64,000 bases of DNA from Levilactobacillus huananensis (GTDB lineage: Bacteria > Bacillota > Bacilli > Lactobacillales > Lactobacillaceae): contig NZ_RHOC01000004.1 of the NCBI RefSeq assembly GCF_003946145.1, forward strand, positions 62,001-126,000, in the 5' to 3' direction. The translations under genes and the position numbers were made by a program. Of the stretch, positions 1-64,000 are shown one piece after another. The notes beneath the pieces are model-generated. The model worked only from the letters and a program-made list of their open reading frames with translations. It had not been told where the DNA came from and ran no database searches. Positions within the stretch are counted from its first letter, which is position 1, and each line of letters starts with the position of its first letter.

Positions 1-90
1 GTCCGTCCCAGCCAGCGTTAAGTCCACGCCATGCAAGATTTCATGTTCAGGATGATACCCGAAATGTAAATCCTGTAAGTCAATGCGCAT
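1..90 (-). CDS. ECF/ABC transporter ATPase, second subunit (N-terminal 30 aa; cut by window edge)
   Basis: Only the first 30 codons lie in the window. The ATG is at 88-90, preceded by a strong ribosome site (GAAGGAGGGG, 7-nt gap) inside the upstream ATPase gene. The visible peptide (MRIDLQDLHFGYHPEHEILH...) is the usual first beta-strand and A-loop aromatic region of an ABC nucleotide-binding domain. The start overlaps the stop of the preceding ATPase by 11 bp, which implies translational coupling and a heterodimeric ATPase pair in an ECF-type importer. The Walker motifs lie outside the window, so activity cannot be judged. Confidence 0.8.
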   Translation of the reverse strand, partial: MRIDLQDLHFGYHPEHEILHGVDLTLAGTD

Positions 91-940
91 GATTGAGCCC
101 CTCCTTCACCAGTGCGACCGCCTGTTCTTTGGTGACACCTAATTCAGCTTTGATGAGGTGGCGCTGGGCCAAGGCCTGCGTGACCGTCGCATAAGCCGGG
201 GGTTCGACCCCAAATTCGGCTAATCGCGGATCGCCGAAGACTTCCGCGGGCGTCCCCTGTAAGACTGGAGACCCTGCCGCCAAGACCAAGATTTGGTCGG
301 CATACTCGGCGACTCGTTCCATATCATGGTCGACCATAACCACCGTTATCCCTTCATGATTGAGGCGCTTCACGATAGCAAAAATATCATCGGCACCCAT
401 AGGATCCAATTGTGTGGTACATTCATCCAGCACCAAAATCTTCGGTTCTAGAATGAAGGTGGACCCAAAGGCCACGCGTTGCGCCTGACCACCGGACAAA
501 TCAAGCGGATTCTGGTCGAGTACCTGATCGATCCGCATTAATTTGGCCACGGCCGCAACTTTCTTCACCATCTCTTCACGAGCGACCCCGCGGTTCCCCA
601 ACCCGTAAGCCAATTCCTCGGCGACCGTTGAGGCCGTGTACGAGAGTTGATTAAAGGGATTCTGGAAAACCAGACCAATCTGTGACGATAAATCCGCAAT
701 GGACTGGTCTAAGATACTCTGGCCGTTGACACGGACCTCTCCGTCCATCTTGCCTAAAAAGTAATGGGGAATCAGCCCCACGAAGGTATTACACAACGTG
801 GATTTGCCCACACCATTGCCGCCAATGATACAGAAGAAGCTCCCCTTGGGTACCGAGAAACTAACGTGGCTTAACGCCGCGTGGGTCGTTTGCCGGTAAC
901 GAAACGACAGATCCTTCACTTCAATTGCTAACTCGTCCAA
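80..940 (-). CDS. ECF transporter ATP-binding protein (EcfA-like)
   Basis: Cytoplasmic ATPase of an energy-coupling-factor importer, 286 aa. Walker A is GGNGVGKST (residues 40-48), followed by a Q-loop (VFQNPFNQL), the signature LSGGQ, a Walker B ending ILVLDECTTQLD and the switch histidine in VDHDME. DEC replaces the commoner DEP after Walker B, but the catalytic Glu is kept. The start is a TTG (938-940) with GGAGGG upstream. It sits 18 bp after the T-component gene and overlaps the second ATPase gene, so S-T-A-A forms one operon with its own ATPases rather than sharing the general EcfA1A2T module. Confidence 0.9.
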   Translation of the reverse strand: MDELAIEVKDLSFRYRQTTHAALSHVSFSVPKGSFFCIIGGNGVGKSTLCNTFVGLIPHYFLGKMDGEVRVNGQSILDQSIADLSSQIGLVFQNPFNQLSYTASTVAEELAYGLGNRGVAREEMVKKVAAVAKLMRIDQVLDQNPLDLSGGQAQRVAFGSTFILEPKILVLDECTTQLDPMGADDIFAIVKRLNHEGITVVMVDHDMERVAEYADQILVLAAGSPVLQGTPAEVFGDPRLAEFGVEPPAYATVTQALAQRHLIKAELGVTKEQAVALVKEGLNHAH

Positions 941-958
941 CGCGCTTCCCTCCTCGTC

Positions 959-1735
959 TTACTGTGCCCATCTCATCCAAATAGAAATAATAATGACTGC
1001 GACTAAAAAAATAATGAGGCCTGCGCGTAAATATGTATCCGCCTTGGACGTTGTGACTTCGATATAGCTCGTCCGCTTAACGTTCGTGTTCGCAAACCCC
1101 CGCGTTTCCAAGGTCATCCCCCGCTCCTGGGCATCCGTCAATGAGGACATCACGACGGGGCCCATCAACGGCACATAGGCCTTTAGTCGGGCCCACAGGC
1201 CACCGGTTGTTTCAACACCACGCGCCTCTTGCGCTTCTTTGATGATGTCCAAGCGGCGGTGCATCTGTGGCACCACATTGAGACTGGCCAGAATGAGGTA
1301 ACCGACCTGCGGATTGATCCCGCTCCTGGTCAAAGCAGCGACCATCTTTCCGGCATAAGTCGTTTGATTCATGATGTAGAATGTCGCTAAGAAAACAAGC
1401 AGCGTGATGACAATCTTCGCCGCGTACAGGAGGCCCTCTTCACCAAGCTTGGCGAATCCCAAGTCCGCAATGATGGTCTTATTCTTGGGACTGTAGAGGC
1501 CTTGAATAAAGAACAGCATCAGCGAAATGGGAATACCAAAACCGAAAATCGTCTTGGCGAAAGACGTCAAGATATGGGCTATTCCTGCGACTCCGAAGAG
1601 GACAATCACGATGCCTAATCCTAACCAAGAGTTCGGATAAATTAGCGTTGCGAGTCCCAAACAAAAGATGGCCAGCATCTTTGTAAGCGGATTCAATTTT
1701 TCGATCGGACTTTTAACTGGTTCTCCGCTACCCAC
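959..1735 (-). CDS. ECF transporter transmembrane component (EcfT-like)
   Basis: Membrane scaffold that couples the ATPases to the S component, 258 aa, with about five to six hydrophobic segments. The cytoplasmic coupling helices carry the two family motifs, seen here as EAQEARGVE (Ala-Arg-Gly) and LETRGF (Arg-Gly). A charged N-terminus (KSPIEKLNPLTK) matches the EcfT/CbiQ family. The start is a GTG at 1733-1735 preceded by an AGGGGGAAA ribosome site. It lies 35 bp downstream of the S-component gene and 18 bp upstream of the first ATPase. Fold and role are clear; the transported substrate is not set by this subunit. Confidence 0.88.
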   Translation of the reverse strand: MGSGEPVKSPIEKLNPLTKMLAIFCLGLATLIYPNSWLGLGIVIVLFGVAGIAHILTSFAKTIFGFGIPISLMLFFIQGLYSPKNKTIIADLGFAKLGEEGLLYAAKIVITLLVFLATFYIMNQTTYAGKMVAALTRSGINPQVGYLILASLNVVPQMHRRLDIIKEAQEARGVETTGGLWARLKAYVPLMGPVVMSSLTDAQERGMTLETRGFANTNVKRTSYIEVTTSKADTYLRAGLIIFLVAVIIISIWMRWAQ

Positions 1736-1770
1736 GGGACTTTCCCCCTCTCAAAATAAACAATGGCTTG

Positions 1771-2385
1771 CTAGTCGTCACCCAGGCTCGATGAATACTG
1801 ACTCAGGAACTTCTTTGGAATCCGCTGGATGATGAGGTAGGCAATCACAAAAACAATGGCCTTATCAATTAAATTTTCCACCATCGATGACGAGAAAACT
1901 GAAAACATGATTTTCTTGGTGGTGGCAAGCAGGGCCGCCGTGACTAGCGAGGTACTGTTCACCCCAGTGGCCCCCCCATAAACGAAGATCGTGATGAGTG
2001 ACGCAGAAACGGTATTGGTCAATGTCACTACCAGCCAAGTCACCACGACGCCAAACTTGTTGCGAAACAGGCCGGCCTTAATTAAGTACCCCGTGACCAA
2101 CCCACAGAGAACACTCACTAGGGCGTAGGGCAGGTAGACCGGGTTAGCGACTAACGCCAAGAACAGGTTGGTTAACAATCCACAGAGAGCCGCCACCCAT
2201 GGGCCGGACAACACCGCAATCACGATGGTGCCAATCATATCCAGAAAGAGTGGTAATTTCAGGGTCGAACACAACGTTCCCCCGATCAGGTTAATGCCGA
2301 CAGCGATTGGTATGAGCACCAAGGACTTCGTCGCCGACTGAACCTTCACACTTCTGGATAGAGACCTTTTTTTGTCAACATTCAT
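1771..2385 (-). CDS. ECF transporter substrate-binding S component, substrate unknown
   Basis: Small membrane protein, 204 aa, with about six hydrophobic helices. It should bind the substrate and toggle in the membrane when paired with the T component. The segment LPLFLDMIGTIVIAVLSGPW and the following GLLTNL resemble the helix 1-3 region of S components. ATG start with an AAAGGGGGG ribosome site. First gene of the operon and divergent from a LacI/ribokinase fusion, so a pentose, nucleoside or related sugar-containing substrate is the best guess. That guess rests on context only; I cannot assign it to a named vitamin family. Confidence 0.78.
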   Translation of the reverse strand: MNVDKKRSLSRSVKVQSATKSLVLIPIAVGINLIGGTLCSTLKLPLFLDMIGTIVIAVLSGPWVAALCGLLTNLFLALVANPVYLPYALVSVLCGLVTGYLIKAGLFRNKFGVVVTWLVVTLTNTVSASLITIFVYGGATGVNSTSLVTAALLATTKKIMFSVFSSSMVENLIDKAIVFVIAYLIIQRIPKKFLSQYSSSLGDD

Positions 2386-2774
2386 CCCCCCTTTTAAATT
2401 TTTTGATTCTGTGCTAACTTTAGGAAAGTGTTTTCCGAAAGCTCTTTCACGGTCAATTTACCATCACGATTTAGGATTGTCAATCAAAAGTTGTGGTGGA
2501 TAACGGTTGCGCGTGCACGCCTTTTAAACGGGACTTCGACGAAACCACAGGCGCCACTTGGCTTGGCTTTGCGAAAAGGCTTGCAAAAATAATTCGAATA
2601 AAATACGCTAGGAACGTGGGGTCAAATAAATAAACATATTAGTCGTTCATTCCGTGTTTAATAGGCCCTGAAATAGCGTCATAACAACGTTTGCCAGCGA
2701 ATAAACCGTTTTACATGAGCTGGTTGACCAAGCAACTGTTGACTAACGACAATTTTGAAAAGGTGAACTCACTC
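2386..2774. other. Divergent control region between the ECF operon and lacI-pfkB
   Basis: This 389-bp stretch has no convincing gene. It holds both promoters and two adjacent inverted repeats at 2423-2448 (listed separately). A possible -35 (TTGCAA, 2581-2586) with an AT-rich -10-like stretch lies toward the regulator. An ATG at 2691 is in frame with the regulator but has no ribosome site. Confidence 0.6.
2423..2448. promoter_or_regulatory. Tandem inverted repeats, candidate LacI-type operator or cre
   Basis: GGAAAgtgtTTTCC (2423-2436) is followed directly by GAAAGctCTTTC (2437-2448). Both are short palindromes about 40 bp upstream of the ECF S-component start, where a LacI-family protein or CcpA would act. 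The first differs from a cre mainly in the central CG. Candidate only. Confidence 0.4.
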
Positions 2775-4679
2775 ATGAATATTAACGATATCGCGAAAAT
2801 GGCAGGTGTTTCAGCATCGACGGTGTCTAAGATTGTTAATAATAAAGACGGGAGTATTCGTTCCGAGACGCGCGAGCGCGTCTTAAAGATCGTCAAGGAA
2901 TATCACTACACCCCATACTCACAAACGATCAATGCGTCGCAAAAGACGTATACCTTTGGGGTGCTTCTAAGTTCCGCCATTTCGATGGACTCCACGCTAG
3001 ATGGCATCATCAAGACGGCCCAGAGAAATGGCTACCGTGTCTTGGTCTTCAATGCCTACAATGATGCCGATCAGGAATTAAAGAATATTAGCGCCGTCAG
3101 CAACAATCAAGTCGACGGGGTTATTTGGGAACCCATCAGCCAAGCCAGCGTCAAGCGGATTGCCCGCTTCAAAGAACGCCACATCCCCCTGATTACCATT
3201 GGGGCCTTCGGTGGTGACCACTCTCTGCTCATTCCCTATCAGCAGGCGGCTTACCAGATTACGCAAGAACTGATTGACCATCGCCACACACGAATCGCCT
3301 GTCTTCTCTCCGAAGGTCGCCGGACAGATGCCTTTCTCGAAGGGTATCGCGAATGCCTCTTTGACAACAACCTGACTTACGAAGAAGATCTGGTCTACAC
3401 TGACCTCGACGATAGTCTGCTTCACCGCATCAACTCCCACTACATCACCGGGGTGGTCTCCTCACACCACAGTAAAGCCCTTGAATTCTATGCCATCCTG
3501 CACGACCTCGCCATCAAGATCCCCGAAGATGTGTCTCTGGTCTCTCTGAAGAACGATAACGCAGAGTCACAAGCGACATTTGCCCTCAATGAGATCTCGA
3601 CATTAACCGTTCGGAACTCCGATTTTGGGGCGTATATCTGCAATAAGATGGTTACCCAACTGGAAACGAAAAAGACCGTCAAAAAGCCCTTTTCACAAGA
3701 ATTCAAGCTCGATAACGAAACCACCGTTGCCATTCCTTACCAGTTCAATAAGCCCAAGGTCACCATCATTGGCAGCATCAATATGGACACCTATCTCCGC
3801 GTACCGCAGCTCCCAGAAAGCGGGAAGACCGTCACGGTAACCGCCTCAACCACCGTTCCTGGTGGTCATGGGATCAACCAAGCCATCGGGGTGGCTCAGC
3901 TTGAACAACCGGTTACCCTGATTGGTAACATTGGTTCTGACCTTGAATCCGATACGATTTATAAGGAACTCGAGCACTATGCCATTAATGTTCGGGGCGT
4001 TAACCGTATCAACCACATTGATACCGGCCATGCCATCATCTACGTCGGAAAGGATGGCAATTCCACCGTGTCAGTCCTTCCCGGCGCAAATGCACTGGTT
4101 ACGCCCGAGTATTTGACGGCCAATGAATCCCTGTTCAAGAACTCTGGCTATTGCCTGATTCAGTCAGAGCTCCCTTTGGAAACCATTGAACGTGCTTGCA
4201 CACTGGCCCACAAGTATGGCGCCACCACGATCTTCAAACCATCGACGCGTAGCAAAATTCCCGTTCAATACCTCAATGGCGTTGACATTCTGGTTCTCGA
4301 CCGCCAAGAATTGGCCCTCCTCGCACCTGCAGCCGGTGAACTCAAGGACCAGGCCGAATTTCTTTTGAATGCCGGTATCTCCAAGGTCATCGTGACCTTG
4401 GGTGGTGAAGGCTGCTACCTCGCAACGGCCGAGACTGAACGGGTCTTCCCCGCCACCGACTTCCCTAAGATCGACACCACGGCAGCAACCGATGCCTTCA
4501 TCAGTGCCCTAGCGACTTACCTGTTAGCCGGCTATGCTCTAGAAGAGGCCATCCGGATCGCCAACTATGCCGCGGGCTTCTGCATCTCACGTGAAGGGGC
4601 GGCGGCCTCACTGATTGATCGGCGAGGACTGGAATCCTATATTCACCAGACGGAACCAGGTTTGCTGGATTCCCTCTAA
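2775..4679 (+). CDS. LacI-family regulator fused to a ribokinase (PfkB)-like domain
   Basis: 634 aa. Residues 1-50 are a LacI helix-turn-helix (MNINDIAKMAGVSASTVSKI). About 60-320 is a periplasmic-binding-protein-like effector domain. From about 327 to the end is a PfkB sugar-kinase fold (GSINMDTY...). The start is set by AAGGTGA 8 bp before the ATG at 2775; an in-frame ATG at 2691 lacks a ribosome site. In the PfkB part, the ribokinase GGKG reads GGHG (His365) and the anion-hole GAGD reads AATD (570-573) with the catalytic Asp kept, so kinase activity is doubtful. Divergent from the ECF operon, which it probably controls. It may sense a sugar or nucleoside-derived ligand through either domain. 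Confidence 0.88.
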   Translation: MNINDIAKMAGVSASTVSKIVNNKDGSIRSETRERVLKIVKEYHYTPYSQTINASQKTYTFGVLLSSAISMDSTLDGIIKTAQRNGYRVLVFNAYNDADQELKNISAVSNNQVDGVIWEPISQASVKRIARFKERHIPLITIGAFGGDHSLLIPYQQAAYQITQELIDHRHTRIACLLSEGRRTDAFLEGYRECLFDNNLTYEEDLVYTDLDDSLLHRINSHYITGVVSSHHSKALEFYAILHDLAIKIPEDVSLVSLKNDNAESQATFALNEISTLTVRNSDFGAYICNKMVTQLETKKTVKKPFSQEFKLDNETTVAIPYQFNKPKVTIIGSINMDTYLRVPQLPESGKTVTVTASTTVPGGHGINQAIGVAQLEQPVTLIGNIGSDLESDTIYKELEHYAINVRGVNRINHIDTGHAIIYVGKDGNSTVSVLPGANALVTPEYLTANESLFKNSGYCLIQSELPLETIERACTLAHKYGATTIFKPSTRSKIPVQYLNGVDILVLDRQELALLAPAAGELKDQAEFLLNAGISKVIVTLGGEGCYLATAETERVFPATDFPKIDTTAATDAFISALATYLLAGYALEEAIRIANYAAGFCISREGAAASLIDRRGLESYIHQTEPGLLDSL

Positions 4680-4693
4680 TTTAGGAATATGAC

Positions 4694-4731
4694 AAGCGGC
4701 ACCCTGAGATTGCTCTCGGGGTGCCGCTTTT
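4694..4731 (+). terminator. Rho-independent terminator after lacI-pfkB
   Basis: An 11-bp perfect stem (AAGCGGCACCC / GGGTGCCGCTT) closes directly into T4, 15 bp after the stop codon. Confidence 0.85.
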
Positions 4732-4762
4732 GGTGTTGCTACCGTATTTTGATGCTGCTTTT

Positions 4763-4875
4763 GAAACGTGCTTCAGGAGGCAGCCAGTTCCGCTTAACCC
4801 CAATACCGCAAGTGTCCAAACCCGGGACGCTCACGGTATTGACGTTAATGCTCACTGACTAACCGCCTCCTGAAC
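4763..4875 (-). repeat. Dispersed nested-hairpin element, copy A
   Basis: Left end GAAACGTG (4763-4770), core CCGCTTAACCCC (4790-4801), right motif ACGTTAATGCTC...CTAACCGCCT. Outer arms TTCAGGAGGC (4772-4781) and GCCTCCTGAA (4865-4874) pair perfectly. An inner hairpin at 4802-4840 pairs AATACCG with CGGTATT and AGTGTCC with GGACGCT. It lies 10 bp after the stop of the minus-strand gene at 4885 and shares ends with copies near 7.6, 10.7, 22.4 and 51.1 kb. Confidence 0.75.
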
Positions 4876-4884
4876 CACTCTACT

Positions 4885-5982
4885 CTATTGAAACACCCGC
4901 GCCGTGAAGACCTCTGGCCGGTGGTTACTCATCAAGTAAGCCGTGCCATCGCTGGCGAAGCTCAGCCCTTCGAATTCCCGCCGTGACGCGAAGTGGGTCC
5001 ACAGCACATCCCTGCTGGTTAGACTACCGCTACCCGCAAGCTTCTTAACCGGCAGACTGGCGATGGATTCGTCGGCAACCAGGTACAACCGCCCGTTGTG
5101 TGGGTTGTAAGCCATGCTCTGAACATGTGTGCCGGGCCCGTGCTCCAGGATCTGATGCGTCAACCGAAAGCGGACGTGGTTGCGGCTAATCTTGCCTTGA
5201 TAGATGTAGACCTCGTTGCCGTTTGGCCGTGTCCAGAAGTAAGCCCGGCCAGCCTTGTCAAAAGCCAACACGTGACCGCCAGGAACCGCAAAACTCCCCG
5301 CCTTCAATCGGAATGTCACCTTGTGAACTGGCTTCAACGTCGTTTGGCTGAGCTGCTGGATAACCCCTTCTTGGTTAATTGGAACGGCGGGGGCAGACTC
5401 CCGATCCTGCCACATGTAAAGCTGGTGGGTCTTCCAGTCATAGGACAGCGACTGCCCGTGCCCCGTCACAAAGGCTGGCCCAATCTTAATCGCCGCCGCG
5501 ATTGCCTGTTCATGCTTGTCATTAGCCGCCGAGCTGTGGTAGACCCGCTGAATATCCAGTGGGGTCGCCTTAAGACTCGCTAACTTAGCCATATCCAACC
5601 GCACCATGCGGCCGCGATTATGCCAGGTCATCGGACAGTAAATCACATAGAGATAGTGGCCCACCACCGTCATGCTCTGAGGATCACCCCAGGCTTCGTT
5701 GCGGTAGCCCGGTTGTGGTAACAAGTACTTGGTCGTAAAGGTTACGGCCGAGCCTTGGTCACTAGCAATCGTGTTGATCCCGTGCGGATGAGCCGCTTCA
5801 GAATAAGAGCTTGGTGCCGTCACAAAGTGAACCTGCGTGTCTGCTAATGGCCGCAGATCGCTCGGGGCTACTAAAGCCGCCGACGACTGTCTGACCGTAC
5901 TCATCGCGTGTGCAGACACCGTTCCTGCGCTGCCCAAGCCAAGGCTCAGAACCAACGCACCCCACAAATAGATTCTTCTCAT
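4885..5982 (-). CDS. Secreted beta-propeller-like protein, paralogue 1
   Basis: 365 aa with a signal peptide (MRRIYLWGALVLSLGLGSAG, cleavage probably after the Ala-His-Ala region). Start chosen at 5982 because a G-rich ribosome site (GGGGGGTGG) precedes it. The mature part contains repeated short beta-strand units (WGDPQSMTVVGHYLYVIYCP, VQSMAYNPHNGRLYLVADES, FEGLSFASDGTAYLMSNHRP), as in seven-bladed propeller or SMP-30/NHL-like folds. No catalytic motif or sortase anchor is visible. It is clearly homologous over its whole length to the product of 7616-8698. Function unknown; it acts outside the cell. Copy A of the dispersed element follows the stop. Confidence 0.8.
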   Translation of the reverse strand: MRRIYLWGALVLSLGLGSAGTVSAHAMSTVRQSSAALVAPSDLRPLADTQVHFVTAPSSYSEAAHPHGINTIASDQGSAVTFTTKYLLPQPGYRNEAWGDPQSMTVVGHYLYVIYCPMTWHNRGRMVRLDMAKLASLKATPLDIQRVYHSSAANDKHEQAIAAAIKIGPAFVTGHGQSLSYDWKTHQLYMWQDRESAPAVPINQEGVIQQLSQTTLKPVHKVTFRLKAGSFAVPGGHVLAFDKAGRAYFWTRPNGNEVYIYQGKISRNHVRFRLTHQILEHGPGTHVQSMAYNPHNGRLYLVADESIASLPVKKLAGSGSLTSRDVLWTHFASRREFEGLSFASDGTAYLMSNHRPEVFTARVFQ

Positions 5983-6211
5983 AATTGGCCACCCCCCAAT
6001 ATTTGACGCCAGTATAACGGTGTTGGACGTCCTTGACGACCTTTGACATCCCGATCGATCTCGTAGCAAACTTACTAATTCGAGATGAACCAGAGCGCCA
6101 CATATCTAGACCACCTGTCAGCAGTCGCTTGTAAGTGTCTGGCAGGCGTCACAAGTGGTATCATAAAATTGACGGCATCCCATATGTCGCCAGTTTAGGG
6201 AGGAATCAGTT

Positions 6212-6562
6212 ATGTCCAAAAGTTTGGGAAAGATTGTTATCACGACTTTAATTATCGGATCCTGTGGTCTGTTACCGACCACGTCATTTGCCAGTCAAAA
6301 GACTGTGGCACACGTCTCTAAAATCCGGGTGACCCGTCAACACGTCTATGGCCGGACGACTAAGAAGGCCACAGTTAAGATTCAGACCTTAAAGGGTCAT
6401 TTTCTGGGGAAGGCCACGGTCAATCATCAAGGCCGCTTTGTCATCAAAACCAAAAAGAATCTCAAAAAATCCAACTTTAAGTTCAAGGTGTCCAAGCACG
6501 GCTATCGCTCTCGAACCACGACATACGCGCCAATTGTGACCATCGTTTCGAGAACGAACTAA
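6212..6562 (+). CDS. Small secreted basic protein with a single bacterial Ig-like domain
   Basis: 116 aa. Signal peptide MSKSLGKIVITTLIIGSCGL then TTSFAS; AGGGAGG lies 7 bp before the ATG. The mature ~85 residues carry the pattern V-x-G-R-T-x4-V-K-I-x-T-x-K-G-x-F-L-G-K-A-T-V, then G-R-F-V-I-K, typical of one Big-type immunoglobulin-like repeat. It is strongly basic (many Lys/Arg), which suggests binding to anionic wall polymers. It stands alone on the plus strand inside the secreted-protein cluster and has its own terminator. Function unknown. Confidence 0.75.
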   Translation: MSKSLGKIVITTLIIGSCGLLPTTSFASQKTVAHVSKIRVTRQHVYGRTTKKATVKIQTLKGHFLGKATVNHQGRFVIKTKKNLKKSNFKFKVSKHGYRSRTTTYAPIVTIVSRTN

Positions 6563-6592
6563 GCACCCTAACGACCTGATCAATTCGGGAAT

Positions 6593-6627
6593 AAAAGCGG
6601 ACCTGGAAAAATCCAGATCCGCTTTTT
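6593..6627 (+). terminator. Rho-independent terminator
   Basis: AAAGCGGAcCTGGA / TCCAGaTCCGCTTT stem with loop AAAA and a T-run, 30 bp after the small secreted gene. Confidence 0.85.
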
Positions 6628-6700
6628 ACATAATATCAATTTATAAAACAAAAGATGGCCCGTGCTTAGATGTTAACCAACTCGAACTCATTCACAACCC

Positions 6701-7030
6701 TTATTTTGCTCTAACCGGTATGCCACGATAAAAAATCGAGCCCGCCACCTGATGCACACCAATAACACGCGTGGAAAACTTACTCGTGCCAACTGTAAAT
6801 TGGACATGATAGTAAGTCCAGTCCCGCCGGACCGAATACTTCTCGCCCTCTGAATCCGCCAACTTGAGCGGATAGACCAACAACCCTTTCACTGGCTGCG
6901 CGTGTTGCACTAAGGTGAGTCGGACCGCATTACTGGGCGTATACGGAACGAAGAGCAAGACAACCGCTGCCACCAGAATTAACAGAAGGACAGCCACTCT
7001 GTGCCTCCCTTGATGTGCCTGTCGTTTCAT
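6701..7030 (-). CDS. Small membrane-anchored protein, paralogue 2 of a pair
   Basis: 109 aa. A GGAGG ribosome site at 7038-7042 gives proper spacing (7 nt) only for the ATG at 7028-7030, so the longer in-frame starts are rejected. A basic N-terminus is followed by one membrane helix (VAVLLLILVAAVVLLFVPYT) and a ~75-residue extracytoplasmic domain. It shares landmarks with the upstream gene product: P-x-T-P-x-N-x-V-R after the helix, R-D-W-x-Y-Y in the middle, and (G)-x-I/L-F-Y-R-G near the end. The two genes are 25 bp apart and co-transcribed. No named family recognised. Confidence 0.72.
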   Translation of the reverse strand: MKRQAHQGRHRVAVLLLILVAAVVLLFVPYTPSNAVRLTLVQHAQPVKGLLVYPLKLADSEGEKYSVRRDWTYYHVQFTVGTSKFSTRVIGVHQVAGSIFYRGIPVRAK

Positions 7031-7055
7031 CGCCATTCCTCCGTTCATCTTTCAG

Positions 7056-7409
7056 TTATCCAACGTCAAAAGTCAGTGTACCGCGGTAAAAAAGATGACC
7101 CGCTGGCCGCCAAACGCCGACCTCGTTGCTTTCATAGCCCCCTGAATAGGACATCACCTGGTGATCAAAGCGGTAATAATCCCAGTCTCGCTTACCAGAA
7201 GACCCGCGTGTATCAGTTCGTGACTCCTTAACTGGATGGCCCTCAAGCGCCTGTAGAGGGTGACCATTGCGAAGTATCGTCCAGCGAACCGTATTCTTAG
7301 GCGTCACCGGCAAAAGAAACAACAACTCTATCACCACCAACACACTTATCCCACCAAATAACCACCAAAGAAAGTGCCGTTTATGTATGCGTCCTGCCAT
7401 GAGGCTCAT
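7056..7409 (-). CDS. Small membrane-anchored protein, paralogue 1 of a pair
   Basis: 117 aa. Start taken at 7409 (MSLMAGRIHKRHF), with AAGGG seven bases upstream; the ATG at 7398-7400 is a possible alternative. One N-terminal membrane helix (FLWWLFGGISVLVVIELLFL) is followed by an outside domain with PVTPKNTVRW, KRDWDYYRF and GHLFYRG, each matched in the next gene. This looks like a tandem duplication between the two secreted propeller paralogues, and suggests an envelope function. No family name can be given. Confidence 0.7.
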   Translation of the reverse strand: MSLMAGRIHKRHFLWWLFGGISVLVVIELLFLLPVTPKNTVRWTILRNGHPLQALEGHPVKESRTDTRGSSGKRDWDYYRFDHQVMSYSGGYESNEVGVWRPAGHLFYRGTLTFDVG

Positions 7410-7502
7410 CTCCCATCCCTTGCCGTTAATCTTATGATACACCATCTTGTGAAATGGTGTTCTTATCAATTGTAAACTTATCAATTACCTAAACGCGTTA
7501 CG

Positions 7503-7533
7503 TAAAAAAGCTGTGACCAAGGTCACAGCTTTG
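7503..7533 (-). terminator. Rho-independent terminator (minus strand)
   Basis: AAGCTGTGACC / GGTCACAGCTT is a perfect 11-bp stem, followed on the minus strand by T6. It ends the transcript from 8698 after element copy E. Confidence 0.85.
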
Positions 7534-7547
7534 GTGTCGCCAGGATT

Positions 7548-7607
7548 GAAACGTGTGTCCCAAGACAGGGAACTCCGCTTACCCCCACTAATCGCCTTGA
7601 CTCACCC
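7548..7607 (-). repeat. Dispersed element, copy E (short form)
   Basis: GAAACGTG (7548-7555), then AACTCCGCTTACCCCC and CACTAATCGCCTTG: both ends of the element are present. The central hairpin and ACGTTAATGCTC segment found in copies A, B and C are missing. It lies 8 bp after the stop of the gene at 7616. Confidence 0.65.
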
Positions 7608-7615
7608 GTTGTTTT

Positions 7616-8698
7616 TTACCACCAATTCCGATCCCCGGAAAAGAGCTCAGGATGGTGATTGGTCAGAAGATAGGGTGTCCCATTCTTGGTGAACGTCAGA
7701 CCCTCGAACTCCCGCTTGGACGCGAATTGCGTCCATTTGAACTGCCTGTTTTTCAAATGACCCTTGCCCACCAATGACTTAGCCGGGAAACTCGCCACAG
7801 AGTCATCGGCGACCAGGTATAGCCGCTGATTATGCGGGTTGTACGCCATGCTCTGCAGGCGTGTCCCGGGATTCCGGGTCAGGAGCTGGTTGGTCATGCG
7901 GAAATGAACCTTCTTCCGCGAAATGGTGCCCTTGTAGATCAACGCGGTATGCACGGTTGGCTTGGTCCAGAAGAAAGCATTGCCGTAACGGTCGAACGTC
8001 AGCACGTGACCACCAGGCTTGGAAACATGACCAGATTTTAGCTTGAATCGGATCTTGTGAATTGGGGTCAGAGACCGTCCGCTGATCTGGGCGATATAAC
8101 CGAATTGATTCATGGGGACCCGGGGAGCAGACTCCTTGTCGATCCACATGTAGAGGCGCTTGTGCTTCCAGTCATAGGCCAACGACTGCCCGTGACCCGT
8201 GGTAAATGCTGGCCCAACTTTAATGGCCCGGCGAATCGCCAGTTCTCGTTCGTTGGTTTGTGTATACGCCATCTGGACTTCCAGCGGTGTCACGCCCAAC
8301 TGATTTAATTTGCGTGCATCATAACGGACCACGCGTCCGTGATTCCTCCAATTGGTCGGGCAATAAATCACGTAGAAGTACCGGCCATCGGTGGTCAGGC
8401 TCTGTGGATTCCCCCAAGCCTGATTCTTGTATCCCGGATACGGCAAAAGGTAGGTCGTCTTGAAATTCATCTTAGCGCCCTTGGCCCAACGAATCTGATT
8501 GGGACTATGTAAGTGACCATGCGCGTAAGTTTTCGGCATTTTCACGTAATGTACGGCATGATCATTGACCTTCCGCAACTTCCCCACCGTGAGTGCCGGC
8601 GTAGTCTGATGGTCAACCTTGACCGCGGCTTTCGCGGGAACGTCAACGCCCGCGTTGATTCCCAGGAAAAGCCCCAATATTAGCAGAGCCAATCCCAT
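7616..8698 (-). CDS. Secreted beta-propeller-like protein, paralogue 2
   Basis: 360 aa from the ATG at 8696-8698. Homologous along its length to the gene at 4885: shared blocks include YLLPYPGYKNQAWGNPQSLT, VGPAFTTGHGQSLAYDWKHK, PGGHVLTFDRYGNAFFWT, LQSMAYNPHNQRLYLVADDS and FASKREFEGLTF. It is exported through a hydrophobic N-terminus (LALLILGLFLGINAG). From this ATG the n-region has no positive charge and no clear ribosome site. An in-frame ILKKQQ stretch just upstream, behind GGGGAAG, would complete a normal signal peptide (see findings). Function unknown, probably cell-surface or secreted. Confidence 0.78.
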   Translation of the reverse strand: MGLALLILGLFLGINAGVDVPAKAAVKVDHQTTPALTVGKLRKVNDHAVHYVKMPKTYAHGHLHSPNQIRWAKGAKMNFKTTYLLPYPGYKNQAWGNPQSLTTDGRYFYVIYCPTNWRNHGRVVRYDARKLNQLGVTPLEVQMAYTQTNERELAIRRAIKVGPAFTTGHGQSLAYDWKHKRLYMWIDKESAPRVPMNQFGYIAQISGRSLTPIHKIRFKLKSGHVSKPGGHVLTFDRYGNAFFWTKPTVHTALIYKGTISRKKVHFRMTNQLLTRNPGTRLQSMAYNPHNQRLYLVADDSVASFPAKSLVGKGHLKNRQFKWTQFASKREFEGLTFTKNGTPYLLTNHHPELFSGDRNWW

Positions 8699-8977
8699 TT
8701 GTTGCTTCTTTAAAATGATGATCGCTTCCCCATAAATAAGATAGTAAACGGGATAGATTATATCCCAACTTCAGAGAATCAACAACGCGCTAGATCTCCC
8801 GCAAATGGGTGGCCTAGCGCGTCTTAGTTTGTGATTAATTTTGTTTTGAGGGGCTACACTGTCGATAACCCAAAGTCATCATGAGTAGCCCGACTTACCA
8901 TCTAGAGTCGATGGTCGATCTCAGCTGCACGCCTAACGACCCCAATCGCTCTAACAAGTTACACGAATTCAGAGCGT
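8699..8977. other. Intergenic region with hairpins, no gene
   Basis: Contains a 9-bp stem ACGCGCTAG (8785-8793) / CTAGCGCGT (8814-8822) with only a weak T-run, and a second hairpin built on GGGCTAC / GTAGCCC just after luxS. The second could end luxS transcription. No open frame has coding character. Confidence 0.5.
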
Positions 8978-9451
8978 CTAGATGACCTCACGCGTAAAGG
9001 GATCCTTAGAAATCCCCTTATCGAGAATATCCTTGCACCATTCTTTAGCGGAGAACAGACTGTGGTCCTTGTAATTCCCACAACTGTACTTGTCCGTTCC
9101 CTGAACGTCCTTCCACTCCGTGTCAAACGCAATCTTGTGGAGCGAAGCCTTTAAAGCCTTGGCAACTTCTTCCGTAGATTGTTCACCCCAAGTAATCAAG
9201 TGAAAACCGGTCCGGCAACCGAATGGTGAACAGTCGATGACGCCGGTCATCTCGTCTCGCAGATAGCCCGCCAACAGGTGTTCAATCGTATGTAAGCCAG
9301 CCGTTGGAATCGCATTGGTATTCGGTTGGACTAACCGTAAATCAAAATTGGAAATGACGTCACCCTTGGTCCCCGTTTCCCGGGTAATCAAACGAACGTA
9401 TGGTGCCTTAACAGCGGTGTGATCTAACGTAAAACTTTCAACTTTTGCCAT
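8978..9451 (-). CDS. luxS: S-ribosylhomocysteine lyase (AI-2 synthase)
   Basis: 157 aa, full length. Splits S-ribosylhomocysteine into homocysteine and DPD (the AI-2 precursor) in the cytosolic activated-methyl cycle. The metal site is visible as H54-x3-H58 in [10 protein letters not shown] and C124 in KYSCGNY. Catalytic Cys79 lies in [18 protein letters not shown] lies 10 bp before the ATG. It stands alone, with no methyl-cycle partner next to it. The identification is secure. Confidence 0.97.
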
Positions 9452-9655
9452 TATTTGCCAACTCCTTTTGAGATTGTGGGTACGCCTTTACTGTACACCC
9501 CTAACGACCGCCCTGGCCAATAATTTGGATGGCTAAATTGATTAACCGCCCGACCATTTGGTTAGTCCTAATTTGATCAAAACTAGGCGTATTGTCCTCC
9601 CCTTACCGCGCCCCTCGCTATACTGAGAGCAACTTGACGAAAGGGGGAGTCTGTT

Positions 9656-10645
9656 ATGCGTCAATCTAGCGCAAAACCACGCCACCTGTTAATTCGGAAA
9701 CATCACTGGCAGCGGATCGTGACCATTGGTGGGGCACTCCTCGCGTTGCTTGGACTGTGGGGGTACCACGCTTGGCAAGCCGCACAGCATACCTTTGACG
9801 GGGCCTACCAATCCGCCGGGATCCATCCCGATGGGAGTGCGATCACCAGCGGCAAACCCTTCGCCGTCCTCCTACTTGGGACCGATACCGGTGCTCTGGG
9901 GCGCCACGACGTCGGACGAACTGATACGATGATCGTGGCGACGATTAATCCCAAGACCCAGACGGCCAAGCTGACCAGTATTCCCCGTGACACCCTGGTC
10001 GACATCTATGGGAGCCAACAAGACGATGAAAAGATCAACGCGGCCTACCCGTTATATGGTGCTAAAACAACGCTGAAGACCGTGGAGCACCTGGTGGATA
10101 TTCCGATTCATTATTACGTCTTGCTCAACATGGGCGGCCTTAAACAGATGGTTAACGCCGTCGGAGGTGTCACCATCAACCCGCTCCTAACCTTCCACTA
10201 CGAACAGGCTAACGTGACCAAGGGCGTTAAGATTCACCTTGACGGGGCCAGTGCTCTGGCCTACTCGCGGATGCGCGATCAGGACCCCTTAGGCGACTAT
10301 GGCCGTCAAGCGCGTCAACGCCAGTTGATCAAGGCTCTCGTCGTTAAAGAAGCCGGTATCAGCTCCATCCCCCATTACCAAGCCGTGCTGGGATCCCTCC
10401 AACACAACATCCAAACCAATCTAACCTTCAACGACCTGATGTGGCTGCGTTTCAAGGACGCTCACACCAGTCGCCATATCGACTCTCTGACGCTTCAGGG
10501 TCAGCCAGCCATTCTAAATGGTATCGACTACCAGGTGGCGCCACAATCCGAGATTGACCAAGTTTCCAACCGTCTGCGCCGTGCTCTGAACTTGCCGGTA
10601 ACGGGCAACTTCCAGACGGATGCATTGGATCCGTTAGTCTTTTAA
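9656..10645 (+). CDS. LytR-CpsA-Psr (LCP) family wall-polymer ligase
   Basis: 329 aa with a short basic cytoplasmic tail, one membrane helix (IVTIGGALLALLGLWGYHAW) and an extracytoplasmic LCP domain from about residue 67. Family landmarks: LLLGTD, GRTDTMIVATINP, SIPRDTLVDI (Arg-Asp that binds the polyprenyl pyrophosphate), NAAYPLYG, AVGGV and the DYGRQARQRQL block. LCP enzymes attach teichoic acids or capsule polymers to peptidoglycan. AAAGGGGGAG lies 7 bp before the ATG, with a good terminator 17 bp after the stop, so it is probably monocistronic. Confidence 0.92.
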   Translation: MRQSSAKPRHLLIRKHHWQRIVTIGGALLALLGLWGYHAWQAAQHTFDGAYQSAGIHPDGSAITSGKPFAVLLLGTDTGALGRHDVGRTDTMIVATINPKTQTAKLTSIPRDTLVDIYGSQQDDEKINAAYPLYGAKTTLKTVEHLVDIPIHYYVLLNMGGLKQMVNAVGGVTINPLLTFHYEQANVTKGVKIHLDGASALAYSRMRDQDPLGDYGRQARQRQLIKALVVKEAGISSIPHYQAVLGSLQHNIQTNLTFNDLMWLRFKDAHTSRHIDSLTLQGQPAILNGIDYQVAPQSEIDQVSNRLRRALNLPVTGNFQTDALDPLVF

Positions 10646-10661
10646 CGGCTAGCAATTAGAC

Positions 10662-10700
10662 AAATGGACCGCCAGATCAAATCGTCTGGTGGTCCATTTT
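10662..10700 (+). terminator. Rho-independent terminator after the LCP gene
   Basis: AATGGACC-CCAGA paired with TCTGG-GGTCCATT (one bulge pair), then T4. Confidence 0.85.
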
Positions 10701-10731
10701 ATTTTCCCTATCATTTTGCCATTATAGTGTT

Positions 10732-10768
10732 GAAACGTGCGCAACAAACTAACCGCCTTACGTCTCAC
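10732..10768 (-). repeat. Dispersed element, copy D (internal deletion)
   Basis: GAAACGTGCGCAACA joined directly to AACTAACCGCCTTACG: the left end and right end of the element with the ~75-bp interior missing. Its left flank (CATTATAGTGT) matches that of copy C at 51.1 kb, where GCGCAACAA and GCAAACTAACC are separate. Confidence 0.65.
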
Positions 10769-10779
10769 TTTCCCCTAAC

Positions 10780-10808
10780 AAAAAAGGGTAACGCGATCGC
10801 GCCACCCC
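10780..10808 (-). terminator. Rho-independent terminator after the DUF1129 gene
   Basis: On the minus strand GGGTGGCGC pairs with GCGTTACCC (two G-T pairs) and runs into T6, just after the stop at 10816. Confidence 0.75.
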
Positions 10809-10815
10809 CACAACA

Positions 10816-11646
10816 CTACTCATTATTTGTTTGATGTTGCCGAGCCTGCCAGATATGCCAGCCAATAATCAGAACGCTGGCATCCCCGAGCAAGGTACCC
10901 AAGGCGATCAACAGATTCCCAGAAGTCGTAACCATCAAGCCAGACGTTGCGGGTATCCGAGCCAACAAGGCAAGAAAAGTCGTAATCCACAGACTTCCCA
11001 ACACAGCAGACAACCAAGAATTAGGATGGATGCGGTTCTGCCACCAAGTCAGACCAGTAACCAGCACGGCAAAGACGATCAGCGCAATACTCCCACCACC
11101 GCGAGTTAAGTAAACCAAGCCCACTGGTGGAATCGTCGTCGCAGCAACCCGCATCGCCACGAGTAACGCCACAATCACGATCAACCAGGCCACGACGCGG
11201 CCGCGCTCGGTAAAGCGCGGTGTTAGCCAGATCCCGATTACTAAAGCCACGATGAACAATCCGTACTCCACACCCACCAGCAACAGCTGAAGTGGCACGG
11301 CCGGTAGAATAACACCGGGTAAAATGGTTCCCAGCGTGAAGATTAACAGCGGAACCAAAAGATCCCAGTTCCACCACCAAGGCCGACGACTGCCGGTCTT
11401 GCCTAACGCAATAGCAATGGTGGCAGGACCGCCGCCGAAGAAGTCCTCGGCATCTCGTCCAGCCTTTTGCGCCGCGATAATTTCCGGCAACAGGTCGTGT
11501 AACTCGCGCTGGAGCACGGTTTCCTTACGAAACTTGGCCTGTTGGCGCATATTTTCCACGAGATCATCCCAATACGACCGGTTTTCCGGCGAGAGTTGGT
11601 CTCGTAGCGTTGCATTTTCCTTAATAATTGTTGCGATTCGCGCCAC
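10816..11646 (-). CDS. DUF1129-type membrane protein
   Basis: 276 aa. The N-terminal ~75 residues are soluble and helical (LRDQLSPENRSYWDDLVENM..., LPEIIAAQKAGRDAEDFFGG), which is the DUF1129 signature region. About seven hydrophobic helices follow. A GTG start at 11644-11646 is preferred because AAAGGTG stands 8 bp before it; an ATG six codons upstream (11664) has no ribosome site. Common in lactobacilli, without an established role. No operon partner; an independent terminator follows. Confidence 0.75.
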   Translation of the reverse strand: MARIATIIKENATLRDQLSPENRSYWDDLVENMRQQAKFRKETVLQRELHDLLPEIIAAQKAGRDAEDFFGGGPATIAIALGKTGSRRPWWWNWDLLVPLLIFTLGTILPGVILPAVPLQLLLVGVEYGLFIVALVIGIWLTPRFTERGRVVAWLIVIVALLVAMRVAATTIPPVGLVYLTRGGGSIALIVFAVLVTGLTWWQNRIHPNSWLSAVLGSLWITTFLALLARIPATSGLMVTTSGNLLIALGTLLGDASVLIIGWHIWQARQHQTNNE

Positions 11647-11715
11647 GACCGACACACCTTTCATAAATATTCACTAATCCCATGATAGGGAAGTTACCTG
11701 CCAAACGCCACTATT

Positions 11716-12075
11716 TTATCCCACAAATCGCAGGCCGACCATCAGGCCTAAAGCAGCTAGGAGTAGACCACCGCCGACGCTTACCAGTCCATAGCTTAGT
11801 GCGGCGCCATAGCGGCGCTGGTCAACCAACATGACCAGTTCATGACTGAAAGTCGAATAGGTCGTGAAGCCCCCTAAGACCCCCGTTCCAATTATAACGG
11901 TTGGCCAGGTGCCCCACTGCCAACCCGTGAGTAGACCCAGTAATAAGCTCCCTAAAAGGTTGATAAGTAACGTCGCAAATGGCCAGCGGTTCCCCCACAG
12001 ACCGGTCACCCATTTCGTGATTTCATATCGTCCCAGTGCCCCCACTGCAGCCCCTAGGCCAGCCAACGCGGCCAT
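11716..12075 (-). CDS. crcB: Fluoride channel subunit CrcB/Fluc (second of pair)
   Basis: 119 aa, four membrane helices. A passive fluoride exporter that works as an antiparallel dimer. Seen: GALGRYEITKW near the start, NLLGSLLLG, and the GGFTTYSTF motif containing the conserved Thr/Ser/Phe pore residues. The ATG at 12073-12075 overlaps the TGA of the preceding crcB as TGATG with GGTGA 7 bp upstream, so the longer in-frame start inside that gene is rejected. Paired genes of unequal sequence imply a heterodimeric channel. Confidence 0.9.
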   Translation of the reverse strand: MAALAGLGAAVGALGRYEITKWVTGLWGNRWPFATLLINLLGSLLLGLLTGWQWGTWPTVIIGTGVLGGFTTYSTFSHELVMLVDQRRYGAALSYGLVSVGGGLLLAALGLMVGLRFVG

Positions 12076-12467
12076 CAAAGGGTCACCGAGGGGAGGCGCC
12101 ACCATCGACGTGCACACCAAACCCCAAAAGCACTACAGGCCAAGCCACCGAAAACGGTGACCATCAAATAAACCGTTGCCAGACCCCACTGTTGGCGTTC
12201 AAGTAGGGTCATCGTGGTCACACTGAACGTCGAGAAGGTCGTAAAGGCCCCCACGCCACCGACACCCAGGCCAATGGTCAGGGCTTCCGGCCATTTGGCA
12301 GTCAACCGCTGGGCGTGCGACAACCACGCTAACACCCCACTACCGAGGAGATTGATCAACACCAGGCTCCAGGGAAAACCTGTGCCCGTGGGAATAACTT
12401 CCCCCAACCAGTAACGTAGACTGCCCCCCAGAAAGCCACAAATTAGAATCGCCAGTACATTTGCCAC
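12075..12467 (-). CDS. crcB: Fluoride channel subunit CrcB/Fluc (first of pair)
   Basis: 130 aa, four membrane helices, with FLGGSLRYWLG, NLLGSGVLAW and the GAFTTFSTFS pore motif. The start is a GTG (12465-12467) with AAAGGA 9 bp upstream; the upstream in-frame ATG lies in the leader. Translationally coupled to the second crcB. A promoter-like TTGTCA-15 bp-TACAAT lies just upstream on the minus strand. I looked for a crcB-motif fluoride riboswitch before it and did not find one. Confidence 0.9.
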   Translation of the reverse strand: MANVLAILICGFLGGSLRYWLGEVIPTGTGFPWSLVLINLLGSGVLAWLSHAQRLTAKWPEALTIGLGVGGVGAFTTFSTFSVTTMTLLERQQWGLATVYLMVTVFGGLACSAFGVWCARRWWRLPSVTL

Positions 12468-12610
12468 AGGTTCACGTCCTTTACTTTGAAACAGATTAGT
12501 CCATTGTACCAAAAACAACCAGCTGACAACAGACGATTAACCGATGATCCTTAGCAAACCCAACTGCTGATCTCATGTCTCGGCCAAATCAGACCGGCGG
12601 TCATCCGGAC

Positions 12611-12645
12611 AAAAAAGGCGCCGCAACTACTGCGGCGTCTTTTAT
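12611..12645 (-). terminator. Terminator after butA
   Basis: GCGCCGCA / TGCGGCGT stem with T6 on the minus strand and a weaker T-run on the plus strand, 16 bp after the butA stop. Confidence 0.8.
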
Positions 12646-12660
12646 TAATTTCTTGTCAGT

Positions 12661-13455
<795 letters not shown>

Positions 13456-13510
13456 TCAGAATAAGTAGATTCACAGGTACACCCTCATTCTACCGGAAAA
13501 GGCAACGCAA

Positions 13511-13524
13511 TGAAACCGATTTCA
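13511..13524 (-). promoter_or_regulatory. Catabolite-responsive element (cre) before butA
   Basis: TGAAACCGATTTCA (minus strand TGAAATCGGTTTCA) matches the cre consensus TGNAANCGNTTNCA at every fixed position. It lies next to the -35 region of a promoter whose -10 reads TAGAAT, so CcpA would repress. Confidence 0.75.
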
Positions 13525-13635
13525 CTCTGAGCTTTTTAACGCGCTAACCCGGTCATCACTTGGTCACAATGCCCCGTGTCATAACAAATCAAAAAACCAG
13601 GACCCATTTATTGGGATTCCTGGCGGAAACACGAT

Positions 13636-14202
13636 TTATTTAGAAAGTATTTTAATGACCTTCGCAGGCACACCACCCACCAAGGTATTGGCAGGAACGT
13701 CCTTCGTCACGACTGCTCCGGCCGCGATCACAACATTATCGCCAATGGTCACACCGGGCATAATCGACGCCTTGCCCCCAATCCAGACATCGTTACCAAT
13801 CGTAACTGGTTTGGCCTGGGCTAAGTATTGGCGGCGACCACTAGCCGTCATCGGATGGTTAACCGTGTAAATATCTACGTTCGGGCCGATCATCACGTGA
13901 TCTCCGATCGTGACCGGCGCAATATCCAGGATAGTGAGGTTGTAATTACTAAGAAAGTCCTCTCCCACGTGGATATTACGCCCATTGTCGCAGTTAAACG
14001 TCGCCTGCACGGAAACCCGTTCGCCATGACGACCTAAAATTTCCTTAATTTTTGCAGTTTGTGCCGCCGGATCAGTAGCTGGAATCGCATTAAATTCCTG
14101 ACACAGCCGCGCCGCTCGTGCCTTACGGGCTGCCACTTCCTCGTCAAGAAAGTAATAGGGCTCACCGGCCTCAAGCTTCTGTAACGCTGTCTTTGACATC
14201 AT
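13636..14202 (-). CDS. Maltose/galactoside O-acetyltransferase (left-handed beta-helix)
   Basis: 188 aa. An N-terminal helical Mac domain ([25 protein letters not shown]) is followed by hexapeptide repeats ([60 protein letters not shown]). The catalytic His is in YTVNHP. Transfers acetyl from CoA to sugars, presumably as detoxification. GAGGTG precedes two adjacent ATGs (14202 and 14199); either could be used. No sugar operon surrounds it. Confidence 0.88.
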
Positions 14203-14251
14203 CTTCACCTCATGGTCATCCTACCACTTAGTGTTGACGCTAAGTCAAGAC

Positions 14252-14515
14252 CTAGTGTGTCTTAACGACCAGGTCCAAGGCAGCTTGGAGTTCCATCTGT
14301 TGGTCATCGGTGAGTTGGTCCTGACTGACACACTGTTTGACGTTCTCCGCCACTACAACACCCATCATCCGTTCAACCCCGGAGCGAACGGCAGCGAGTT
14401 GCGTCAGCACATCCTGACAGGGGCGCCCCTCATCGACCATCTTTAAGATACCTTGCAGTTGACCATCGGCTCGACGCAGGCGATTCTTCAATTGACTAGA
14501 CGTCGTTTGAACCAT
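14252..14515 (-). CDS. CsoR-family repressor of CstR (persulfide sensor) type
   Basis: 87 aa, all-helical DUF156 fold. The family's metal site would be Cys-His-Cys; here it is C33, N58, C62, as in the staphylococcal CstR (MGIIISENLIECV compared with MGVVVAENVKQCV). Loss of the His favours reactive-sulfur sensing through a Cys33-Cys62' link rather than copper binding. The ATG overlaps the stop of trxA (TAATG), so the two are co-translated. A matching operator sits on the operon promoter, so it should autoregulate. The exact inducer is inferred. Confidence 0.85.
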   Translation of the reverse strand: MVQTTSSQLKNRLRRADGQLQGILKMVDEGRPCQDVLTQLAAVRSGVERMMGVVVAENVKQCVSQDQLTDDQQMELQAALDLVVKTH

Positions 14516-14841
14516 TAAGCGCTCACCTCAGTTAACTTTTCATCGAGATACTTCTTCAATGCAGCCTTAGGATGGAAACCCACAACCTTTTCCGTTGGCA
14601 TCCCGTTCTTGAAGACCACCAGAGAAGGAATACTCATGATCCCCAGAGATTGTGCGAGGTCTTGGTTCTGATCCACATCGAGGGAGGCAAACTTCACCTG
14701 GTCCCCGTATTCTTGATCCAACGCCTCTAGAACTGGCGTCTGCATCTTACAAGGTCCACACCAAGTGGCCCAAAAGTCGACAACGGTTACGGCGGTGTCG
14801 TCCCCCACGTGCTCGAAATCCTTACTCGTAATTGCTTGCAT
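14515..14841 (-). CDS. trxA: Thioredoxin
   Basis: 108 aa, normal thioredoxin length. The active site WCGPC is in DFWATWCGPCKMQTP; the cis-Pro is in MSIPSLVVFKNG. Start at 14841 (MQAITSKDFE) with AAGGGG 9 bp upstream; the longer in-frame start would cover the promoter and operator. First gene of the two-gene operon with the CstR-like repressor, so this copy probably serves reactive-sulfur or thiol stress (persulfide reduction) and may not be the housekeeping thioredoxin. Confidence 0.92.
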   Translation of the reverse strand: MQAITSKDFEHVGDDTAVTVVDFWATWCGPCKMQTPVLEALDQEYGDQVKFASLDVDQNQDLAQSLGIMSIPSLVVFKNGMPTEKVVGFHPKAALKKYLDEKLTEVSA

Positions 14842-14877
14842 GTTTGCGTACCCCTTTTCAAATTTGATCGTGCCATC

Positions 14878-14906
14878 AGTATACCCCCGCAGGTATGTTT
14901 TGGCTA
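14878..14906 (-). promoter_or_regulatory. trxA-cstR promoter with overlapping CstR/CsoR-type operator
   Basis: Minus strand: -35 TAGCCA, 17 bp, -10 TATACT. The palindrome ATACCCCCGCAGGTAT (14881-14896), of the G-tract ATACC...GGTAT type known for CsoR/CstR repressors, covers the spacer and -10. Repressor binding would block the polymerase. Confidence 0.75.
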
Positions 14907-15004
14907 GGGCTTTGCATGCTTCATTAAAAAATAGCGTCCCGATCATACGCCGTGCTTGCCGGAGCGTAGAACCGAGACGCTACAGGCGACCCAATATCGT
15001 AGAG

Positions 15005-15034
15005 ATAAAAAACCGAGACACGAGGTCTCGGTTC
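15005..15034 (-). terminator. Terminator after nox
   Basis: AACCGAGAC / GTCTCGGTT stem followed by T6 on the minus strand, 20 bp after the stop. It separates nox from the trxA operon. Confidence 0.85.
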
Positions 15035-15053
15035 AAGAGTTCACCTATTCAGA

Positions 15054-16454
15054 TTAAGCTTCCTCTGGGTCCTTATCGACACCAGCGGTCAAGCGAGGAT
15101 GGTTGTTCCCACGCTTCGTTTCTTTTTCCACGGCCTGTTGTGCGACCAAATTCAGATAGTTGAATGGGTCGTCAAAGTTTGGATTAAACAACATATCCAC
15201 GAAGGCCAAGTCATCAATCGTGTTACGGTTTTGAATGGCAATCGAGATGGCATTAGCAGACTGTGCCACTTCATGTTTACTGAAGAATTGGGCCCCTAAG
15301 ATCCGCCGATTCTTCCGATTGTAGACCAGGTTAATCGTCAAGTCATCGGTCGTTGGCATATAGGCTGGCCGCCAAGTCCCATCGAAGGTCACTTGGTCGG
15401 CGTCAAAACCAGCGTTCAAGGCATGGTCGATAGTCAGACCGGTTGAGGCCAATGTCCGGCCAAAGATGACCATGGCTGACGTGGCTTGCGTCCCCATATA
15501 TTGTTGAATGTTTCCAAACACGTTGATCCCCGCCAACATTCCTTGGCGCACGGCATTGGTGGCAAGTGGTGTGTAGGCTGGCTTACCCGTTGGGTTGAAG
15601 TTAACCACACTGGCGTCTCCGCAAGCAAAGATATCGGGATTGGATGTCTGTACGTAATCGTTAATGATGATGGCCCCGTGCCTATCCATCTCAACCTGTC
15701 CCCGTAAGAGTTCGGTATTTGGCACGAATCCGGTACAAACCACGGCTAGGTCGGCCGTGAATTCGCCGTTGGTCGTTTCAATCACCAATTCCCCATTGTC
15801 ATTACCAGTAAAGGACGTCACACGCCGGTTCAACAGTACTTTGACCCCTTCATCAGTTAGGATGCTGACGATGTGATCTGAAAGGCCCTTGTCGACGTAA
15901 TGGTTCAAGATAATGTCTCGTGATTGAATCAACTGAACATCGTGACCCGTCCGCGCGTAACTTTCAGCTAATTCGGTCCCGATATACCCTGCCCCGATAA
16001 TGGCAATCCGCTTGTTATCCTTAGCGGCCTTGTCAATCGCGATAGCTTGTTCATAGTTCTTGCATAACATGACCTTGTCTTCGTCGATCCCAAAAATTGG
16101 TGGAACCGTCACCGTTGACCCTGTCGCCATAATTAATTTGTCATAGGTATCTGTCTTCATGTCTCCGGTGTCCATGTCAACCACTTGAACAGTCTTGCTC
16201 TCGGCATCAATCTTGACGACATTGTGTCGAGTCAAAACCTTTGCTCCCGCTTCGGTCAACTGTTCCGGGGAAGAATAAAACATGTCCTCTAGATGTTTAA
16301 CTTGCCCGTCTAGGAACAAAGAGATCCCGCAAGACAGAAGAGAAACATTCGTATGCCGTTCATAAATGGTAACTTCGGTTTCTGGATGATCTTGCAAAAT
16401 TTGTAACGCTGCATTAGTCCCAGCGTGTGTACTACCAACAATGATGACTTTCAT
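15054..16454 (-). CDS. nox: NADH oxidase, H2O-forming (FAD-dependent)
   Basis: 466 aa. FAD motif VIIVGSTHAGTNAA at the N-terminus; redox Cys42 in SLLSCGISLF (cycles as sulfenic acid); NAD motif IAIIGAGYIGTELAESY near 150; second FAD motif DIFACGDASVV; C-terminal dimer domain. Reduces O2 to water with NADH, which regenerates NAD+ and relieves heterofermentation. His10 of the STHAG motif fits Nox better than plain CoA-disulfide reductase, though the families are close. Separate transcript from the downstream trxA-cstR pair. Confidence 0.9.
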   Translation of the reverse strand: MKVIIVGSTHAGTNAALQILQDHPETEVTIYERHTNVSLLSCGISLFLDGQVKHLEDMFYSSPEQLTEAGAKVLTRHNVVKIDAESKTVQVVDMDTGDMKTDTYDKLIMATGSTVTVPPIFGIDEDKVMLCKNYEQAIAIDKAAKDNKRIAIIGAGYIGTELAESYARTGHDVQLIQSRDIILNHYVDKGLSDHIVSILTDEGVKVLLNRRVTSFTGNDNGELVIETTNGEFTADLAVVCTGFVPNTELLRGQVEMDRHGAIIINDYVQTSNPDIFACGDASVVNFNPTGKPAYTPLATNAVRQGMLAGINVFGNIQQYMGTQATSAMVIFGRTLASTGLTIDHALNAGFDADQVTFDGTWRPAYMPTTDDLTINLVYNRKNRRILGAQFFSKHEVAQSANAISIAIQNRNTIDDLAFVDMLFNPNFDDPFNYLNLVAQQAVEKETKRGNNHPRLTAGVDKDPEEA

Positions 16455-16591
16455 GTTTACCCTCCTACACGAAAAACAATTCTACCGTTAGTCTACTTGA
16501 AAGTTAGCGAAAGATAAATGACTTCGTCTTCAAAAGCCTTGGAATAACCGCTTTTTCCTCACACTTAGATAAAAATGACGGTATTGCGTGC

Positions 16592-16663
16592 GTGACACAC
16601 ATAAATTTTCACTTATAATATGAGAATCGTTCTTATCTGTTGTGACGATAAATCCTGTCACAA
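16592..16663 (+). promoter_or_regulatory. Plus-strand promoter with palindrome and hairpin
   Basis: GTGACA (16592-16597), 16 bp, TATAAT (16614-16619). The quasi-palindrome ATGAGAATCGTTCTTAT (16620-16636) covers the start point. TTGTGAC / GTCACAA (16640-16663) follows as a 7-bp hairpin. No protein gene lies downstream on this strand. Confidence 0.45.
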
Positions 16664-16974
16664 CGCGTTTTATCAGCAGTTACACAATTATTTATATTGC
16701 AAGTTTCATGACTGCATCACTGACCGGCCGTCGATACCATGATCGGTCACCCCCCTTGGCGAAAAAGGAGATTTTTAACCGCTTTCATGTTAAAATCGTC
16801 CGCCACTTATCGCATGATAACGCTAATCAGTAACCGTTTACCGCTGTTAATCACCTGTGCCTAATCCGTACTGGGATCCCCCCTAAATGACCACCAAAGT
16901 TAATTATCTAGCCACTTCTGCAAAAGAGTTACATTTTGCTTGCTTACAAACTGACTGGTGACTATGATTAACAC

Positions 16975-17126
16975 TAGTTAGTTCGTGATACGTTCTGACC
17001 TTAAGCACTGTGATAGAAGTTAGGAATCACTGTCTATAGATGCACTCCCCCCAAAACAAGTGATTTATTAACAAATTCCTAAAATATGGCCTTGAGCGAT
17101 CCGCATGTCGCTTGAGGCTTTTCTTT
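16975..17126 (+). ncRNA. Candidate C-rich small RNA 1
   Basis: Promoter TTGCTT (16940-16945), 17 bp, TATGAT (16963-16968), then about 150 nt ending in a Rho-independent terminator (GCCTTGAGCGA / TCGCTTGAGGC, 17089-17118, then TTTTCTTTT). A hairpin GTGAT / ATCAC precedes the unpaired motif GCACTCCCCCCAAAA. The motif is shared with the candidate at 18405. No open frame with a ribosome site. C-rich single-stranded patches are typical of Firmicute sRNAs that pair with Shine-Dalgarno sequences. Confidence 0.5.
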
Positions 17127-17142
17127 TGCCCTTTTTTCAATA

Positions 17143-17175
17143 AAAATAAAAAAGACACCCTTAAAGTAGATGTCT
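17143..17175 (-). terminator. Terminator overlapping the dedA stop codon
   Basis: On the minus strand AGACATC pairs with GGTGTCT and runs into T6-A-T5. Confidence 0.65.
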
Positions 17176-17809
17176 ACGTGCGCTGACGCCAGGCTGTTAG
17201 GCCACGTTTCACCATGACTGGTATCACCATCAGTACCAAGAATAACCAGGTAAAATTCTGTCGAATGAAGGGCGTATTGCCGAAGAAGTAGCCCACGGCG
17301 CAACAACTAAAGACCCACAAGAAGCTTCCGAGTAAGTTGTAAATCCGAAATTGACGCCAGGCCATGTCTGCCGTCCCAGCCATAATGGGAACGAAGAGCC
17401 CAACGAAGGGAATGAAACGCCCAATCAACAGCGTTTCGCCTTCATTATTGGTAAAGGACGTGGTGGCCTCAGCAACCTTCTGGTCTGGTAACCGCGCGAT
17501 CAGTCTGGCCTGCCGGTCATGCCACCGAATGGTGGTCAGGTACTTGATGGCCGATCCCAGGGTGGCCGCCATCGTAAATATCACAATTAACCACCAAATA
17601 TTCAGCTCTGACGCTGGTGCGGCCGCGATCGATCCCACCATAAATAACAATGATTGACCGGGAATAAAGGAAAAGATCAGCATTCCCGACTCTAAAAAAA
17701 TAAGAAAGAATAGCACCGGGTAGATCCCAGTCCCCAATTGATTGGTCAGAGGAACCAGGACACTCAGCGGATGCCAGATGATCGCCCAGATTTCAGCGAG
17801 TAATGTCAT
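17174..17809 (-). CDS. DedA-family membrane protein
   Basis: 211 aa, about five hydrophobic segments. Family landmarks: FFLIFLESGMLIFSFIPGQS, with the E-x-G...P-G-x-S re-entrant loop, and GRFIPFVGLFVPIMAGTADM, with the R-F-x-P and G motif. DedA proteins are putative undecaprenyl-phosphate or phospholipid translocases linked to membrane homeostasis. GGAGG lies 7 bp before the ATG. It stands alone between two gene-poor stretches that each carry an sRNA candidate. Confidence 0.88.
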   Translation of the reverse strand: MTLLAEIWAIIWHPLSVLVPLTNQLGTGIYPVLFFLIFLESGMLIFSFIPGQSLLFMVGSIAAAPASELNIWWLIVIFTMAATLGSAIKYLTTIRWHDRQARLIARLPDQKVAEATTSFTNNEGETLLIGRFIPFVGLFVPIMAGTADMAWRQFRIYNLLGSFLWVFSCCAVGYFFGNTPFIRQNFTWLFLVLMVIPVMVKRGLTAWRQRT

Positions 17810-17826
17810 GTTACGACCTCCATGAT

Positions 17827-18404
17827 TAATCGGGACTAAATCTCCAAATTAATCCAATATCTATAAACCATTAACAGGTGGCTATTGTAACTTTAATCAC
17901 GACAAATAGCCGATTTTTGTTTCTTTTGATGCGTAAAATGTAAATAATAGTTAAGACGTCTAATCATTTTTCAATTCTCCAAGTAAGGTAACACGGTCGT
18001 GTTAGGCGACCATCCGTTACAAAACCTTCACGAAACTTAGTTATCACTGATGGCCAACGTCCTTTACAAAAACTCCGTAAAAACAGTGCCTCACAGTTGG
18101 AAAAGTGTCGCTAAGTCCCGTCCTTACTATCCCGCGGTCTATTATACGGTTATTTCCAGCAAAAACCGCGCTTTTCTTCAACAAAAAATGGCCGTCGAAT
18201 ATTTTTCGACGGTCGTCAGCCCTTATTCCTCAGGCCTTTAACACGATTATATTTTGTGTCTATTTCTCTAATATTTGTGCCCCAACATTTTTAATCGACT
18301 TGCTCATTCATTCCTAGAAGCGACTTAAAAAAGCCGCTAACCAGTTATTAGTAAATTTATGAAACCAATCAATTGCGCCTAATCTTGCCAGGGGGTACAC
18401 TACA
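17827..18404. other. Long AT-richer non-coding stretch
   Basis: No convincing gene. It carries dedA promoter sequences on the minus strand, a minus-strand terminator at 18183-18216, a weak inverted repeat near 18132-18171 (CGGT / ACCG), and the promoter of sRNA candidate 2 at its right end. Short open frames here lack ribosome sites. Confidence 0.5.
18183..18216 (-). terminator. Minus-strand terminator in gene-free DNA
   Basis: CCGTCGAA (18192-18199) / TTCGACGG (18205-18212), followed on the minus strand by ATTTTTTG. The nearest minus-strand gene upstream is degV, 590 bp away, so either degV has a very long 3' UTR or an unseen RNA ends here. Confidence 0.65.
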
Positions 18405-18554
18405 AGCAAGTTAGTAGCAACGACGCTGCTAGCTGCGTTGCATCAATTCTTATTACTCTTTTTACGAGCAGCAATTAGCACTCCCCCAAAGTTTCTAAGA
18501 AACCTGCTCGTATCCCCCCTCAAGCCGCGATAGTTCGATATCGTGGCTTTTTTG
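18405..18554 (+). ncRNA. Candidate C-rich small RNA 2
   Basis: Possible promoter TTGCGC, 17 bp, TACACT. Then a GCAACG / CGTTGC hairpin; an 8-bp perfect stem ACGAGCAG (18464-18471) / CTGCTCGT (18504-18511) whose loop carries GCACTCCCCCAAA and a small GTTTC / GAAAC hairpin; a free ATCCCCCCTC; and a terminator AAGCCGCGATA / TATCGTGGCTT with T6. About 150 nt with no reading frame. It shares GCACTCCCCC(C)AAA with candidate 1 and the same strand. Confidence 0.6.
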
Positions 18555-18555
18555 T

Positions 18556-18801
18556 GCCACTGGTGAAGGGGCTTCTCCCCCGTCTGCGTCACCTAACCAG
18601 ACTCGTTGCAACCAGGCTTAGCCTAAACAACGTCTGCTAGGAAGTCTATCTAGGTCGGTCTTAGCCGGTCAAAAGGCAAGCATCATCCATGGTTCACCAT
18701 CCCCGTTAGGAAACTAACCTCCGCAACTAGGGGATGGCGAAACCGTGTTGCTTTCGCCATCAATGTCACCGCGAGTCGTCCTTTGCCACCTCGCGGCAGA
18801 A
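18556..18801 (-). other. Dense hairpin region 3' of degV
   Basis: Perfect stems: GATGGCGAAA (18733-18742) / TTTCGCCATC (18752-18761), CCGCGAG (18769-18775) / CTCGCGG (18790-18796), CCATCCCC (18697-18704) / GGGGATGG (18730-18737) with GTTAG / CTAAC inside, and AGGCT / AGCCT. The first and third stems share GATGG and exclude each other. No T-run follows any of them. The minus strand would be the degV 3' UTR. Confidence 0.55.
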
Positions 18802-19656
18802 CTAGTCCAACACCTGAACCCCAACGCCAATCAGTCCTGGCCCCGTGTGTACCCCCAGTGCAGGCGACACATCCCCAGCATACCAGTCCTCCACGTTCGG
18901 ATGGGCGGCTTTTAAGGCCGTTAAAACGCGCTCTCGCAGGTCCGGGTCGGCCCCGTCACAGACGGCCACGTTAACCCGTTTAGCGGTGCCAATGGCGTTA
19001 TTAACGAGCTCTAACAGCTTGCCTAGGGTTCGTTTGGTCCCACGAACCTTGGCGATTGGGTAATAGATCCCCTCTTCATCACACGAAATAATCGGCTTTA
19101 CATTTAAGAGTGTGCCGGCCATCCCGGCAACCTTGCCAATTCGACCACCAGCCTGAAGGTATTTCAGGGATGGCACATAGAAGAAGACCTTCGTCTGGGC
19201 AGTCACCCGTTCCACTTCCGCCACAATCTCATCAAAAGATTTGCCAGCATCACGTAACTGAGCCGCATAAATAGCCGCAAATCCACTTCCGATCCCGACA
19301 CTGCGGGTATTGATAACGTGTACCGTCAGATCGGTATCGGCGGCCAATAGCTGTGTCTCCTGGTAGGTGCCAGACAGAGCCGCCGAGATACAAACCGCAA
19401 TCACATGCGTGTAGCCAGATTCCTGAATCCGTTCCAGCGCGTCCATGATGTGCTTACCCGTGGGACTCGCTGTGGTGGCCTTCTCGTTGGCTTGGCGTCG
19501 ATAGAATTCGGTTGGGGTGATGGTGACACGGTCCTCGTAGGCCCGATCGCGGAAAATCACATTCATCGGCATTAAGGCCATGTCCGCCGCTTCAAGCACT
19601 GCGGCTGGAACGTCGGAACATGAGTCCACCAAAATGGCAATCTTTTCTTGTGACAT
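18802..19656 (-). CDS. DegV family fatty-acid-binding protein
   Basis: 284 aa, full length. An N-terminal EDD/DegV domain begins IAILVDSCSDVP; TASPTGKHIMDAL and ISAALSGTYQ are the ligand-contact motifs (Thr and Ser around the bound acyl carboxylate). The C-terminal half contains VKPIISCDEEG. DegV/FakB proteins present fatty acids to the FakA kinase for phospholipid synthesis. GAGG lies 8 bp before the ATG. Which FakB subtype it is cannot be read from sequence. Confidence 0.9.
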   Translation of the reverse strand: MSQEKIAILVDSCSDVPAAVLEAADMALMPMNVIFRDRAYEDRVTITPTEFYRRQANEKATTASPTGKHIMDALERIQESGYTHVIAVCISAALSGTYQETQLLAADTDLTVHVINTRSVGIGSGFAAIYAAQLRDAGKSFDEIVAEVERVTAQTKVFFYVPSLKYLQAGGRIGKVAGMAGTLLNVKPIISCDEEGIYYPIAKVRGTKRTLGKLLELVNNAIGTAKRVNVAVCDGADPDLRERVLTALKAAHPNVEDWYAGDVSPALGVHTGPGLIGVGVQVLD

Positions 19657-20260
19657 GACTGTTACCTCGTTTCTCCTAGTATCGTTCTTGGATAATAATC
19701 GTAATTATAACGCAATTACCTAGTTATTGAAACTAGATCATCTATTGTTTGTTCTGGAAGTCCCTTTACCAAGCAGTTAATTTGCCTTCGCCAAGACAGC
19801 CAATTCTAAAGTTTCCCCCTATACTGAGTGCAATTAAAAAATATTTTAGCTATCATCTATCATTTTTCTCTAATTCAGGCATTCGTTATTTCTGTTCAAC
19901 CTGACCAAGCCACCTGTCGGAACTCCCCTCACCGACAAACGCAACGGCCACGTCTGGCAACCATGAAACCGGACTCAGAAAAAAAAGAGGCGCAAGATGA
20001 CCATAAACCGTGAGCGACTTAAAAGACAACTTTTTATAAAAATAAATGTTTGGGCGACCAAAATTAATCCCCCTCAAGGTTGACATTGCGGCTCAATAGC
20101 CTATACTTACGGATGGAATCAAAGTCTGTCGTACGACCCAGTCTCACGTAATTGCTCTTATTCGCACCGTTTCGACTGGGACTTCTCCGGACTTTATAGG
20201 AAAGACAGAAGTCACTCGACTGCCTGAATTTCTAAGCCAATAGAAAAGAGGGATTTTTTT
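19657..20260. other. Intergenic region with mntH promoter and leader
   Basis: No gene supported. The right part holds the mntH promoter (20080-20107) and a ~150-nt leader with short inverted repeats (AGTC / GACT, GACTT / AAGTC). I saw no match to the yybP-ykoY manganese riboswitch core. The left part is AT-rich upstream DNA of degV. Confidence 0.5.
20080..20107 (+). promoter_or_regulatory. mntH promoter
   Basis: Perfect -35 TTGACA, 16-bp spacer, -10 TATACT, predicting a start near 20114 and a leader of about 147 nt. Confidence 0.7.
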
Positions 20261-21637
20261 ATGAAGAATCACGAATCCGATCCAAAGTCCAAGCACCATA
20301 TGCTCCAATCCACTGGCGGCGACCAGAAGAGTCTCGACGAAGTTAACGGGACTGTCGAGGTCCCGCAAAATGCCGGTTTCTGGCGTACCCTGATGGCCTA
20401 TACCGGTCCGGGTGCCCTGATTGCCGTAGGGTATATGGACCCCGGTAACTGGATTACCTCCATCGCCGGTGGTGCCAACTACAAGTATGCGTTACTAACC
20501 GTGGTCTTGCTCTCCAGTCTGGTCGCCATGCTCTTACAAGCCATGTCAGCTAGACTCGGGATTGTGACCGGGAAGGATTTAGCGCAACTCACTCGAGAGC
20601 GAACCGGTAAGAAGACCGGTTTCTTCCTCTGGGTCGTGACTGAACTCGCCATCATGGCCACCGATATTGCTGAAATCATCGGTTCAGCCATCGCCCTGAA
20701 GTTGTTATTCGGCTTCCCGTTAATTGTCGGGATTCTGATTACCACCGCTGACGTCTTAATCCTCTTGATCCTGATGAAACTCGGATTCAGAAAGATTGAA
20801 GCCATTGTGGCAACCTTGGTTGCCGTCATCCTCTTCGTCTTCTTATATGAAGTTATCTTAGCCCAACCAAATGTTGGCCAGATGCTGAAGGGGTACCTTC
20901 CTTCCAGTAAAGTGGTGACCAATCAAGGTATGCTCTACCTATCCTTAGGGATTGTCGGGGCAACTGTGATGCCTCATGACTTGTACCTGGGGTCATCCAT
21001 TTCACAAACTCGGAATTTCGATCGGAAAGATCGGAAGAGTGTGGCCAAGGCCATCCGCTTCACCACGATTGATTCCAACATCCAATTGACGTTAGCCTTC
21101 GTTGTGAACAGTTTGCTCCTGATCTTAGGAGCCGCCCTCTTCTTCGGAACCAACAGTGACTTGGGCCGGTTCGTCGACCTGTTCAACGCTTTAAGCGACA
21201 GTAAGATTGTCGGTGCGATTGCCAGTCCAATCCTGAGTATGCTATTTGCTTTAGCCTTACTGGCTTCCGGTCAAAGTTCCACAATTACGGGGACCCTGGC
21301 TGGTCAAATCATCATGGAAGGCTTTATTAACCTGAAGATGCCACTCTGGGCACAACGGGTAATCACCCGACTTCTTTCAGTGACACCAGTGGTGATCTTC
21401 GCCATTTACTACCATGGTAATGAAGCAAAGATTGAAAACCTGTTGACACTCTCACAAGTATTCTTGAGTATTGCGTTACCGTTCGCCATGATTCCACTGG
21501 TGATGTTCACCAGTAGCAAGGACCTCATGGGTGAGTTCGTCAATAAGACGTGGTCACGAATCCTTGGCTGGATCATTGCGGTAATTCTAATCATCTTAAA
21601 CATCTACCTCATCTTAAATACGTTACATCTCGCCTAA
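20261..21637 (+). CDS. mntH: Nramp-family Mn(II)/H+ symporter
   Basis: 458 aa, eleven membrane helices, soluble N-terminal ~40 residues. Metal-site motifs: GYMDPGNW in helix 1 and [12 protein letters not shown] in helix 6. Imports manganese, which lactobacilli use for oxygen defence. AGAGGG lies 8 bp before the ATG. It has its own strong promoter and terminator. A His/Lys-rich N-terminus (SDPKSKHHM) is unremarkable for the family. Confidence 0.95.
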
Positions 21638-21649
21638 ACCTGACGAGTC

Positions 21650-21680
21650 GCCCGGCCGCCTTGGCCGGGCTTTTCTTTTA
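21650..21680 (+). terminator. Terminator after mntH
   Basis: GCCCGGCC / GGCCGGGC perfect 8-bp stem, then TTTTCTTTT. Confidence 0.9.
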
Positions 21681-21762
21681 CCGTTAGTTTGCCTCCAGTC
21701 TTACTAACCATTGACTTCTCCGTACTCACCAGCTATAACTAAGAAAAAAGCGAGGTGGTCTC

Positions 21763-22293
21763 ATGACTGATTATCGAGTTTCTAAAACCATTGTCCTCAA
21801 GTCTCCAACGCCAGACGATGCACCGGCGTTGTTCGAGCTCGTCGATGCCGACCGGCAGACCTTACGCCAGTGGTTGCCTTGGGCGGATGATACCGAAACG
21901 GTAGCAGACGAGGCAGCCTTTCTGCGCGTTTGTCAGCGCCACATGGTGAGTGGTGAACTCTGGCTGGCCGTTATTTGGGTCAATAATCGACCGGCAGGCA
22001 TGATTGACCTACACAACATCCATGATGGTCAGGCCGAGGTCGGTTACTGGCTCGGGAACGTCTTTCAAGGCCGCGGTATCATGACACAGTGCCTTAAGAC
22101 GGTCGAACAGATTGGCTTTGCCGTCCTTCACCTACGCAAGCTATTTCTGTTGGCAGCGAGTGCCAACTTCGCCAGTCAGGGTGTGGCTAAGCGCCGACAC
22201 TTTCAAGTAGAAGGTCGCTTGCGTCAACAGATTCCCGATAATCATGACGGGTATCGAGATGCTGTATTATTTGCAAAGTTAGCCTCTGACTAA
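21763..22293 (+). CDS. GNAT acetyltransferase, RimJ/RimL type
   Basis: 176 aa. It opens with the RimL pattern (LKSPTPDDAPALFELVDADR, LRQWLPWAD). A beta-4/5 region AEVGYWLGNVFQGRGIMTQC carries the acetyl-CoA pyrophosphate loop (Q-G-R-G). Likely Nα-acetylation of a ribosomal protein or a small substrate; the acceptor cannot be assigned. The usual FVxEG... end is modified (FQVEGRLRQQI) but intact. GAGGTGG precedes the ATG. Confidence 0.85.
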   Translation: MTDYRVSKTIVLKSPTPDDAPALFELVDADRQTLRQWLPWADDTETVADEAAFLRVCQRHMVSGELWLAVIWVNNRPAGMIDLHNIHDGQAEVGYWLGNVFQGRGIMTQCLKTVEQIGFAVLHLRKLFLLAASANFASQGVAKRRHFQVEGRLRQQIPDNHDGYRDAVLFAKLASD

Positions 22294-22311
22294 TTTCTTT
22301 TAGCGCAATTT

Positions 22312-22353
22312 AAAGGCAGTGTGGTCCCAAAATGGACGCACACTGCCTTTTTT
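22312..22353 (+). terminator. Terminator after the RimL-type gene
   Basis: AAAGGCAGTGTG / CACACTGCCTTT perfect 12-bp stem with T6. Confidence 0.88.
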
Positions 22354-22376
22354 AATTTCTTTGAATTTACGTGGCC

Positions 22377-22497
22377 GAAACGTGTCAGCTAGGGCAGCCA
22401 ACTCCGCTTAACTCCGTCAAGAAAGTCATCCAGGTTCGAGATGATTCCCTTGGCGACGTTCATGCTTGCCAGCTAATCGCCCTGGCTGACACGCTTA
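22377..22497 (-). repeat. Dispersed nested-hairpin element, copy B
   Basis: GAAACGTG (22377-22384), ACTCCGCTTAACTCC, and GACGTTCATGCTT...CTAATCGCCC. Outer stem: CGTGTCAGC-T-AGGGC (22381-22395) pairs with GCCCT-G-GCTGACACG (22479-22493), 15 bp with one T-G pair. An inner stem TCATC / GATGA lies between. It sits just after the stop of the minus-strand gene at 22504. Confidence 0.75.
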
Positions 22498-22503
22498 CTA
22501 CGA

Positions 22504-23253
22504 CTAGGCTCTTTGCCCACCGTCCACCGTAAACTCGGCACCATTAGCGAATGAAGATTCGTCGCTACCTAGGTAGACACAAACTTCACCGATGTCCTGT
22601 GGCTTGCCTAAGTGACCCACTGGCACCGTCTTGGTGATTTGTTCCTTAGCGGCTGCGGGGATGATGGCCGTGTCAATCCAGCCTGGATGAACGGAGTTAA
22701 CACGGATATCAATCCCGCGTTGGGCTAAGTTCAAGGCCGTCGCGTGGCTCAACATCCGACTTCCACCCTTGCTAGCAGAGTAAGCTGGCGCCATTGGTAG
22801 CCCGATCAACCCGGCAACTGAGGACACATTAATGATGGACCCCTTGGCGTCGTTGGTCTTCTGCATCGTCTTGATAGCGGCCTTTTCACCTAAGAAGTTA
22901 GCCGTCAGGTTGATGTCAATAACCTTCTGCCAGTCAGCTAATGACAGGTCTTCAATGGCCGTGTTAGGGCCTCCAATACCGGCATTGTTAACCAGAATAT
23001 CTAGTTTACCAAATTTTTCAATGGTTGCATCGATAACCTTTTGCCAGTCGGCTTCCTTGGCAACATCTTGTTGCACGAAGAGACTCACGTCATCCCCGAA
23101 CTTTTCGACAGCTGCATGACCGCCATCAACGTTATGGTTAGCGGTGATCACAACCTTGGCTCCCTCGCGAACGTAGCACTCTGCGATACCGAGGCCGATT
23201 CCAGCAACCCCACCGGTAATAATGGCAACTTTACCCTTTAAACGATCAGTCAT
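22504..23253 (-). CDS. SDR-family alcohol dehydrogenase, R-specific ADH type
   Basis: 249 aa. Glycine motif [20 protein letters not shown], catalytic Ser in INVSSVAG and YSASK, followed by [11 protein letters not shown] and the C-terminal FTVDGGQRA. Closest remembered family is the lactobacillar R-specific alcohol dehydrogenase (LbRADH-like), which reduces ketones. The segment TANHNVDGG after the second strand has no Arg pair for the NADPH phosphate, so cofactor preference is open. AAAGGA precedes the ATG. Confidence 0.82.
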
Positions 23254-23402
23254 ATCAAATCATCCTTTCAATCTTTTCTATTGTTCAGAATATCACACTC
23301 AACGGTTAGGGGAAAATAATTCTCTCACTTAATGGGTGATCGGCACTACTTGTTTGATGACTACCTTAATGACAGTACTTTTCATTTCAGACTTAATTTC
23401 CA

Positions 23403-23440
23403 ATAAAAAAATCCGAGACCTGCGCGCCCCGGATTTTTAG
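23403..23440 (-). terminator. Terminator after the aldehyde dehydrogenase gene
   Basis: AAATCCG / CGGATTT arms around a GC-rich loop, T7 on the minus strand. Confidence 0.75.
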
Positions 23441-23456
23441 TCTTTATTCGTTTAAA

Positions 23457-24872
23457 TTAAAACTTGTGGGCTAAGACTAAGCCACCCGTTTCATCATCAT
23501 TTGGATGGTCGCGCTTAACCACGAGTTCCTGGTTGACGAAGCTAAAGATCCCGCTCTGCCCGAGTTCACGGCCAAAACCAGACTTCTTGACACCACCGAA
23601 TTCAAGTTCCGGTAGGGAGCTGAAGAAGGTGTTGACAAAGACCATTCCCGTTTCAATTCGAGAGGCCAATTCTGCCCCATATTCGGCAGTGCCAGCAAAG
23701 ACGATACCACCTAAACCATAATCGGCATCGTTAGCCAAGGCGATAGCTGCATCGTCATCCTTAACCTTGTAAACCTGAGCAACGGGACCAAACATTTCCT
23801 TCCCGTATGCTGGATTATCCTTGGTAATATTGGTTAAGATCGTTGGCATGAAGAACTGACCATCGTCATCGATTGGGTCGTGAACGTAGTAAGCCGTTGC
23901 GCCACCAGCAATGGCTTCGTCGACTTGAGCCTGTAACTTGTCCTTGGCCCGCTTAGAATTCATTGGTGCTAACGTTGTCGATGGATCCATTGGATCGCCC
24001 ATCTTAACGGATGAGAAGGCGGCCTTCAAGGAAGCCAAGAATTCATCGTAATTGTTTTCGGTCACAATGAACCGCTTAGAAGACGTGCAGACCTGACCAG
24101 CGTTATATAAACGTGCCCGTGGTGCAATGGCATTGACATCAGCCATATTAGCATCGTGAGCGACGATGAAGGCGTCGACCCCACCCAATTCCATCGTGGT
24201 CTTCTTGAGGTGTTCACCAGCAACCTTGGCAACGGCAACTCCGCCACGTTCAGAGCCGGTTAAAGCAACCCCTTGAACCCGCTTGTCAGCAACGACATCG
24301 GAAACTTGGTCGTAGGATAAGAACAGATTGGTTAAAGCCCCTTCAGGCGCTCCTGCCCGCCGAACAGCGTCTTCGAAAGCCAAGGCTGAAGCTGGCGTAA
24401 TTGCGGCGTGCTTGTAAACGATTGGGTCACCCACGGCAAAGTTTGGTGCGAAGATCCGCATCATTTGGTAGTAAGGGAAGTTCCAAGGTTCCACAGCCAT
24501 CATGACACCCAGTGGATGGTTCTCCAATTGGGCTTCACCAGCAATAGACGCGATGGTCCGAGGCTTCAGAAGTTCCTCGGCGTGGTCGGCATAGTAGTCG
24601 GCAATCATCGCACACAGAATCACTTCACCCTTAGCTTCACCGATCAGCTTACCCATGTCCACCGTTAACACCTTAGCGAGACTATCCGTCTCATCTCTGA
24701 AAATCTGTGCCAACTTGTGGAGTACGGGAATACGACTGGATACGGGATCGTTCCGCCACTTCAAATAGAGTTTTTGTGCCTTTGCTAAACTTTCTTCGAC
24801 ATACTCAGGAGTTGCGTCCTCATAAGTCTTCACAACTTCATTGGTATAGGGATTGGTTGTTTGATAAGCCAT
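23457..24872 (-). CDS. NAD(P)-dependent succinate-semialdehyde dehydrogenase family
   Basis: 471 aa. Aldehyde dehydrogenase fold with the SSADH-like pattern: VEPWNFPYYQ, LTGSERGGVAVAK, catalytic Glu in MELGGVDAF, catalytic Cys in NAGQVCTSSKRFIV, and FGGVKKSGFGRELG near the end. Oxidises short semialdehydes or aldehydes to acids. Start at 24872 with AGGAGG 9 bp upstream; a longer in-frame start is rejected. The natural substrate is not settled by sequence, since the family also includes broad aldehyde dehydrogenases. Its neighbours do not form a GABA pathway. Confidence 0.88.
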   Translation of the reverse strand: MAYQTTNPYTNEVVKTYEDATPEYVEESLAKAQKLYLKWRNDPVSSRIPVLHKLAQIFRDETDSLAKVLTVDMGKLIGEAKGEVILCAMIADYYADHAEELLKPRTIASIAGEAQLENHPLGVMMAVEPWNFPYYQMMRIFAPNFAVGDPIVYKHAAITPASALAFEDAVRRAGAPEGALTNLFLSYDQVSDVVADKRVQGVALTGSERGGVAVAKVAGEHLKKTTMELGGVDAFIVAHDANMADVNAIAPRARLYNAGQVCTSSKRFIVTENNYDEFLASLKAAFSSVKMGDPMDPSTTLAPMNSKRAKDKLQAQVDEAIAGGATAYYVHDPIDDDGQFFMPTILTNITKDNPAYGKEMFGPVAQVYKVKDDDAAIALANDADYGLGGIVFAGTAEYGAELASRIETGMVFVNTFFSSLPELEFGGVKKSGFGRELGQSGIFSFVNQELVVKRDHPNDDETGGLVLAHKF

Positions 24873-25225
24873 TCTACTCTTCCTCCTTATCGGGGTCATC
24901 AGCGTTCACAAAGTAACCCCTTACATTTGCCACTATACCCTCATAGATTGCGGAACGCCAGTATTTCGTTTGTGACTTTTTATTCAAGCTATTTTGTGAA
25001 ATAGCACACGGATTTAAAGCGCTCTCATAAATTTCCAACAAAATTGGTCTATGACTGAATTCTGGGTAAAACCACGAGATCGTGACTGATTAATTCCCCT
25101 CAAGTATGACAGCTAAACCGGCAAATATGTTCAAACATCACAAGGGTTAGAAGGTTCGCCAATTGTTCAAACTAACCGACGACGCTTTACCCCTCCAGCC
25201 ACGTCCTTTGAAGATGTGGGACATC
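24873..25225. other. Upstream region of the aldehyde dehydrogenase gene
   Basis: No gene. Two copies of TGTTCAAAC (25128-25136 and 25164-25172) lie 36 bp apart, the first within ATGTTCAAACAT. GGTTAG / CTAACC could pair around the second. These may be regulator sites for the dehydrogenase or the flanking TetR, but I see no clear promoter linkage. Confidence 0.4.
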
Positions 25226-25256
25226 AAAAAAGCGACTCTCAAGATGAGAGTCGCTC
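25226..25256 (-). terminator. Terminator after the TetR gene
   Basis: AGCGACTCTC / GAGAGTCGCT perfect 10-bp stem with T6 on the minus strand. Confidence 0.9.
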
Positions 25257-25265
25257 CGTAAGCGT

Positions 25266-25832
25266 TTAGCTTAACTTCCAACGGTCCAAAATCCCGTTGA
25301 ACAGACGGTTGGCCGTGGTAATCTGGTCCAACACCGTCCGGGGGCTAGCAGTAAAGTTATCGTTCGCCCACTTATTAATTATTCCCAACGCGCCAGCGGC
25401 AATAAACTCCGCCGACGTGTCGATCACGTCTTCCTTTAAGTAACGGTACTCGGGCATTGCGTGGAGTAAAATTGACAACCGCGACGCCACAAACTCATTC
25501 GCAGACTGGCGCCAAACGCCACCATCATACGGATAGGCATTCAAAAAAATTTTCGAATGATCAGCGATTCGTTCCAATAATTGGATCGTTGCCGGCCGCC
25601 AATTTTCCAGCGTCAATGCCGTCGGTTGCTCATGCCGTGGGGCGTCCACGATAAAATGTTCGTAAACAAAACCCAGCAATTCATATTTGTCGGCAAAGTA
25701 GTAGTAGAACGTTTTCCGGTGAACTTCTGCTTCGTCAGCGATCTCACGGACCGTGACCTTGTCAAACGTATTGTGGTTCAACAGCGAAGCCAAGGCCTCC
25801 GCAATACGCTCCTTAGTTTCCGATGCAGCCAT
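25266..25832 (-). CDS. TetR/AcrR-family regulator
   Basis: 188 aa. N-terminal HTH TKERIAEALASLLNHNTFDK, then VTVREIADEAEVHRKTFYYY FADK, with the typical recognition helix. The C-terminal domain, with LLERIADHSKIFLNAYPYDG and AAGALGIINKWANDNF, is of the TetR_C_8 (DhaS-like) kind. Start at 25832 with GGAGG 7 bp upstream. The target is unknown; it may act on its own upstream palindrome at 25885-25915. It is not co-transcribed with a transporter. Confidence 0.85.
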   Translation of the reverse strand: MAASETKERIAEALASLLNHNTFDKVTVREIADEAEVHRKTFYYYFADKYELLGFVYEHFIVDAPRHEQPTALTLENWRPATIQLLERIADHSKIFLNAYPYDGGVWRQSANEFVASRLSILLHAMPEYRYLKEDVIDTSAEFIAAGALGIINKWANDNFTASPRTVLDQITTANRLFNGILDRWKLS

Positions 25833-25884
25833 CGTGATACCTCCAATCATACACACCATTTAGATTTAGATTTTGATTTTGCAC

Positions 25885-25915
25885 GTTACTAGCATCCCCC
25901 CCGGAAGCTAGTAAC
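25885..25915. repeat. Perfect 9-bp inverted repeat with a C7 loop
   Basis: GTTACTAGC (25885-25893) and GCTAGTAAC (25907-25915) flank ATCCCCCCCGGAA. It lies 53 bp upstream of the tetR start. It may be a TetR operator or, as RNA, a hairpin presenting a C- or G-tract. No T-run follows on either strand. Confidence 0.55.
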
Positions 25916-26166
25916 CTTAACTAACATCCTAAGCTGACTAAAATTATACGCGTCTTCGCGCCAGATAAAACCCTTTTTTCAGAGAAAATGTCAGTTAGTT
26001 GCTTATTAGTTATAACTATCAACTATAACCTCGACTATCCTTTAAACAGCCTCGATTATAGCATAACCACTGATACATTGTACGATACTTTTGTGCACAA
26101 TAGGTCATTAAGCCGTAAAATTTCGAAAAAATCGGCATTTTCTTCGTCAATTATCGATCTGCCAAG
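25916..26166. other. AT-rich intergenic DNA
   Basis: No gene or terminator that I can support. It is unusually AT-rich compared with neighbours and includes short repeats of TAGTTATAACTATCAACTAT character around 26005-26030. Probably tetR promoter DNA plus the 3' flank of ogt. Confidence 0.35.
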
Positions 26167-26658
26167 TCATTTTAACGATCCTTCCAGTTCTAGTAGCCAA
26201 CGCTTGCGCTTCAGGCCCCCAGCGTAACCAGTTAAATCCCCATTTTTACCGATCACACGATGACAAGGAATAATCAAGCTGATTGGGTTATGACCAACCG
26301 CACCCCCGATAGCACGGGCACCGGGGTTATGTCCCAGCTGCATCGCAACCTTATCCGCAATTTCACTATAGGTCCAAACTTGACCATATGGAATTGTCCG
26401 TAACACTTGCCAAACTTGGCGTCGAAGCGGTGTCCCGCTAGGCCGAACCGGGAAAGTAACGGATGGTTGTGCGCCGCTGAAGTAAGCGGTCAGCCAGGTA
26501 GTCAGCTGGTCAAATACCGGATAATCGCCAATGGGCGTCGCCTCGGGTAACGTGCTCCCAAAGTGCTGCTGATCAACAAACCACAGACCCGTAATGGCCG
26601 TTCCATCGCTGGACGCGGTCATCGATCCCAGCGGCGTTTCAATCTGCTTTTGCCACAT
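26167..26658 (-). CDS. ogt: Methylated-DNA-[protein]-cysteine S-methyltransferase
   Basis: 163 aa. Suicide enzyme that takes the alkyl group from O6-alkylguanine onto Cys132 in the motif IIPCHRVIG; the helix-turn-helix with the Arg finger reads NPGARAIGGAVGHNP. An N-terminal ribonuclease-H-like domain (ETPLGSMTASSDGTAITGLW) completes the usual fold. Start at the ATG 26656-26658 with AAAGGGTG upstream; a GTG three codons earlier overlaps the ribosome site. No adaptive-response regulator nearby. Confidence 0.93.
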   Translation of the reverse strand: MWQKQIETPLGSMTASSDGTAITGLWFVDQQHFGSTLPEATPIGDYPVFDQLTTWLTAYFSGAQPSVTFPVRPSGTPLRRQVWQVLRTIPYGQVWTYSEIADKVAMQLGHNPGARAIGGAVGHNPISLIIPCHRVIGKNGDLTGYAGGLKRKRWLLELEGSLK

Positions 26659-27002
26659 AATGATCACCCTTTTTTACTTATTTTATCATTAAAAAAGACG
26701 ATAGGCTAACATTACTCAATTAAATTTTTCGCGAAATCATTCTGTACGATGGTTAGCCCACCGGCCTTCAGGTCTCGATTGGCCCTTGGCCCTCCCAACC
26801 ACGCACTCTATCCGCAAACTAACGCTGTTAATTATTCCTTCATTTGGTTTAAAAGTGGCTTGATGCTTGTTGTTTTTTGGTCACTTTCCAACTGCTCGCC
26901 GCCAGTTGTCGGGACACGCCCCATCGATCACGGTTAATCGATACCCTCGCTAACTTTTCAGAGTCGTCTTGACGACTCGCCGCGGCTATGGCTAACAAGA
27001 AA
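26659..27002. other. Intergenic DNA with short palindromes
   Basis: No supported gene; a 62-codon plus-strand frame (26749-26937) has no ribosome site. It contains GAGTCGTC (26961-26968) / GACGACTC (26971-26978) separated by 2 bp, a near-perfect 18-bp palindrome too tight for a hairpin and so a candidate protein-binding site, and a pair of ATCGAT hexamers near 26925-26940. Confidence 0.4.
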
Positions 27003-27054
27003 TAAAAATAACCACATCAGTCGCCCAAACCAAGGACGTTCTCATGTGGTTATC
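27003..27054 (-). terminator. Terminator after ndh
   Basis: ATAACCACAT / ATGTGGTTAT perfect 10-bp stem with a 25-nt loop, then TTTTTATT on the minus strand. Confidence 0.8.
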
Positions 27055-27074
27055 TCGTCGTACCGATTTAAATT

Positions 27075-28277
27075 TTAGTGATACAGGTCGAATCGGCCCT
27101 TACTAAAGACCGTACTCAAATGAGCACTTTCCAGTAATGAACGGTCGGTGATGACCTTCTTCATGGCAGAAGCCACGTAACCCTTGATCTTACGGTTACT
27201 ACTGAAAATCTCACCGATACCATCGCGGTCACTCAGTGAAGCAACCGTCCCAACGGACTTGTAGACGAATGGCAAGGTCTCACGGCCACGTCGTTGTAAC
27301 CCGATGTTCTTAGCCGCTTGTGCGCCCGCCGCCAAAGCAATTTGTGCCGTGGTTGGATATGGGCGTTCGCTATCAGCATCCATGACAGCGGCCACATCCC
27401 CAACGATATAAACTTCGGGATGATCAGCTAAGGACAGATCAGGCTCAACGACAACTCTGTTTCGGCGCTGTTCAAAACCGGAATCTGCGATAACTTGCGA
27501 TCCACTAACCCCCACGGTCCAAACGATCGTGTTCGCCGTCTCTTCGTGTTCTTCATCATTGCCATCACTGTAAACCACTGCGCCGGGCTTGATTTCTTTA
27601 ATATTGGATCCTAATTTCATCTCCACGTTGTGCTTGGCCATGAAGGCCATCGCATAGTCTGCCAAAGACTTGTCAAACATTGGCAGAATGGCTGGGGAAC
27701 GTTCCAGGCAGACCAGCTTGATGGCTGGCGTGTTGTATCGCGTCTGAAGTTTTGGCAGCGACTGGGTTAATTCACCCAGGAGTTCAATCCCAGTGAACCC
27801 AGCGCCACAGACGGCGACCACTAAATCATTAGGATCTTGACTCTGAGCATAACCCTTTACCTTAGCCTCAATGTGCCGGTAAACGGCCTCAGAAGTTTCC
27901 AAGTCATCCATTGGCAAGGCATTCTCTTCGGCACCCTTCAAGCCAAACGTTTCAGACTGGAAGCCCAAGGCCACAATCAAATAATCATAGGTAATGGGTT
28001 CATGATCCGCCAATGTGACCTGTTTCTGATCGACATCCACATTGGTTACCTTGTCGCGAATAAAGGCCACGCGACTGCTAATCACATCGTTAATTTCATA
28101 GGTGATGCGGTCAGGGGCAATGGTCCCTGCTGCCACCTCGTGCAGATTGGTTTTTTCTGTATGGGTACTCGTCTTATCGACTAAAATAATTTTATCTTCA
28201 CTGGGTACCTCACGCTGTAAGAACTTGATTGCCCGCATGCCTGCGTAGCCACCACCGAGAACTAAAATCGTTGCCAT
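27075..28277 (-). CDS. ndh: Type II NADH dehydrogenase
   Basis: 400 aa. Two Rossmann folds: FAD motif ILVLGGGYAGMRAIKFL at the N-terminus and NADH motif LVVAVCGAGFTGIELLGEL near 155; the quinone-site region AQIALAAGAQAAKNIGLQ follows the conserved EVYIVGDVAAV. A membrane-associated, non-proton-pumping NADH:quinone oxidoreductase. In lactobacilli it feeds electrons to menaquinone or extracellular acceptors when these are supplied. Transcribed alone. A promoter with TATAAT and a cre-like site lie upstream. Confidence 0.92.
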   Translation of the reverse strand: MATILVLGGGYAGMRAIKFLQREVPSEDKIILVDKTSTHTEKTNLHEVAAGTIAPDRITYEINDVISSRVAFIRDKVTNVDVDQKQVTLADHEPITYDYLIVALGFQSETFGLKGAEENALPMDDLETSEAVYRHIEAKVKGYAQSQDPNDLVVAVCGAGFTGIELLGELTQSLPKLQTRYNTPAIKLVCLERSPAILPMFDKSLADYAMAFMAKHNVEMKLGSNIKEIKPGAVVYSDGNDEEHEETANTIVWTVGVSGSQVIADSGFEQRRNRVVVEPDLSLADHPEVYIVGDVAAVMDADSERPYPTTAQIALAAGAQAAKNIGLQRRGRETLPFVYKSVGTVASLSDRDGIGEIFSSNRKIKGYVASAMKKVITDRSLLESAHLSTVFSKGRFDLYH

Positions 28278-28708
28278 ATTAAACGACCCCTTTTCTGCTA
28301 GAGTTCCCTGAAGTTCGGTTAGTTTGTTAATCCGTTAATTGACTAAGTCCATAAGCCCTTAGCCAATGACCACTCCCCCCGGAGAAATCAGCGGGTGACC
28401 TAGTCATCAGGGATGATTTACTTCTATTATACGAGTTATCAGGTGAAAAGCCATTGAAAGCGGTTTATTAAATATTTCACAAGGGGACCTCCTGCGCAGA
28501 CAAGAAATTGACAAAGTGGTTAACCCCGTATGTCAGTCAGCTCAGACCTTGGCGAGTCACTTTAGCTGAAATCTCCTCACGAAACCTTTAAGGTAGAGGT
28601 TAGTTAAGTTAATTAGGTCTGGTGGGGTCATCATTTACGGTCATGCGATGCCGCCTTAGTCACCGCAGACTAACACCCAACACCAAATCACTCAAGGAGG
28701 ACTTCTTC
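28278..28708. other. Intergenic region: ndh promoter/leader and SDR promoter
   Basis: Minus strand: -10 TATAAT (plus-strand 28429-28434 region), then a ~150-nt leader containing GATTTCTCCGGGGGG before ndh. The right half is upstream of the plus-strand gene at 28709. No gene seen. Confidence 0.5.
28454..28468 (-). promoter_or_regulatory. cre-like site upstream of ndh
   Basis: TTGAAAGCGGTTTAT differs from WTGNAANCGNWNNCW at one fixed position (A for the final C). It lies just upstream of the ndh -10/-35 region, so CcpA could act there. Confidence 0.45.
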
Positions 28709-29350
28709 ATGACAACATTAGTAATTGGTGCCCACGGCCACGTTGGCCAGCACATTGTCGAACAACTCGCAGCCCAAGGTGAAACCGTCTATGCCGGTAT
28801 CCGCTCCGATACGCAGGCTTCAGAATTAAAGGCCTTAGGTGGCGAACCGCGCTTGGTCGATCTGATGGGGAGTATCGATGATCTCGTCGCAGCCATGGCT
28901 GGCATCGATACCGTCGTCTTCTCTGCTGGATCCGGTGGTCGCACTGGAGATGACATGACCCTAAACATCGATCTTGATGGGGCCGTCAAGTCCATGATTG
29001 CGACAGAAAAAGCTGGTATCAAACGGTTTATCATCGTCAGCGCCATGGGAACCGACGACCGGTCCTTCTGGCGTAAGTCTGGCATTCGCCCATACTACGT
29101 GGCGAAGTTCTACGCCGATGAATGGCTAAAACACCGTACCAACCTGGCTTACACCATCGTCCGGCCTGGTATTTTGACCAACGATGCCCCAACCGGTAAG
29201 ATCACCACCCAGACGGCCGATAGCGAAACGAAGTCTGTCAGTCGGGCCGACGTGGCCGCGGTGGTTGCGGCTATCGTGGCACATCCCCAACCTAAGCAAA
29301 CGATTGAATTCGTCAATGGCGACACGGCTATTGACACCATTATTCAGTAA
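28709..29350 (+). CDS. NAD(P)H-binding atypical SDR (SDR_a5 / YwnB-like)
   Basis: 213 aa. TLVIGAHGHVGQHIVEQL is the dinucleotide-binding motif GxxGxxG; then VVFSAGSGGRTGDD, FIIVSAMGTDDRSFW and YTIVRPGILTNDAP, as in NmrA/YwnB-like proteins, with no Tyr-x3-Lys catalytic pair in the classical spacing (YVAKFYADEW serves). Start at 28709 with AAGGAGG 8 bp upstream. Substrate unknown. It is next to a LysR gene on the same strand but separated from it by a terminator. Confidence 0.85.
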   Translation: MTTLVIGAHGHVGQHIVEQLAAQGETVYAGIRSDTQASELKALGGEPRLVDLMGSIDDLVAAMAGIDTVVFSAGSGGRTGDDMTLNIDLDGAVKSMIATEKAGIKRFIIVSAMGTDDRSFWRKSGIRPYYVAKFYADEWLKHRTNLAYTIVRPGILTNDAPTGKITTQTADSETKSVSRADVAAVVAAIVAHPQPKQTIEFVNGDTAIDTIIQ

Positions 29351-29362
29351 TTTAAGCCCTGT

Positions 29363-29397
29363 TAGGACGTCAGCCTCGTTGGTTGACGTCCTTTTTA
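29363..29397 (+). terminator. Terminator after the YwnB-like gene
   Basis: AGGACGTCA / TGACGTCCT perfect 9-bp stem with T5. Confidence 0.9.
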
Positions 29398-29553
29398 TCT
29401 CCCGAAAACCCGGTATTTCGGCCAGGCAGACCAACGCGTGGTTTTTATATTTCACACAAAACAGTACATAACCAACTAATTGGTATGAATTGTTTATCCC
29501 CGATGTGATAAAATAAGTTTATAAATGGTTAACCACTGGAAAGGAAATAGCGC

Positions 29554-30435
29554 ATGAATTTTAAAGACTTAGCATACTTTACCCGATTAGTCGACCGTCA
29601 GAGCTTCTCTCGCGTTGCCGAAGATTTTCAGGTGACCCAACCCGCGGTATCGGCTGCGCTACGCCGACTGGAAAAAGAATTGGCTGTTCCTTTGGTCGAT
29701 CGTCGGCAATCCCGTCGCGAGGTCACGTTGACCCCTGCTGGCAACCAATTCTACGCTCACGCTAGCCGTATCTTAAATGAATATCATCGTTCCCAACAAG
29801 ACCTAGTCAGTCTGGAGAATGGTACCGTGCGTCTAGGCCTCCCACCAATTATTAGTCAAAACCTTTTACCACAATTGGCGCCGGCCCTGCAGGAAGCAAA
29901 CTTATTCCAGGCATTAAAACCCGTCGAGGGGGGATCCAACCAAATTCTACAAAAGCTTTTAGCCGGTGAACTGGACGTGGCCTTTATTGGTACCGCAGGC
30001 AGTCTACCAGCCGATACCTTGAATGTAGAAGAACTCACCTCCGCAGAATTCGCCATTATCGTCAGCCAACAACATCCCCTAGCTAACCGCAACCGAGTCA
30101 ACTTCAGTGAGTTTGTAGATGATCCCTTCATCATGCTAGAACCCGGCTACGTTCAAGATAACGTCTTTCATCAACTATCAGATGCTGGCATCACGCCACC
30201 GATCCGGTTCCAAACCAGCCAGGTTGAACTGATCAAGCAGCTGGTCGCGGTCAATGCCGGGGTCAGTCTACTGGTTGACCTGGCCATCTCACAGAGTGAC
30301 CCACTGATCGCGTTGCCCCTACTCGATGACGTTCCACCATTTCGTATCTGCCTGGTCACACGCAAGGGACAACACCTTAACGCCGCCACTCAGGCCTTCA
30401 TCGACTTGGCCCGTCGCGAACTAAAAGGAGCGTAA
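29554..30435 (+). CDS. LysR-family regulator
   Basis: 293 aa. Winged HTH at residues 1-60 (FTRLVDRQSFSRVAEDFQVT, QPAVSAALRRLEKEL) then a linker helix and a LysR_substrate effector domain from about 90 (GTVRLGLPPIISQNLLPQLA). Length and layout resemble MleR/CynR-type regulators. AAAGGAAA lies upstream of the ATG. An extended -10 (TGATAAAAT) sits about 40 bp before the start, with GGTTAACC close by. The controlled gene is not evident; the convergent small secreted gene is not an obvious target. Confidence 0.88.
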   Translation: MNFKDLAYFTRLVDRQSFSRVAEDFQVTQPAVSAALRRLEKELAVPLVDRRQSRREVTLTPAGNQFYAHASRILNEYHRSQQDLVSLENGTVRLGLPPIISQNLLPQLAPALQEANLFQALKPVEGGSNQILQKLLAGELDVAFIGTAGSLPADTLNVEELTSAEFAIIVSQQHPLANRNRVNFSEFVDDPFIMLEPGYVQDNVFHQLSDAGITPPIRFQTSQVELIKQLVAVNAGVSLLVDLAISQSDPLIALPLLDDVPPFRICLVTRKGQHLNAATQAFIDLARRELKGA

Positions 30436-30492
30436 CTCCCGGCGTTAGCCGACAATCACGCTCGAATTAGCTTCTATTCTACTGATTAACCC

Positions 30493-30786
30493 TTACTTTA
30501 ATTGACGGTCGTCATGCTGGTTGTCCAGGTTCAGGGCACTGGCATTGACGGCCGTTTGGACTTGACTGGAAATTTTCTTGGTTGTAATCCGCTGCAAGTG
30601 GATCCGGGCCGGTTGAATACCGGCGTTGGGCCGGTCACTTAGCTGAATCGATGTCCGAATCTCAGGGGCATTGTCCCCCACCGTCGGCTTCGTTGCAGCG
30701 GAAGCCCCGGCAGAAGTTGCCAGTAAGGTCGTCACCGTCATAGCACCTAGCATAATTTTAGTCATCATCGTCTTAATTTTAGTCAT
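30493..30786 (-). CDS. Small secreted protein of unknown function
   Basis: 97 aa. Start at 30786 (MTKIKTMMTKIMLGAMTVTT) with GAGGAG 8 bp upstream. A clear signal peptide ends near SAGASAA, leaving about 63 mature residues rich in Ile/Gln/Asn (VGDNAPEIRTSIQLSDRPNA...). No Cys, no membrane segment after the signal, no anchor. It is divergent from the two-component operon, 180 bp apart, with a palindrome between, so it may be a target or accessory of that system. Family not recognised. Confidence 0.65.
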   Translation of the reverse strand: MTKIKTMMTKIMLGAMTVTTLLATSAGASAATKPTVGDNAPEIRTSIQLSDRPNAGIQPARIHLQRITTKKISSQVQTAVNASALNLDNQHDDRQLK

Positions 30787-30886
30787 TTTAACCACTCCTC
30801 AGTTAGTTGTTTTGGCTGTTCGCTTTCGATGTCTTAGTTATACCATGGCACGTCCCTGTTAATCTTGAGGCTAAAATAAGCCGGAC

Positions 30887-30928
30887 ATAAGAATTTCTTA
30901 TTTTCCACCGCTAGTGTTATGGTATTAT
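30887..30928 (+). promoter_or_regulatory. Two-component operon promoter with perfect palindrome
   Basis: ATAAGAATTTCTTAT (30887-30901), arms ATAAGAA / TTCTTAT, overlaps the -35 region of a promoter with -10 TATTAT (30923-30928). It may be an autoregulatory site or serve the divergent secreted gene. Confidence 0.5.
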
Positions 30929-30966
30929 GCCATTAAACGCCACCATACGAAGGAGTATCACGAGTT

Positions 30967-31668
30967 ATGAAAAATACAATTCTACTGGTCGAAGACGAGG
31001 AAGGCCTCGCCAGTTACGTTGCCAAGGAGCTGACCTTCGAAGACTTTACGGTCATCACGGCCGCAGACGGTGAGGAAGCCTGGGAAACGTATCAGAAAAA
31101 ACGCGACGAGTTGCTTTTAGTTCTATTAGACTGGATGTTGCCAAAGATGGATGGCATGCAGGTTCTCCGCCGGATTCGTCAACACGATGACCTGCCCGTC
31201 ATTATGATGACGGCCCGTGACTACCTTGGCGACAAGGTCACCGGCCTAGATACAGGCGCCGATGACTATATCACGAAACCCTTCGAAATCGAGGAACTCC
31301 TCGCCCGAATTCGGGTCATCCAGCGCCGCGCTGAACATCAAGCTGGTCGCGATCAGGCCTACCACTTAGCCGACCTGACCCTGGTTACCAAGACGCGTCA
31401 GGTCGATCGTGGGGGCCGTAACCTCCAGCTTACCCAGCGCGAATACGATCTCTTACTCTTCTTACTGCAACATCCCGGTCAGGTCTTTACCCGAGATGAA
31501 CTCCTCGACAACGTCTGGGGAGTCGACTTTCTCGGCCAACAGAACGTGGTCGACGTCTACATCGGCTACCTTCGTAATAAAATTGACGTAGGCGACGCGC
31601 CGCACCTATTTCACACGGTGCGTGGCGTCGGCTACAGCCTAAAGGAAGATGATGCTGATGCGAACTAA
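30967..31668 (+). CDS. OmpR-family response regulator
   Basis: 233 aa. Receiver domain 1-120 with the acidic pair (LVEDEEG), phospho-acceptor Asp in LVLLDWMLPKMDG, Thr in MMTARD and Lys in DYITKPF. Winged-helix DNA-binding domain from about 135 (LTLVTKTRQVDRGGRNLQLT, YDLLLFLLQHPGQVFTRDEL, VDVYIGYLRNKID, TVRGVGYSL). Sequence type resembles ArlR/CovR. GAAGGAG lies before the ATG. It overlaps the kinase gene by 17 bp. Confidence 0.93.
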   Translation: MKNTILLVEDEEGLASYVAKELTFEDFTVITAADGEEAWETYQKKRDELLLVLLDWMLPKMDGMQVLRRIRQHDDLPVIMMTARDYLGDKVTGLDTGADDYITKPFEIEELLARIRVIQRRAEHQAGRDQAYHLADLTLVTKTRQVDRGGRNLQLTQREYDLLLFLLQHPGQVFTRDELLDNVWGVDFLGQQNVVDVYIGYLRNKIDVGDAPHLFHTVRGVGYSLKEDDADAN

Positions 31669-33019
31669 ACAACCGCGCTCTTACGCGGATATCATTCGTC
31701 ATTCGTTTACCAGTCTGCTGGTAACGATTGGGATCGTCATCGTACTCACGGTCAGTATCACCCTAGTGGTCGACCAACTCACTCGCGCCCAGAACCAGGC
31801 CGCCCAGCTGAGTGCCAGCCTCCAAACCTCCCAGGTCAGCAACTTTCAGGACTGGCTCAAGATTAACCAAGCGAGTGGCCTGAACTCCCACAACACATTT
31901 GTCTTCATCAAACAAGCCAATGGCACCACCACGTCACTGCTCCCACGAGGTGCCGCACTTGCAGCGGCTAAGACCTGGTCGATTCCCTTCACCCATTTGA
32001 CTTACTTCAAGGGCTGGGGACTCTACTTCTCCGAATCACTCAAAACAGGCGGTCGAACCTACGATCTCTTCATTGGAATGCACGTTCTGGTTGGCAATCT
32101 CCACATCTTAATTGCAGTCCTTATCATTATTATTGGTTTGAGCTTCCTGATTGGGCTGGCCTACGTTCGCCGATTAGCCAACCGGATTAGTGCTCCCACT
32201 ATCACCTTGGCCCAGGCGGCCCAGCAGGCCGCGGCCAATCCCGAGAGTACCCAACCGGAACTACCGCGTCCTACAGAACCGGTAGAAGTGGCCCAACTAG
32301 CGCGCGACTTTAATCAGCTTCTAGCTGCTCAGAATGGTCGATTGCAACGCGAACGTCAATTTATCTCTGACGCTTCACATGAACTTCGAACTCCCATTGC
32401 CACCATCCGCGGCAATCTCAAATTAATCGAACGTCGCGGAGAACAGCATCCCGAGGTCATCCCTGAATCACTAGGCTTCATCGACCAAGAATCTCTGCGG
32501 ATGCAACATCTAATTGAAAACTTACTCCATCTGTCCCGAGCGGATCGCGCCGCAGTCACCCTAGAGCCTCTGGATATCGCGCTCATGGCCCAAGGCGTCG
32601 TCGAGCACTACCAACCCCTGGTCAGCCAACCGTTGACGTTTAACGGTCCCGCAACACCAGCCATGGCTCTGGGTAATCAGGATATGCTCCACCAAATCCT
32701 GACGGCCCTCCTCGACAATGCCCACAAGTACTCACCAGAAGACCAGCCCATTGCGGTTACTGTCGCCACAACCAACGACCACGTCACCCTTACGGTGGCC
32801 GACCAAGGGATAGGGATCGCGCCGGAGAATCGCCAGCACATCTTTGAACGTTTCTATCGCGTCGATGCTGCCCGGTCCAATAAGATTACGGGTAACGGTC
32901 TGGGACTCGCCATCGTGTCACAACTGGTCCGTCTCAACCACGGGACAATTGCTGTCACCGACAACACACCTCACGGTAGTCGATTTACCATAACCCTGGC
33001 CACTGCAAAAGAAAAATAA
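31652..33019 (+). CDS. Sensor histidine kinase (ArlS-like)
   Basis: 455 aa. Helix 1 (LLVTIGIVIVLTVSITLVVD), an extracytoplasmic sensor of about 115 residues, helix 2 (LIAVLIIIIGLSFLIGLAYV), HAMP, dimerisation box with His in FISDASHELRTPIATIRGNL, then N box (LLDNAHKYSPEDQP), G1 (VADQGIGIAPEN) and G2 (GNGLGLAIVSQL). Start taken as the second of two adjacent ATGs (31652), 5 bp after AAAGGA; 31649 is equally in frame. Forms a pair with the preceding regulator. Confidence 0.9.
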   Translation: MLMRTKQPRSYADIIRHSFTSLLVTIGIVIVLTVSITLVVDQLTRAQNQAAQLSASLQTSQVSNFQDWLKINQASGLNSHNTFVFIKQANGTTTSLLPRGAALAAAKTWSIPFTHLTYFKGWGLYFSESLKTGGRTYDLFIGMHVLVGNLHILIAVLIIIIGLSFLIGLAYVRRLANRISAPTITLAQAAQQAAANPESTQPELPRPTEPVEVAQLARDFNQLLAAQNGRLQRERQFISDASHELRTPIATIRGNLKLIERRGEQHPEVIPESLGFIDQESLRMQHLIENLLHLSRADRAAVTLEPLDIALMAQGVVEHYQPLVSQPLTFNGPATPAMALGNQDMLHQILTALLDNAHKYSPEDQPIAVTVATTNDHVTLTVADQGIGIAPENRQHIFERFYRVDAARSNKITGNGLGLAIVSQLVRLNHGTIAVTDNTPHGSRFTITLATAKEK

Positions 33020-33086
33020 GAAATTCTCAGGTAATCCTTAACTGAAATCAAGGACTAAAGTGACCTTTCCCAGGTATACTGGGTCC

Positions 33087-33249
33087 ATAAATGATATCTG
33101 AGTGTTCATGACAATCTAGCGTGCCGCCTGCTTCAATCAGACGCCACCCGCCTGAAAGGTAGGCTTTGAGCGTGCCCCAAAGGCTGCCATGCCTGACCAA
33201 CCCAAGCGTTCACACTCAGACCTCATAATTTGAAAGGAAGCGTGAGATT
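33087..33249 (+). promoter_or_regulatory. Structured 5' leader, candidate cis-regulatory RNA
   Basis: TCTGAGTGT (33097-33105) and ACACTCAGA (33212-33220) close a ~124-nt domain by a perfect 9-bp helix. Inside, AGCGTGCC occurs twice (33118-33125, 33169-33176) and TTTG / CAAA and GCCTG / CAGGC-like arms allow hairpins. A -10 (TATACT, 33075-33080) lies 17 bp upstream of the helix. No known riboswitch class recognised. Confidence 0.45.
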
Positions 33250-33495
33250 ATGCTGATTGATGACAACCCACACATTCATACGGTAACACCCGCCCAGATT
33301 ACGAAGGTTTTCTACCCTTACGTCATCGCTAAGACGGAAGCTGGGAGTTATGTCAACCTGAACTTAAGCGACCAGGAACGCAAGGACCCCTTATTCTGGG
33401 AATCCATCACGAACATCGCCAAGGCCAAACTTTGGGTGCCAATTGGCGAGAAGTTTCACCAACTCTTAGCCTACGATTGGACGTACGCCATGTAG
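33250..33495 (+). CDS. Orphan 81-aa soluble protein
   Basis: 81 aa (MLIDDNPHIHTVTPAQITKV...), no signal peptide or membrane segment. It contains an aromatic-rich middle (FYPYVIAKTEAGSYVNLNLS) and ends LLAYDWTYAM. A ribosome site AAAGGAA lies somewhat far (11 bp) from the ATG. Preceded by a structured leader and followed by a terminator, so it is a discrete transcription unit. Family not recognised; the fold cannot be guessed with confidence. Confidence 0.65.
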   Translation: MLIDDNPHIHTVTPAQITKVFYPYVIAKTEAGSYVNLNLSDQERKDPLFWESITNIAKAKLWVPIGEKFHQLLAYDWTYAM

Positions 33496-33577
33496 CACAA
33501 CTAAAAATTAATTGTCGCCGTGAATTAAAGGCCCCCAGTGAGAGCGCCATTCACCACTAAAGCGATCCGCAACCTCA

Positions 33578-33612
33578 GCCGCCAAGATGCTTGACTTGGC
33601 GGCTTTTTTGAT
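33578..33612 (+). terminator. Terminator after the 81-aa gene
   Basis: GCCGCCAA (33578-33585) / TTGGCGGC (33596-33603), then T6. The 80 bp before it also hold a GTGAAT / ATTCAC hairpin with a C5 loop segment. Confidence 0.9.
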
Positions 33613-33691
33613 TAATAAAAGGGCTTCCACACACCAAAAAAGGCCTGAGATTTTTATCCCAGACCCACTTGTTTAAAGCTATGATTAATTC

Positions 33692-34111
33692 TTAATGGGG
33701 AATCGGCTTATGCGTAAACTCGGCCTTTCGTCGCAACTGTTTACGCGTCTGTCCCACCATGATTTCCGTGGGATAAGCCAGATAACCGTCTAAGGTGCCC
33801 CCAAAGCTAGCAACGCAAAAACTCATAAAGCCCCAAATTGCGGGCGTCCAGTCAGGAAAGTAAGGGGCCATGCAAGCGACAATCGTGAAGAAAATAAATC
33901 CAACGAGACCTTCAAATCCCTGCCGACCAAACCGATTGAAGTAAGGATACTGACGAGTGAAGAGGCCGTCAACAATGACCAATCCGAGCATTGCACCTAC
34001 TGCCAGATTCCTGCTAGATGCGACGGGTTCGAAAATCACCGGACTCATCAGCAACATCAATACCTGAAGAAACCAGAACGAATGAAACGCATAGCGCCAA
34101 TCAAACCGCAT
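33692..34111 (-). CDS. Small integral membrane protein
   Basis: 139 aa, start at 34111 with GAGG 8 bp upstream. Four hydrophobic segments (FWFLQVLMLLMSPVIF, LAVGAMLGLVIVDGLF, GFEGLVGFIFFTIVACMA, IWGFMSFCVASFGGTL) and a basic cytoplasmic tail (QTRKQLRRKAEFTHK). No family motif recognised. It lies 110 bp downstream of the MFS exporter gene on the same strand and might be read through from the marR promoter, but no coupling is visible. Confidence 0.65.
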   Translation of the reverse strand: MRFDWRYAFHSFWFLQVLMLLMSPVIFEPVASSRNLAVGAMLGLVIVDGLFTRQYPYFNRFGRQGFEGLVGFIFFTIVACMAPYFPDWTPAIWGFMSFCVASFGGTLDGYLAYPTEIMVGQTRKQLRRKAEFTHKPIPH

Positions 34112-34221
34112 CTGAATCGCCTCGCTTTCCAAGTTGGGTTCCGCTTTTGGAAGCCAAGTGTAGCACAGGAAAGCTTAACAATAGGCTAACAGAAACTGAC
34201 CTGGTTAGGGTAGTTGCAATA

Positions 34222-35622
34222 CTAACGCCCCGTTGTGTTCCGTTCGGATCGAAAGGCCGCTAGCATGCTGAGCAAGGCCCCAAGTCCGGTCACCACCAAT
34301 ACCAATAGAGCCCATTGAGACCCCAATGCCGTTTTAACGGCGGTACTGCCGGTTCCAGATGCCTGACTAGCGGCGATGATCGCGGAGACCACGGCCGTTC
34401 CAATGGCACCGGCGAACTGTTGAAGCGCGTTCATCAAGGCGTTACCGTCCGCTTTAAGGTCGGTACGCAATTGCTTCAATCCAGCTGTCATGATGTTCCC
34501 AAAGGCAATCCCAATTCCAACCATGTAGGCTACGTAAAGCCACAGAATGGCACCGACCGACAGGTGACTTGCAAAGCCCGTCATCAGGGCCAACGTGAGG
34601 ACAACAATACTCAAGCCCAAAAGAATGGGGCGTTTAGCGCCGAAGCGATCCAAGATTTGACCACCGATTGGGGAAAAGGCAGCACCAATGACAGCCCCTG
34701 GCAAGACCACCAGCCCAGCCACAAAGGCTGTTCGCTGGTCCACCAACTGCAGATAATTTGGCAAGATAAAAGACAATCCCAGTGCCGTTGTCTGCACTAA
34801 AAAGAAGGCCAATAAATGCCAGGCGAAAGCCCCATTACGCACCGCTGCCAGCTGAATCAGCGGATGATCGACGTGATCCGACCGGCGCACAAAACCGATG
34901 ACGCCAATAACACCCACAATCCATGAGCCCAGAACCGACCAACTCAGCCACTCGTGACTGCCGAGAGAACTGAACCCGTAGATTAGCCCCCCGAAGGCCA
35001 GAATCACTGTGACCATGCTGAGGACATCGAAAGACTCTCGCTTCGTAGGCGTGACCTGCTTGATCGTCCGAATCCCCACAAAGAACGAAATGATGAGAAA
35101 TGGCAACAGAATCCAGAAGATATATCGCCAATTGAAATTCGTGACTAAAATACCGCCGTAGGTTGGCCCGATAGCGGGTCCCACGGCTGTGATCAAGGTT
35201 CCAATCCCCGTCATCAATCCAATCCGACTCAGCGGAACCTGTTCAAGGATGATGTTAAACATCAAGGGTAAGGCGATCCCGGTTCCGAGTCCTTGGACGG
35301 CCCGCCCCAGCAACAACCACGCGAAGGTCGGTGCAATGGCATCTAGCAACAATCCTGTAATAAATAGAAGGTTGGCCGTCACAAACAGCGACTTCAACCG
35401 AAAACGCCGTTTCAAATATGAGGAGATCGGAACGATGCAGGCCACGATCAGGAGATACAGTGTGGTCATCCATTGCACGGTCCCCGTGGTCACGTCAAAT
35501 TGCTTCATTAACGTCGGAAACGTAATATTCATCGCAGTTTCTACAATAACACCACTCAGAGACATCAAGCCGGTAGCCAAAACAGCACCGACGACTCGAG
35601 GCTCAATTCTTTCACTTGCCAT
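34222..35622 (-). CDS. MFS multidrug exporter, DHA2 (EmrB/QacA) family, 14 TM
   Basis: 466 aa. It begins MASERIEPRVVGAVLATGLM; motif D-like VETAMNITFPTLM in helix 1, WMTTLYLLIVACIVPISSYL, motif A region KRRFRLKSLF, motif C in GIGTLITAVGPAIGPTYGG. Proton-driven drug efflux. Start at 35622 with AGGAG 7 bp upstream, overlapping the end of the marR gene by 11 bp, so regulator and pump are translationally coupled. Substrates cannot be inferred. Confidence 0.9.
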   Translation of the reverse strand: MASERIEPRVVGAVLATGLMSLSGVIVETAMNITFPTLMKQFDVTTGTVQWMTTLYLLIVACIVPISSYLKRRFRLKSLFVTANLLFITGLLLDAIAPTFAWLLLGRAVQGLGTGIALPLMFNIILEQVPLSRIGLMTGIGTLITAVGPAIGPTYGGILVTNFNWRYIFWILLPFLIISFFVGIRTIKQVTPTKRESFDVLSMVTVILAFGGLIYGFSSLGSHEWLSWSVLGSWIVGVIGVIGFVRRSDHVDHPLIQLAAVRNGAFAWHLLAFFLVQTTALGLSFILPNYLQLVDQRTAFVAGLVVLPGAVIGAAFSPIGGQILDRFGAKRPILLGLSIVVLTLALMTGFASHLSVGAILWLYVAYMVGIGIAFGNIMTAGLKQLRTDLKADGNALMNALQQFAGAIGTAVVSAIIAASQASGTGSTAVKTALGSQWALLVLVVTGLGALLSMLAAFRSERNTTGR

Positions 35623-36067
35623 TAGCAGACTCCTCTCCGGGGATGGACTTTCCCCACTGTGCAACCTTCTGTAATGCGTGACGAAAGGCTGCGGCTTCAT
35701 TGGCCGTCAGTCCTGCCACAATCTTGGCATCCTGTTGTTCCAGATGAGCCGTGACGATCGGTACCAACCGTTGGCCCTTCAGAGTCAATCTGAGTTGGCG
35801 CTTGCGACTGTCATTGCTAGCCACCTCTCGCGAAACCAAGTCGCGTTCCACCATCCGCTTGATCATCACGGATGCCGTGGACCGTTGCACGTGAAACTCT
35901 CGCTCAACGTCTAACTGATAGGTATCGGCTGTTCCCCGCCGACTGAGAAAATCAATCACGGACATCTGCATTCCTGTGAGATCATAGGGACGAGCAAACT
36001 CGTTCATTTCAAAACTCATCTGGTGCTCAGCATCTCTCAGCCAAGCACCTAATCTTCTATTGGGCAT
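35612..36067 (-). CDS. MarR-family repressor of the adjacent exporter
   Basis: 151 aa. Winged HTH: LTGMQMSVIDFLSRRGTADT, VQRSTASVMIKRMVERDLVS, then the wing REVASNDSRKRQLRLTLKGQ. Start at 36067 with AAAGGA 9 bp upstream. First gene of a two-gene operon with the DHA2 exporter. A palindrome lies on its promoter, so it very likely represses both until a ligand (probably a phenolic or drug) binds. Confidence 0.9.
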   Translation of the reverse strand: MPNRRLGAWLRDAEHQMSFEMNEFARPYDLTGMQMSVIDFLSRRGTADTYQLDVEREFHVQRSTASVMIKRMVERDLVSREVASNDSRKRQLRLTLKGQRLVPIVTAHLEQQDAKIVAGLTANEAAAFRHALQKVAQWGKSIPGEESANGK

Positions 36068-36081
36068 TTCCACACTTCCTT

Positions 36082-36127
36082 TTGTTAGTCAGCTAACAAT
36101 TTTAACTGGCTTTCTTGGAAAATGCAA
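36082..36127 (-). promoter_or_regulatory. marR-exporter promoter and operator
   Basis: Minus strand: -35 TTGCAT, 17 bp, -10 TAAAAT, immediately followed by TTGTTAG-tcag-CTAACAA (36082-36099), a 7+7 bp perfect palindrome at the start point that also covers the ribosome-site side. Typical placement for MarR autorepression. Confidence 0.75.
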
Positions 36128-36185
36128 GCGTTAATTTTCGTGTAGCTGGCCCTTCCCACCTCGTAGTGATATGAACAGTCAGATC

Positions 36186-36223
36186 AAAAAAACCGCACAC
36201 GATCAAGATTGATCGCATGCGGC
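36186..36223 (-). terminator. Terminator after the pyruvate oxidase gene
   Basis: GCCGCA-TGCGATCA / TGATCGTGTGCGGT-type stem with T7 on the minus strand, 15 bp after the stop. Confidence 0.8.
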
Positions 36224-36237
36224 CGTTAAAGTTAAAT

Positions 36238-37998
36238 TTAAAGCGTGTCACCCTTGGCGCGTAACAATTCGCCTAACGCGGGTTGTTCCTTGGGATCGAT
36301 GTGGCTAGTCTTGGCATAAGCATCGACCATCTCTTGACCGTAGAGCTTAGCATCAAGCGGCATGAAGGCCGTTCCGATTGGATCGTCGTCTTTGATAACC
36401 GCGTTGACCACAATCGGCTTGCGGTTCCCCTTAGCCTGCAGGTCTTTGATTTGATCGAAGACCGCTTCGACTTCGGCGTTGTTGGAAACGGTGAACCCAA
36501 TCCCACCGAGTCCTTCGGCAACCTTCGCCCAGTCGGCATCGGTCAGATCGACCCCGTACAAGTGTTGCTTGGTATCAACTTGTTCACGGTAAATGAATCC
36601 GAAGCGTCGGTTACTGAAGACCACGTTGATAACAGGCAACTCATAACGCGCCTCTGTGATAATATCGGGGGCAACCATAGCGAATCCACCATCACCGGAG
36701 AAGGACCAGGCTTGACCATCTGGCACACTCAACGCCCCAGCTAACCCTGCTGGTAGCCCATACCCCATGGTAGCGAATAACCCAGAGAGAACGAAACGTT
36801 GTTGCTTATCCATTGGTAAGCCACGAACAGACCATTCAGAAACATTCCCGGTATCGACCCCATAGGTATCCTTCGGGCCAACCATGCTGGCAACCTTCTT
36901 CATGACGGCTTCGGGTGCGAGGCCCTGACTATCATCATCGGCCTGTTGCGCTAACCAGGCATTCCAGTTCTGCTTATTCTGCCGGTTAGCACGTAACCAA
37001 TCCGTCTCTGGCAACGTTTCACCGGTGGCAATCATGGCTTGTAGATAACTCTTTGCATCACTGATGACCGCATAATCGATTGGAACCATTTTCCCAATAT
37101 CAAATGAATTATTGTTTACTTGAATGATCTTAATATTCTTTGGCCAATATTGGGCAAATGGGAACTCAGAACCGAGGAAAAGAATCAAGTCCGTATGCTG
37201 AAGGGCTTCAAACCCAGACTTGGACCCCAAACGGCCAAACGTCCCAATGGCGTTGGGATGATCAGTTGGAATGACGCCCGTAGCGGGAACCGTATTGAGT
37301 ACGGGAATATGGAACTGTTCACTGAACTTAACCAGCTCGTCTCGAGCTCCCAACAATCCCCGGCCAGCATAGATTAAGGGGTGCTTGGCTGCCTTGATCA
37401 GGTCGAGTGTGGCGGTTATCGCAGCGGGATCGATCGTTTGCGTGTAAGTATTTGAGACCGTGTTTGGCGTCTTAACTGGTTCATAATCAATTTCTGTAGC
37501 TGAAAGATCCTCAGGAATAATGACCACAGCTGGCCCCTTTTGCCGGTAGGCTTCACGAATGGCTTGGTTGACCATATAAGGCAATTGTTCGGCTGTCGTT
37601 GCCGTTCGATTATAGACAGCCACGTCGCTAAACATTGGCGTTTCGTCCATTTCTTGGAAGTAATTCGTATTCATCGTTGGCTGAGGGACTTGACCGACTA
37701 ACGCTAACATTGGCACGTGATCCATTTTGGCATCGTAAAGACCATTAAAGAGGTGTGTGGCGCCAGGGCCCGCGGAACCAAAGGCAACACCAACTTTGCC
37801 AGTATACTTGGCATCAGCTGCGGCGGCTAAAGCCCCCACTTCTTCGTGGCGCACCTGGATGTATTGAATCTTGTCCTTTTCCAGGTAGAGACCCTCAACA
37901 GTGTGGTTGATGGACCCTCCAGGAATACCGTAGAGGTGATCGACACCCCATGCCTCTAAAACCTTGACCAATGCTTGACCCGCAATCATCTTTGTCAT
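36238..37998 (-). CDS. pox: Pyruvate oxidase (ThDP/FAD, H2O2-forming)
   Basis: 586 aa. Converts pyruvate, phosphate and O2 to acetyl phosphate, CO2 and H2O2. Domain order: Pyr domain with the activating Glu in QVRHEEVGALAAAADAKYTG, FAD domain (IYAGRGLLGARDEL), PP domain with GDGGFAM and NVVFSNRRFGFI as the ThDP/Mg motif. Start at 37998 (MTKMIAGQALVKVLEAWGVD) with AAGGAG upstream; longer in-frame starts lack a site. A palindrome GAAGCGCTTC lies 135 bp upstream. Monocistronic. Fits the aerobic acetate route. Confidence 0.92.
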   Translation of the reverse strand: MTKMIAGQALVKVLEAWGVDHLYGIPGGSINHTVEGLYLEKDKIQYIQVRHEEVGALAAAADAKYTGKVGVAFGSAGPGATHLFNGLYDAKMDHVPMLALVGQVPQPTMNTNYFQEMDETPMFSDVAVYNRTATTAEQLPYMVNQAIREAYRQKGPAVVIIPEDLSATEIDYEPVKTPNTVSNTYTQTIDPAAITATLDLIKAAKHPLIYAGRGLLGARDELVKFSEQFHIPVLNTVPATGVIPTDHPNAIGTFGRLGSKSGFEALQHTDLILFLGSEFPFAQYWPKNIKIIQVNNNSFDIGKMVPIDYAVISDAKSYLQAMIATGETLPETDWLRANRQNKQNWNAWLAQQADDDSQGLAPEAVMKKVASMVGPKDTYGVDTGNVSEWSVRGLPMDKQQRFVLSGLFATMGYGLPAGLAGALSVPDGQAWSFSGDGGFAMVAPDIITEARYELPVINVVFSNRRFGFIYREQVDTKQHLYGVDLTDADWAKVAEGLGGIGFTVSNNAEVEAVFDQIKDLQAKGNRKPIVVNAVIKDDDPIGTAFMPLDAKLYGQEMVDAYAKTSHIDPKEQPALGELLRAKGDTL

Positions 37999-38132
37999 TT
38001 GAATCGCGCTCCTTCGGTGTAGGTGTCGATCATTCAGCACCCTAAAATCATTGATTACTGTCATCATATCCCCAAGTTATGGTGAATGCCAGCAATTGTA
38101 CTTACTTTTTGTTAGTGAAAGGCTTCACTTAT

Positions 38133-38142
38133 GAAGCGCTTC
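38133..38142. promoter_or_regulatory. Palindromes upstream of pox
   Basis: GAAGCGCTTC (38133-38142) is a perfect 10-bp palindrome resembling a cre one base short. AGTGAA / TTCACT (38114-38129) lies next to it. Possibly CcpA or another sugar/oxygen regulator site; weak. Confidence 0.35.
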
Positions 38143-38154
38143 CATTCTACGGCT

Positions 38155-38185
38155 CAAAAAAAGGCTGCGATGGCAGCCCTTTTTA
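38155..38185 (-). terminator. Terminator after the corA gene (bidirectional)
   Basis: GGCTGC-gatg-GCAGCC with T7 on the minus strand and T5 on the plus strand. Confidence 0.85.
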
Positions 38186-38210
38186 GCATTGAGATTGTTG
38201 AAACATCTTC

Positions 38211-39128
38211 TTACCAAAAATGCCGGTGTTTTAGCATCAAGGCCACCCAGGCCATAACGCCGACCATGATGGCCACGGTAATCAGCCACGAGATCCCTTG
38301 ATTGGCAAATGGTAGCTTAACATTCATCCCGTAAAATCCCGTCACGATAGTTGGAATCGTCAAGACCAATGACCAAATCGTTAAAAATTTCATCGTGTCG
38401 TTCAGGTTATTGTTCAACACGTTGTTAAACGTCTTGGAAATACGATCGACAACATCCGCCTCGATAGACGTCATTTCGGACGTTTGACGGGCTTCAATGA
38501 CAGCATCCGTGAGACGCTCATTGTTGGTATCCGAGAGTTGCTTGCCAAAAGGCGTATTACTTAGGTTAACCACCATCATCGCGTTGTTCCGAGTGGCACT
38601 GACAAAGTACGCCAGACTCTGCTGCAGGTTAGACAACGCGATTAAATCCTTGTTATCCGGCGACTGATTGAGCTGCCGGTCCAAACGATTCTGTTCCGCA
38701 TTAATCTTACGAATTGGTGGAATAAACTGGTCAAACAAAATGAACAGGCCAACCAACACGAACTCATTGGTGTCCATAATCTGTTCTAACTTCAGTCGGT
38801 CGCTCAACGTCTGATTCACCCACTGGGTATTTTTAGTGGTAATGGAGAAGACTCGGTGACCCTTCAGTAGAAATGTCACAGGCCGCGTAATATAACGTTG
38901 CGACACTTGGTCCACAACCACCGGCACGTGAAAGACAAAGAGTTGTGTATTCAAATACTCGTCACGGTCATAGTGGGAGCGTTCATTTTCATCGGTAACG
39001 TAGGTCAAGATTTCTTCAGTCAGACCATAGTTAACCTGTAATTTTTCTCGGTCGGCATCGTCCTCAACCATGGCCATCACCCAGACCAGGTCTTGTTCCC
39101 CCGTCCCAATCTTTCTTTCAACAATCAT
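38211..39128 (-). CDS. corA: CorA-family divalent-metal (Mg2+) channel
   Basis: 305 aa. Large cytoplasmic N-domain with a long stalk helix, two C-terminal membrane helices, and the signature YGMNV at the end of the first helix (FYGMNVKLPF). It lacks the longer C-tail of some paralogues but ends in the expected basic KHRHFW. Pentameric metal import. AAGGAG lies 9 bp before the ATG. Alone in its transcription unit. Confidence 0.92.
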   Translation of the reverse strand: MIVERKIGTGEQDLVWVMAMVEDDADREKLQVNYGLTEEILTYVTDENERSHYDRDEYLNTQLFVFHVPVVVDQVSQRYITRPVTFLLKGHRVFSITTKNTQWVNQTLSDRLKLEQIMDTNEFVLVGLFILFDQFIPPIRKINAEQNRLDRQLNQSPDNKDLIALSNLQQSLAYFVSATRNNAMMVVNLSNTPFGKQLSDTNNERLTDAVIEARQTSEMTSIEADVVDRISKTFNNVLNNNLNDTMKFLTIWSLVLTIPTIVTGFYGMNVKLPFANQGISWLITVAIMVGVMAWVALMLKHRHFW

Positions 39129-39343
39129 GTCATTCCGCTCCTTGTTAAACGCTGTTTACAGTGTACCACGAGGGGCTAACTTTTACCGCCAAATTTCGGG
39201 GATTGTGCTTCTAACTATCGGCCAGATGCGTCAGGCTGGACTATCGGAAGCAAGGGCGATCCAGCCAATCAATCCAGACAAGATGCACTTAGAAAGACCT
39301 ATTGGGAAAGGCCAACTCAAACACGACATCCCCTCTAAAACCA

Positions 39344-39389
39344 AAAAGGATCATCACTTCCGGACCCCACGCCCGGAAATGACGATCCC
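39344..39389 (-). terminator. Terminator after pnuC
   Basis: GGATCaTCAcTTCCGG / CCGGAAaTGAcGATCC long stem with two mismatched pairs, T5 on the minus strand. Confidence 0.8.
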
Positions 39390-39415
39390 TTCAATCACTA
39401 AATTTTGACACCTAA

Positions 39416-40168
39416 TTAATTATTGCTCTCCAAGCTGGCGGCATATGCCGTCTCCTGCTTGATGACCCGTTGCCGTTCCTTCTCGTTATACCAGGGCGAG
39501 ATGGTGAATGCCAACACATCATTAATCAAGTAGACGGAACTGTTGATGAACATCGCCAACGTCGCCGATCCTTGGCGGAAGGAGATAAACCACAGCACCA
39601 TTTGAGCCAGACCAGAAGCGATCCACCAAACGTATTGGTTGTTGAACCGTAGGAAACAGATTACGCCAGCGGTCAGACTGATGGCGAAGCTAATCGCATC
39701 GACCCATGGTCGTGGATCGTCGGTAAAGGTTCCAATTCCCCAGCCAGAGACCAAGTAAATCGCAACCGTTGAAGCCAGTGCAATGACCCAGGTCCGACCC
39801 GTAAACTTGCGGATCTTAGACGCCATGTTGACGTTCCAGCTCGCGCTCAAGAGAACTGGAATATCCAGTGTGGCCACGTAGGCCACCTGTTCGAAAATAC
39901 TCAGATAGTTCTTCGCCGCATACCCCGTGATAATGAAGCAGATTGCAGAAAGCACGCCGAGAAAACCATTAACCGACTTCGCCGCGTTAATCGCCAGAAC
40001 ACAGAGAACTCCCAGCGTCGTCCCAATAAACGTCAAGACAGTCAGCAACGTTATTTGTTGGCTAACCAGCGTCATGACTTGGCACCCTAGGCTAAAGAAG
40101 AATAAGTAATAGTTTTGCTGTGGCCACCCTTTGAGTTGGTGGGATAAAAATTGAATATAATGCTTCAT
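39416..40168 (-). CDS. pnuC: PnuC-family nicotinamide riboside/vitamin transporter
   Basis: 250 aa, about seven to eight membrane helices. The family core is recognised in the AKSVNGFLGVLSAICFIITG region, WNVNMASKIRKFTGRTWV and the helix pair DAISFAISLTAGVICFLRF and QYVWWIASGLAQMVLWF. Facilitates nicotinamide riboside uptake for NAD synthesis in auxotrophic lactobacilli; related members carry other B vitamins, so specificity is inferred. GAGGGAG precedes the ATG. Two palindromes lie in the leader. Monocistronic. Confidence 0.88.
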   Translation of the reverse strand: MKHYIQFLSHQLKGWPQQNYYLFFFSLGCQVMTLVSQQITLLTVLTFIGTTLGVLCVLAINAAKSVNGFLGVLSAICFIITGYAAKNYLSIFEQVAYVATLDIPVLLSASWNVNMASKIRKFTGRTWVIALASTVAIYLVSGWGIGTFTDDPRPWVDAISFAISLTAGVICFLRFNNQYVWWIASGLAQMVLWFISFRQGSATLAMFINSSVYLINDVLAFTISPWYNEKERQRVIKQETAYAASLESNN

Positions 40169-40433
40169 GCTAATTGCGCTCCCTCTTCATTTTCATTAAC
40201 CACATCTAGTATTTCATCACCGGTGAAGTGGTCAGTTAGCACAACATGTTGTGGCGTTCAATTTGAACAACAGGATCGATTATAGCACGTAAATTTCCTT
40301 TCGGGGGCCTCTTTTAAAATTTGTTTCATGCCACTTTTACCCGTAGTAAGCGGTTACAATCAGACGGCCACAGCCGTGAAACAAAAACAATCTGTTCCGA
40401 AGGTTGCACATATTTGTTCGTTTGAGGGAATAG
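40169..40433. other. pnuC upstream region
   Basis: Apart from the promoter and palindromes listed at 40240-40284, it contains TCACCGGTGA (around 40216-40225), a 10-bp palindrome nearer the start. No gene. Confidence 0.45.
40240..40284 (-). promoter_or_regulatory. pnuC extended -10 promoter with two downstream palindromes
   Basis: Minus strand TGCTATAAT (extended -10; TATAAT at 40279-40284) is followed by GTTCAA-T-TTGAAC (40256-40268) and the perfect CACAACATGTTGTG (40240-40253). These are too tight for RNA hairpins, so they are likely DNA operators for an NAD-related repressor. Confidence 0.55.
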
Positions 40434-40463
40434 AAAAAGACCAGTCGCATACGACTGATCTTA
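40434..40463 (-). terminator. Terminator after the marR-like gene
   Basis: AAGAtCAGTCG / CGACTGgTCTT stem, T5 on the minus strand. Confidence 0.85.
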
Positions 40464-40486
40464 GCTTATAATTCATGCGTGAGTGA

Positions 40487-40966
40487 TTAGGCCTCAGGAG
40501 TCGCCGTGGTCGCCTTAGCCGTTGCCACTGCCAACATTTGAGTCAATTCACTGACCGTCAATTGACTCCCACCAGCCGCCAGCTCAGTATGACTCATGAC
40601 CTTGGCTGATTTGACCAGAAGATCATGACAAGCCATTTCTAAGGCTTCACCGCTGGCTGTCAATGATAATGGACGTACTCGGCGATCGGAAGACTGATAA
40701 CTTTGCAGCACATAGCCCCGACGAATCAATTGCGAGATTCCGCGCGACACTGCGGCACGAGAAATTCCGCGGCTATCGGCAACAGTAGCTGAAGTTAGCT
40801 TACCAGGATTCTCCAAAATATGGTGTAGAATCGCGTACTGATCCACGGAAATCCCCATTGCCCGTTGGAACCGTGTCGCTGACTTCTCCAATTCTCGCTT
40901 CAACTCCATGTAAGATTCGAAAAAACTTTCCGCATGAACGACCTTACTCTTTGCCATAGTATTCAT
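40487..40966 (-). CDS. MarR-family regulator (solo)
   Basis: About 159 aa. Winged HTH in GISVDQYAILHHILENPGKL, SATVADSRGISRAAVSRGIS, QLIRRGYVLQSYQSSDRRVR. The start is uncertain: AAGGA lies just before paired ATGs at 40969/40966, and a further ATG at MAKSKVV is possible; the longest frame (41017) has no site. An Ala/Thr-rich tail (AVATAKATTATPEA) ends the protein. No neighbour on the same strand is coupled, so the target is unknown. Confidence 0.82.
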   Translation of the reverse strand: MNTMAKSKVVHAESFFESYMELKRELEKSATRFQRAMGISVDQYAILHHILENPGKLTSATVADSRGISRAAVSRGISQLIRRGYVLQSYQSSDRRVRPLSLTASGEALEMACHDLLVKSAKVMSHTELAAGGSQLTVSELTQMLAVATAKATTATPEA

Positions 40967-41123
40967 CATATCCTTATCTTCTTCACTAACCGCTAAGATA
41001 ATTAACACGATTAGCAATACGCAAAATGGTTGACCCCATAGAAATATCTATACATTTAATAATAAAGAACAATTTGCAGAAATGCAATAGGAATTCGCTA
41101 ATTTGTAAAAAAGTTTAGGGTAT

Positions 41124-41158
41124 AAAAAAGGCGGCCGCGTTTTAAACCCGGTCCGCCC
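41124..41158 (-). terminator. Terminator after the GH13 gene
   Basis: GGCGG-CCG / CG-GGCCGCC arms around an A/T loop with T6 on the minus strand, 11 bp after the stop. Confidence 0.75.
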
Positions 41159-41168
41159 CGCTAAACCT

Positions 41169-42806
41169 TTATTCCAGTTTTCTCAAATGATACAAGCGGG
41201 CTTCCCAAGGTTGAATCTCGAGATCGTCTGATGCTGCATCAAATCGTAGGTTCGTTAAAATAAGTTCACTCGTCTTCAAATCAAATTCTTGGGTGGTAGC
41301 ACTGTCGTCACTCATATTAACGACGACCAACCAGTTATCTCCGTTCAAAGTTCGACGGTAGACGTACAACTGATCGTCGTGTGTATCAATCAATTCATAA
41401 CGACCCCGTAGCAACGTTGGTACCGACTTCTTCAGTCGAACCAACTGCCGATAAAAGGTCACCACCGAATGCGGATCATGGCTCTCCCGCTCGACGTTCA
41501 CCCGCTCCCCATCAGGCGCCGGCTTGATCCAGGGCTGGTGATCGGAGAACCCGCCGTATCGGTGCTGTGTCCAAGGCAGTGGCGTACGTGCATTATCTCG
41601 GCTTCGTTCGGACAGGTCTTCTAGAACTGTTTCGGCTGGCACACCCTGTGCCAGCTGTTGTCGGTAATACAACCGACTGTCAAGGTCTCGATAGTCATCG
41701 ATTGACGTAAAGTGTGCATTCGTCAATCCCAACTCTTGTCCCTGATAAATGAAGGGCGTTCCTCTCATCAACAGGTACCACAACCCCAGGGCCTTTGCTG
41801 AGCGACGCCGGTAGTTCCGGTCGTTACCATAGTAGGACACGGCCCGTGGCAGATCATGATTCTCAATAAATAACGCAATCCAGCCACTATCGGCCATCGC
41901 CAACTGCCATTTCGTTAAATTCTCACGAAGTGCAGCCACTGGTAGCTTAGGTTCAGCCAACTCCCAGTTGTGCACGTGGTCGAACTCCAGTAACAGATCG
42001 AAGTAGCCCGTTTCGGGGGCTAACCAGTGTTGGGCGGTGGTCATATCAATACCACCAGTTTCGCCAATGACAAGCAAATGATTACGACGCAAGACGGGTT
42101 TCAAAGCCTCGAGATAAGCGGTTACCCCGGTAAAATCGGCAAAGTAGCCAGTTCTTGGATTAGCCACATCCGCAAAGTCCGCGCGCTTCTTCAGATGAGT
42201 CACCCCGTCGAGACGGAACCCATCGACACCACGGTCGGCCCACCACTGAATGACTGCCGCCAACTCATGTTGTACGGCGGGATTCTCCCAGTTCAGGTCG
42301 GCCTGTTCTCTGGCAAAGGAGTGCAGATAAGCCGCACCGACTTGCGCATTGTAGGTCCAGGCCGATCCGCCAAAAACGGATTCCCAGTTATTGGGCGCTG
42401 TGTCTTTGGTGGCCGATTGCCAAAGATAGTAATCATGATAGGGACTCTGCACATCTGCCACCGCGGCTTGGAACCACGGGTGTTTGGTAGACGTATGATT
42501 CAGTGGCAGGTCCAATACCACCTTAATATCCGCGGCGTGCAGGGCCGCGACCAGGTGATCAAAATCAGTGATCGTTCCGAATTGCGGCGCCACCCCCTGA
42601 TAGTTTGTGACATCGTAGCCATTATCAATCCCACCGGATGGATAAAAGGCAGCGATCCAGACAAAGTCAATGCCCAGTGACTGTAGGTAAGCCACCTTGA
42701 GCTGGATGCCCGGCAGATCGCCGATCCCGTCGTGGTTACTATCATAAAAACTTTGTGGATAAATCTGGTACCCGACGGCTCGCTGCCACCACTCTGTGTC
42801 ACTCAT
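41169..42806 (-). CDS. GH13 alpha-glucosidase (oligo-1,6-glucosidase/trehalose-6-P hydrolase group)
   Basis: 545 aa intracellular retaining glycosidase. TIM barrel with QIYPQSFYDSNHDGIGDLPG at the start; catalytic nucleophile Asp200 in GFRLDGV, acid/base Glu249 in IGETGG, transition-state Asp319 in IENHDLPR. The nucleophile is followed by GV(T) as in alpha-1,4-type members, whereas strict isomaltases commonly have Val-Ile-N; so maltose/dextrin or sucrose-type cleavage is possible. Start at 42806 with GAAGGAAG upstream. No transporter or regulator adjoins it. Confidence 0.88.
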   Translation of the reverse strand: MSDTEWWQRAVGYQIYPQSFYDSNHDGIGDLPGIQLKVAYLQSLGIDFVWIAAFYPSGGIDNGYDVTNYQGVAPQFGTITDFDHLVAALHAADIKVVLDLPLNHTSTKHPWFQAAVADVQSPYHDYYLWQSATKDTAPNNWESVFGGSAWTYNAQVGAAYLHSFAREQADLNWENPAVQHELAAVIQWWADRGVDGFRLDGVTHLKKRADFADVANPRTGYFADFTGVTAYLEALKPVLRRNHLLVIGETGGIDMTTAQHWLAPETGYFDLLLEFDHVHNWELAEPKLPVAALRENLTKWQLAMADSGWIALFIENHDLPRAVSYYGNDRNYRRRSAKALGLWYLLMRGTPFIYQGQELGLTNAHFTSIDDYRDLDSRLYYRQQLAQGVPAETVLEDLSERSRDNARTPLPWTQHRYGGFSDHQPWIKPAPDGERVNVERESHDPHSVVTFYRQLVRLKKSVPTLLRGRYELIDTHDDQLYVYRRTLNGDNWLVVVNMSDDSATTQEFDLKTSELILTNLRFDAASDDLEIQPWEARLYHLRKLE

Positions 42807-43075
42807 GAATTTCTTCCTTCCAATACGCAATTAATGCAACCGCTTGTCGCTTCTAACCATCAGTCTTGCACTCGCTTTCATTGTACCAATAATTATCCGG
42901 GTTGTGGTTTCTTTTTGCAAGTTTTATGCCTAACCCCATAAAATAAACGACAGCAGAAAATAGTCCCCCTTCTTTATTATTTTATTAATCATTGAACCAA
43001 CTTATTCACCTAAGGTCATACCGCCTACACCCCGTTGGCCTCAGCCTAGAAGGTAACCGATTACGACGCCTTGCC
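42807..43075. other. Intergenic DNA upstream of the GH13 gene
   Basis: Contains a cre/LacI-operator-like ATGCAACCGCTTGTC at 42834-42848 (two mismatches from cre at its right end), 28 bp before the GH13 start. On the plus strand TTGCAA (42915-42920), 18 bp, TAAAAT (42939-42944) resembles a promoter with no gene after it; a GTCCCCC motif follows. No coding sequence. Confidence 0.4.
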
Positions 43076-43130
43076 CACAAAAATAGCCTGACCAGGCCCC
43101 GATAAGACGAGACTGATCAGACGATTTTTC
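43076..43130 (-). terminator. Bidirectional terminator-like hairpin after glcD
   Basis: CTGACCAG (43088-43095) / CTGATCAG (43113-43120). Minus-strand T5 follows the stem (TATTTTTG) and a T5 also follows on the plus strand. It is about 107 bp after the glcD stop. Confidence 0.55.
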
Positions 43131-43236
43131 ATTCTATTTATTTTTTTGAAAACAACCACTACCCACGGTCTGATACGAAGCGTGATCGCCTCGTCCGACA
43201 CCCACAAGCAGATTACCACGCGGTAGCAACGTGTTT

Positions 43237-44631
43237 TTAATCGATCTTCCGTTTGGGATTTAAGATGTTCATCGGATCGAACAATGTTTTAATCTGGTGT
43301 TGGAGTTGATCAACCGTCTCGCCGAGTTCGGGATTGTTCCACTGATTCTTAATCATCCCCACGGCATGTTCACCGGAGATAGTTCCACCCAGTTCGAGCG
43401 TCTTCCAGAAGGTCTGGCGTAAGGCCTCAATGATGACCTCTGGCACTGCTTCTTCGTCCTTAGGCCAAACGAACGTTGGGTGGACATTCCCATCACCAGC
43501 ATGACCGGCAGTATAGATGGTAATCCCCAACTTCTTCCCTAAATCTTGAAGGTAATCCATCATCGGGGCTAGCTTAGAGAGTGGCATGGCCATGTCCTCC
43601 ATCAAATGATTCTGACCAGCAAAGACGGCGGGTAACATGTCACGCCGTAATTGTTCCAGATCTGCCTGTTCTTGTTCGTCATCCGTGACCTGGACATTTT
43701 GGCCCTCGTACTTCGCCAAAAGATCTTTCACTACGGCCATGGATTCAGGACTGGAGCCTTCGAGTTTAAAGATCAACATGGCCCCGCTAGTCGTCGCATA
43801 ATGGGTATGTTCATACTTATCCAAGGCAATGACTGTATTCCCATCCAAGGCTTCCAACATCGTTGGATAAACCCCGGACATTCGAATGGCTGTGACGGCC
43901 TTAGCCAATGCCCCCATGTTACCGAAGAAGGCAACCCCCATGACGGTTTGACCCAATGGAATTGGCATTAACTTTACAGTAATCTCAGTGATGATTCCGA
44001 GGGTCCCTTCAGACCCCACGAAGAGTTGGGTCAAGTCATAGCCGAAGGCTTGCTTTAACGTTCGACCGCCCAACTTGATCTCACGACCATCCGCTAAGAC
44101 CGCCTTCAATCCTAGGACATTATCCTTGGTCGCCCCATAACGAACAGTACTCATCCCGCCGGCATTGGTTGAGACGTTCCCACCGATGGATGAAATGGGC
44201 TTAGAACCAGGGTCCGGCGCGTAGAACAATCCTCGTTTTCTCGCAGCCTGATCCAGATCACCATTAACCACGCCGGGTTGAACCACCGCGACGGAATCTT
44301 CCTTATCAATTTCTAGAATTCGATTCATTTGCCGAGTCGAAAGAATCAAGGCGCCCGTCTGACCATCAGAACCAATAACGGTACTGGTTGCAGTGGTTTG
44401 CGGAATGACTGGCAAGTGGAACTTCCGTGCGGTTCGCAGAACCCCCTGAATATCGGCGACACTTTCAACTTCAATGAAGGCCCGAGCCAGACCACTTTCA
44501 CCACCAGAAGCATTGGCGTTGAACGATTGCTTTTTGAGCGTGGCCATATCGGTTTCCACCGTGCCATCCTTAACCTGAGCTATCAGGTAGTCGAGAATTT
44601 CTTCATCAGAATATGCACTGAATACTGTCAT
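43237..44631 (-). CDS. glcD: FAD-linked 2-hydroxyacid oxidase/dehydrogenase, GlcD type
   Basis: 464 aa. N-terminal FAD_binding_4 domain (VIPQTTATSTVIGSDG, ISSIGGNVSTNAGGMSTVRYGATKDNVLG) and C-terminal FAD-oxidase domain (TAGHAGDGNVHPTF with the metal-type His motif, GGTISGEHAVG). Oxidises glycolate or D-lactate to the 2-oxoacid. In lactobacilli it is usually annotated as glycolate oxidase or D-lactate dehydrogenase; the substrate is not decided by sequence. AGAGGT lies 7 bp before the ATG. No GlcE/F subunits adjoin. Confidence 0.9.
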   Translation of the reverse strand: MTVFSAYSDEEILDYLIAQVKDGTVETDMATLKKQSFNANASGGESGLARAFIEVESVADIQGVLRTARKFHLPVIPQTTATSTVIGSDGQTGALILSTRQMNRILEIDKEDSVAVVQPGVVNGDLDQAARKRGLFYAPDPGSKPISSIGGNVSTNAGGMSTVRYGATKDNVLGLKAVLADGREIKLGGRTLKQAFGYDLTQLFVGSEGTLGIITEITVKLMPIPLGQTVMGVAFFGNMGALAKAVTAIRMSGVYPTMLEALDGNTVIALDKYEHTHYATTSGAMLIFKLEGSSPESMAVVKDLLAKYEGQNVQVTDDEQEQADLEQLRRDMLPAVFAGQNHLMEDMAMPLSKLAPMMDYLQDLGKKLGITIYTAGHAGDGNVHPTFVWPKDEEAVPEVIIEALRQTFWKTLELGGTISGEHAVGMIKNQWNNPELGETVDQLQHQIKTLFDPMNILNPKRKID

Positions 44632-44793
44632 TTGTAGGACCTCTTTTTGTGTTTTAGAGACAAGGTCATCATAGCACCACTTTAAAAAGAATACCTTATT
44701 GAATTCTCGGAAAACTTGATCAGGTCGGGAAAAGCGGTTTCATCCTTGTAAAATGCGCTATAATTGAGATATCGAATGAGGAGGTATTTCGCT

Positions 44794-45285
44794 ATGCGTC
44801 GAAAAAATCTACAAGTTACCGATTTAATCAAGGTCAAGGCTTTTTTAAGGACGGGACACGTCATCAACACTGCCATTCACGACGGTGATTATCCTTACGT
44901 GGTTCCAACGAACTACGGTTTCCAATTTGATGAAGATGGCCTACTCCACCTCTACCTTCACGGGGCGCCAGAAGGTAAGAAACGTGAGCTAATCGCCAAA
45001 GATGGTCACGTCGCCTTCGACATCGTGGCCAAGGCAGAACGTTATGACACGCCTGATGGCGAATTGTCGAACAACGGGTACGCCTACCAAAGTATTATGG
45101 GAACTGGAAATGCCAGCCTGGTCACTGATTTGAAGGAAAAGCGAGAAGCCTTAGAACTGATTCTCGACCACGAGCTGGGTAGCCGTGATGATTCCTTGAA
45201 ACCGGCAGATGTCGAATACACCGGTGTTATTCGAATCGATGTCACCAGCATGACCGCTAAGGAAGCCACTAAAGACAAAAACTAA
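44794..45285 (+). CDS. Pyridoxamine-5'-phosphate-oxidase-like flavin protein (NimA-type)
   Basis: 163 aa. Start at 44794 (MRRKNLQVTDLIKVKAFLRT) with GAGGAGG 9 bp upstream; a longer in-frame start is rejected. Split-barrel FMN-binding fold: HVINTAIHDGDYPYVVPTNY, LLHLYLHGAPEGKKRELIAK, YAYQSIMGTGNASLVTDLKE. Related proteins are nitroreductase-like or heme/F420-binding; the reaction here is unknown. Alone, with its own terminator. Confidence 0.88.
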   Translation: MRRKNLQVTDLIKVKAFLRTGHVINTAIHDGDYPYVVPTNYGFQFDEDGLLHLYLHGAPEGKKRELIAKDGHVAFDIVAKAERYDTPDGELSNNGYAYQSIMGTGNASLVTDLKEKREALELILDHELGSRDDSLKPADVEYTGVIRIDVTSMTAKEATKDKN

Positions 45286-45290
45286 TCAAC

Positions 45291-45323
45291 AGAATCTGGG
45301 CGGTTGCCCAGATTCTTTTTTTA
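45291..45323 (+). terminator. Terminator after the PPOX-like gene
   Basis: AGAATCTGGG / CCCAGATTCT perfect 10-bp stem with T7. Confidence 0.92.
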
Positions 45324-45331
45324 AAATTATT

Positions 45332-45362
45332 AGTTGCAAATGCAACTTAAACGTTTTATACT
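45332..45362 (+). promoter_or_regulatory. Promoter and operator of the marR-GNAT-B3/4 operon
   Basis: -35 TTGCAA (45334-45339), 17 bp, -10 TATACT (45357-45362). The palindrome AGTTGCA-AA-TGCAACT (45332-45347) covers the -35, as expected for MarR autorepression. It also shows that an in-frame ATG at 45334 cannot be the start of the regulator. Confidence 0.8.
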
Positions 45363-45450
45363 AGGCCTACGCGTTTTTGGAAACTATCGCTATCTACGCT
45401 TATCAGGGGACGACAGTGACTTTAAAAATCAGCTTAAAGGAGATGGGAAT

Positions 45451-45903
45451 TTGCCAGATATTCTAAGATCCATTGGCATCATCGATCGTGCACTGGATAC
45501 GATCGCTAACATCGAGTTCAAGGAAGTTAATCTCACCCGTGGTCAATATCTTTATTTAGTTCGAGTCTATGAGCATCCCGGCATCATTTTGGAACGCCTG
45601 GCTAATCTAATCAAAGTCGACAAGACGACGGCAGCTCGGGCCATTCAAAAGATGGAAAAAAATGGCCTACTTGCGCGCAAGGTGAATCCCGCCGACAAAA
45701 AACAAAAGCAGATTTACGTTACCGAAAAGGGCCGCCAGGTTTACCCCCTCATTCACCGGGAGAATCTGTACTCTAACGAGGTCGCCCTGACTGGAATCTC
45801 ACCTGACGACCAGATGAAGTTGCACGATCTTCTTGAACAAGTGGCGAAAAATATCGAAGACGACTACAACACCGTTAAACGCGGTGAGAAACGTCAGTAT
45901 TAA
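45451..45903 (+). CDS. MarR-family regulator with TTG start
   Basis: 150 aa. The TTG at 45451 has AAAGGAG 8 bp upstream and lies about 80 bp after the predicted transcript start. Winged HTH in LTRGQYLYLVRVYEHPGIIL, ERLANLIKVDKTTAARAIQK and the wing KVNPADKKQKQIYVTEKGRQ. It heads an operon with an acetyltransferase (7 bp gap) and a B3/4 protein (4-bp overlap), so it probably controls both. Ligand unknown. Confidence 0.88.
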   Translation: MPDILRSIGIIDRALDTIANIEFKEVNLTRGQYLYLVRVYEHPGIILERLANLIKVDKTTAARAIQKMEKNGLLARKVNPADKKQKQIYVTEKGRQVYPLIHRENLYSNEVALTGISPDDQMKLHDLLEQVAKNIEDDYNTVKRGEKRQY

Positions 45904-45910
45904 GTGGCCC

Positions 45911-46426
45911 ATGACTAACCCAACTTTCACCGTTGTCAGTCCCCAACAGCTAGCTGATTTGCGCCGTCTCAGCATCGACACCTTCACTGATGCCTTTGGA
46001 ACCCAGAATACCTCGACGGACCTTCAAGCTTACCTGACTCAGGCCTTCAGCCCCAGCCAATTGGCGAACGAACTAAGTGATCCCAGCAGTCAGTTCATCT
46101 TTATCCAGACGGCGAACGAGAATTGCGGGTACCTTAAGCTGGTTACTCACCCAGATTATTTAGAGATTCAACGACTCTACCTCACGCCGCGCGCGCAACG
46201 CCAAGGATACGGTGCCGCAGCTATTGCCTTCGCGGCACATCTTGCTCAGTCAAAAGTTAAACATGAATTGCGCCTCGCCGTGTGGGAACACAACCTGCCA
46301 GCATTCAAGTTTTACGTGGCTCAGGGGTTCCGCCCAATTGGTAGCCACCCCTTTCAATTGGGGTCAGCAATACAAACCGACCTCATCATGACCAAAAAAT
46401 ATAAATTTGGAGATGTTCATTTATGA
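45911..46426 (+). CDS. GNAT acetyltransferase
   Basis: 171 aa. Start at the ATG at 45911 just after the marR stop, with only a weak ribosome site, so translation is probably coupled. GNAT core: YLEIQRLYLTPRAQRQGYGA (R/Q-x-x-G-x-G/A acetyl-CoA loop) and LRLAVWEHNLPAFKFYVAQG, with the classic Asn and Tyr of beta-5/alpha-4. The acceptor substrate is unknown. The stop overlaps the next start as ATGA. Confidence 0.87.
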   Translation: MTNPTFTVVSPQQLADLRRLSIDTFTDAFGTQNTSTDLQAYLTQAFSPSQLANELSDPSSQFIFIQTANENCGYLKLVTHPDYLEIQRLYLTPRAQRQGYGAAAIAFAAHLAQSKVKHELRLAVWEHNLPAFKFYVAQGFRPIGSHPFQLGSAIQTDLIMTKKYKFGDVHL

Positions 46427-47139
46427 AACAAGCAATCATCGATCCATCCTTTTGGGAACTATTCCCCCAAGGGCAAATCAGCATTCTAACCCTCAAAGGT
46501 ATCGACAATCATGTCAACGAAGCTGACGATCCTTACTTCCAAACCCTTCTTAACGACGGGGCTACCGAAGCTGAAAAGTTCATCACAGACGACACCTTTA
46601 GAGAAAATGCCGTCATCGCCGAATGGCGGGATGCCTTACGGAAGTTCAAGACTAAGAAGGGCGCTCGTTCATCAATCGAAGCCCTCCTCAAGCGGATCAG
46701 TCAAGGCAAGCACCTCAGTCCCATCAACCCGTTGGTCGACATCTACAACAGTATTTCACTGAAATACGCTTCACCCTGTGGGGGCGAAAATATCGACGCC
46801 ATCGCTGGTGACCTCCACCTCGGCCTCGCTCAGGGTGGCGAAGGCTTCCGTCCTTTAGGCGACACTGAAGACTCTCCTGCTCTACCAGGCGAAATGATCT
46901 ACTATGACAACGATGGTGCCATCTGCCGAAGCCTTAATTGGCGTGAAGCCCAACGAACCATGCTGACGGAAGACACCACGAACGCCGTGCTGGTTATCGA
47001 AGCCATCAACGCCGATCAAGCCACCCGGGCTAGCGAAGCCATTCAGGAATTGAAGAACCTATGCGAACACTACTTCAAGGTCACTGGCACGACCACCCTC
47101 TTAACCGCCGATCATGCGGCCACGACTTTAGTGGACTAA
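46423..47139 (+). CDS. Free-standing B3/B4 tRNA-binding-domain protein
   Basis: 238 aa. It resembles the B3/4 editing domain of phenylalanyl-tRNA synthetase beta: WRDALRKFKTKKGARSSIEA, INPLVDIYNSISLKYASPCG GEN, LPGEMIYYDNDGAICRSLNW. Stand-alone members are suspected of hydrolysing mischarged tRNAs or binding amino-acid-like ligands. The ATG overlaps the GNAT stop and GGAG lies 10 bp upstream. It ends the operon. The pairing with GNAT suggests an amino-acid or aminoacyl-linked detoxification task, which is inference. Confidence 0.85.
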   Translation: MKQAIIDPSFWELFPQGQISILTLKGIDNHVNEADDPYFQTLLNDGATEAEKFITDDTFRENAVIAEWRDALRKFKTKKGARSSIEALLKRISQGKHLSPINPLVDIYNSISLKYASPCGGENIDAIAGDLHLGLAQGGEGFRPLGDTEDSPALPGEMIYYDNDGAICRSLNWREAQRTMLTEDTTNAVLVIEAINADQATRASEAIQELKNLCEHYFKVTGTTTLLTADHAATTLVD

Positions 47140-47166
47140 CACCGCATTCTTTGAGTTAACGACGAC

Positions 47167-47220
47167 ATCAAAATCACCACAGGCTCTGTCATTATTGACG
47201 GAACCTATGGTGATTTTTTG
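47167..47220 (+). terminator. Terminator after the B3/4 gene
   Basis: AAAATCACCA / TGGTGATTTT perfect 10-bp stem with a long loop and T6. Confidence 0.85.
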
Positions 47221-47309
47221 TTTGTATCAGTTAAGCTATGCGCCTAGTGACCTACACGTTGCGTTAGTGACGAACAAACCATCTTAGCCGAAGGCGACCA
47301 GCATAGAAT

Positions 47310-47969
47310 TTAAGTCAACTTCGTAAACTGCTTATTCTCCAAGCGGTACTGATGATCGCACTGTGCAGCCACATCTGGTTCATGCGTCACAATGATCACA
47401 CACTTATTCTGTTCATGCGCGATTCGCTGAAATTGTGCGATCACGGCCTTCGTGTTATCTTCATCAAGATTTCCGGTTGGTTCATCAGCCACAATCACCT
47501 GTGCATCACAACACATCGTGCGCGCGATGGCCACTCGCTGTTGTTGCCCACCAGACAGTTGCTGGACGTTGCGATCGACTAGGTTATCTCCGATCCCAAG
47601 GTCATTTAGAATCTGTTTGGCATACGCACGATCACCAGCATGCTCCGCTTCCGTGATGGCCATGGCCGTCAGCAGATTATTCATCGGCGACATATAGGTA
47701 AAGAGGTTGTACGCCTGGAACACAATCGCGACATCATGACGGCGATAGTTGGTTAGTCCGATCTGCTTTAACGCGTGGTCACCCAATAAGATTTCTCCCG
47801 CTTTTGGTTTGTCGAGCCCGGCAATCAGTGACAGAAAGGTCGTCTTCCCGGTCCCACTGTGCCCCAGAATAGCGTAGGACTTACCTGACTCGAATGTCAG
47901 ATTAATCCCTTGAAACAAGGGGTGTGCTTCATCCTGGTACCAGTATCCCAGGTCTTGTATTTTTAACAT
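47310..47969 (-). CDS. ABC exporter ATPase (MacB/LolD type)
   Basis: 219 aa. Walker A GHSGTGKTT, Q-loop VFQAYNLFTYMSP, signature LSGGQQQRVAIART, Walker B VIVADEPTGNLD, switch His in IVTHEPDV. Start at 47969 with AGGAGG 7 bp upstream. It is 12 bp downstream of the permease gene, forming a two-gene MacB-like exporter or peptide/lipid-handling transporter. Cytoplasmic subunit; substrate unknown. Confidence 0.92.
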   Translation of the reverse strand: MLKIQDLGYWYQDEAHPLFQGINLTFESGKSYAILGHSGTGKTTFLSLIAGLDKPKAGEILLGDHALKQIGLTNYRRHDVAIVFQAYNLFTYMSPMNNLLTAMAITEAEHAGDRAYAKQILNDLGIGDNLVDRNVQQLSGGQQQRVAIARTMCCDAQVIVADEPTGNLDEDNTKAVIAQFQRIAHEQNKCVIIVTHEPDVAAQCDHQYRLENKQFTKLT

Positions 47970-47981
47970 CGACAATCCTCC

Positions 47982-49421
47982 TTAGGAAATCAGTACTTTC
48001 TTTGGTTCCAATCGTATAATCCCACCGGCAGCTATCATAATCGACAGAAAGGTGATGGCTAAGCCAAAACCGCCAAGTTCGGCGAGATCAACGGCACTTA
48101 CCGCAATCTCTAAATTGAGATCCTTCGCCTTGGTGCTGGCGGCCTGCCTGTTACCAGGACCACTGCCCTTAGTGCCACCAGGTTGGCCGCCCGGTTGGTC
48201 GGACGTGGCGTTCGTGGTTGTTTGCGTCGTGGTACTCTGAGAAACCAATTGTGACCCCAGCTGATTGCCGACAAACTTACCACCAGCGCCCGCAATCGCA
48301 ATTGCCACTACAATCACCATCAACATTTCCGTAAAGAACTGTGCGACGATCTTCCAACGCGCTTCACCGAGGGATAAGAGCACCCCGATTTCAAAGCGCC
48401 GCTCGCGAATCATTAAGATAACAATCAAAGCCAGAATAACGGTTCCCGCAATGGCGACCAACCAAACAATCTTGTTGGCGAAACCTGCCACATTAGCCAT
48501 GGATGCCTTCACTGACTGATAACTGGCGTCGTCGGTGCTCAGAGAATACTGACTGCTGATCAGCTGATTACCAGCCTTCTTAGTCGTACTGACCTTGGCC
48601 GGATTCGTCACATTAAAGGTGACCGAATCGGCTGTCCCGGCGTACTTGCTCCCCTTAATCGTATTCGCCAAGGTGTATGACGCATAGATCGTATTGGCGG
48701 GATCAGTACTCATCGGCCCAGCACTAGCCGAACTCGTCGAGCTAGCCGTATAAATTCCCACAACTTTAATCGTCACGGTGGCCTTATTACCACTGGTCTT
48801 CTTGAGTGTCATGGTATCTCCAACAGTCAAGTTGTTTTGACTGGCCAACTCCTTTTCAATGACCACGTTGTTCGTATTCTTGTCGTTTGCCGTGATACCG
48901 CGCCCCTTAGTTATCTTACTTTGACCCTCACTAAAGGTTGTGGTCAAACTCGTGGCAGTGACCCCATCAATCTGGGTATCACCAGAACTTGCGGATGACT
49001 TCATACCAGTCGGGCCACCACCATTACCACCCATACCGCTGGTCGTTGAGACCGTATCGTAGGATTTAGCATTCGCCGAGGTACTACTCGTCACATTGCT
49101 CGTCTTGATATTACTGAGCTTGGCGATCTTCGTCGCATCACTTAATTTCACCGGTGTCAGTGTTAACTTCGGCCGGCTGGTTTTGCTACTGGAACGACTA
49201 CTGTTCTGACGCATCTTTTTAAAAGCTGCCTGCCGATTGGCCGATAGTGTCATGGTGGCACCAGCCTCATTCTTAGCCGTTTCAGTCGCCTTAACCGCTG
49301 CGCTCCGGATCAGTAATCCGGCCAACACAAACATCAAAATTGCAGACGAAACCAGAATCAGTAACAGTGATCGTCCTTTCTTCACCCAGATATTTAACCA
49401 AGCGCGTTTGAAAAAGTTCAT
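47982..49421 (-). CDS. ABC permease, MacB/FtsX family with low-complexity loops
   Basis: 479 aa, start at 49421 with GGAGG 8 bp upstream. TM1 at 14-36, a ~280-residue extracytoplasmic domain, then three helices (about 315-337, 361-385, 446-470), i.e. MacB topology. The outside part is unusual: Ser/Thr/Gly-rich stretches (QNSSRSSSKTSRPK, TTSGMGGNGGGPTG) and, between TM3 and TM4, a Gln/Thr/Pro/Gly-rich insert (TTTQTTTNATSD, QPGGQPGGTKGSGPGN). Works with the ATPase gene 12 bp downstream. Probably exports or extracts a peptide or envelope compound. Confidence 0.88.
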   Translation of the reverse strand: MNFFKRAWLNIWVKKGRSLLLILVSSAILMFVLAGLLIRSAAVKATETAKNEAGATMTLSANRQAAFKKMRQNSSRSSSKTSRPKLTLTPVKLSDATKIAKLSNIKTSNVTSSTSANAKSYDTVSTTSGMGGNGGGPTGMKSSASSGDTQIDGVTATSLTTTFSEGQSKITKGRGITANDKNTNNVVIEKELASQNNLTVGDTMTLKKTSGNKATVTIKVVGIYTASSTSSASAGPMSTDPANTIYASYTLANTIKGSKYAGTADSVTFNVTNPAKVSTTKKAGNQLISSQYSLSTDDASYQSVKASMANVAGFANKIVWLVAIAGTVILALIVILMIRERRFEIGVLLSLGEARWKIVAQFFTEMLMVIVVAIAIAGAGGKFVGNQLGSQLVSQSTTTQTTTNATSDQPGGQPGGTKGSGPGNRQAASTKAKDLNLEIAVSAVDLAELGGFGLAITFLSIMIAAGGIIRLEPKKVLIS

Positions 49422-49516
49422 GCGCGTCGCCTCCATTCATAACTTGTCATCGATTATGGCAAACTGGGCTTATCGCAAACCTAAAACACGGTCTGTAACA
49501 CCGCCTATCTGCGACT

Positions 49517-49551
49517 CAAAAACGGCGGCATCCTGCAGGACACCGCCGTTT
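49517..49551 (-). terminator. Terminator after the AI-2E-family gene
   Basis: AAACGGCGG / CCGCCGTTT stem with T5 on the minus strand. Confidence 0.85.
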
Positions 49552-49590
49552 AGACTCTTTTCCTAAATTAATGACGCTGTTAATAAAGCG

Positions 49591-50766
49591 TTAAGGCTCA
49601 CCCAACTTATCTTCGGGGGGAAAGACGTCCGGATAGAGTGCTGAGTACTCCTGATACCACTCAAAAGCGGTCGTTACCAGGACTTTGAGGACGGCAAATC
49701 CCGGCACCCCAAAGATAACCCCGATCAGGCCAAACATCTTACCACTTGCCAGTAAGACAAAGACAATGGTAATCGGGTGCATGGCCAGACTGTTTCCCAT
49801 AATCAGTGGCGATAAGACTTGCGTCTCCAAGACCCATTCAATCAGGTAAACAATCACCACACCCAGTAACATCGACGGACTCGTCACAACTCCCATGATG
49901 ATCGCTGGAATCAGCGCAATCGCCGACCCAAAGTATGGAATTAGATTCAGTGGTCCCGCGATAAGTCCGATCAAGATGGCATAGGGCAACCCAATGATAG
50001 AATAACCCGTGGTGAAGATAATCATGACACATAGTGCCACCGTGAGTTGACCGCGGACATAGGAACTCACCTTAGCATTCATCTTGTCGAGCATGACGAC
50101 GAAGCGTTCCCGGTAGGCCGTTGGCACAACTTGACTAATATAATGTGGGAATCGCGATCCATCTTTCAACATGAAGAAAAGGACCATTGGCGCCGTAATC
50201 AGCGTGATAATCCAATCGCTCACCGTGGTCACCACATTCCCCAGAGAACTCAGGGTTCCCGTCAGAATATTCCACCCCCGCTGGGAGAAGTAAGTCGTCA
50301 CCCGATGATTGATCTCGGCGAGATTAGCCGCCGATACCCAGTGATGTTTCTGATTCATGGTATTGAGTTTTTGCATCACATCGTTGGCAAACTGCGGTAA
50401 GGCCGCAATAATCCCGGTCGTTTGCTTCGTAAGAAATGGAATCAGCATGAGGAAGATCACGACGATAATGGCAATGGTCACTATCATAGCAATTGCAATC
50501 GCCAGACCCTCCTTCAACTTCAACCGGCGTTCCATGAAGTGAACAAACGGATCGAGGACGTAATACAGGATTCCCGCGACCACGATTGCCGGCGCCGTGA
50601 TGCCAATAAACTTCCAAACTGGATCCAACAGACCGGCGTTTTGGACGAGCTCATTGACCACTAATAAAAGTAAAAAAATATTTAGCAATAATATTGTAAT
50701 ATGATTGTTCAAAAACCGTTGGTAGAACCAAGAAAATCCCGACTCTGGCTGTCGCAGTTTATTCAA
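49591..50766 (-). CDS. AI-2E-family (YdbI/PerM) transporter
   Basis: 391 aa with about eight helices; the family's paired N-terminal helices, central soluble segment (ALPQFANDVMQKLNTMNQKH) and C-terminal GLIAGPLNLIPYFGSAIALI / PLIMGNSLAMHP blocks are present. Start is a TTG (50764-50766) behind GGGGAGGGG. Members include the TqsA AI-2 exporter and Na+/H+ antiporters; presence of luxS 40 kb away does not prove AI-2 export. Monocistronic. Confidence 0.88.
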   Translation of the reverse strand: MNKLRQPESGFSWFYQRFLNNHITILLLNIFLLLLVVNELVQNAGLLDPVWKFIGITAPAIVVAGILYYVLDPFVHFMERRLKLKEGLAIAIAMIVTIAIIVVIFLMLIPFLTKQTTGIIAALPQFANDVMQKLNTMNQKHHWVSAANLAEINHRVTTYFSQRGWNILTGTLSSLGNVVTTVSDWIITLITAPMVLFFMLKDGSRFPHYISQVVPTAYRERFVVMLDKMNAKVSSYVRGQLTVALCVMIIFTTGYSIIGLPYAILIGLIAGPLNLIPYFGSAIALIPAIIMGVVTSPSMLLGVVIVYLIEWVLETQVLSPLIMGNSLAMHPITIVFVLLASGKMFGLIGVIFGVPGFAVLKVLVTTAFEWYQEYSALYPDVFPPEDKLGEP

Positions 50767-50844
50767 AACGACCCCTCCCCAAGTTAACTTACTCCTAGTT
50801 TACGGCTCAGCGGCGGCTATGACTAGCCCGAATCTCGAATTCTT

Positions 50845-51006
50845 CTACCCGCTCATACTGAAATTAATGAAAGGGGCATAGAACGTGATCCGATCCTCAT
50901 GTTCAATCTTGTCTTCGACCAAGCCACCCACGGCCACCACCTTGTGAGGCAGACTAGTCGTCTGGGGATTCCCACATTTTAGTCGCAGGTGTGCCAATTT
51001 TAGCAT
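50845..51006 (-). CDS. Possible 53-aa protein or gene remnant
   Basis: MLKLAHLRLKCGNPQTTSLP then a compact middle (HKVVAVGGLVEDKIEHEDRI) and FINFSMSG. The composition looks coding, but no good ribosome site precedes the ATG at 51006 and only one Cys is present. It could be a small unknown protein or the leftover 3' part of a larger gene whose 5' end was replaced by the hairpin and element at 51032-51205. Low certainty. Confidence 0.35.
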   Translation of the reverse strand: MLKLAHLRLKCGNPQTTSLPHKVVAVGGLVEDKIEHEDRITFYAPFINFSMSG

Positions 51007-51031
51007 CAGAAAAAGCTCTGGGACATCACTC

Positions 51032-51079
51032 AAAAATCAGCTTTTTCAGAAAGACTTTCTTCTGAAAAAACTGATTTTA
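51032..51079 (-). terminator. Long AT-rich hairpin, probable terminator
   Basis: Arms of 19 bp (AAAATCAG-C-TTTTTCAGAA and TTCTGAAAAA-A-CTGATTTT) pair with one mismatch around AGACTTTC. The minus-strand 3' arm ends in ATTTTTG. It follows element copy C downstream of the secreted-protein gene at 51228. Its length is atypical for a terminator. Confidence 0.55.
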
Positions 51080-51099
51080 GTTTTGGTCATTATAGTGTC

Positions 51100-51205
51100 G
51101 AAACGTGCGCAACAAGGCAGTTTGTTGCGCTTAACCCGAGAACAAGAATTATGCCAAGACCAGGCATAGCCCCTGTTCTCACGTTAATGCTCGCAAACTA
51201 ACCAC
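51100..51205 (-). repeat. Dispersed nested-hairpin element, copy C
   Basis: GAAACGTG (51100-51107), GCGCAACAA (51107-51115) / TTGTTGCGC (51122-51130) perfect hairpin, core GCGCTTAACCCG, inner hairpin GAGAACA (51138-51144) / TGTTCTC (51174-51180) with ATGCC / GGCAT, then ACGTTAATGCTC and CTAACCACCTTA. It lies 22 bp after the stop of the gene at 51228. Confidence 0.75.
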
Positions 51206-51227
51206 CTTATGTTCCACACTCTTCCCA

Positions 51228-51878
51228 TCACTTCGTGTTCTGTGCCACTTTAACCGTGGTGTCGGCGGCTTGTCCTTTGACGGTATAGGTTTGCTTACCG
51301 TCTTGCCAGGTCACCGTGTTGTCCTTGTCATCATCGGTCTTGCTGTAGACTGTGACAGCCCCAGTATCTGCATGCTTAGGCAGGCTACTCTTGCGCAATT
51401 GTTGATTGACCTGCTTAGCAAATTGAGTCGGCGTTCCCGTCTGATCGGCGTTACTGGTAACCGCCGTGACCGACCAATCGCCCTTGGTCCAATGGACGTA
51501 GGTATGTCCCATAACCCCTTGAACGACAGCGCTTGTCGACTTGTTCAGTTTAACTTTTTCGCCATCAGCGTTACCGACGTAATCCACTTGATCCTTGGCC
51601 GTGGCACGCGATCCGTAGGTCTTCTTTTGCAGGGTCGTGGATTGATCACCGGTACTCTGATCCGTATATTTAACCGTATAATTTTGCTTGGTTCCGCTAG
51701 CCGTAGTCGCCGTCACCTTCGTGCCATCGACGGACGCCGAATTGGGCGCTACCGTCTGGCCCGTGGAACTGACATCGTTAGCCGCGTGCATCTGAAGCAC
51801 GCTGCCGGACCCCAGTGCTAATACTGCCAACGTCGCCGTGACCACCGTAATCAATTTCGTTTTACGTTGCATTTTCAT
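51228..51878 (-). CDS. Secreted Ser/Thr-rich protein, co-transcribed with the lysozyme gene
   Basis: 216 aa. Start at 51878 (MKMQRKTKLITVVTATLAVL) close behind AGAGG; the second ATG (51872) is possible. Signal peptide ends near LQMHAAN. The mature part is Thr/Ser/Asp/Lys-rich with two similar strands-and-turn units (SGTKQNYTVKYTDQSTG..., QDGKQTYTVKGQAADTTVKV) and a middle TYVHWTKGDWSVTAVTSNAD. No Cys, no anchor. It begins 13 bp after the GH25 stop, so it is made with the lysozyme. Function unknown. Confidence 0.75.
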   Translation of the reverse strand: MKMQRKTKLITVVTATLAVLALGSGSVLQMHAANDVSSTGQTVAPNSASVDGTKVTATTASGTKQNYTVKYTDQSTGDQSTTLQKKTYGSRATAKDQVDYVGNADGEKVKLNKSTSAVVQGVMGHTYVHWTKGDWSVTAVTSNADQTGTPTQFAKQVNQQLRKSSLPKHADTGAVTVYSKTDDDKDNTVTWQDGKQTYTVKGQAADTTVKVAQNTK

Positions 51879-51891
51879 CCAACCTCTCCAC

Positions 51892-53238
51892 TTATTTCTT
51901 GACATGGGCATGCAGTGCCGTGACGTAAGTCCCATTGGTTAAGACGTAATACCGCGAGCCCGTGGCGCGTTTCTTAATCGCTGAAACCTTAAGCGTCGTG
52001 CCCTTCCGATACGACTTAACGCGGCTCGACTTGGTCATAGACGTCTTATTGTAGGCATAAATCTTTTGCTTGGTGGTAATTGTCTTCGTCGCATTCATAC
52101 TTTCAAAATAGGCATGGTTTAGCCGTGCTAAATTGGCGGTAATATACCCTTTGTTAGTCTTAATACGATACGATTTGCCATCCGGTGCCTTAACAACGGT
52201 TCCAGCGACCTGCGTGCCGTTCTTGTATTTCTGTCCCGTCTTCTTGGTCAGACTAGAATCGGAATAAATATTCACATTATCGTGTAAATTGAAGGCTCCG
52301 TGTTGACCGACCCAATAGCCGGTAACGTCCTGGGACAGGACCCACTGGCCCAATTCCTTAATATACAGTTCTTGCTTAGAGTTCGACATGGTCAGTGGCT
52401 TGACGTCGGAAATCGTGTAGAATTTCTGACGATCGGCCTTGTCAATCTTCGAGCGATCAACATACTTGGAAGCCCCTTTATGTAAATAAACGTGCTGACC
52501 GGAACGGAAACTACTGTACGAATAGCTATGCGCTAATGCCGTCGCCACACCATCCGTCCACCAACTGATTGGATGAACCGACGTTTCGGCCCGACTATTA
52601 TCCGTGGCCTCACCTAATGAAGACAGGTAATTACTATCCGTATACTGCCACAGTGCAAAAGAAATTGTCGGCGTGTAGGAATAGTTAGCGATCCACTGGG
52701 CGTCGAATTTTGTTCGTGCACTGTTGGCATAGGTTGTGGCAAAAGATTGGTAAGAATAGAAAATTAATTTTTTGCCAGTCAGTGAACTCATTTCGTCATA
52801 CCAGGCCTTAACAGCGGCGTTTGTGGTCCCAGAAGTCACATCATTTTCCTCGAAATCCAGGGCATAGAACTTGGCATTCTTATTTGATCGATTATAGAAA
52901 TTCTTGGCTTCCGCCTTAGCACTCGCTGCACTGGTAAAGGTCGCATAATCATACTCTCCAAATGGAATCCCATACTTGGCGTACAGGGCGGTATTATTGG
53001 CAGCATACTTGTCCACGTAGGATGATCCATACTGCCGCCGGTTGATGACAAATGACACCTGACGCTTTAAATTTGAAACCTGTGTTGCCGTTAACTTTCC
53101 CTGCCATTCGGGAATATCTGGAATGGCTAGTGTGCTGGCACTGGCGACGGCTTGACCGCCCCAAGCGAATCCAACGAGGGCACTGGCGGCAACCGCGGCT
53201 TGGGTTACCCGCTTGGCCCAACGATGATTAGTTGACAT
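51892..53238 (-). CDS. GH25 lysozyme with C-terminal wall-associated repeats
   Basis: 448 aa. Start at 53238 (MSTNHRWAKRVTQAAVAASA) with AGGGA upstream. Signal peptide to about residue 34. GH25 barrel: IPDIPEWQGKL, FVINRRQYGSS, catalytic Asp/Glu in FYALDFEEND, KLIFYSYQ, FALWQYTDSN. From about 240 on there are SH3-like/DUF5776-like modules (HVYLHKGASKYVDRSKI, SRYYVLTNGTYVTALHAHVK). Cuts the glycan of peptidoglycan outside the cell; probably an autolysin, as no phage genes are near. Confidence 0.9.
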   Translation of the reverse strand: MSTNHRWAKRVTQAAVAASALVGFAWGGQAVASASTLAIPDIPEWQGKLTATQVSNLKRQVSFVINRRQYGSSYVDKYAANNTALYAKYGIPFGEYDYATFTSAASAKAEAKNFYNRSNKNAKFYALDFEENDVTSGTTNAAVKAWYDEMSSLTGKKLIFYSYQSFATTYANSARTKFDAQWIANYSYTPTISFALWQYTDSNYLSSLGEATDNSRAETSVHPISWWTDGVATALAHSYSYSSFRSGQHVYLHKGASKYVDRSKIDKADRQKFYTISDVKPLTMSNSKQELYIKELGQWVLSQDVTGYWVGQHGAFNLHDNVNIYSDSSLTKKTGQKYKNGTQVAGTVVKAPDGKSYRIKTNKGYITANLARLNHAYFESMNATKTITTKQKIYAYNKTSMTKSSRVKSYRKGTTLKVSAIKKRATGSRYYVLTNGTYVTALHAHVKK

Positions 53239-53828
53239 AATTGGCACTTCCCTACTTAAAATTTGGTGTGCCCTACTCCTAAAACTGGTGTGTCTGCTTC
53301 CCCGACACCCGAATCTCCCCGATGCTTTGCTCACCACCTCACGCTTAAAGTCATCTTTAAGGATAGGCTTCTTAAATGTGCATTTGATAACAGCAGGGTT
53401 TCAGTTCGATTACCGCATTTTACAATTATATTTATTACAAGAACGCCGTTAAATCAATGATACTAGTGACTATCTGGTTGGAAAATGATTAGGTAGTTTA
53501 ATAGGGAAAAAGGCTATATGTACGAGATGGTGAATTGCTTATCAGGTTATCTAGGTGCCTGGAATCAAACATAACAACTCTCCCGTCTCCTCTGAGCATT
53601 GTTCGTAAATAGTGGTCATCCGTGATTTTAGTGTTGTTTCTCTAGTTTATTAAATACTGATAAAGAATGTCCCAATATAAAAGGATTTATAGATCGGTCA
53701 CTTTACTTTCTATCCTGGCGATCTCTTCGTAAATATACGAATTATTATAAATTGTTCCCGTTGATTGTTCAGGACAATTCCCGTATGATAACCCTAACAG
53801 CTTTTACTCACAATTAGGAGGTTATCTT
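53239..53828. other. AT-rich intergenic region before purH
   Basis: About 590 bp, clearly richer in A/T than its neighbours, with no gene. At the purH end CCTAA (53792-53796 region) can pair with TTAGG that overlaps the AGGAGG ribosome site, so the leader might gate translation. I found no clear PurBox pair and no guanine-riboswitch core. Confidence 0.45.
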
Positions 53829-55358
53829 ATGCGCCGTGCCCTACTCAGCGTTGCCGACAAGACAGGCATTGTCGACTTTGCTCATACGTTAATTGCCAAT
53901 GACTTTGAACTGGTCTCGACCGGCGGTACCCAAGCCGTCCTTGCCGATGCCGGCATCCCCGTAATTCCCATCGAAGACGTCACCCAATTTCCAGAAATGT
54001 TAGACGGCCGCGTTAAGACCCTCAACCCACGGGTGTTCGGCGGAATCCTCGCCAAGCGAGACGACCCTCGTCATCAACAAACATTGGCCGCACACGCGAT
54101 TACACCCATTGATCTGGTTTGCGTTAATCTTTATCCCTTTGCCGAAACCATCAGTCAACCAGGTGTCACGTTAGCCGCGGCAGTCGAACAGATCGATATC
54201 GGTGGTCCAAGCCTCATCAGAGCCGCCGCCAAAAATTATCAGGATGTCCTCGTCGTCTGTGACGTAGCCGATTACGATCAAGTTGGGCAGGCCTTAGTGA
54301 CCCATCGTGATACGCAACCATTTAGAAAACATCTGGCTGCCAAAGTCTTTCACCACACGGCCCACTACGACGCCGTGATCGCGACCTACCTGACAGACGA
54401 GGCCAAGCCGGATACGCTGACCCTCACCTACAAACGAAAGGAAGCCCTACGCTACGGTGAAAACCCGCAACAGACAGCCACCTTCTACCAGGACTGCCAG
54501 CCGTCTCCGTTCTCTATCGCCGCGGCAGAACAACACCACGGGAAGCCCCTTTCCTTCAACAACATTAAGGACGCCGACGCCGCACTGGGACTAATTCGCG
54601 AATTCAGTGCCCCCACCGTCGTGGCCTTAAAGCATATGAACCCGTGTGGGATTGGAACCGACGAGGTACTCGAACGGGCTTGGAACAAATGCTATGCCGC
54701 TGACACCATGTCGATCTTTGGTGGCATCGTCGTCCTTAATCGACCAGTAGACTTAGCCACTGCCCAGAAGATGCATCAACTCTTCTTAGAAATTATCATT
54801 GCCCCAGCCTTCGACAACGACGCCTACGAGGTGCTCGCAAAGAAGAAAAATCTGCGATTGTTGACCGTCGATTTTAGCGCGGCCAACGATGCTGAATCAG
54901 ATGAATTGGTCAGTGTTCGCGGTGGTCTCTTACGCCAGGAACGTGATGAAATCATCGATGATCCCGCAACCTTTCAGACTGTCAGTACTGCCCAACCCAC
55001 GCCAGAACAGCTCGCTGCCATTGCCTTTGGCCTAAAGGCGATTAAGTTCGTCAAGAGTAACGCCATTGTCGTCAACACCAGCGACCAGACCTTAGGCATT
55101 GGGCCCGGACAGATGAATCGGATCGATGCTTTAAAGATCGCGGTGGATAAGGCCGAGGAGAAACCTAACTATGATCACGCTGTTTTAGTATCTGACGCCT
55201 TCTTCCCAATGGCTGATTGTGTCCAATATGCCGCCGAGCATGGGATTCACGTCATTGCCGAACCGGGTGGCAGTATTCGTGATCAGGCCTCCATCGACAT
55301 GGCCAACGAACACAACGTCGCCTTAGTCTTCACCAATCATCGCCACTTCAGGCATTAA
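53829..55358 (+). CDS. purH: Bifunctional AICAR transformylase / IMP cyclohydrolase
   Basis: 509 aa, full length. Last two steps of de novo IMP synthesis. The N-terminal IMP cyclohydrolase/MGS-like domain has [40 protein letters not shown]; the AICAR transformylase domain has [45 protein letters not shown] and the end [26 protein letters not shown] precedes the ATG. It stands alone: no other pur gene on either side. Motifs are intact, so it should be active. Confidence 0.96.
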
Positions 55359-55373
55359 AAACCACGTCCCTAA

Positions 55374-55415
55374 GCGCATAGCGGTTTCATCGTTTGGAAC
55401 CGCTATGCGCCTTTT
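55374..55415 (+). terminator. Terminator after purH
   Basis: GCGCATAGCGGTT / AACCGCTATGCGC perfect 13-bp stem, then CTTTTC. Confidence 0.9.
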
Positions 55416-55606
55416 CTGTTGATGACATGATTTAACATTATTAAGAACACTTTCACTGACCTCGATAGAACACTTGAGACCCATTAGTAACTTGCCGAAG
55501 AAAGTCATTTAATTTAAGCGCAATTTACCGCATAATGGAATTATCCAGTTATCATCGACTCAGAATAAGTTGTTCGAACTTAGATTTACTGGGGGAGCTG
55601 ATCTGA

Positions 55607-56620
55607 ATGAAAACACTAACTGCACCACGGCTAACCTTAGTTGTGCCGTGTTATAACGAAGAACCAATGTTACCCAAGAGCGCACCGGTCTTAAGCGCCA
55701 TTTTGCACCGTCTCATTGACAGCAACCAGATTGCCAATGACAGTAAAATTCTCTTTGTCGATGATGGCAGCCACGATCACACTTGGGCTGTCATCACGCA
55801 ACTCCGGCAGGCAGACACCTTGTTTACTGGACTGAAGTTCAGCCGCAACTTTGGCCAAGAAGCCGCACTCATGGCGGGCATGCAAGTTGCCCATCCCTTC
55901 TCCGATCTCATTATTACTATCGATGCCGACTTACAGGATGACCCCCGCGTCATTGGCGCCATGGTTCAGCAAGCCAAGGAAGGATTTGATATCGTCTACG
56001 GCGTCCGCAATGACCGTTCCACCGATACCTGGTTCAAACGAACCTCGGCTGAGGCCTTTTACTGGACCATGGGTAAGCTGGGAGTCGAGCTGGTTCCAAA
56101 CCATTCTGACTTCCGCCTGCTCAGCCACCGGGCCGTCACCGCGCTGATGACCTATACCGAATCTGCACCTTTTATTCGGGGGATTATTCCGAAGCTAGGT
56201 TTCCCCAGCACGAAGCTCTATTACAAGCGCCAGCCACGGGCAGCGGGCACCTCGAAGTATCCGCTCAAGCGAATGTTGCGTTTCGCCTTAAGTGGGATCT
56301 TTTCGCTATCCTTAGCCCCACTCCGTGCCATCATGTACTTGGGTCTCACCATTTGTGCCGCCGCGACAATTGTCCTGTTATGGCTATTAGGGCTACACCT
56401 AAATGGCCTCACCACCGACAGAACACTTTTGACCTCCTTATGGCTACTCGGTGGCCTACAATTAGTCGGTCTGGGCGTCATTGGCCAGTACGTCGGCCAG
56501 ATTCTCAGAGAAACGCAACACCGACCACATTACATCATCCAAACGGAAACCTTTTCCACTGCATTCCTAGCAGCTTCGCTCACGATAACACAACAACACG
56601 AGCACCAATCTGTTAACTAA
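55607..56620 (+). CDS. GT2 polyprenyl-phosphate glycosyltransferase (GtrB/YkcC type)
   Basis: 337 aa. GT-A domain 1-230: LTLVVPCYNEEPML, LFVDDGSHDHTW, KFSRNFGQEAALMAGMQVAH, metal motif TIDADLQDDP, and VELVPNHSDFRLLS; then two C-terminal membrane helices (FALSGIFSLSLAPLRAIMYL...; LWLLGGLQLVGLGVIGQYVG). Makes undecaprenyl-phosphate-sugar on the inner face. GGGGGAG lies 9 bp before the ATG. The GT-C gene follows 13 bp later, forming a two-gene glycosylation module. Confidence 0.9.
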   Translation: MKTLTAPRLTLVVPCYNEEPMLPKSAPVLSAILHRLIDSNQIANDSKILFVDDGSHDHTWAVITQLRQADTLFTGLKFSRNFGQEAALMAGMQVAHPFSDLIITIDADLQDDPRVIGAMVQQAKEGFDIVYGVRNDRSTDTWFKRTSAEAFYWTMGKLGVELVPNHSDFRLLSHRAVTALMTYTESAPFIRGIIPKLGFPSTKLYYKRQPRAAGTSKYPLKRMLRFALSGIFSLSLAPLRAIMYLGLTICAAATIVLLWLLGLHLNGLTTDRTLLTSLWLLGGLQLVGLGVIGQYVGQILRETQHRPHYIIQTETFSTAFLAASLTITQQHEHQSVN

Positions 56621-56633
56621 GGAGGGACCTCTC

Positions 56634-58709
56634 ATGACCACACGCCAACGCCTAACGACTGGCTTAGTCGGCCTCATCAGTTTGACTCTGTTTCTGACCG
56701 GCGTGTTGGCCGGTGTGAACCCTGTCGAATTTCGAACCGATCACGATTGGCTAAGTCCACTTGTGATCTTACTGGGAGCGGGCGTCTACCTGGGCATGCT
56801 GGGCCTACTCTTTCGCTGGCTTCATCGCCGCACCGCAACTCAACATCGCTGGCTCAGTTGGGGGCTTTGGGGCCTCTTATTGGCCATCCAACTGGTCGTC
56901 GCTTTCAACTGGGTAAATGCCCCCAGGGCCGACCTCTACTTCGTTCATCAGCAAGCTTTAACGTTGCTTCACGGTGACACTTCCTGGTCAACTTACTTCT
57001 ACACTTATCCCAATAACATCAACTTCACGCTGGTCTTGACCGGTCTAATGAAGGTGGCCCGAATGTTTGGGACCACCCTCAGTGGCATCGATCTCAACCT
57101 CATTCAATTTGCCTGGCTAGATTGTGGCCTGCTGGCCCTTTGGCAGGTGCTTCGTCGCCACAACATCGCTCGTGGCCACCTCTTCTTAATTATCATCATC
57201 GGCACGGTACCACTCTATGCTTACGCACTCAACACTTATAGTGATCTCGCCGTTTTGCCAATTAGCCTGCTCGTTCTGGCCGGTTTATCACACCTATTGC
57301 ATGCTTCCACGTGGCCTAAACGACTAGGCTGGACTTTATTTGTCGGTCTTTTTCTAACCTTTGCTGTACTCATTAAAGCCAACTTCATTGTCCTAGTCAT
57401 TGCGGTTATCTTGGGCCTCTGGCTGGTCGACAATGCGAGTCCTCGGCCCTGGCTGGCCCGGACTGGCATCACAGCTCTATTGATCGTCATGCTAGGAGCC
57501 GGTATTGGTGGGAGCCATGCCATTCAACGTGCCGCTGGTTACCAACAAGATCCTGCTCTAGCCTTACCGGCGACCAGTTGGATCGCCATGAGCTGGAACC
57601 CCACAACGCATGGCGAGTACAGTCGTCCTGATGTGGATTCCATTCGTGATGAACCCACCGCTGCCCGCAAGCAAGCCTTGGCCAAGAAACATTTAGAAGA
57701 ATCCTGGCACACATTGGGAATTGGAGGAAGTCTTTATCACCTCGCCCAAAAGGCCAAACTCTTCTTAGCCACTGGAACTTTCGACGCCTTTCAAATCTCA
57801 CCAGAATTCGAGCAGGCACCCAACTGGTATCGGCAGCAGCGCAACACAGTTGATTGGCTTTTAGCCAACTGGTGTCAGCTTAATTACCTGGCACTGCTCA
57901 TCGTCACCTGTGGCTGGGGTCTCCAGCAGATTCGTCGCCGACGACTGCGTGCAACCTACCTCATCGGGGGGCTCTTCGTCATTGGCCTGATTTGCTTTCA
58001 CGTCATCTTCTGGGAAACCGAGGAACGCTATGCCCTGCCAATTCTGCCCCTCCTAGTCACTGGCACCGCAGCAGGTTATCGCCAACCACTTAATCTCTTG
58101 CGTTGGTCAACCCGCAGCCGCTGGATTCCGTTGGGAATGGCCTTGGTTTTTAGTGGTCTTATTCTGGTCAGTGCCTGGCAGAATAATGGCCTCACCACAA
58201 AACCCGTCGACAATCCCATCTACGTGCTTACCCAAAATGAAGGCCGGTACTTCCAAAACCACCACTTTAAACTCAAACCGGGTAGAAGTCTCACACAACC
58301 ATTGACGGCGCCAATTGCTTTTGACCAACTGTCTATCGATCCTAACTTCCCGTTCCGTGGCCGGCTTACCTTGCGTAATGACCAAGGTAAAGTTGTCTGG
58401 CACTCACCCGATCCGGATCCCCTGATTCAACTCAAACAAATCCTACCCGTACAGCCCGCGGGCCACTACCGTCTGACGATCACCAATCTTCAACCGACCC
58501 CGGTCAAATTCGTAACAGCGCCAGCGACGTTCCCTGTCCTACCACAGCCGATCGTCGGTCATCCCGACCAGTATCTTCGCTTCCACCTCACACAGCGCAA
58601 CGTGGCCCCAGTCATCGATCGCCGTCAATTCTGGTTAGTTCTGGGGACCATTTGGCTCAGTGGCTTGCTGATTATCGATCGGTTCTACTGGTATCGGCGC
58701 CAGATCTAA
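56634..58709 (+). CDS. GT-C membrane glycosyltransferase (PMT/GT39-like)
   Basis: 691 aa. About eleven to thirteen membrane helices in the first 510 residues, then a ~130-residue extracytoplasmic domain and a final helix (FWLVLGTIWLSGLLIIDRFY). The first outside loop has APRADLYFVHQQALTLLHGD and YTYPNN, the acidic-residue pattern of GT-C enzymes that use polyprenyl-phosphate sugars. AAGGAGGG lies before the ATG. It should take sugar from the lipid made by the preceding GT2 and add it to a wall polymer such as teichoic acid; the acceptor is inferred. Confidence 0.85.
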   Translation: MTTRQRLTTGLVGLISLTLFLTGVLAGVNPVEFRTDHDWLSPLVILLGAGVYLGMLGLLFRWLHRRTATQHRWLSWGLWGLLLAIQLVVAFNWVNAPRADLYFVHQQALTLLHGDTSWSTYFYTYPNNINFTLVLTGLMKVARMFGTTLSGIDLNLIQFAWLDCGLLALWQVLRRHNIARGHLFLIIIIGTVPLYAYALNTYSDLAVLPISLLVLAGLSHLLHASTWPKRLGWTLFVGLFLTFAVLIKANFIVLVIAVILGLWLVDNASPRPWLARTGITALLIVMLGAGIGGSHAIQRAAGYQQDPALALPATSWIAMSWNPTTHGEYSRPDVDSIRDEPTAARKQALAKKHLEESWHTLGIGGSLYHLAQKAKLFLATGTFDAFQISPEFEQAPNWYRQQRNTVDWLLANWCQLNYLALLIVTCGWGLQQIRRRRLRATYLIGGLFVIGLICFHVIFWETEERYALPILPLLVTGTAAGYRQPLNLLRWSTRSRWIPLGMALVFSGLILVSAWQNNGLTTKPVDNPIYVLTQNEGRYFQNHHFKLKPGRSLTQPLTAPIAFDQLSIDPNFPFRGRLTLRNDQGKVVWHSPDPDPLIQLKQILPVQPAGHYRLTITNLQPTPVKFVTAPATFPVLPQPIVGHPDQYLRFHLTQRNVAPVIDRRQFWLVLGTIWLSGLLIIDRFYWYRRQI

Positions 58710-58794
58710 CACTTTCTAACAAATGACTTGCCCTAGAGTGGCTCGAAGGTCCTACAATAGACCTAGAACACGTCATATCAAAGGAGCAACTAAT

Positions 58795-59649
58795 TTGAAA
58801 GAAATTAAGCAACAAACATTAACCGGGGAACGGGCCTTATTTCAAGGCCACGACCTTCACATTACTGATAGTATCTTTGTTGACGGGGAATCCCCACTCA
58901 AACACGGGAAGAACTTAGCCATCGACCACACCATTTTCAAGTACAAGTATCCCCTGTGGTACACCGATCACACACAGTTGGATCACACAACCTGGCAACC
59001 AGCTGCACACGCTGGTGCTTGGTATGCCAAGGATCTCACTATGGCCCACAGCATGATTCGAGCCACCAAGACTTTCCGGCATGCGCAAAATCTCCACTTG
59101 GATGACGTAACCTTCGCCGATGCCGGTGAAACCCTTTGGTGGTGTGACGATCTTCACTTAGACAACGTCACCGCTACCGGAGACTACTTTGGCATGAACA
59201 GCACCAATGTGGTCGCTAACAACCTGAAGATCAACGGAAACTACGCCTTTGACGGTAGCAAGAACGTCGAGATTCATAACGCCACCTTCATCACCCACGA
59301 TGCCTTTTGGAATTGTGACAACGTCACTATCTACGATTCAACCATCATCGGAGAATATTTAGCTTGGAACACCAAGAATATCACCTTCGTTAATTGCTGG
59401 TTGGAAAGTGAACAAGGCCTGTGTTACGTTGATCATCTGACCATGCGCAACTGTTCTCTGGTCAATACGAACCTGTCCTTCGAATACTGTTCTGATATTG
59501 ATGCCACAATCAACACGACCATCGACAGCGTGAAAAATCCCATTAACGGCCGGATATCAGCTCCAGCGATTGGTGACATCATCTTTGACGATCCCGCCAT
59601 CGATCGCAGTCGGACGACGATTACCACTGAGGAGGTCACTCATGAGTAA
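58795..59649 (+). CDS. DUF3737 parallel beta-helix protein
   Basis: 284 aa. TTG start at 58795 with AAAGGAG 8 bp upstream; an in-frame ATG at 58723 lies before the predicted -10 (TACAAT, 58753-58758). The sequence is a run of short repeats (LHITDSIFVDGESPL, LAIDHTIFKYKYPL, LHLDDVTFADAGETL, VEIHNATFITHDAF, ITFVNCWLESEQGL), giving a right-handed beta-helix like pectate lyases but without known catalytic residues. No signal peptide, so cytosolic. It overlaps the PatB gene by 8 bp. Confidence 0.85.
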   Translation: MKEIKQQTLTGERALFQGHDLHITDSIFVDGESPLKHGKNLAIDHTIFKYKYPLWYTDHTQLDHTTWQPAAHAGAWYAKDLTMAHSMIRATKTFRHAQNLHLDDVTFADAGETLWWCDDLHLDNVTATGDYFGMNSTNVVANNLKINGNYAFDGSKNVEIHNATFITHDAFWNCDNVTIYDSTIIGEYLAWNTKNITFVNCWLESEQGLCYVDHLTMRNCSLVNTNLSFEYCSDIDATINTTIDSVKNPINGRISAPAIGDIIFDDPAIDRSRTTITTEEVTHE

Positions 59650-60814
59650 CGACTTTTCAGAAATGGTCGACCGCCGTCATACGAACTCCGTCAAATGGGA
59701 CGTGGCCGATAACGAACTTCCCATGTGGGTGGCTGACATGGACTTTCGAACGGCGCCTGGTATCGTCGCCGCCATTCAAAAGAAGGCCGCTACTGGTATC
59801 TTTGGTTACGAAGAAGTCCCACAAGACTACTTCGATGCTGTCCAGCACTGGCTCACGACGGAACACAACTGGACGCCTCAAACGAACTGGATGCGCTTCG
59901 TCACCGGTGTGGTCCCCGCAATCTCTTCGGCCGTGCGCCGAATGAGTCACGTGGGCGACAATGTCTTGGTACAAGCCCCCGTTTACAATATCTTCTATAA
60001 TTCAATCGTGAACAACGGTCGCCATGTTCTTTCCAGTGACCTCCACTACGCTGATAATCAATACAGTATCGACTGGAACGACCTCGCTTCTAAGCTGGCA
60101 GATCCGTTAACCAGTATGATGATTCTCTGCAACCCGCATAATCCAATCGGTAAGATTTGGACGCCAGACGAGTTGCGCCGGATCGGCGACCTAGCCGCCA
60201 CCAACCATGTGACCGTCTTTTCTGACGAAATCCATGGGGATATCACCACCCCTGGCAAGGGCTACACCCCCTTCGCCTCGGCAAGTGAAACCTGCGCCGC
60301 TGTCAGCATCACAGCCGTTTCTCCTAGCAAGACCTTCAACGTCGCGGCCTTACATGCCGCCACTCTAATCATCCCCGACGAAAACCGCCGCAATGTGGTC
60401 GACCGCGGGATCAACACAGATGAATTGGCCGAACCCAACGCATTTGCCATCGATGGCAGTATCGCGGCCTACACCACCGGTGCCGACTGGGTGCACGACT
60501 TAAACCACCAGATCACGACTAACCGCCAAGCCGTCACCGCGTTCGTACAGAAAAACCTGCCCGATCTGCACGTGATTGCCGGCGATGCCACCTATCTGGT
60601 CTGGATCGACTGTCGCGACGTCACAACGGACACCACCGCTCTCTGTCAGGTCATTCGCCACCAGACCGGTCTCTTCATTACCGCTGGTGCCGTGTACGGC
60701 GGCAATGGTCACGACTTTGTGCGCATCAACGTGGCTTGTCCAGCCGAACGTCTCACAGACGGTTTGAACCGCCTCAAACGTGGTCTCCAAGCTTTTCGTC
60801 AACAAAACAACTAA
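59642..60814 (+). CDS. PatB/MalY-type PLP aminotransferase/C-S lyase
   Basis: 390 aa. Start at 59642 (MSNDFSEMVDRRHTNSVKWD) with GGAGG 6 bp upstream. Fold type I: MWVADMDFRTAPGI, VQAPVYNIFYNSI, CNPHNPIGKIW, SDEIHGDI, PLP Lys in SPSKTFNVAAL, and VRINVACP with the carboxylate Arg. The family includes cystathionine beta-lyases that release thiols from cysteine conjugates, and aminotransferases. It is translationally coupled to DUF3737, so the two probably share a pathway. Confidence 0.9.
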   Translation: MSNDFSEMVDRRHTNSVKWDVADNELPMWVADMDFRTAPGIVAAIQKKAATGIFGYEEVPQDYFDAVQHWLTTEHNWTPQTNWMRFVTGVVPAISSAVRRMSHVGDNVLVQAPVYNIFYNSIVNNGRHVLSSDLHYADNQYSIDWNDLASKLADPLTSMMILCNPHNPIGKIWTPDELRRIGDLAATNHVTVFSDEIHGDITTPGKGYTPFASASETCAAVSITAVSPSKTFNVAALHAATLIIPDENRRNVVDRGINTDELAEPNAFAIDGSIAAYTTGADWVHDLNHQITTNRQAVTAFVQKNLPDLHVIAGDATYLVWIDCRDVTTDTTALCQVIRHQTGLFITAGAVYGGNGHDFVRINVACPAERLTDGLNRLKRGLQAFRQQNN

Positions 60815-60815
60815 T

Positions 60816-60850
60816 CAAAAAACCAGCGATTTCAATCGCTGGTTTTTTAA
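60816..60850 (+). terminator. Terminator after the PatB gene
   Basis: AACCAGCGAT-ttca-ATCGCTGGTT perfect 10-bp stem with T6. Confidence 0.92.
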
Positions 60851-60957
60851 TTTCCCCAACTTTCCACCCACTTAGCGGTCAGCCAGCGAAACCATTTATT
60901 AGCCCCCTGATATACTCAACCTAGGTATAAACATTCTGATATTGAGGGGGAGTCACT

Positions 60958-61926
60958 ATGCCACAAATTAACCTTGCCGACGTCCAGGACGTCTTTCGTG
61001 ATGCCGGTAAAAACGTGTTATTTACCACCTTGCTCATTGATCGAAGTGACCGCATCAAAGCACGTGAGGCCATGGCCTGTTTTGCCGATCGCTTAGGGGC
61101 CACCGAACGCAGCTTAAACGTTCGCTACCCTCAAGCCGAGCTCCGCGTAGCGTTTGGTTTGGGGGCCAGCGCCTGGCAACTTCTATTTCCAACAATCCGA
61201 CCGCCAAAAGAGCTCGTCGACTTTCAACCGGTCGTTGGTCCCAAGTATACGGCACCAGCCACGCCCGGCGATCTCTTCTTGCATATTCGCGCTAATGATA
61301 TGGCCGTCGTCTATGAGATGGCTGCCGAGCTCCATGAATTTCTCCACAGCTGGACGAGCGTCGTGGATGAGACAGTCGGTTTTCGCTACTTCGAAGGTCG
61401 GGCCATCATTGGGTTCGTCGATGGCACCGAGAATCCGGCGGGACCCGAAGCCCCAGACTATGCCATCATTGGGGATGAAGATCCCGAATTCATTAACGGC
61501 TCTTACGCCTTTGCCCAGAAATACACCCACAATCTGGATGCTTGGAACAATCTGGCTACCGAGGACCAAGAACGGGCCATCGGTCGTCACAAGTTCAGCG
61601 ATCAGGAACTCTACGACGATGACAAATTGCCTAACGCCCACAACTTGGCCTCCCAAGACAATGATGATGGCGTGGAGCATAAGATTGTTCGCATGAATGT
61701 CCCCTATGGTGACCCAATCCGCGGCGTAACCGGCACTTACTTTATTGGCTACGCTCGCCACTTCACTGTCACGCAACGCATGCTTGAGAACATGTTTACA
61801 CAAAGTGACCGACTACTGGACTTCAGTACGCCAATCACGGGAAACGCCTTCTTCATCCCTGCGTGGTCTCTACTGGCCCGTATTGCGGATGGCGATCTCT
61901 TTCCGGTAGACTATCCGGACGATTAA
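60958..61926 (+). CDS. DyP-type heme peroxidase
   Basis: 322 aa. Ferredoxin-like twin domains. The distal GxxDG motif is seen in GFVDGTENPAG (catalytic Asp); the proximal heme-ligand His is likely in GVEHKIVRMNVPYGD; Arg is in IGYARHFTVTQR. No signal peptide or Tat motif, so cytosolic. Uses H2O2 to oxidise substrates; fits with H2O2 made by pyruvate oxidase. GAGGGGGAG lies before the ATG; TATACT about 45 bp upstream may be its -10. Confidence 0.92.
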   Translation: MPQINLADVQDVFRDAGKNVLFTTLLIDRSDRIKAREAMACFADRLGATERSLNVRYPQAELRVAFGLGASAWQLLFPTIRPPKELVDFQPVVGPKYTAPATPGDLFLHIRANDMAVVYEMAAELHEFLHSWTSVVDETVGFRYFEGRAIIGFVDGTENPAGPEAPDYAIIGDEDPEFINGSYAFAQKYTHNLDAWNNLATEDQERAIGRHKFSDQELYDDDKLPNAHNLASQDNDDGVEHKIVRMNVPYGDPIRGVTGTYFIGYARHFTVTQRMLENMFTQSDRLLDFSTPITGNAFFIPAWSLLARIADGDLFPVDYPDD

Positions 61927-61941
61927 CCCATTTTAAACCTT

Positions 61942-61992
61942 AAGACTCCCGAGACCTTGCCACTAATTTAGGGCTGGTCTCGGGAGTCTTTG
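61942..61992 (+). terminator. Terminator after the DyP gene
   Basis: AAGACTCCCGAGACC / GGTCTCGGGAGTCTT perfect 15-bp stem, then TTG-T. Confidence 0.88.
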
Positions 61993-62260
61993 TTTGCTGT
62001 ATGCTTCCTAATCGGCGACGGTTTTAACCGGTGTCTTCCGGTTAGAACACCCAGTGTCTAATTTGAAATAAAAAATAATTATCGCGGAACCGGGCATTAT
62101 TAAACAATTGCGAGCGCATACAAAAAGCGCCGAGATATTGACGTTTCGGGCTTATGAGGGTATGTTAGTGGGGTTAATACTAACGAATAAATCAAATTGG
62201 TGGGTGTGACTTTTGGTCAGATCATCAATTAATCTATCCCCATAAAGGAGTTGACTCACT
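61993..62260. other. Intergenic DNA before the MFS gene
   Basis: No gene. GTTAGT-ggggttaat-ACTAAC (around 62165-62185) is a 6+6 bp palindrome about 80 bp before the MFS start and could be an operator. I saw no T-box or other known riboswitch motif. Confidence 0.4.
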
Positions 62261-63499
62261 TTGGATGAAGCCGAGAGAGAAAGTGGCCCGTGGCGTCGTA
62301 ATCTACGGGTTCTTTGGTTCTGTACGTTTGTTGCCGGCATGGCTTTCAGTGAAATCATGCCATTTTTGTCATTATATATTAGTAGTTTAGGAGACTATAC
62401 CAAATCCCAGGTCACCATGTACAGTGGTCTGGTCTACGCCGCCGACTTCTTTGTCAGTGCCATCGCATCGCCCCTCTGGGGAATGGTTGCCGACCGCAAA
62501 GGCCGTAAACTCATGTTGCTGCGGGCCTCATTGGGGACGGCCTTTGCTATGGCCTTGATGGGCTTCGCAACCAGCGTCTGGCAATTAGTGGCCTTGCGTG
62601 CCCTGCAGGGGGTCTTCGCCGGGTTCATCTCTAACGCGCAGGCACTCGTGGCTTCTCAGACACCGCGGAAACACTCTGGCGCTTCGCTGAGTACCCTGAT
62701 GACCGGCGTAACCAGTGGGATGTTGCTGGGGCCCGTAATCGGGGGTATCCTAGCCCAGATCTTCTCCATTCGCCTGACCTTCTTCATCACGGCATTGCTC
62801 CTACTATCGACCTTCTTCTTGAGTTGGATCTTTGTGGAAGAAAAGTTCAAGCCGGTCGCACCAGCCACCAACGCCGACGGACGCAAGAGTCATAACCCGT
62901 TGGCTGCCTTCCCGAATCCAAAATTAATTTTGGTCCTACTGAGTTCAACGTTAATCGTACAGTTTGGGAACATTTCAATCTCCCCAATCATCAGTCTCTA
63001 TGTGAAGGAACTCATGCATAATGTCGGCCCCATCACCGTGGTTGCCGGAATCATTGCAGCTCTCCCCGGAGTTTCCAATATCTTTGCTTCCCCGCGCCTT
63101 GGGCGTTATGGCGACAAGCATGGTTCCGGGCGGGTCCTCATTTTTGGGTATATCTTTGCCACATTGATGTACCTTCCCCAAGGGTTCGTCACCAGCGTCT
63201 GGATGTTGGGGATCTTGCGCTTCATGATCGGGATCTCCGATGGGGCCTTGTTCCCAGAGATTCAAACACTCCTGACCAAGAACTCCCCCGTCGCGCTGAC
63301 CTCCACCGTCTTTAGTTGGAATCAATCCTTCCAATCGATCGGTAATATGCTGGGGTCTCTGCTAGGTGGCTGGATCGCAGGGGTTTTCAACTATAATGCG
63401 GTCTTCATTTCAACAGCGATGTTGATGCTCATTAACCTTGGCTTGGTCTGGTGGCTGGTTCCGGAAATCCGGAAGCCACAGGCTCAGGTGGCGGATTAG
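62261..63499 (+). CDS. MFS drug/sugar exporter, DHA1 (PmrA/TetA-like), 12 TM
   Basis: 412 aa, TTG start at 62261 with AAAGGAG 10 bp upstream; the next in-frame ATG is inside helix 1. Motif A: GMVADRKGRKLMLL after helix 2. Motif C-like GVTSGMLLGPVIGGILA in helix 5. Central basic loop (VEEKFKPVAPATNADGRKSH). Second motif A-like loop FASPRLGRYGDKHGSGRVLI. Export of drugs or metabolites by proton antiport; substrate unknown. Its own terminator follows. Confidence 0.88.
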   Translation: MDEAERESGPWRRNLRVLWFCTFVAGMAFSEIMPFLSLYISSLGDYTKSQVTMYSGLVYAADFFVSAIASPLWGMVADRKGRKLMLLRASLGTAFAMALMGFATSVWQLVALRALQGVFAGFISNAQALVASQTPRKHSGASLSTLMTGVTSGMLLGPVIGGILAQIFSIRLTFFITALLLLSTFFLSWIFVEEKFKPVAPATNADGRKSHNPLAAFPNPKLILVLLSSTLIVQFGNISISPIISLYVKELMHNVGPITVVAGIIAALPGVSNIFASPRLGRYGDKHGSGRVLIFGYIFATLMYLPQGFVTSVWMLGILRFMIGISDGALFPEIQTLLTKNSPVALTSTVFSWNQSFQSIGNMLGSLLGGWIAGVFNYNAVFISTAMLMLINLGLVWWLVPEIRKPQAQVAD

Positions 63500-63574
63500 T
63501 TACCGGCGTCCTTAACGTAACGGCTGACCAATCAGTGGCAGTTCCAGCTGATTAAGTCGGGTTCAATCGAATAC

Positions 63575-63613
63575 AAAAAACGAGTCTGAGATCGCATCCC
63601 CAGGCTCGTTTTA
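63575..63613 (+). terminator. Bidirectional terminator after the MFS gene
   Basis: AAAACGAG-CTG / CAG-CTCGTTTT stem; T4 on the plus strand, T6 on the minus strand, so it can also serve the minus-strand gene at 63699. Confidence 0.8.
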
Positions 63614-63640
63614 TATTTCAAATGTATAATACGGCATAAA

Positions 63641-63690
63641 AAGCAACTGACGCCGCTTACCCCTGCTAGATGGGGCATTGTTCCGCGTAC
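63641..63690 (-). repeat. Possible degenerate copy F of the dispersed element
   Basis: CCGCTTACCCC (63653-63663) matches the core of copy E and lies 3' of the minus-strand gene at 63699, as for the other copies. A GAAACGTG end and the CTAACC motif are not clearly present. Tentative. Confidence 0.3.
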
Positions 63691-63698
63691 TTTCCTAT

Positions 63699-64000
63699 CT
63701 AACCAGCTAAGCCAGATACCCGTGGCTGAGCACTGGAAACCACCATTGGTAGCCCCAATAGCGCGCGTACACTGCCGAGTCCGGTAACCAGATCGGCTGT
63801 CTGCAGGGCAATCAAGGCCCGTTGGGCGGCACGTAACTCACCCGGGAGTTCGTCAATGTCATCGGTGCGGCTGACCACGACTCGTGACGTCCCCGTGGCT
63901 TGAGCCGCCGTGACAATGGTCTGTGTTACGGCAGCGAGACGAATCGTGGGTACCAGAGCCACAACGGCATCCTGATCCAACATGGCAGCACTCAGACCGC
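63699..64000 (-). CDS. C-terminal fragment of an unidentified protein (cut by window edge)
   Basis: The frame is open through the right edge (preceding codons read GLSAA before an internal Met), so only the last ~100 residues are seen. They are Ala/Val-rich and look soluble: ALVPTIRLAAVTQTIVTAAQ, TSRVVVSRTDDIDELPGELR, AAQRALIALQTADLVTGLGS, then VVSSAQPRVSGLAG. No motif allows a family name; the (D)ELPGELRAAQRAL part is faintly like regulator helices, but that is not enough for a call. Confidence 0.6.
   Translation of the reverse strand, partial: GLSAAMLDQDAVVALVPTIRLAAVTQTIVTAAQATGTSRVVVSRTDDIDELPGELRAAQRALIALQTADLVTGLGSVRALLGLPMVVSSAQPRVSGLAG

Follow-up and report, generated by a model that had tools for sequence, protein, structure and literature searches.

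Two conserved small RNA genes with C-rich motifs beside dedA in Levilactobacillus as candidate anti-Shine-Dalgarno regulators

Two RNAs of ~150 nt, sRNA1 and sRNA2, encoded on the plus strand of the Levilactobacillus huananensis genome (2.29 Mb, 35 contigs), are almost certainly small RNA genes, because promoter, C-rich motif, and terminator are conserved across the genus, in its close as well as its distant members. They lie by dedA, where the initial annotation had placed them, within the 64,000-nucleotide stretch of DNA analysed here (the window), and model matches locate both (Table 1); conservation of the C-motif and terminator in relatives was half of the test that the initial annotation had set. 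The genes themselves, their conservation, their structure, and the invariance of their C-rich motifs are direct observations. We consider it probable that sRNA1 and sRNA2 are independently transcribed, trans-acting sRNAs that repress translation via C-rich anti-Shine-Dalgarno seeds, forming a functional trio with a third RNA (sRNA3) encoded elsewhere in the genome. Each would present its seed in a hairpin loop, with sRNA2 also doing so in the linker ahead of its terminator; pairing of these seeds at G-rich ribosome sites would most likely repress translation and, secondarily, affect mRNA stability. The trio would thus be united by a common seed and not by recent duplication.

Table 1. Positions of the RNA genes, their component elements, and neighbouring genes (window coordinates unless otherwise indicated)
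Feature	Position	Strand	Basis or remark
NADH oxidase/CoA-disulfide reductase-like gene	15054-16454	-	Neighbour of the RNA loci
Conserved element upstream of sRNA1 promoter (CACTT ... GTTACA)	16913-16938	+	Putative regulator site
sRNA1 promoter: TTGCTT (16940-16945), 17 nt, TATGAT (16963-16968)	16940-16968	+	Direct reading
sRNA1, ~150 nt	16977-17126	+	Alignment A1, covariation, model match (174 bits); exact 5' end predicted
sRNA1 5' hairpin	16977-16999	+	Predicted structure, alignment
sRNA1 central hairpin with C-rich loop	17022-17080	+	Consistent pairing, covariation almost nil
Invariant sRNA1 motif GCACTCCCCCCAAAACA, C-run and A-run in loop	17042-17058	+	Proposed anti-Shine-Dalgarno seed
sRNA1 intrinsic terminator	17088-17126	+	Scan (17088-17119), alignment, covariation
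dedA (VTT domain) gene, between both RNAs	17174-17809	-	Pfam VTT_dom
AT-rich element upstream of sRNA2 promoter (TTATTAGTAAATTTATGAAACCAAT)	18345-18369	+	Largely conserved; putative function
sRNA2 promoter: TTGCGC (18373-18378), 17 nt, TACACT (18396-18401)	18373-18401	+	Direct reading
sRNA2, ~149 nt	18407-18555	+	Alignment A2, covariation, model match (157 bits); exact 5' end predicted
sRNA2 5' hairpin, covarying	18410-18433	+	Predicted structure, alignment
sRNA2 central hairpin ACGAGCAG...CTGCTCGT	18464-18511	+	Predicted structure, alignment
Invariant sRNA2 motif GCACTCCCCCAAAGT, first C-rich patch	18478-18492	+	Same in 21/21 rows
Second sRNA2 C-rich patch CCCCCCTCA, single-stranded linker	18514-18522	+	Five C plus TCA in 21/21 rows
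sRNA2 intrinsic terminator	18522-18555	+	Scan (18522-18549), predicted structure
degV gene	18802-19656	-	Neighbour of the RNA loci
sRNA3	G000:C1:15541-15710 (L204 1416-1585)	-	Outside the window; match of model R3

Levilactobacillus belongs to the Lactobacillaceae, and within this genus each RNA is present in 22 of the 24 genomes. Across a blastn sample of 40 genomes (the source genome, 23 others of the genus, and 16 same-order genomes), sRNA1 was found in 21 and sRNA2 in 22, all of the same genus; i.e., in the source genome plus 20/23 and 21/23 congeners, respectively, with neither RNA detected by blastn in the 16 same-order genomes from outside it. The additional sRNA1 is a diverged copy in genome G022, found by model search (E 1e-13), which retains GCACTCCCCCCAA. 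Neither RNA was detected by blastn in G006 (72% complete) or G017 (100% complete), the latter also having been covered by model search. By blastn, each RNA occupies one place per genome; in G011, sRNA2 is divided between two contigs. Under strict filters, models R1 (sRNA1) and R2 (sRNA2) each matched 8 genomes of Levilactobacillus among 201 family genomes, and a search at higher sensitivity, covering 31 genomes of the 10 further genera in which sRNA3 was matched, yielded nothing convincing. An R1 match in another genus (L052) comprised the terminator only and was discarded. Among 21 weak rows (14 R1, 7 R2), the 15 inspected (all but 6 weaker R1 rows) had the C-motif at the match only in the G022 copy itself (L305, same genus); at L308, a C-run lay ~900 bases away. 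A 21-mer of sRNA1 occurred in 28 records, namely 25 of Levilactobacillus, one of Lactobacillus sp., one metagenome-assembled genome (MAG) of an uncultured Lactobacillus sp., and one unrelated MAG; a Dehalococcoidales match to this 21-mer (L251) was rejected, the surrounding RNA being absent.

sRNA1 is also better conserved than the genes beside it: over up to 18 loci, its median identity was 88%, while the NADH oxidase-like gene reached 78%, dedA 69%, and intergenic DNA 53% and 43%. For sRNA2, identity to the window copy had a median of 79% (range 68-97, 20 rows); in the locus set used for the sRNA1 and gene comparison, 12 of the 18 loci reach sRNA2, with a median of 77%. For both RNAs, conservation is beyond chance, as is covariation.

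In alignment A1 (21 rows, made without the later-found G022 copy), 98% of cells were paired, compared to 35-41% in slid controls, and 12 pairs displayed changes on both sides versus 5.1 in shuffles, with the covariation score reached by 0/500 shuffles. This covariation resides almost wholly in the terminator stem, in which 11 of 13 pairs change on both sides; the central hairpin hardly varies, and its support is thus one of consistency and not of covariation. In alignment A2 (21 rows, without the G011 copy, the 5' part of which is lost at a contig end), 99.3% of cells were paired and 5 pairs had changed on both sides versus 2.1 in shuffles (2/500), these being located in the 5' hairpin and the terminator. 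A measure of further pair types was matched by 37/500 shuffles for A1 and 65/500 for A2.

Set within this structure, the C-rich motif is identical in 21/21 aligned rows of sRNA1 and in 21/21 of sRNA2, making it the most conserved site and bearing out the proposed likeness to Firmicute C-rich sRNAs. Runs of five or more C are themselves common in the window (60 on the plus strand, 21 on the minus). The initial annotation had the motif unpaired, which holds for the C-runs, situated in predicted loops, and fails for the preceding CACT/ACT, which pairs within the stem. The three hairpins of sRNA2 and its second C6 run (18514-18519), in the linker ahead of the terminator, were as had been described. 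In sRNA1, 21/21 rows keep ATCCGCATGT (17099-17108; the CCGCAT loop with its two closing pairs) unaltered, while the terminator stem around it covaries. Such an invariant element within a changing stem is unusual for a mere terminator, and the sRNA1 terminator loop may possibly constitute a second recognition site.

The two RNAs had been presented as a duplicated regulator pair. Their common sequence amounts to GCACTCCCCC(C/A)AA and little more, the best local alignment between them being this 13-nt motif, a result equalled by 16/500 shuffles; searched up to E 10, R1 does not find sRNA2 in the window, nor does R2 find sRNA1. With no more than the motif in common and neither model finding the other RNA, duplication is unsupported: a common seed is evident, common descent is not.

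A third C-rich RNA lies beyond the window. The pattern WCTCCCCCMAA gave 28 matches in three genomes (three species) versus 4 for the reversed control, and comparison of the 400 bases around each site revealed broad cross-species alignment at exactly three RNAs, i.e., sRNA1, sRNA2, and sRNA3; two further matching loci align over 17 and 30 bases only. sRNA3 adjoins a gene for a CPBP (Rce1-like) protease; its loops contain ACTCCCCCAAAGT and ATCCCCCA, and it also has a terminator; the 13-nt ACTCCCCCAAAGT is all that sRNA2 has in common with it. Its alignment (A3) is without G002, missed by the pattern. Model R3 matches 39/201 family genomes in 11/40 genera, with 1-4 loci in each genome, sometimes arranged in tandem, and finds nothing in the window when searched up to E 10, placing sRNA1 and sRNA2 outside the sRNA3 family.

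Across 44 matches of the sRNA3 family (40 distinct), 53/57 pairs change on both sides versus 42.2 in shuffles, with 542 both-side-changed cells versus 159.5 and a covariation score of 0.536 versus 0.145 (0/500 shuffles), in an alignment that was fitted to the model and thus favours structure. Reading of the motif covered 20 of the 31 R3-matched genomes outside Levilactobacillus, representing 9/10 other genera, and left out the other 11 genomes, including both of genus g36, and one locus set comprised 33 loci, leaving out L258-L265, L270, L272, and L274. In 40/40 distinct copies, a CAT lies 5-7 nt before a CCYCC run, a figure favoured by the search model, which itself includes the motif (the automatic count was 39/40, with the remaining row, which has an earlier C-run, resolved on inspection); as background, a CAT lies anywhere within 14 nt of 40/153 CCYCC runs of the window. 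The anti-AUG/anti-SD order is retained in copies whose letters have changed (CATAGACTCCCCC, CATTTCCTTCCCCCC), and in many copies the reverse complement reads GGAGGAGTAAAATGAAA, i.e., a ribosome site plus start codon. In 11/40 copies, no ATG is present in the opposite arm, so the CAT of these copies is not accounted for by pairing within the hairpin.

Upstream of 30/38 copies outside Levilactobacillus (L266-L297) stands TYAYA-N6-TCAYA, for which shuffles gave a mean of 0.25 and a maximum of 3; the pattern was drawn up after viewing the sequences, and the copies are mutually related. TTHAYA pairs occur at spacing 5 in 17/38 copies, whereas no other spacing between 0 and 12 was seen in more than 2. 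The repeat was present in 0/5 distinct Levilactobacillus sRNA3 copies and was likewise absent from sRNA1 and sRNA2. We take these 11-bp direct repeats to resemble OmpR-type regulator sites, and the repeat is probably a response-regulator site. Separately, the window itself encodes a two-component system at 30967-33016 (OmpR-type response regulator and histidine kinase), for which none of the 25 families listed for each gene reaches the cut-off.

On a broader scale, we tentatively suggest, with rather less confidence than for the function of the two RNAs, that Lactobacillaceae possess an RNA system of their own directed against translation starts, in which multicopy sRNA3, with a hairpin that would mirror a translation start in antisense (anti-SD plus anti-AUG), would be two-component-driven via TYAYA-N6-TCAYA in most genera having sRNA3. 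Levilactobacillus may have supplemented this system with two further, unrelated RNAs that use the same seed, one bearing a second invariant recognition loop in its terminator.

From these features we infer transcription of sRNA1 and sRNA2, the mode of repression, and any particular target. For G-rich ribosome sites, GGGGGAGTN{0,12}ATG matched 17 times in the source genome (reversed control, 3) and 119 times in seven other species (control, 45). Their standing as specific targets, as initially put forward, is putative. The form GGGGGAGT accounted for 17 of the 227 GGGGGANN sites lying close to an ATG in the source genome, or 7.5% versus the 6.25% expected for one dinucleotide in sixteen, amounting to no enrichment ahead of start codons. 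When 126 sites were clustered (excluding two G013 sites and overlapping duplicates), GGGGGAGT was conserved at a MarR gene in 8/8 genomes, at an ABC permease gene (presumably PstC-like) in 6/8, and at a beta-lactamase-family gene in 5/8. Among control ribosome sites, that of the NADH oxidase-like gene was fixed in 20/20 genomes, that of degV was largely fixed, and that of dedA was variable; since unrelated sites can be equally fixed, the conserved GGGGGAGT of the former three genes is weak evidence, and such sites were dropped as proof of targeting following the controls and enrichment test. Of the 56 genes called in the window, 5-6 attain -17 kcal/mol with each of the sRNA1 and sRNA2 seeds (by crude gene calling and with no accessibility term), the strongest duplexes, at -17 to -21.5 kcal/mol versus a mean near -10, falling at genes with G-rich ribosome sites. 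A LytR-CpsA-Psr gene (9656-10642) and a Dyp-type peroxidase gene (60958-61923), each with a GGGGGAGT ribosome site, are among the stronger pairing candidates of the window.

Alternatively, the main partner of the C-rich loops could be a G-rich sponge RNA or a protein instead of mRNA ribosome sites; the target signal at ribosome sites was no better than background. The invariant sRNA1 terminator loop suggests a further binding site, and a precedent exists in B. subtilis RosA, described in PMC8216469 as a G-rich sponge of the C-rich RoxS and FsrA. However, the sole conserved G-rich candidate encountered, at L075, proved to be an antisense reading of sRNA3, with promoter, terminator, and the wider family placing the transcript on the C-rich strand, and the order of anti-SD and anti-AUG across the sRNA3 family points to translation starts. 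We regard binding chiefly to a sponge or protein as unlikely and favour the pairing of both seeds with ribosome sites.

The proximity of both RNAs to dedA and degV could alternatively imply leaders, attenuators, or terminator read-through of neighbouring genes. Both are intergenic, with no co-oriented gene downstream, and neither is the leader of a co-oriented gene because dedA, degV, and the NADH oxidase-like gene are all on the minus strand. Moreover, in genome G016 (G016:C6:288585-289199) the two loci lie 320 bp apart, which is too short for dedA, so both RNAs persist without the intervening gene. Each also has its own promoter; as annotated, these are promoter-like starts, weak relative to the sigma-70 consensus and below the threshold of a generic scan, and in the genus alignments they stay in place while some of their letters change. 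Upstream of the sRNA1 promoter, the 16913-16938 element is conserved above the surrounding DNA in 20 aligned genus genomes. The terminators, called strong in the initial annotation, were both listed by the scan; as 6 such sites occur in the region versus 3.4 in shuffles, they prove little by themselves. Given the orientation, the G016 arrangement, and the separate promoters, a leader or read-through origin is very improbable.

Least probable of all is that sRNA1 and sRNA2 encode very small peptides, whether as dual-function RNAs or peptide genes, for, in agreement with the initial finding of no reading frame, the only frames over the motifs are not convincing: a 7-codon ATG frame in sRNA1 has no ribosome site ahead and is lost from the G022 copy that retains the C-motif, a 31-codon TTG frame in sRNA2 is shifted by one-base indels in close relatives, and sequence changes fall in paired stems.

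To our knowledge, post-transcriptional control in lactobacilli is little charted. Our literature search found no paper describing sRNA1, sRNA2, or the sRNA3 family, and no title on Levilactobacillus sRNAs, the nearest title being a 6S RNA survey in lactic acid bacteria (PMC8414754). The three RNA families, whose seeds, structures, and promoters are defined and one of which occurs in 11/40 sampled genera, offer experimental targets in food and probiotic species, and these apparently unrelated RNAs provide an example case of the same seed being carried by different molecules.

In relation to known systems, sRNA1 and sRNA2 have the conserved single-stranded C-motif of the functional class of Firmicute C-rich anti-Shine-Dalgarno sRNAs, as well as, judged by sequence alone, its own promoter, intrinsic terminator, and intergenic position. 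Rfam 15 returned no matches over the window at gathering score (though it may not include all of RsaE/RoxS, FsrA, LhrC, and csRNA); a permissive scan of 16800-18700 and scans of sRNA3-family loci (sets of 5 and 16) gave sub-threshold matches only. RoxS is the homologue of RsaE. In B. subtilis and Staphylococcus, the C-rich regions of RoxS (RsaE), FsrA, and CsfG pair with G-rich sites, and there are three such C-rich RNAs in one genome, as with sRNA1-3 here (PMC8216469); in addition to the missing Rfam-threshold match in the window, the loops, loci, and promoters of sRNA1 and sRNA2 differ from these. The Listeria monocytogenes LhrC1-5 RNAs carry repeated CUCCC in loop, linker, and terminator loop and pair over the Shine-Dalgarno sequence; they are multicopy, as is the sRNA3 family, and under two-component control, which is putative for the RNAs herein (PMC4132741). 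sRNA1 and sRNA2 have no Rfam match and, unlike LhrC, each occupy a single place per genome by blastn and are mutually dissimilar.

The streptococcal CiaR-dependent csRNAs are multicopy, with an anti-SD plus anti-AUG seed and the promoter repeat TTTAAG-N5-TTTAAG, a 6-N5-6 arrangement that is shared by TTHAYA-N5-TTHAYA upstream of 17/38 sRNA3-family copies (PMC3091779). The repeat itself differs, and the csRNA seed is unpaired between two stem-loops, whereas that of the sRNA3 family is mostly within a hairpin; the same paper finds homologues of CiaH among streptococci but none in Lactobacillus (PMC3091779). By direct reading, sRNA1 and sRNA2 have neither an anti-AUG at start-site spacing nor the CiaR repeat upstream. 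Ultimately, while by the tests run members of none of these families, sRNA1 and sRNA2 would resemble RoxS/FsrA, LhrC, and the csRNAs in their mode of action.
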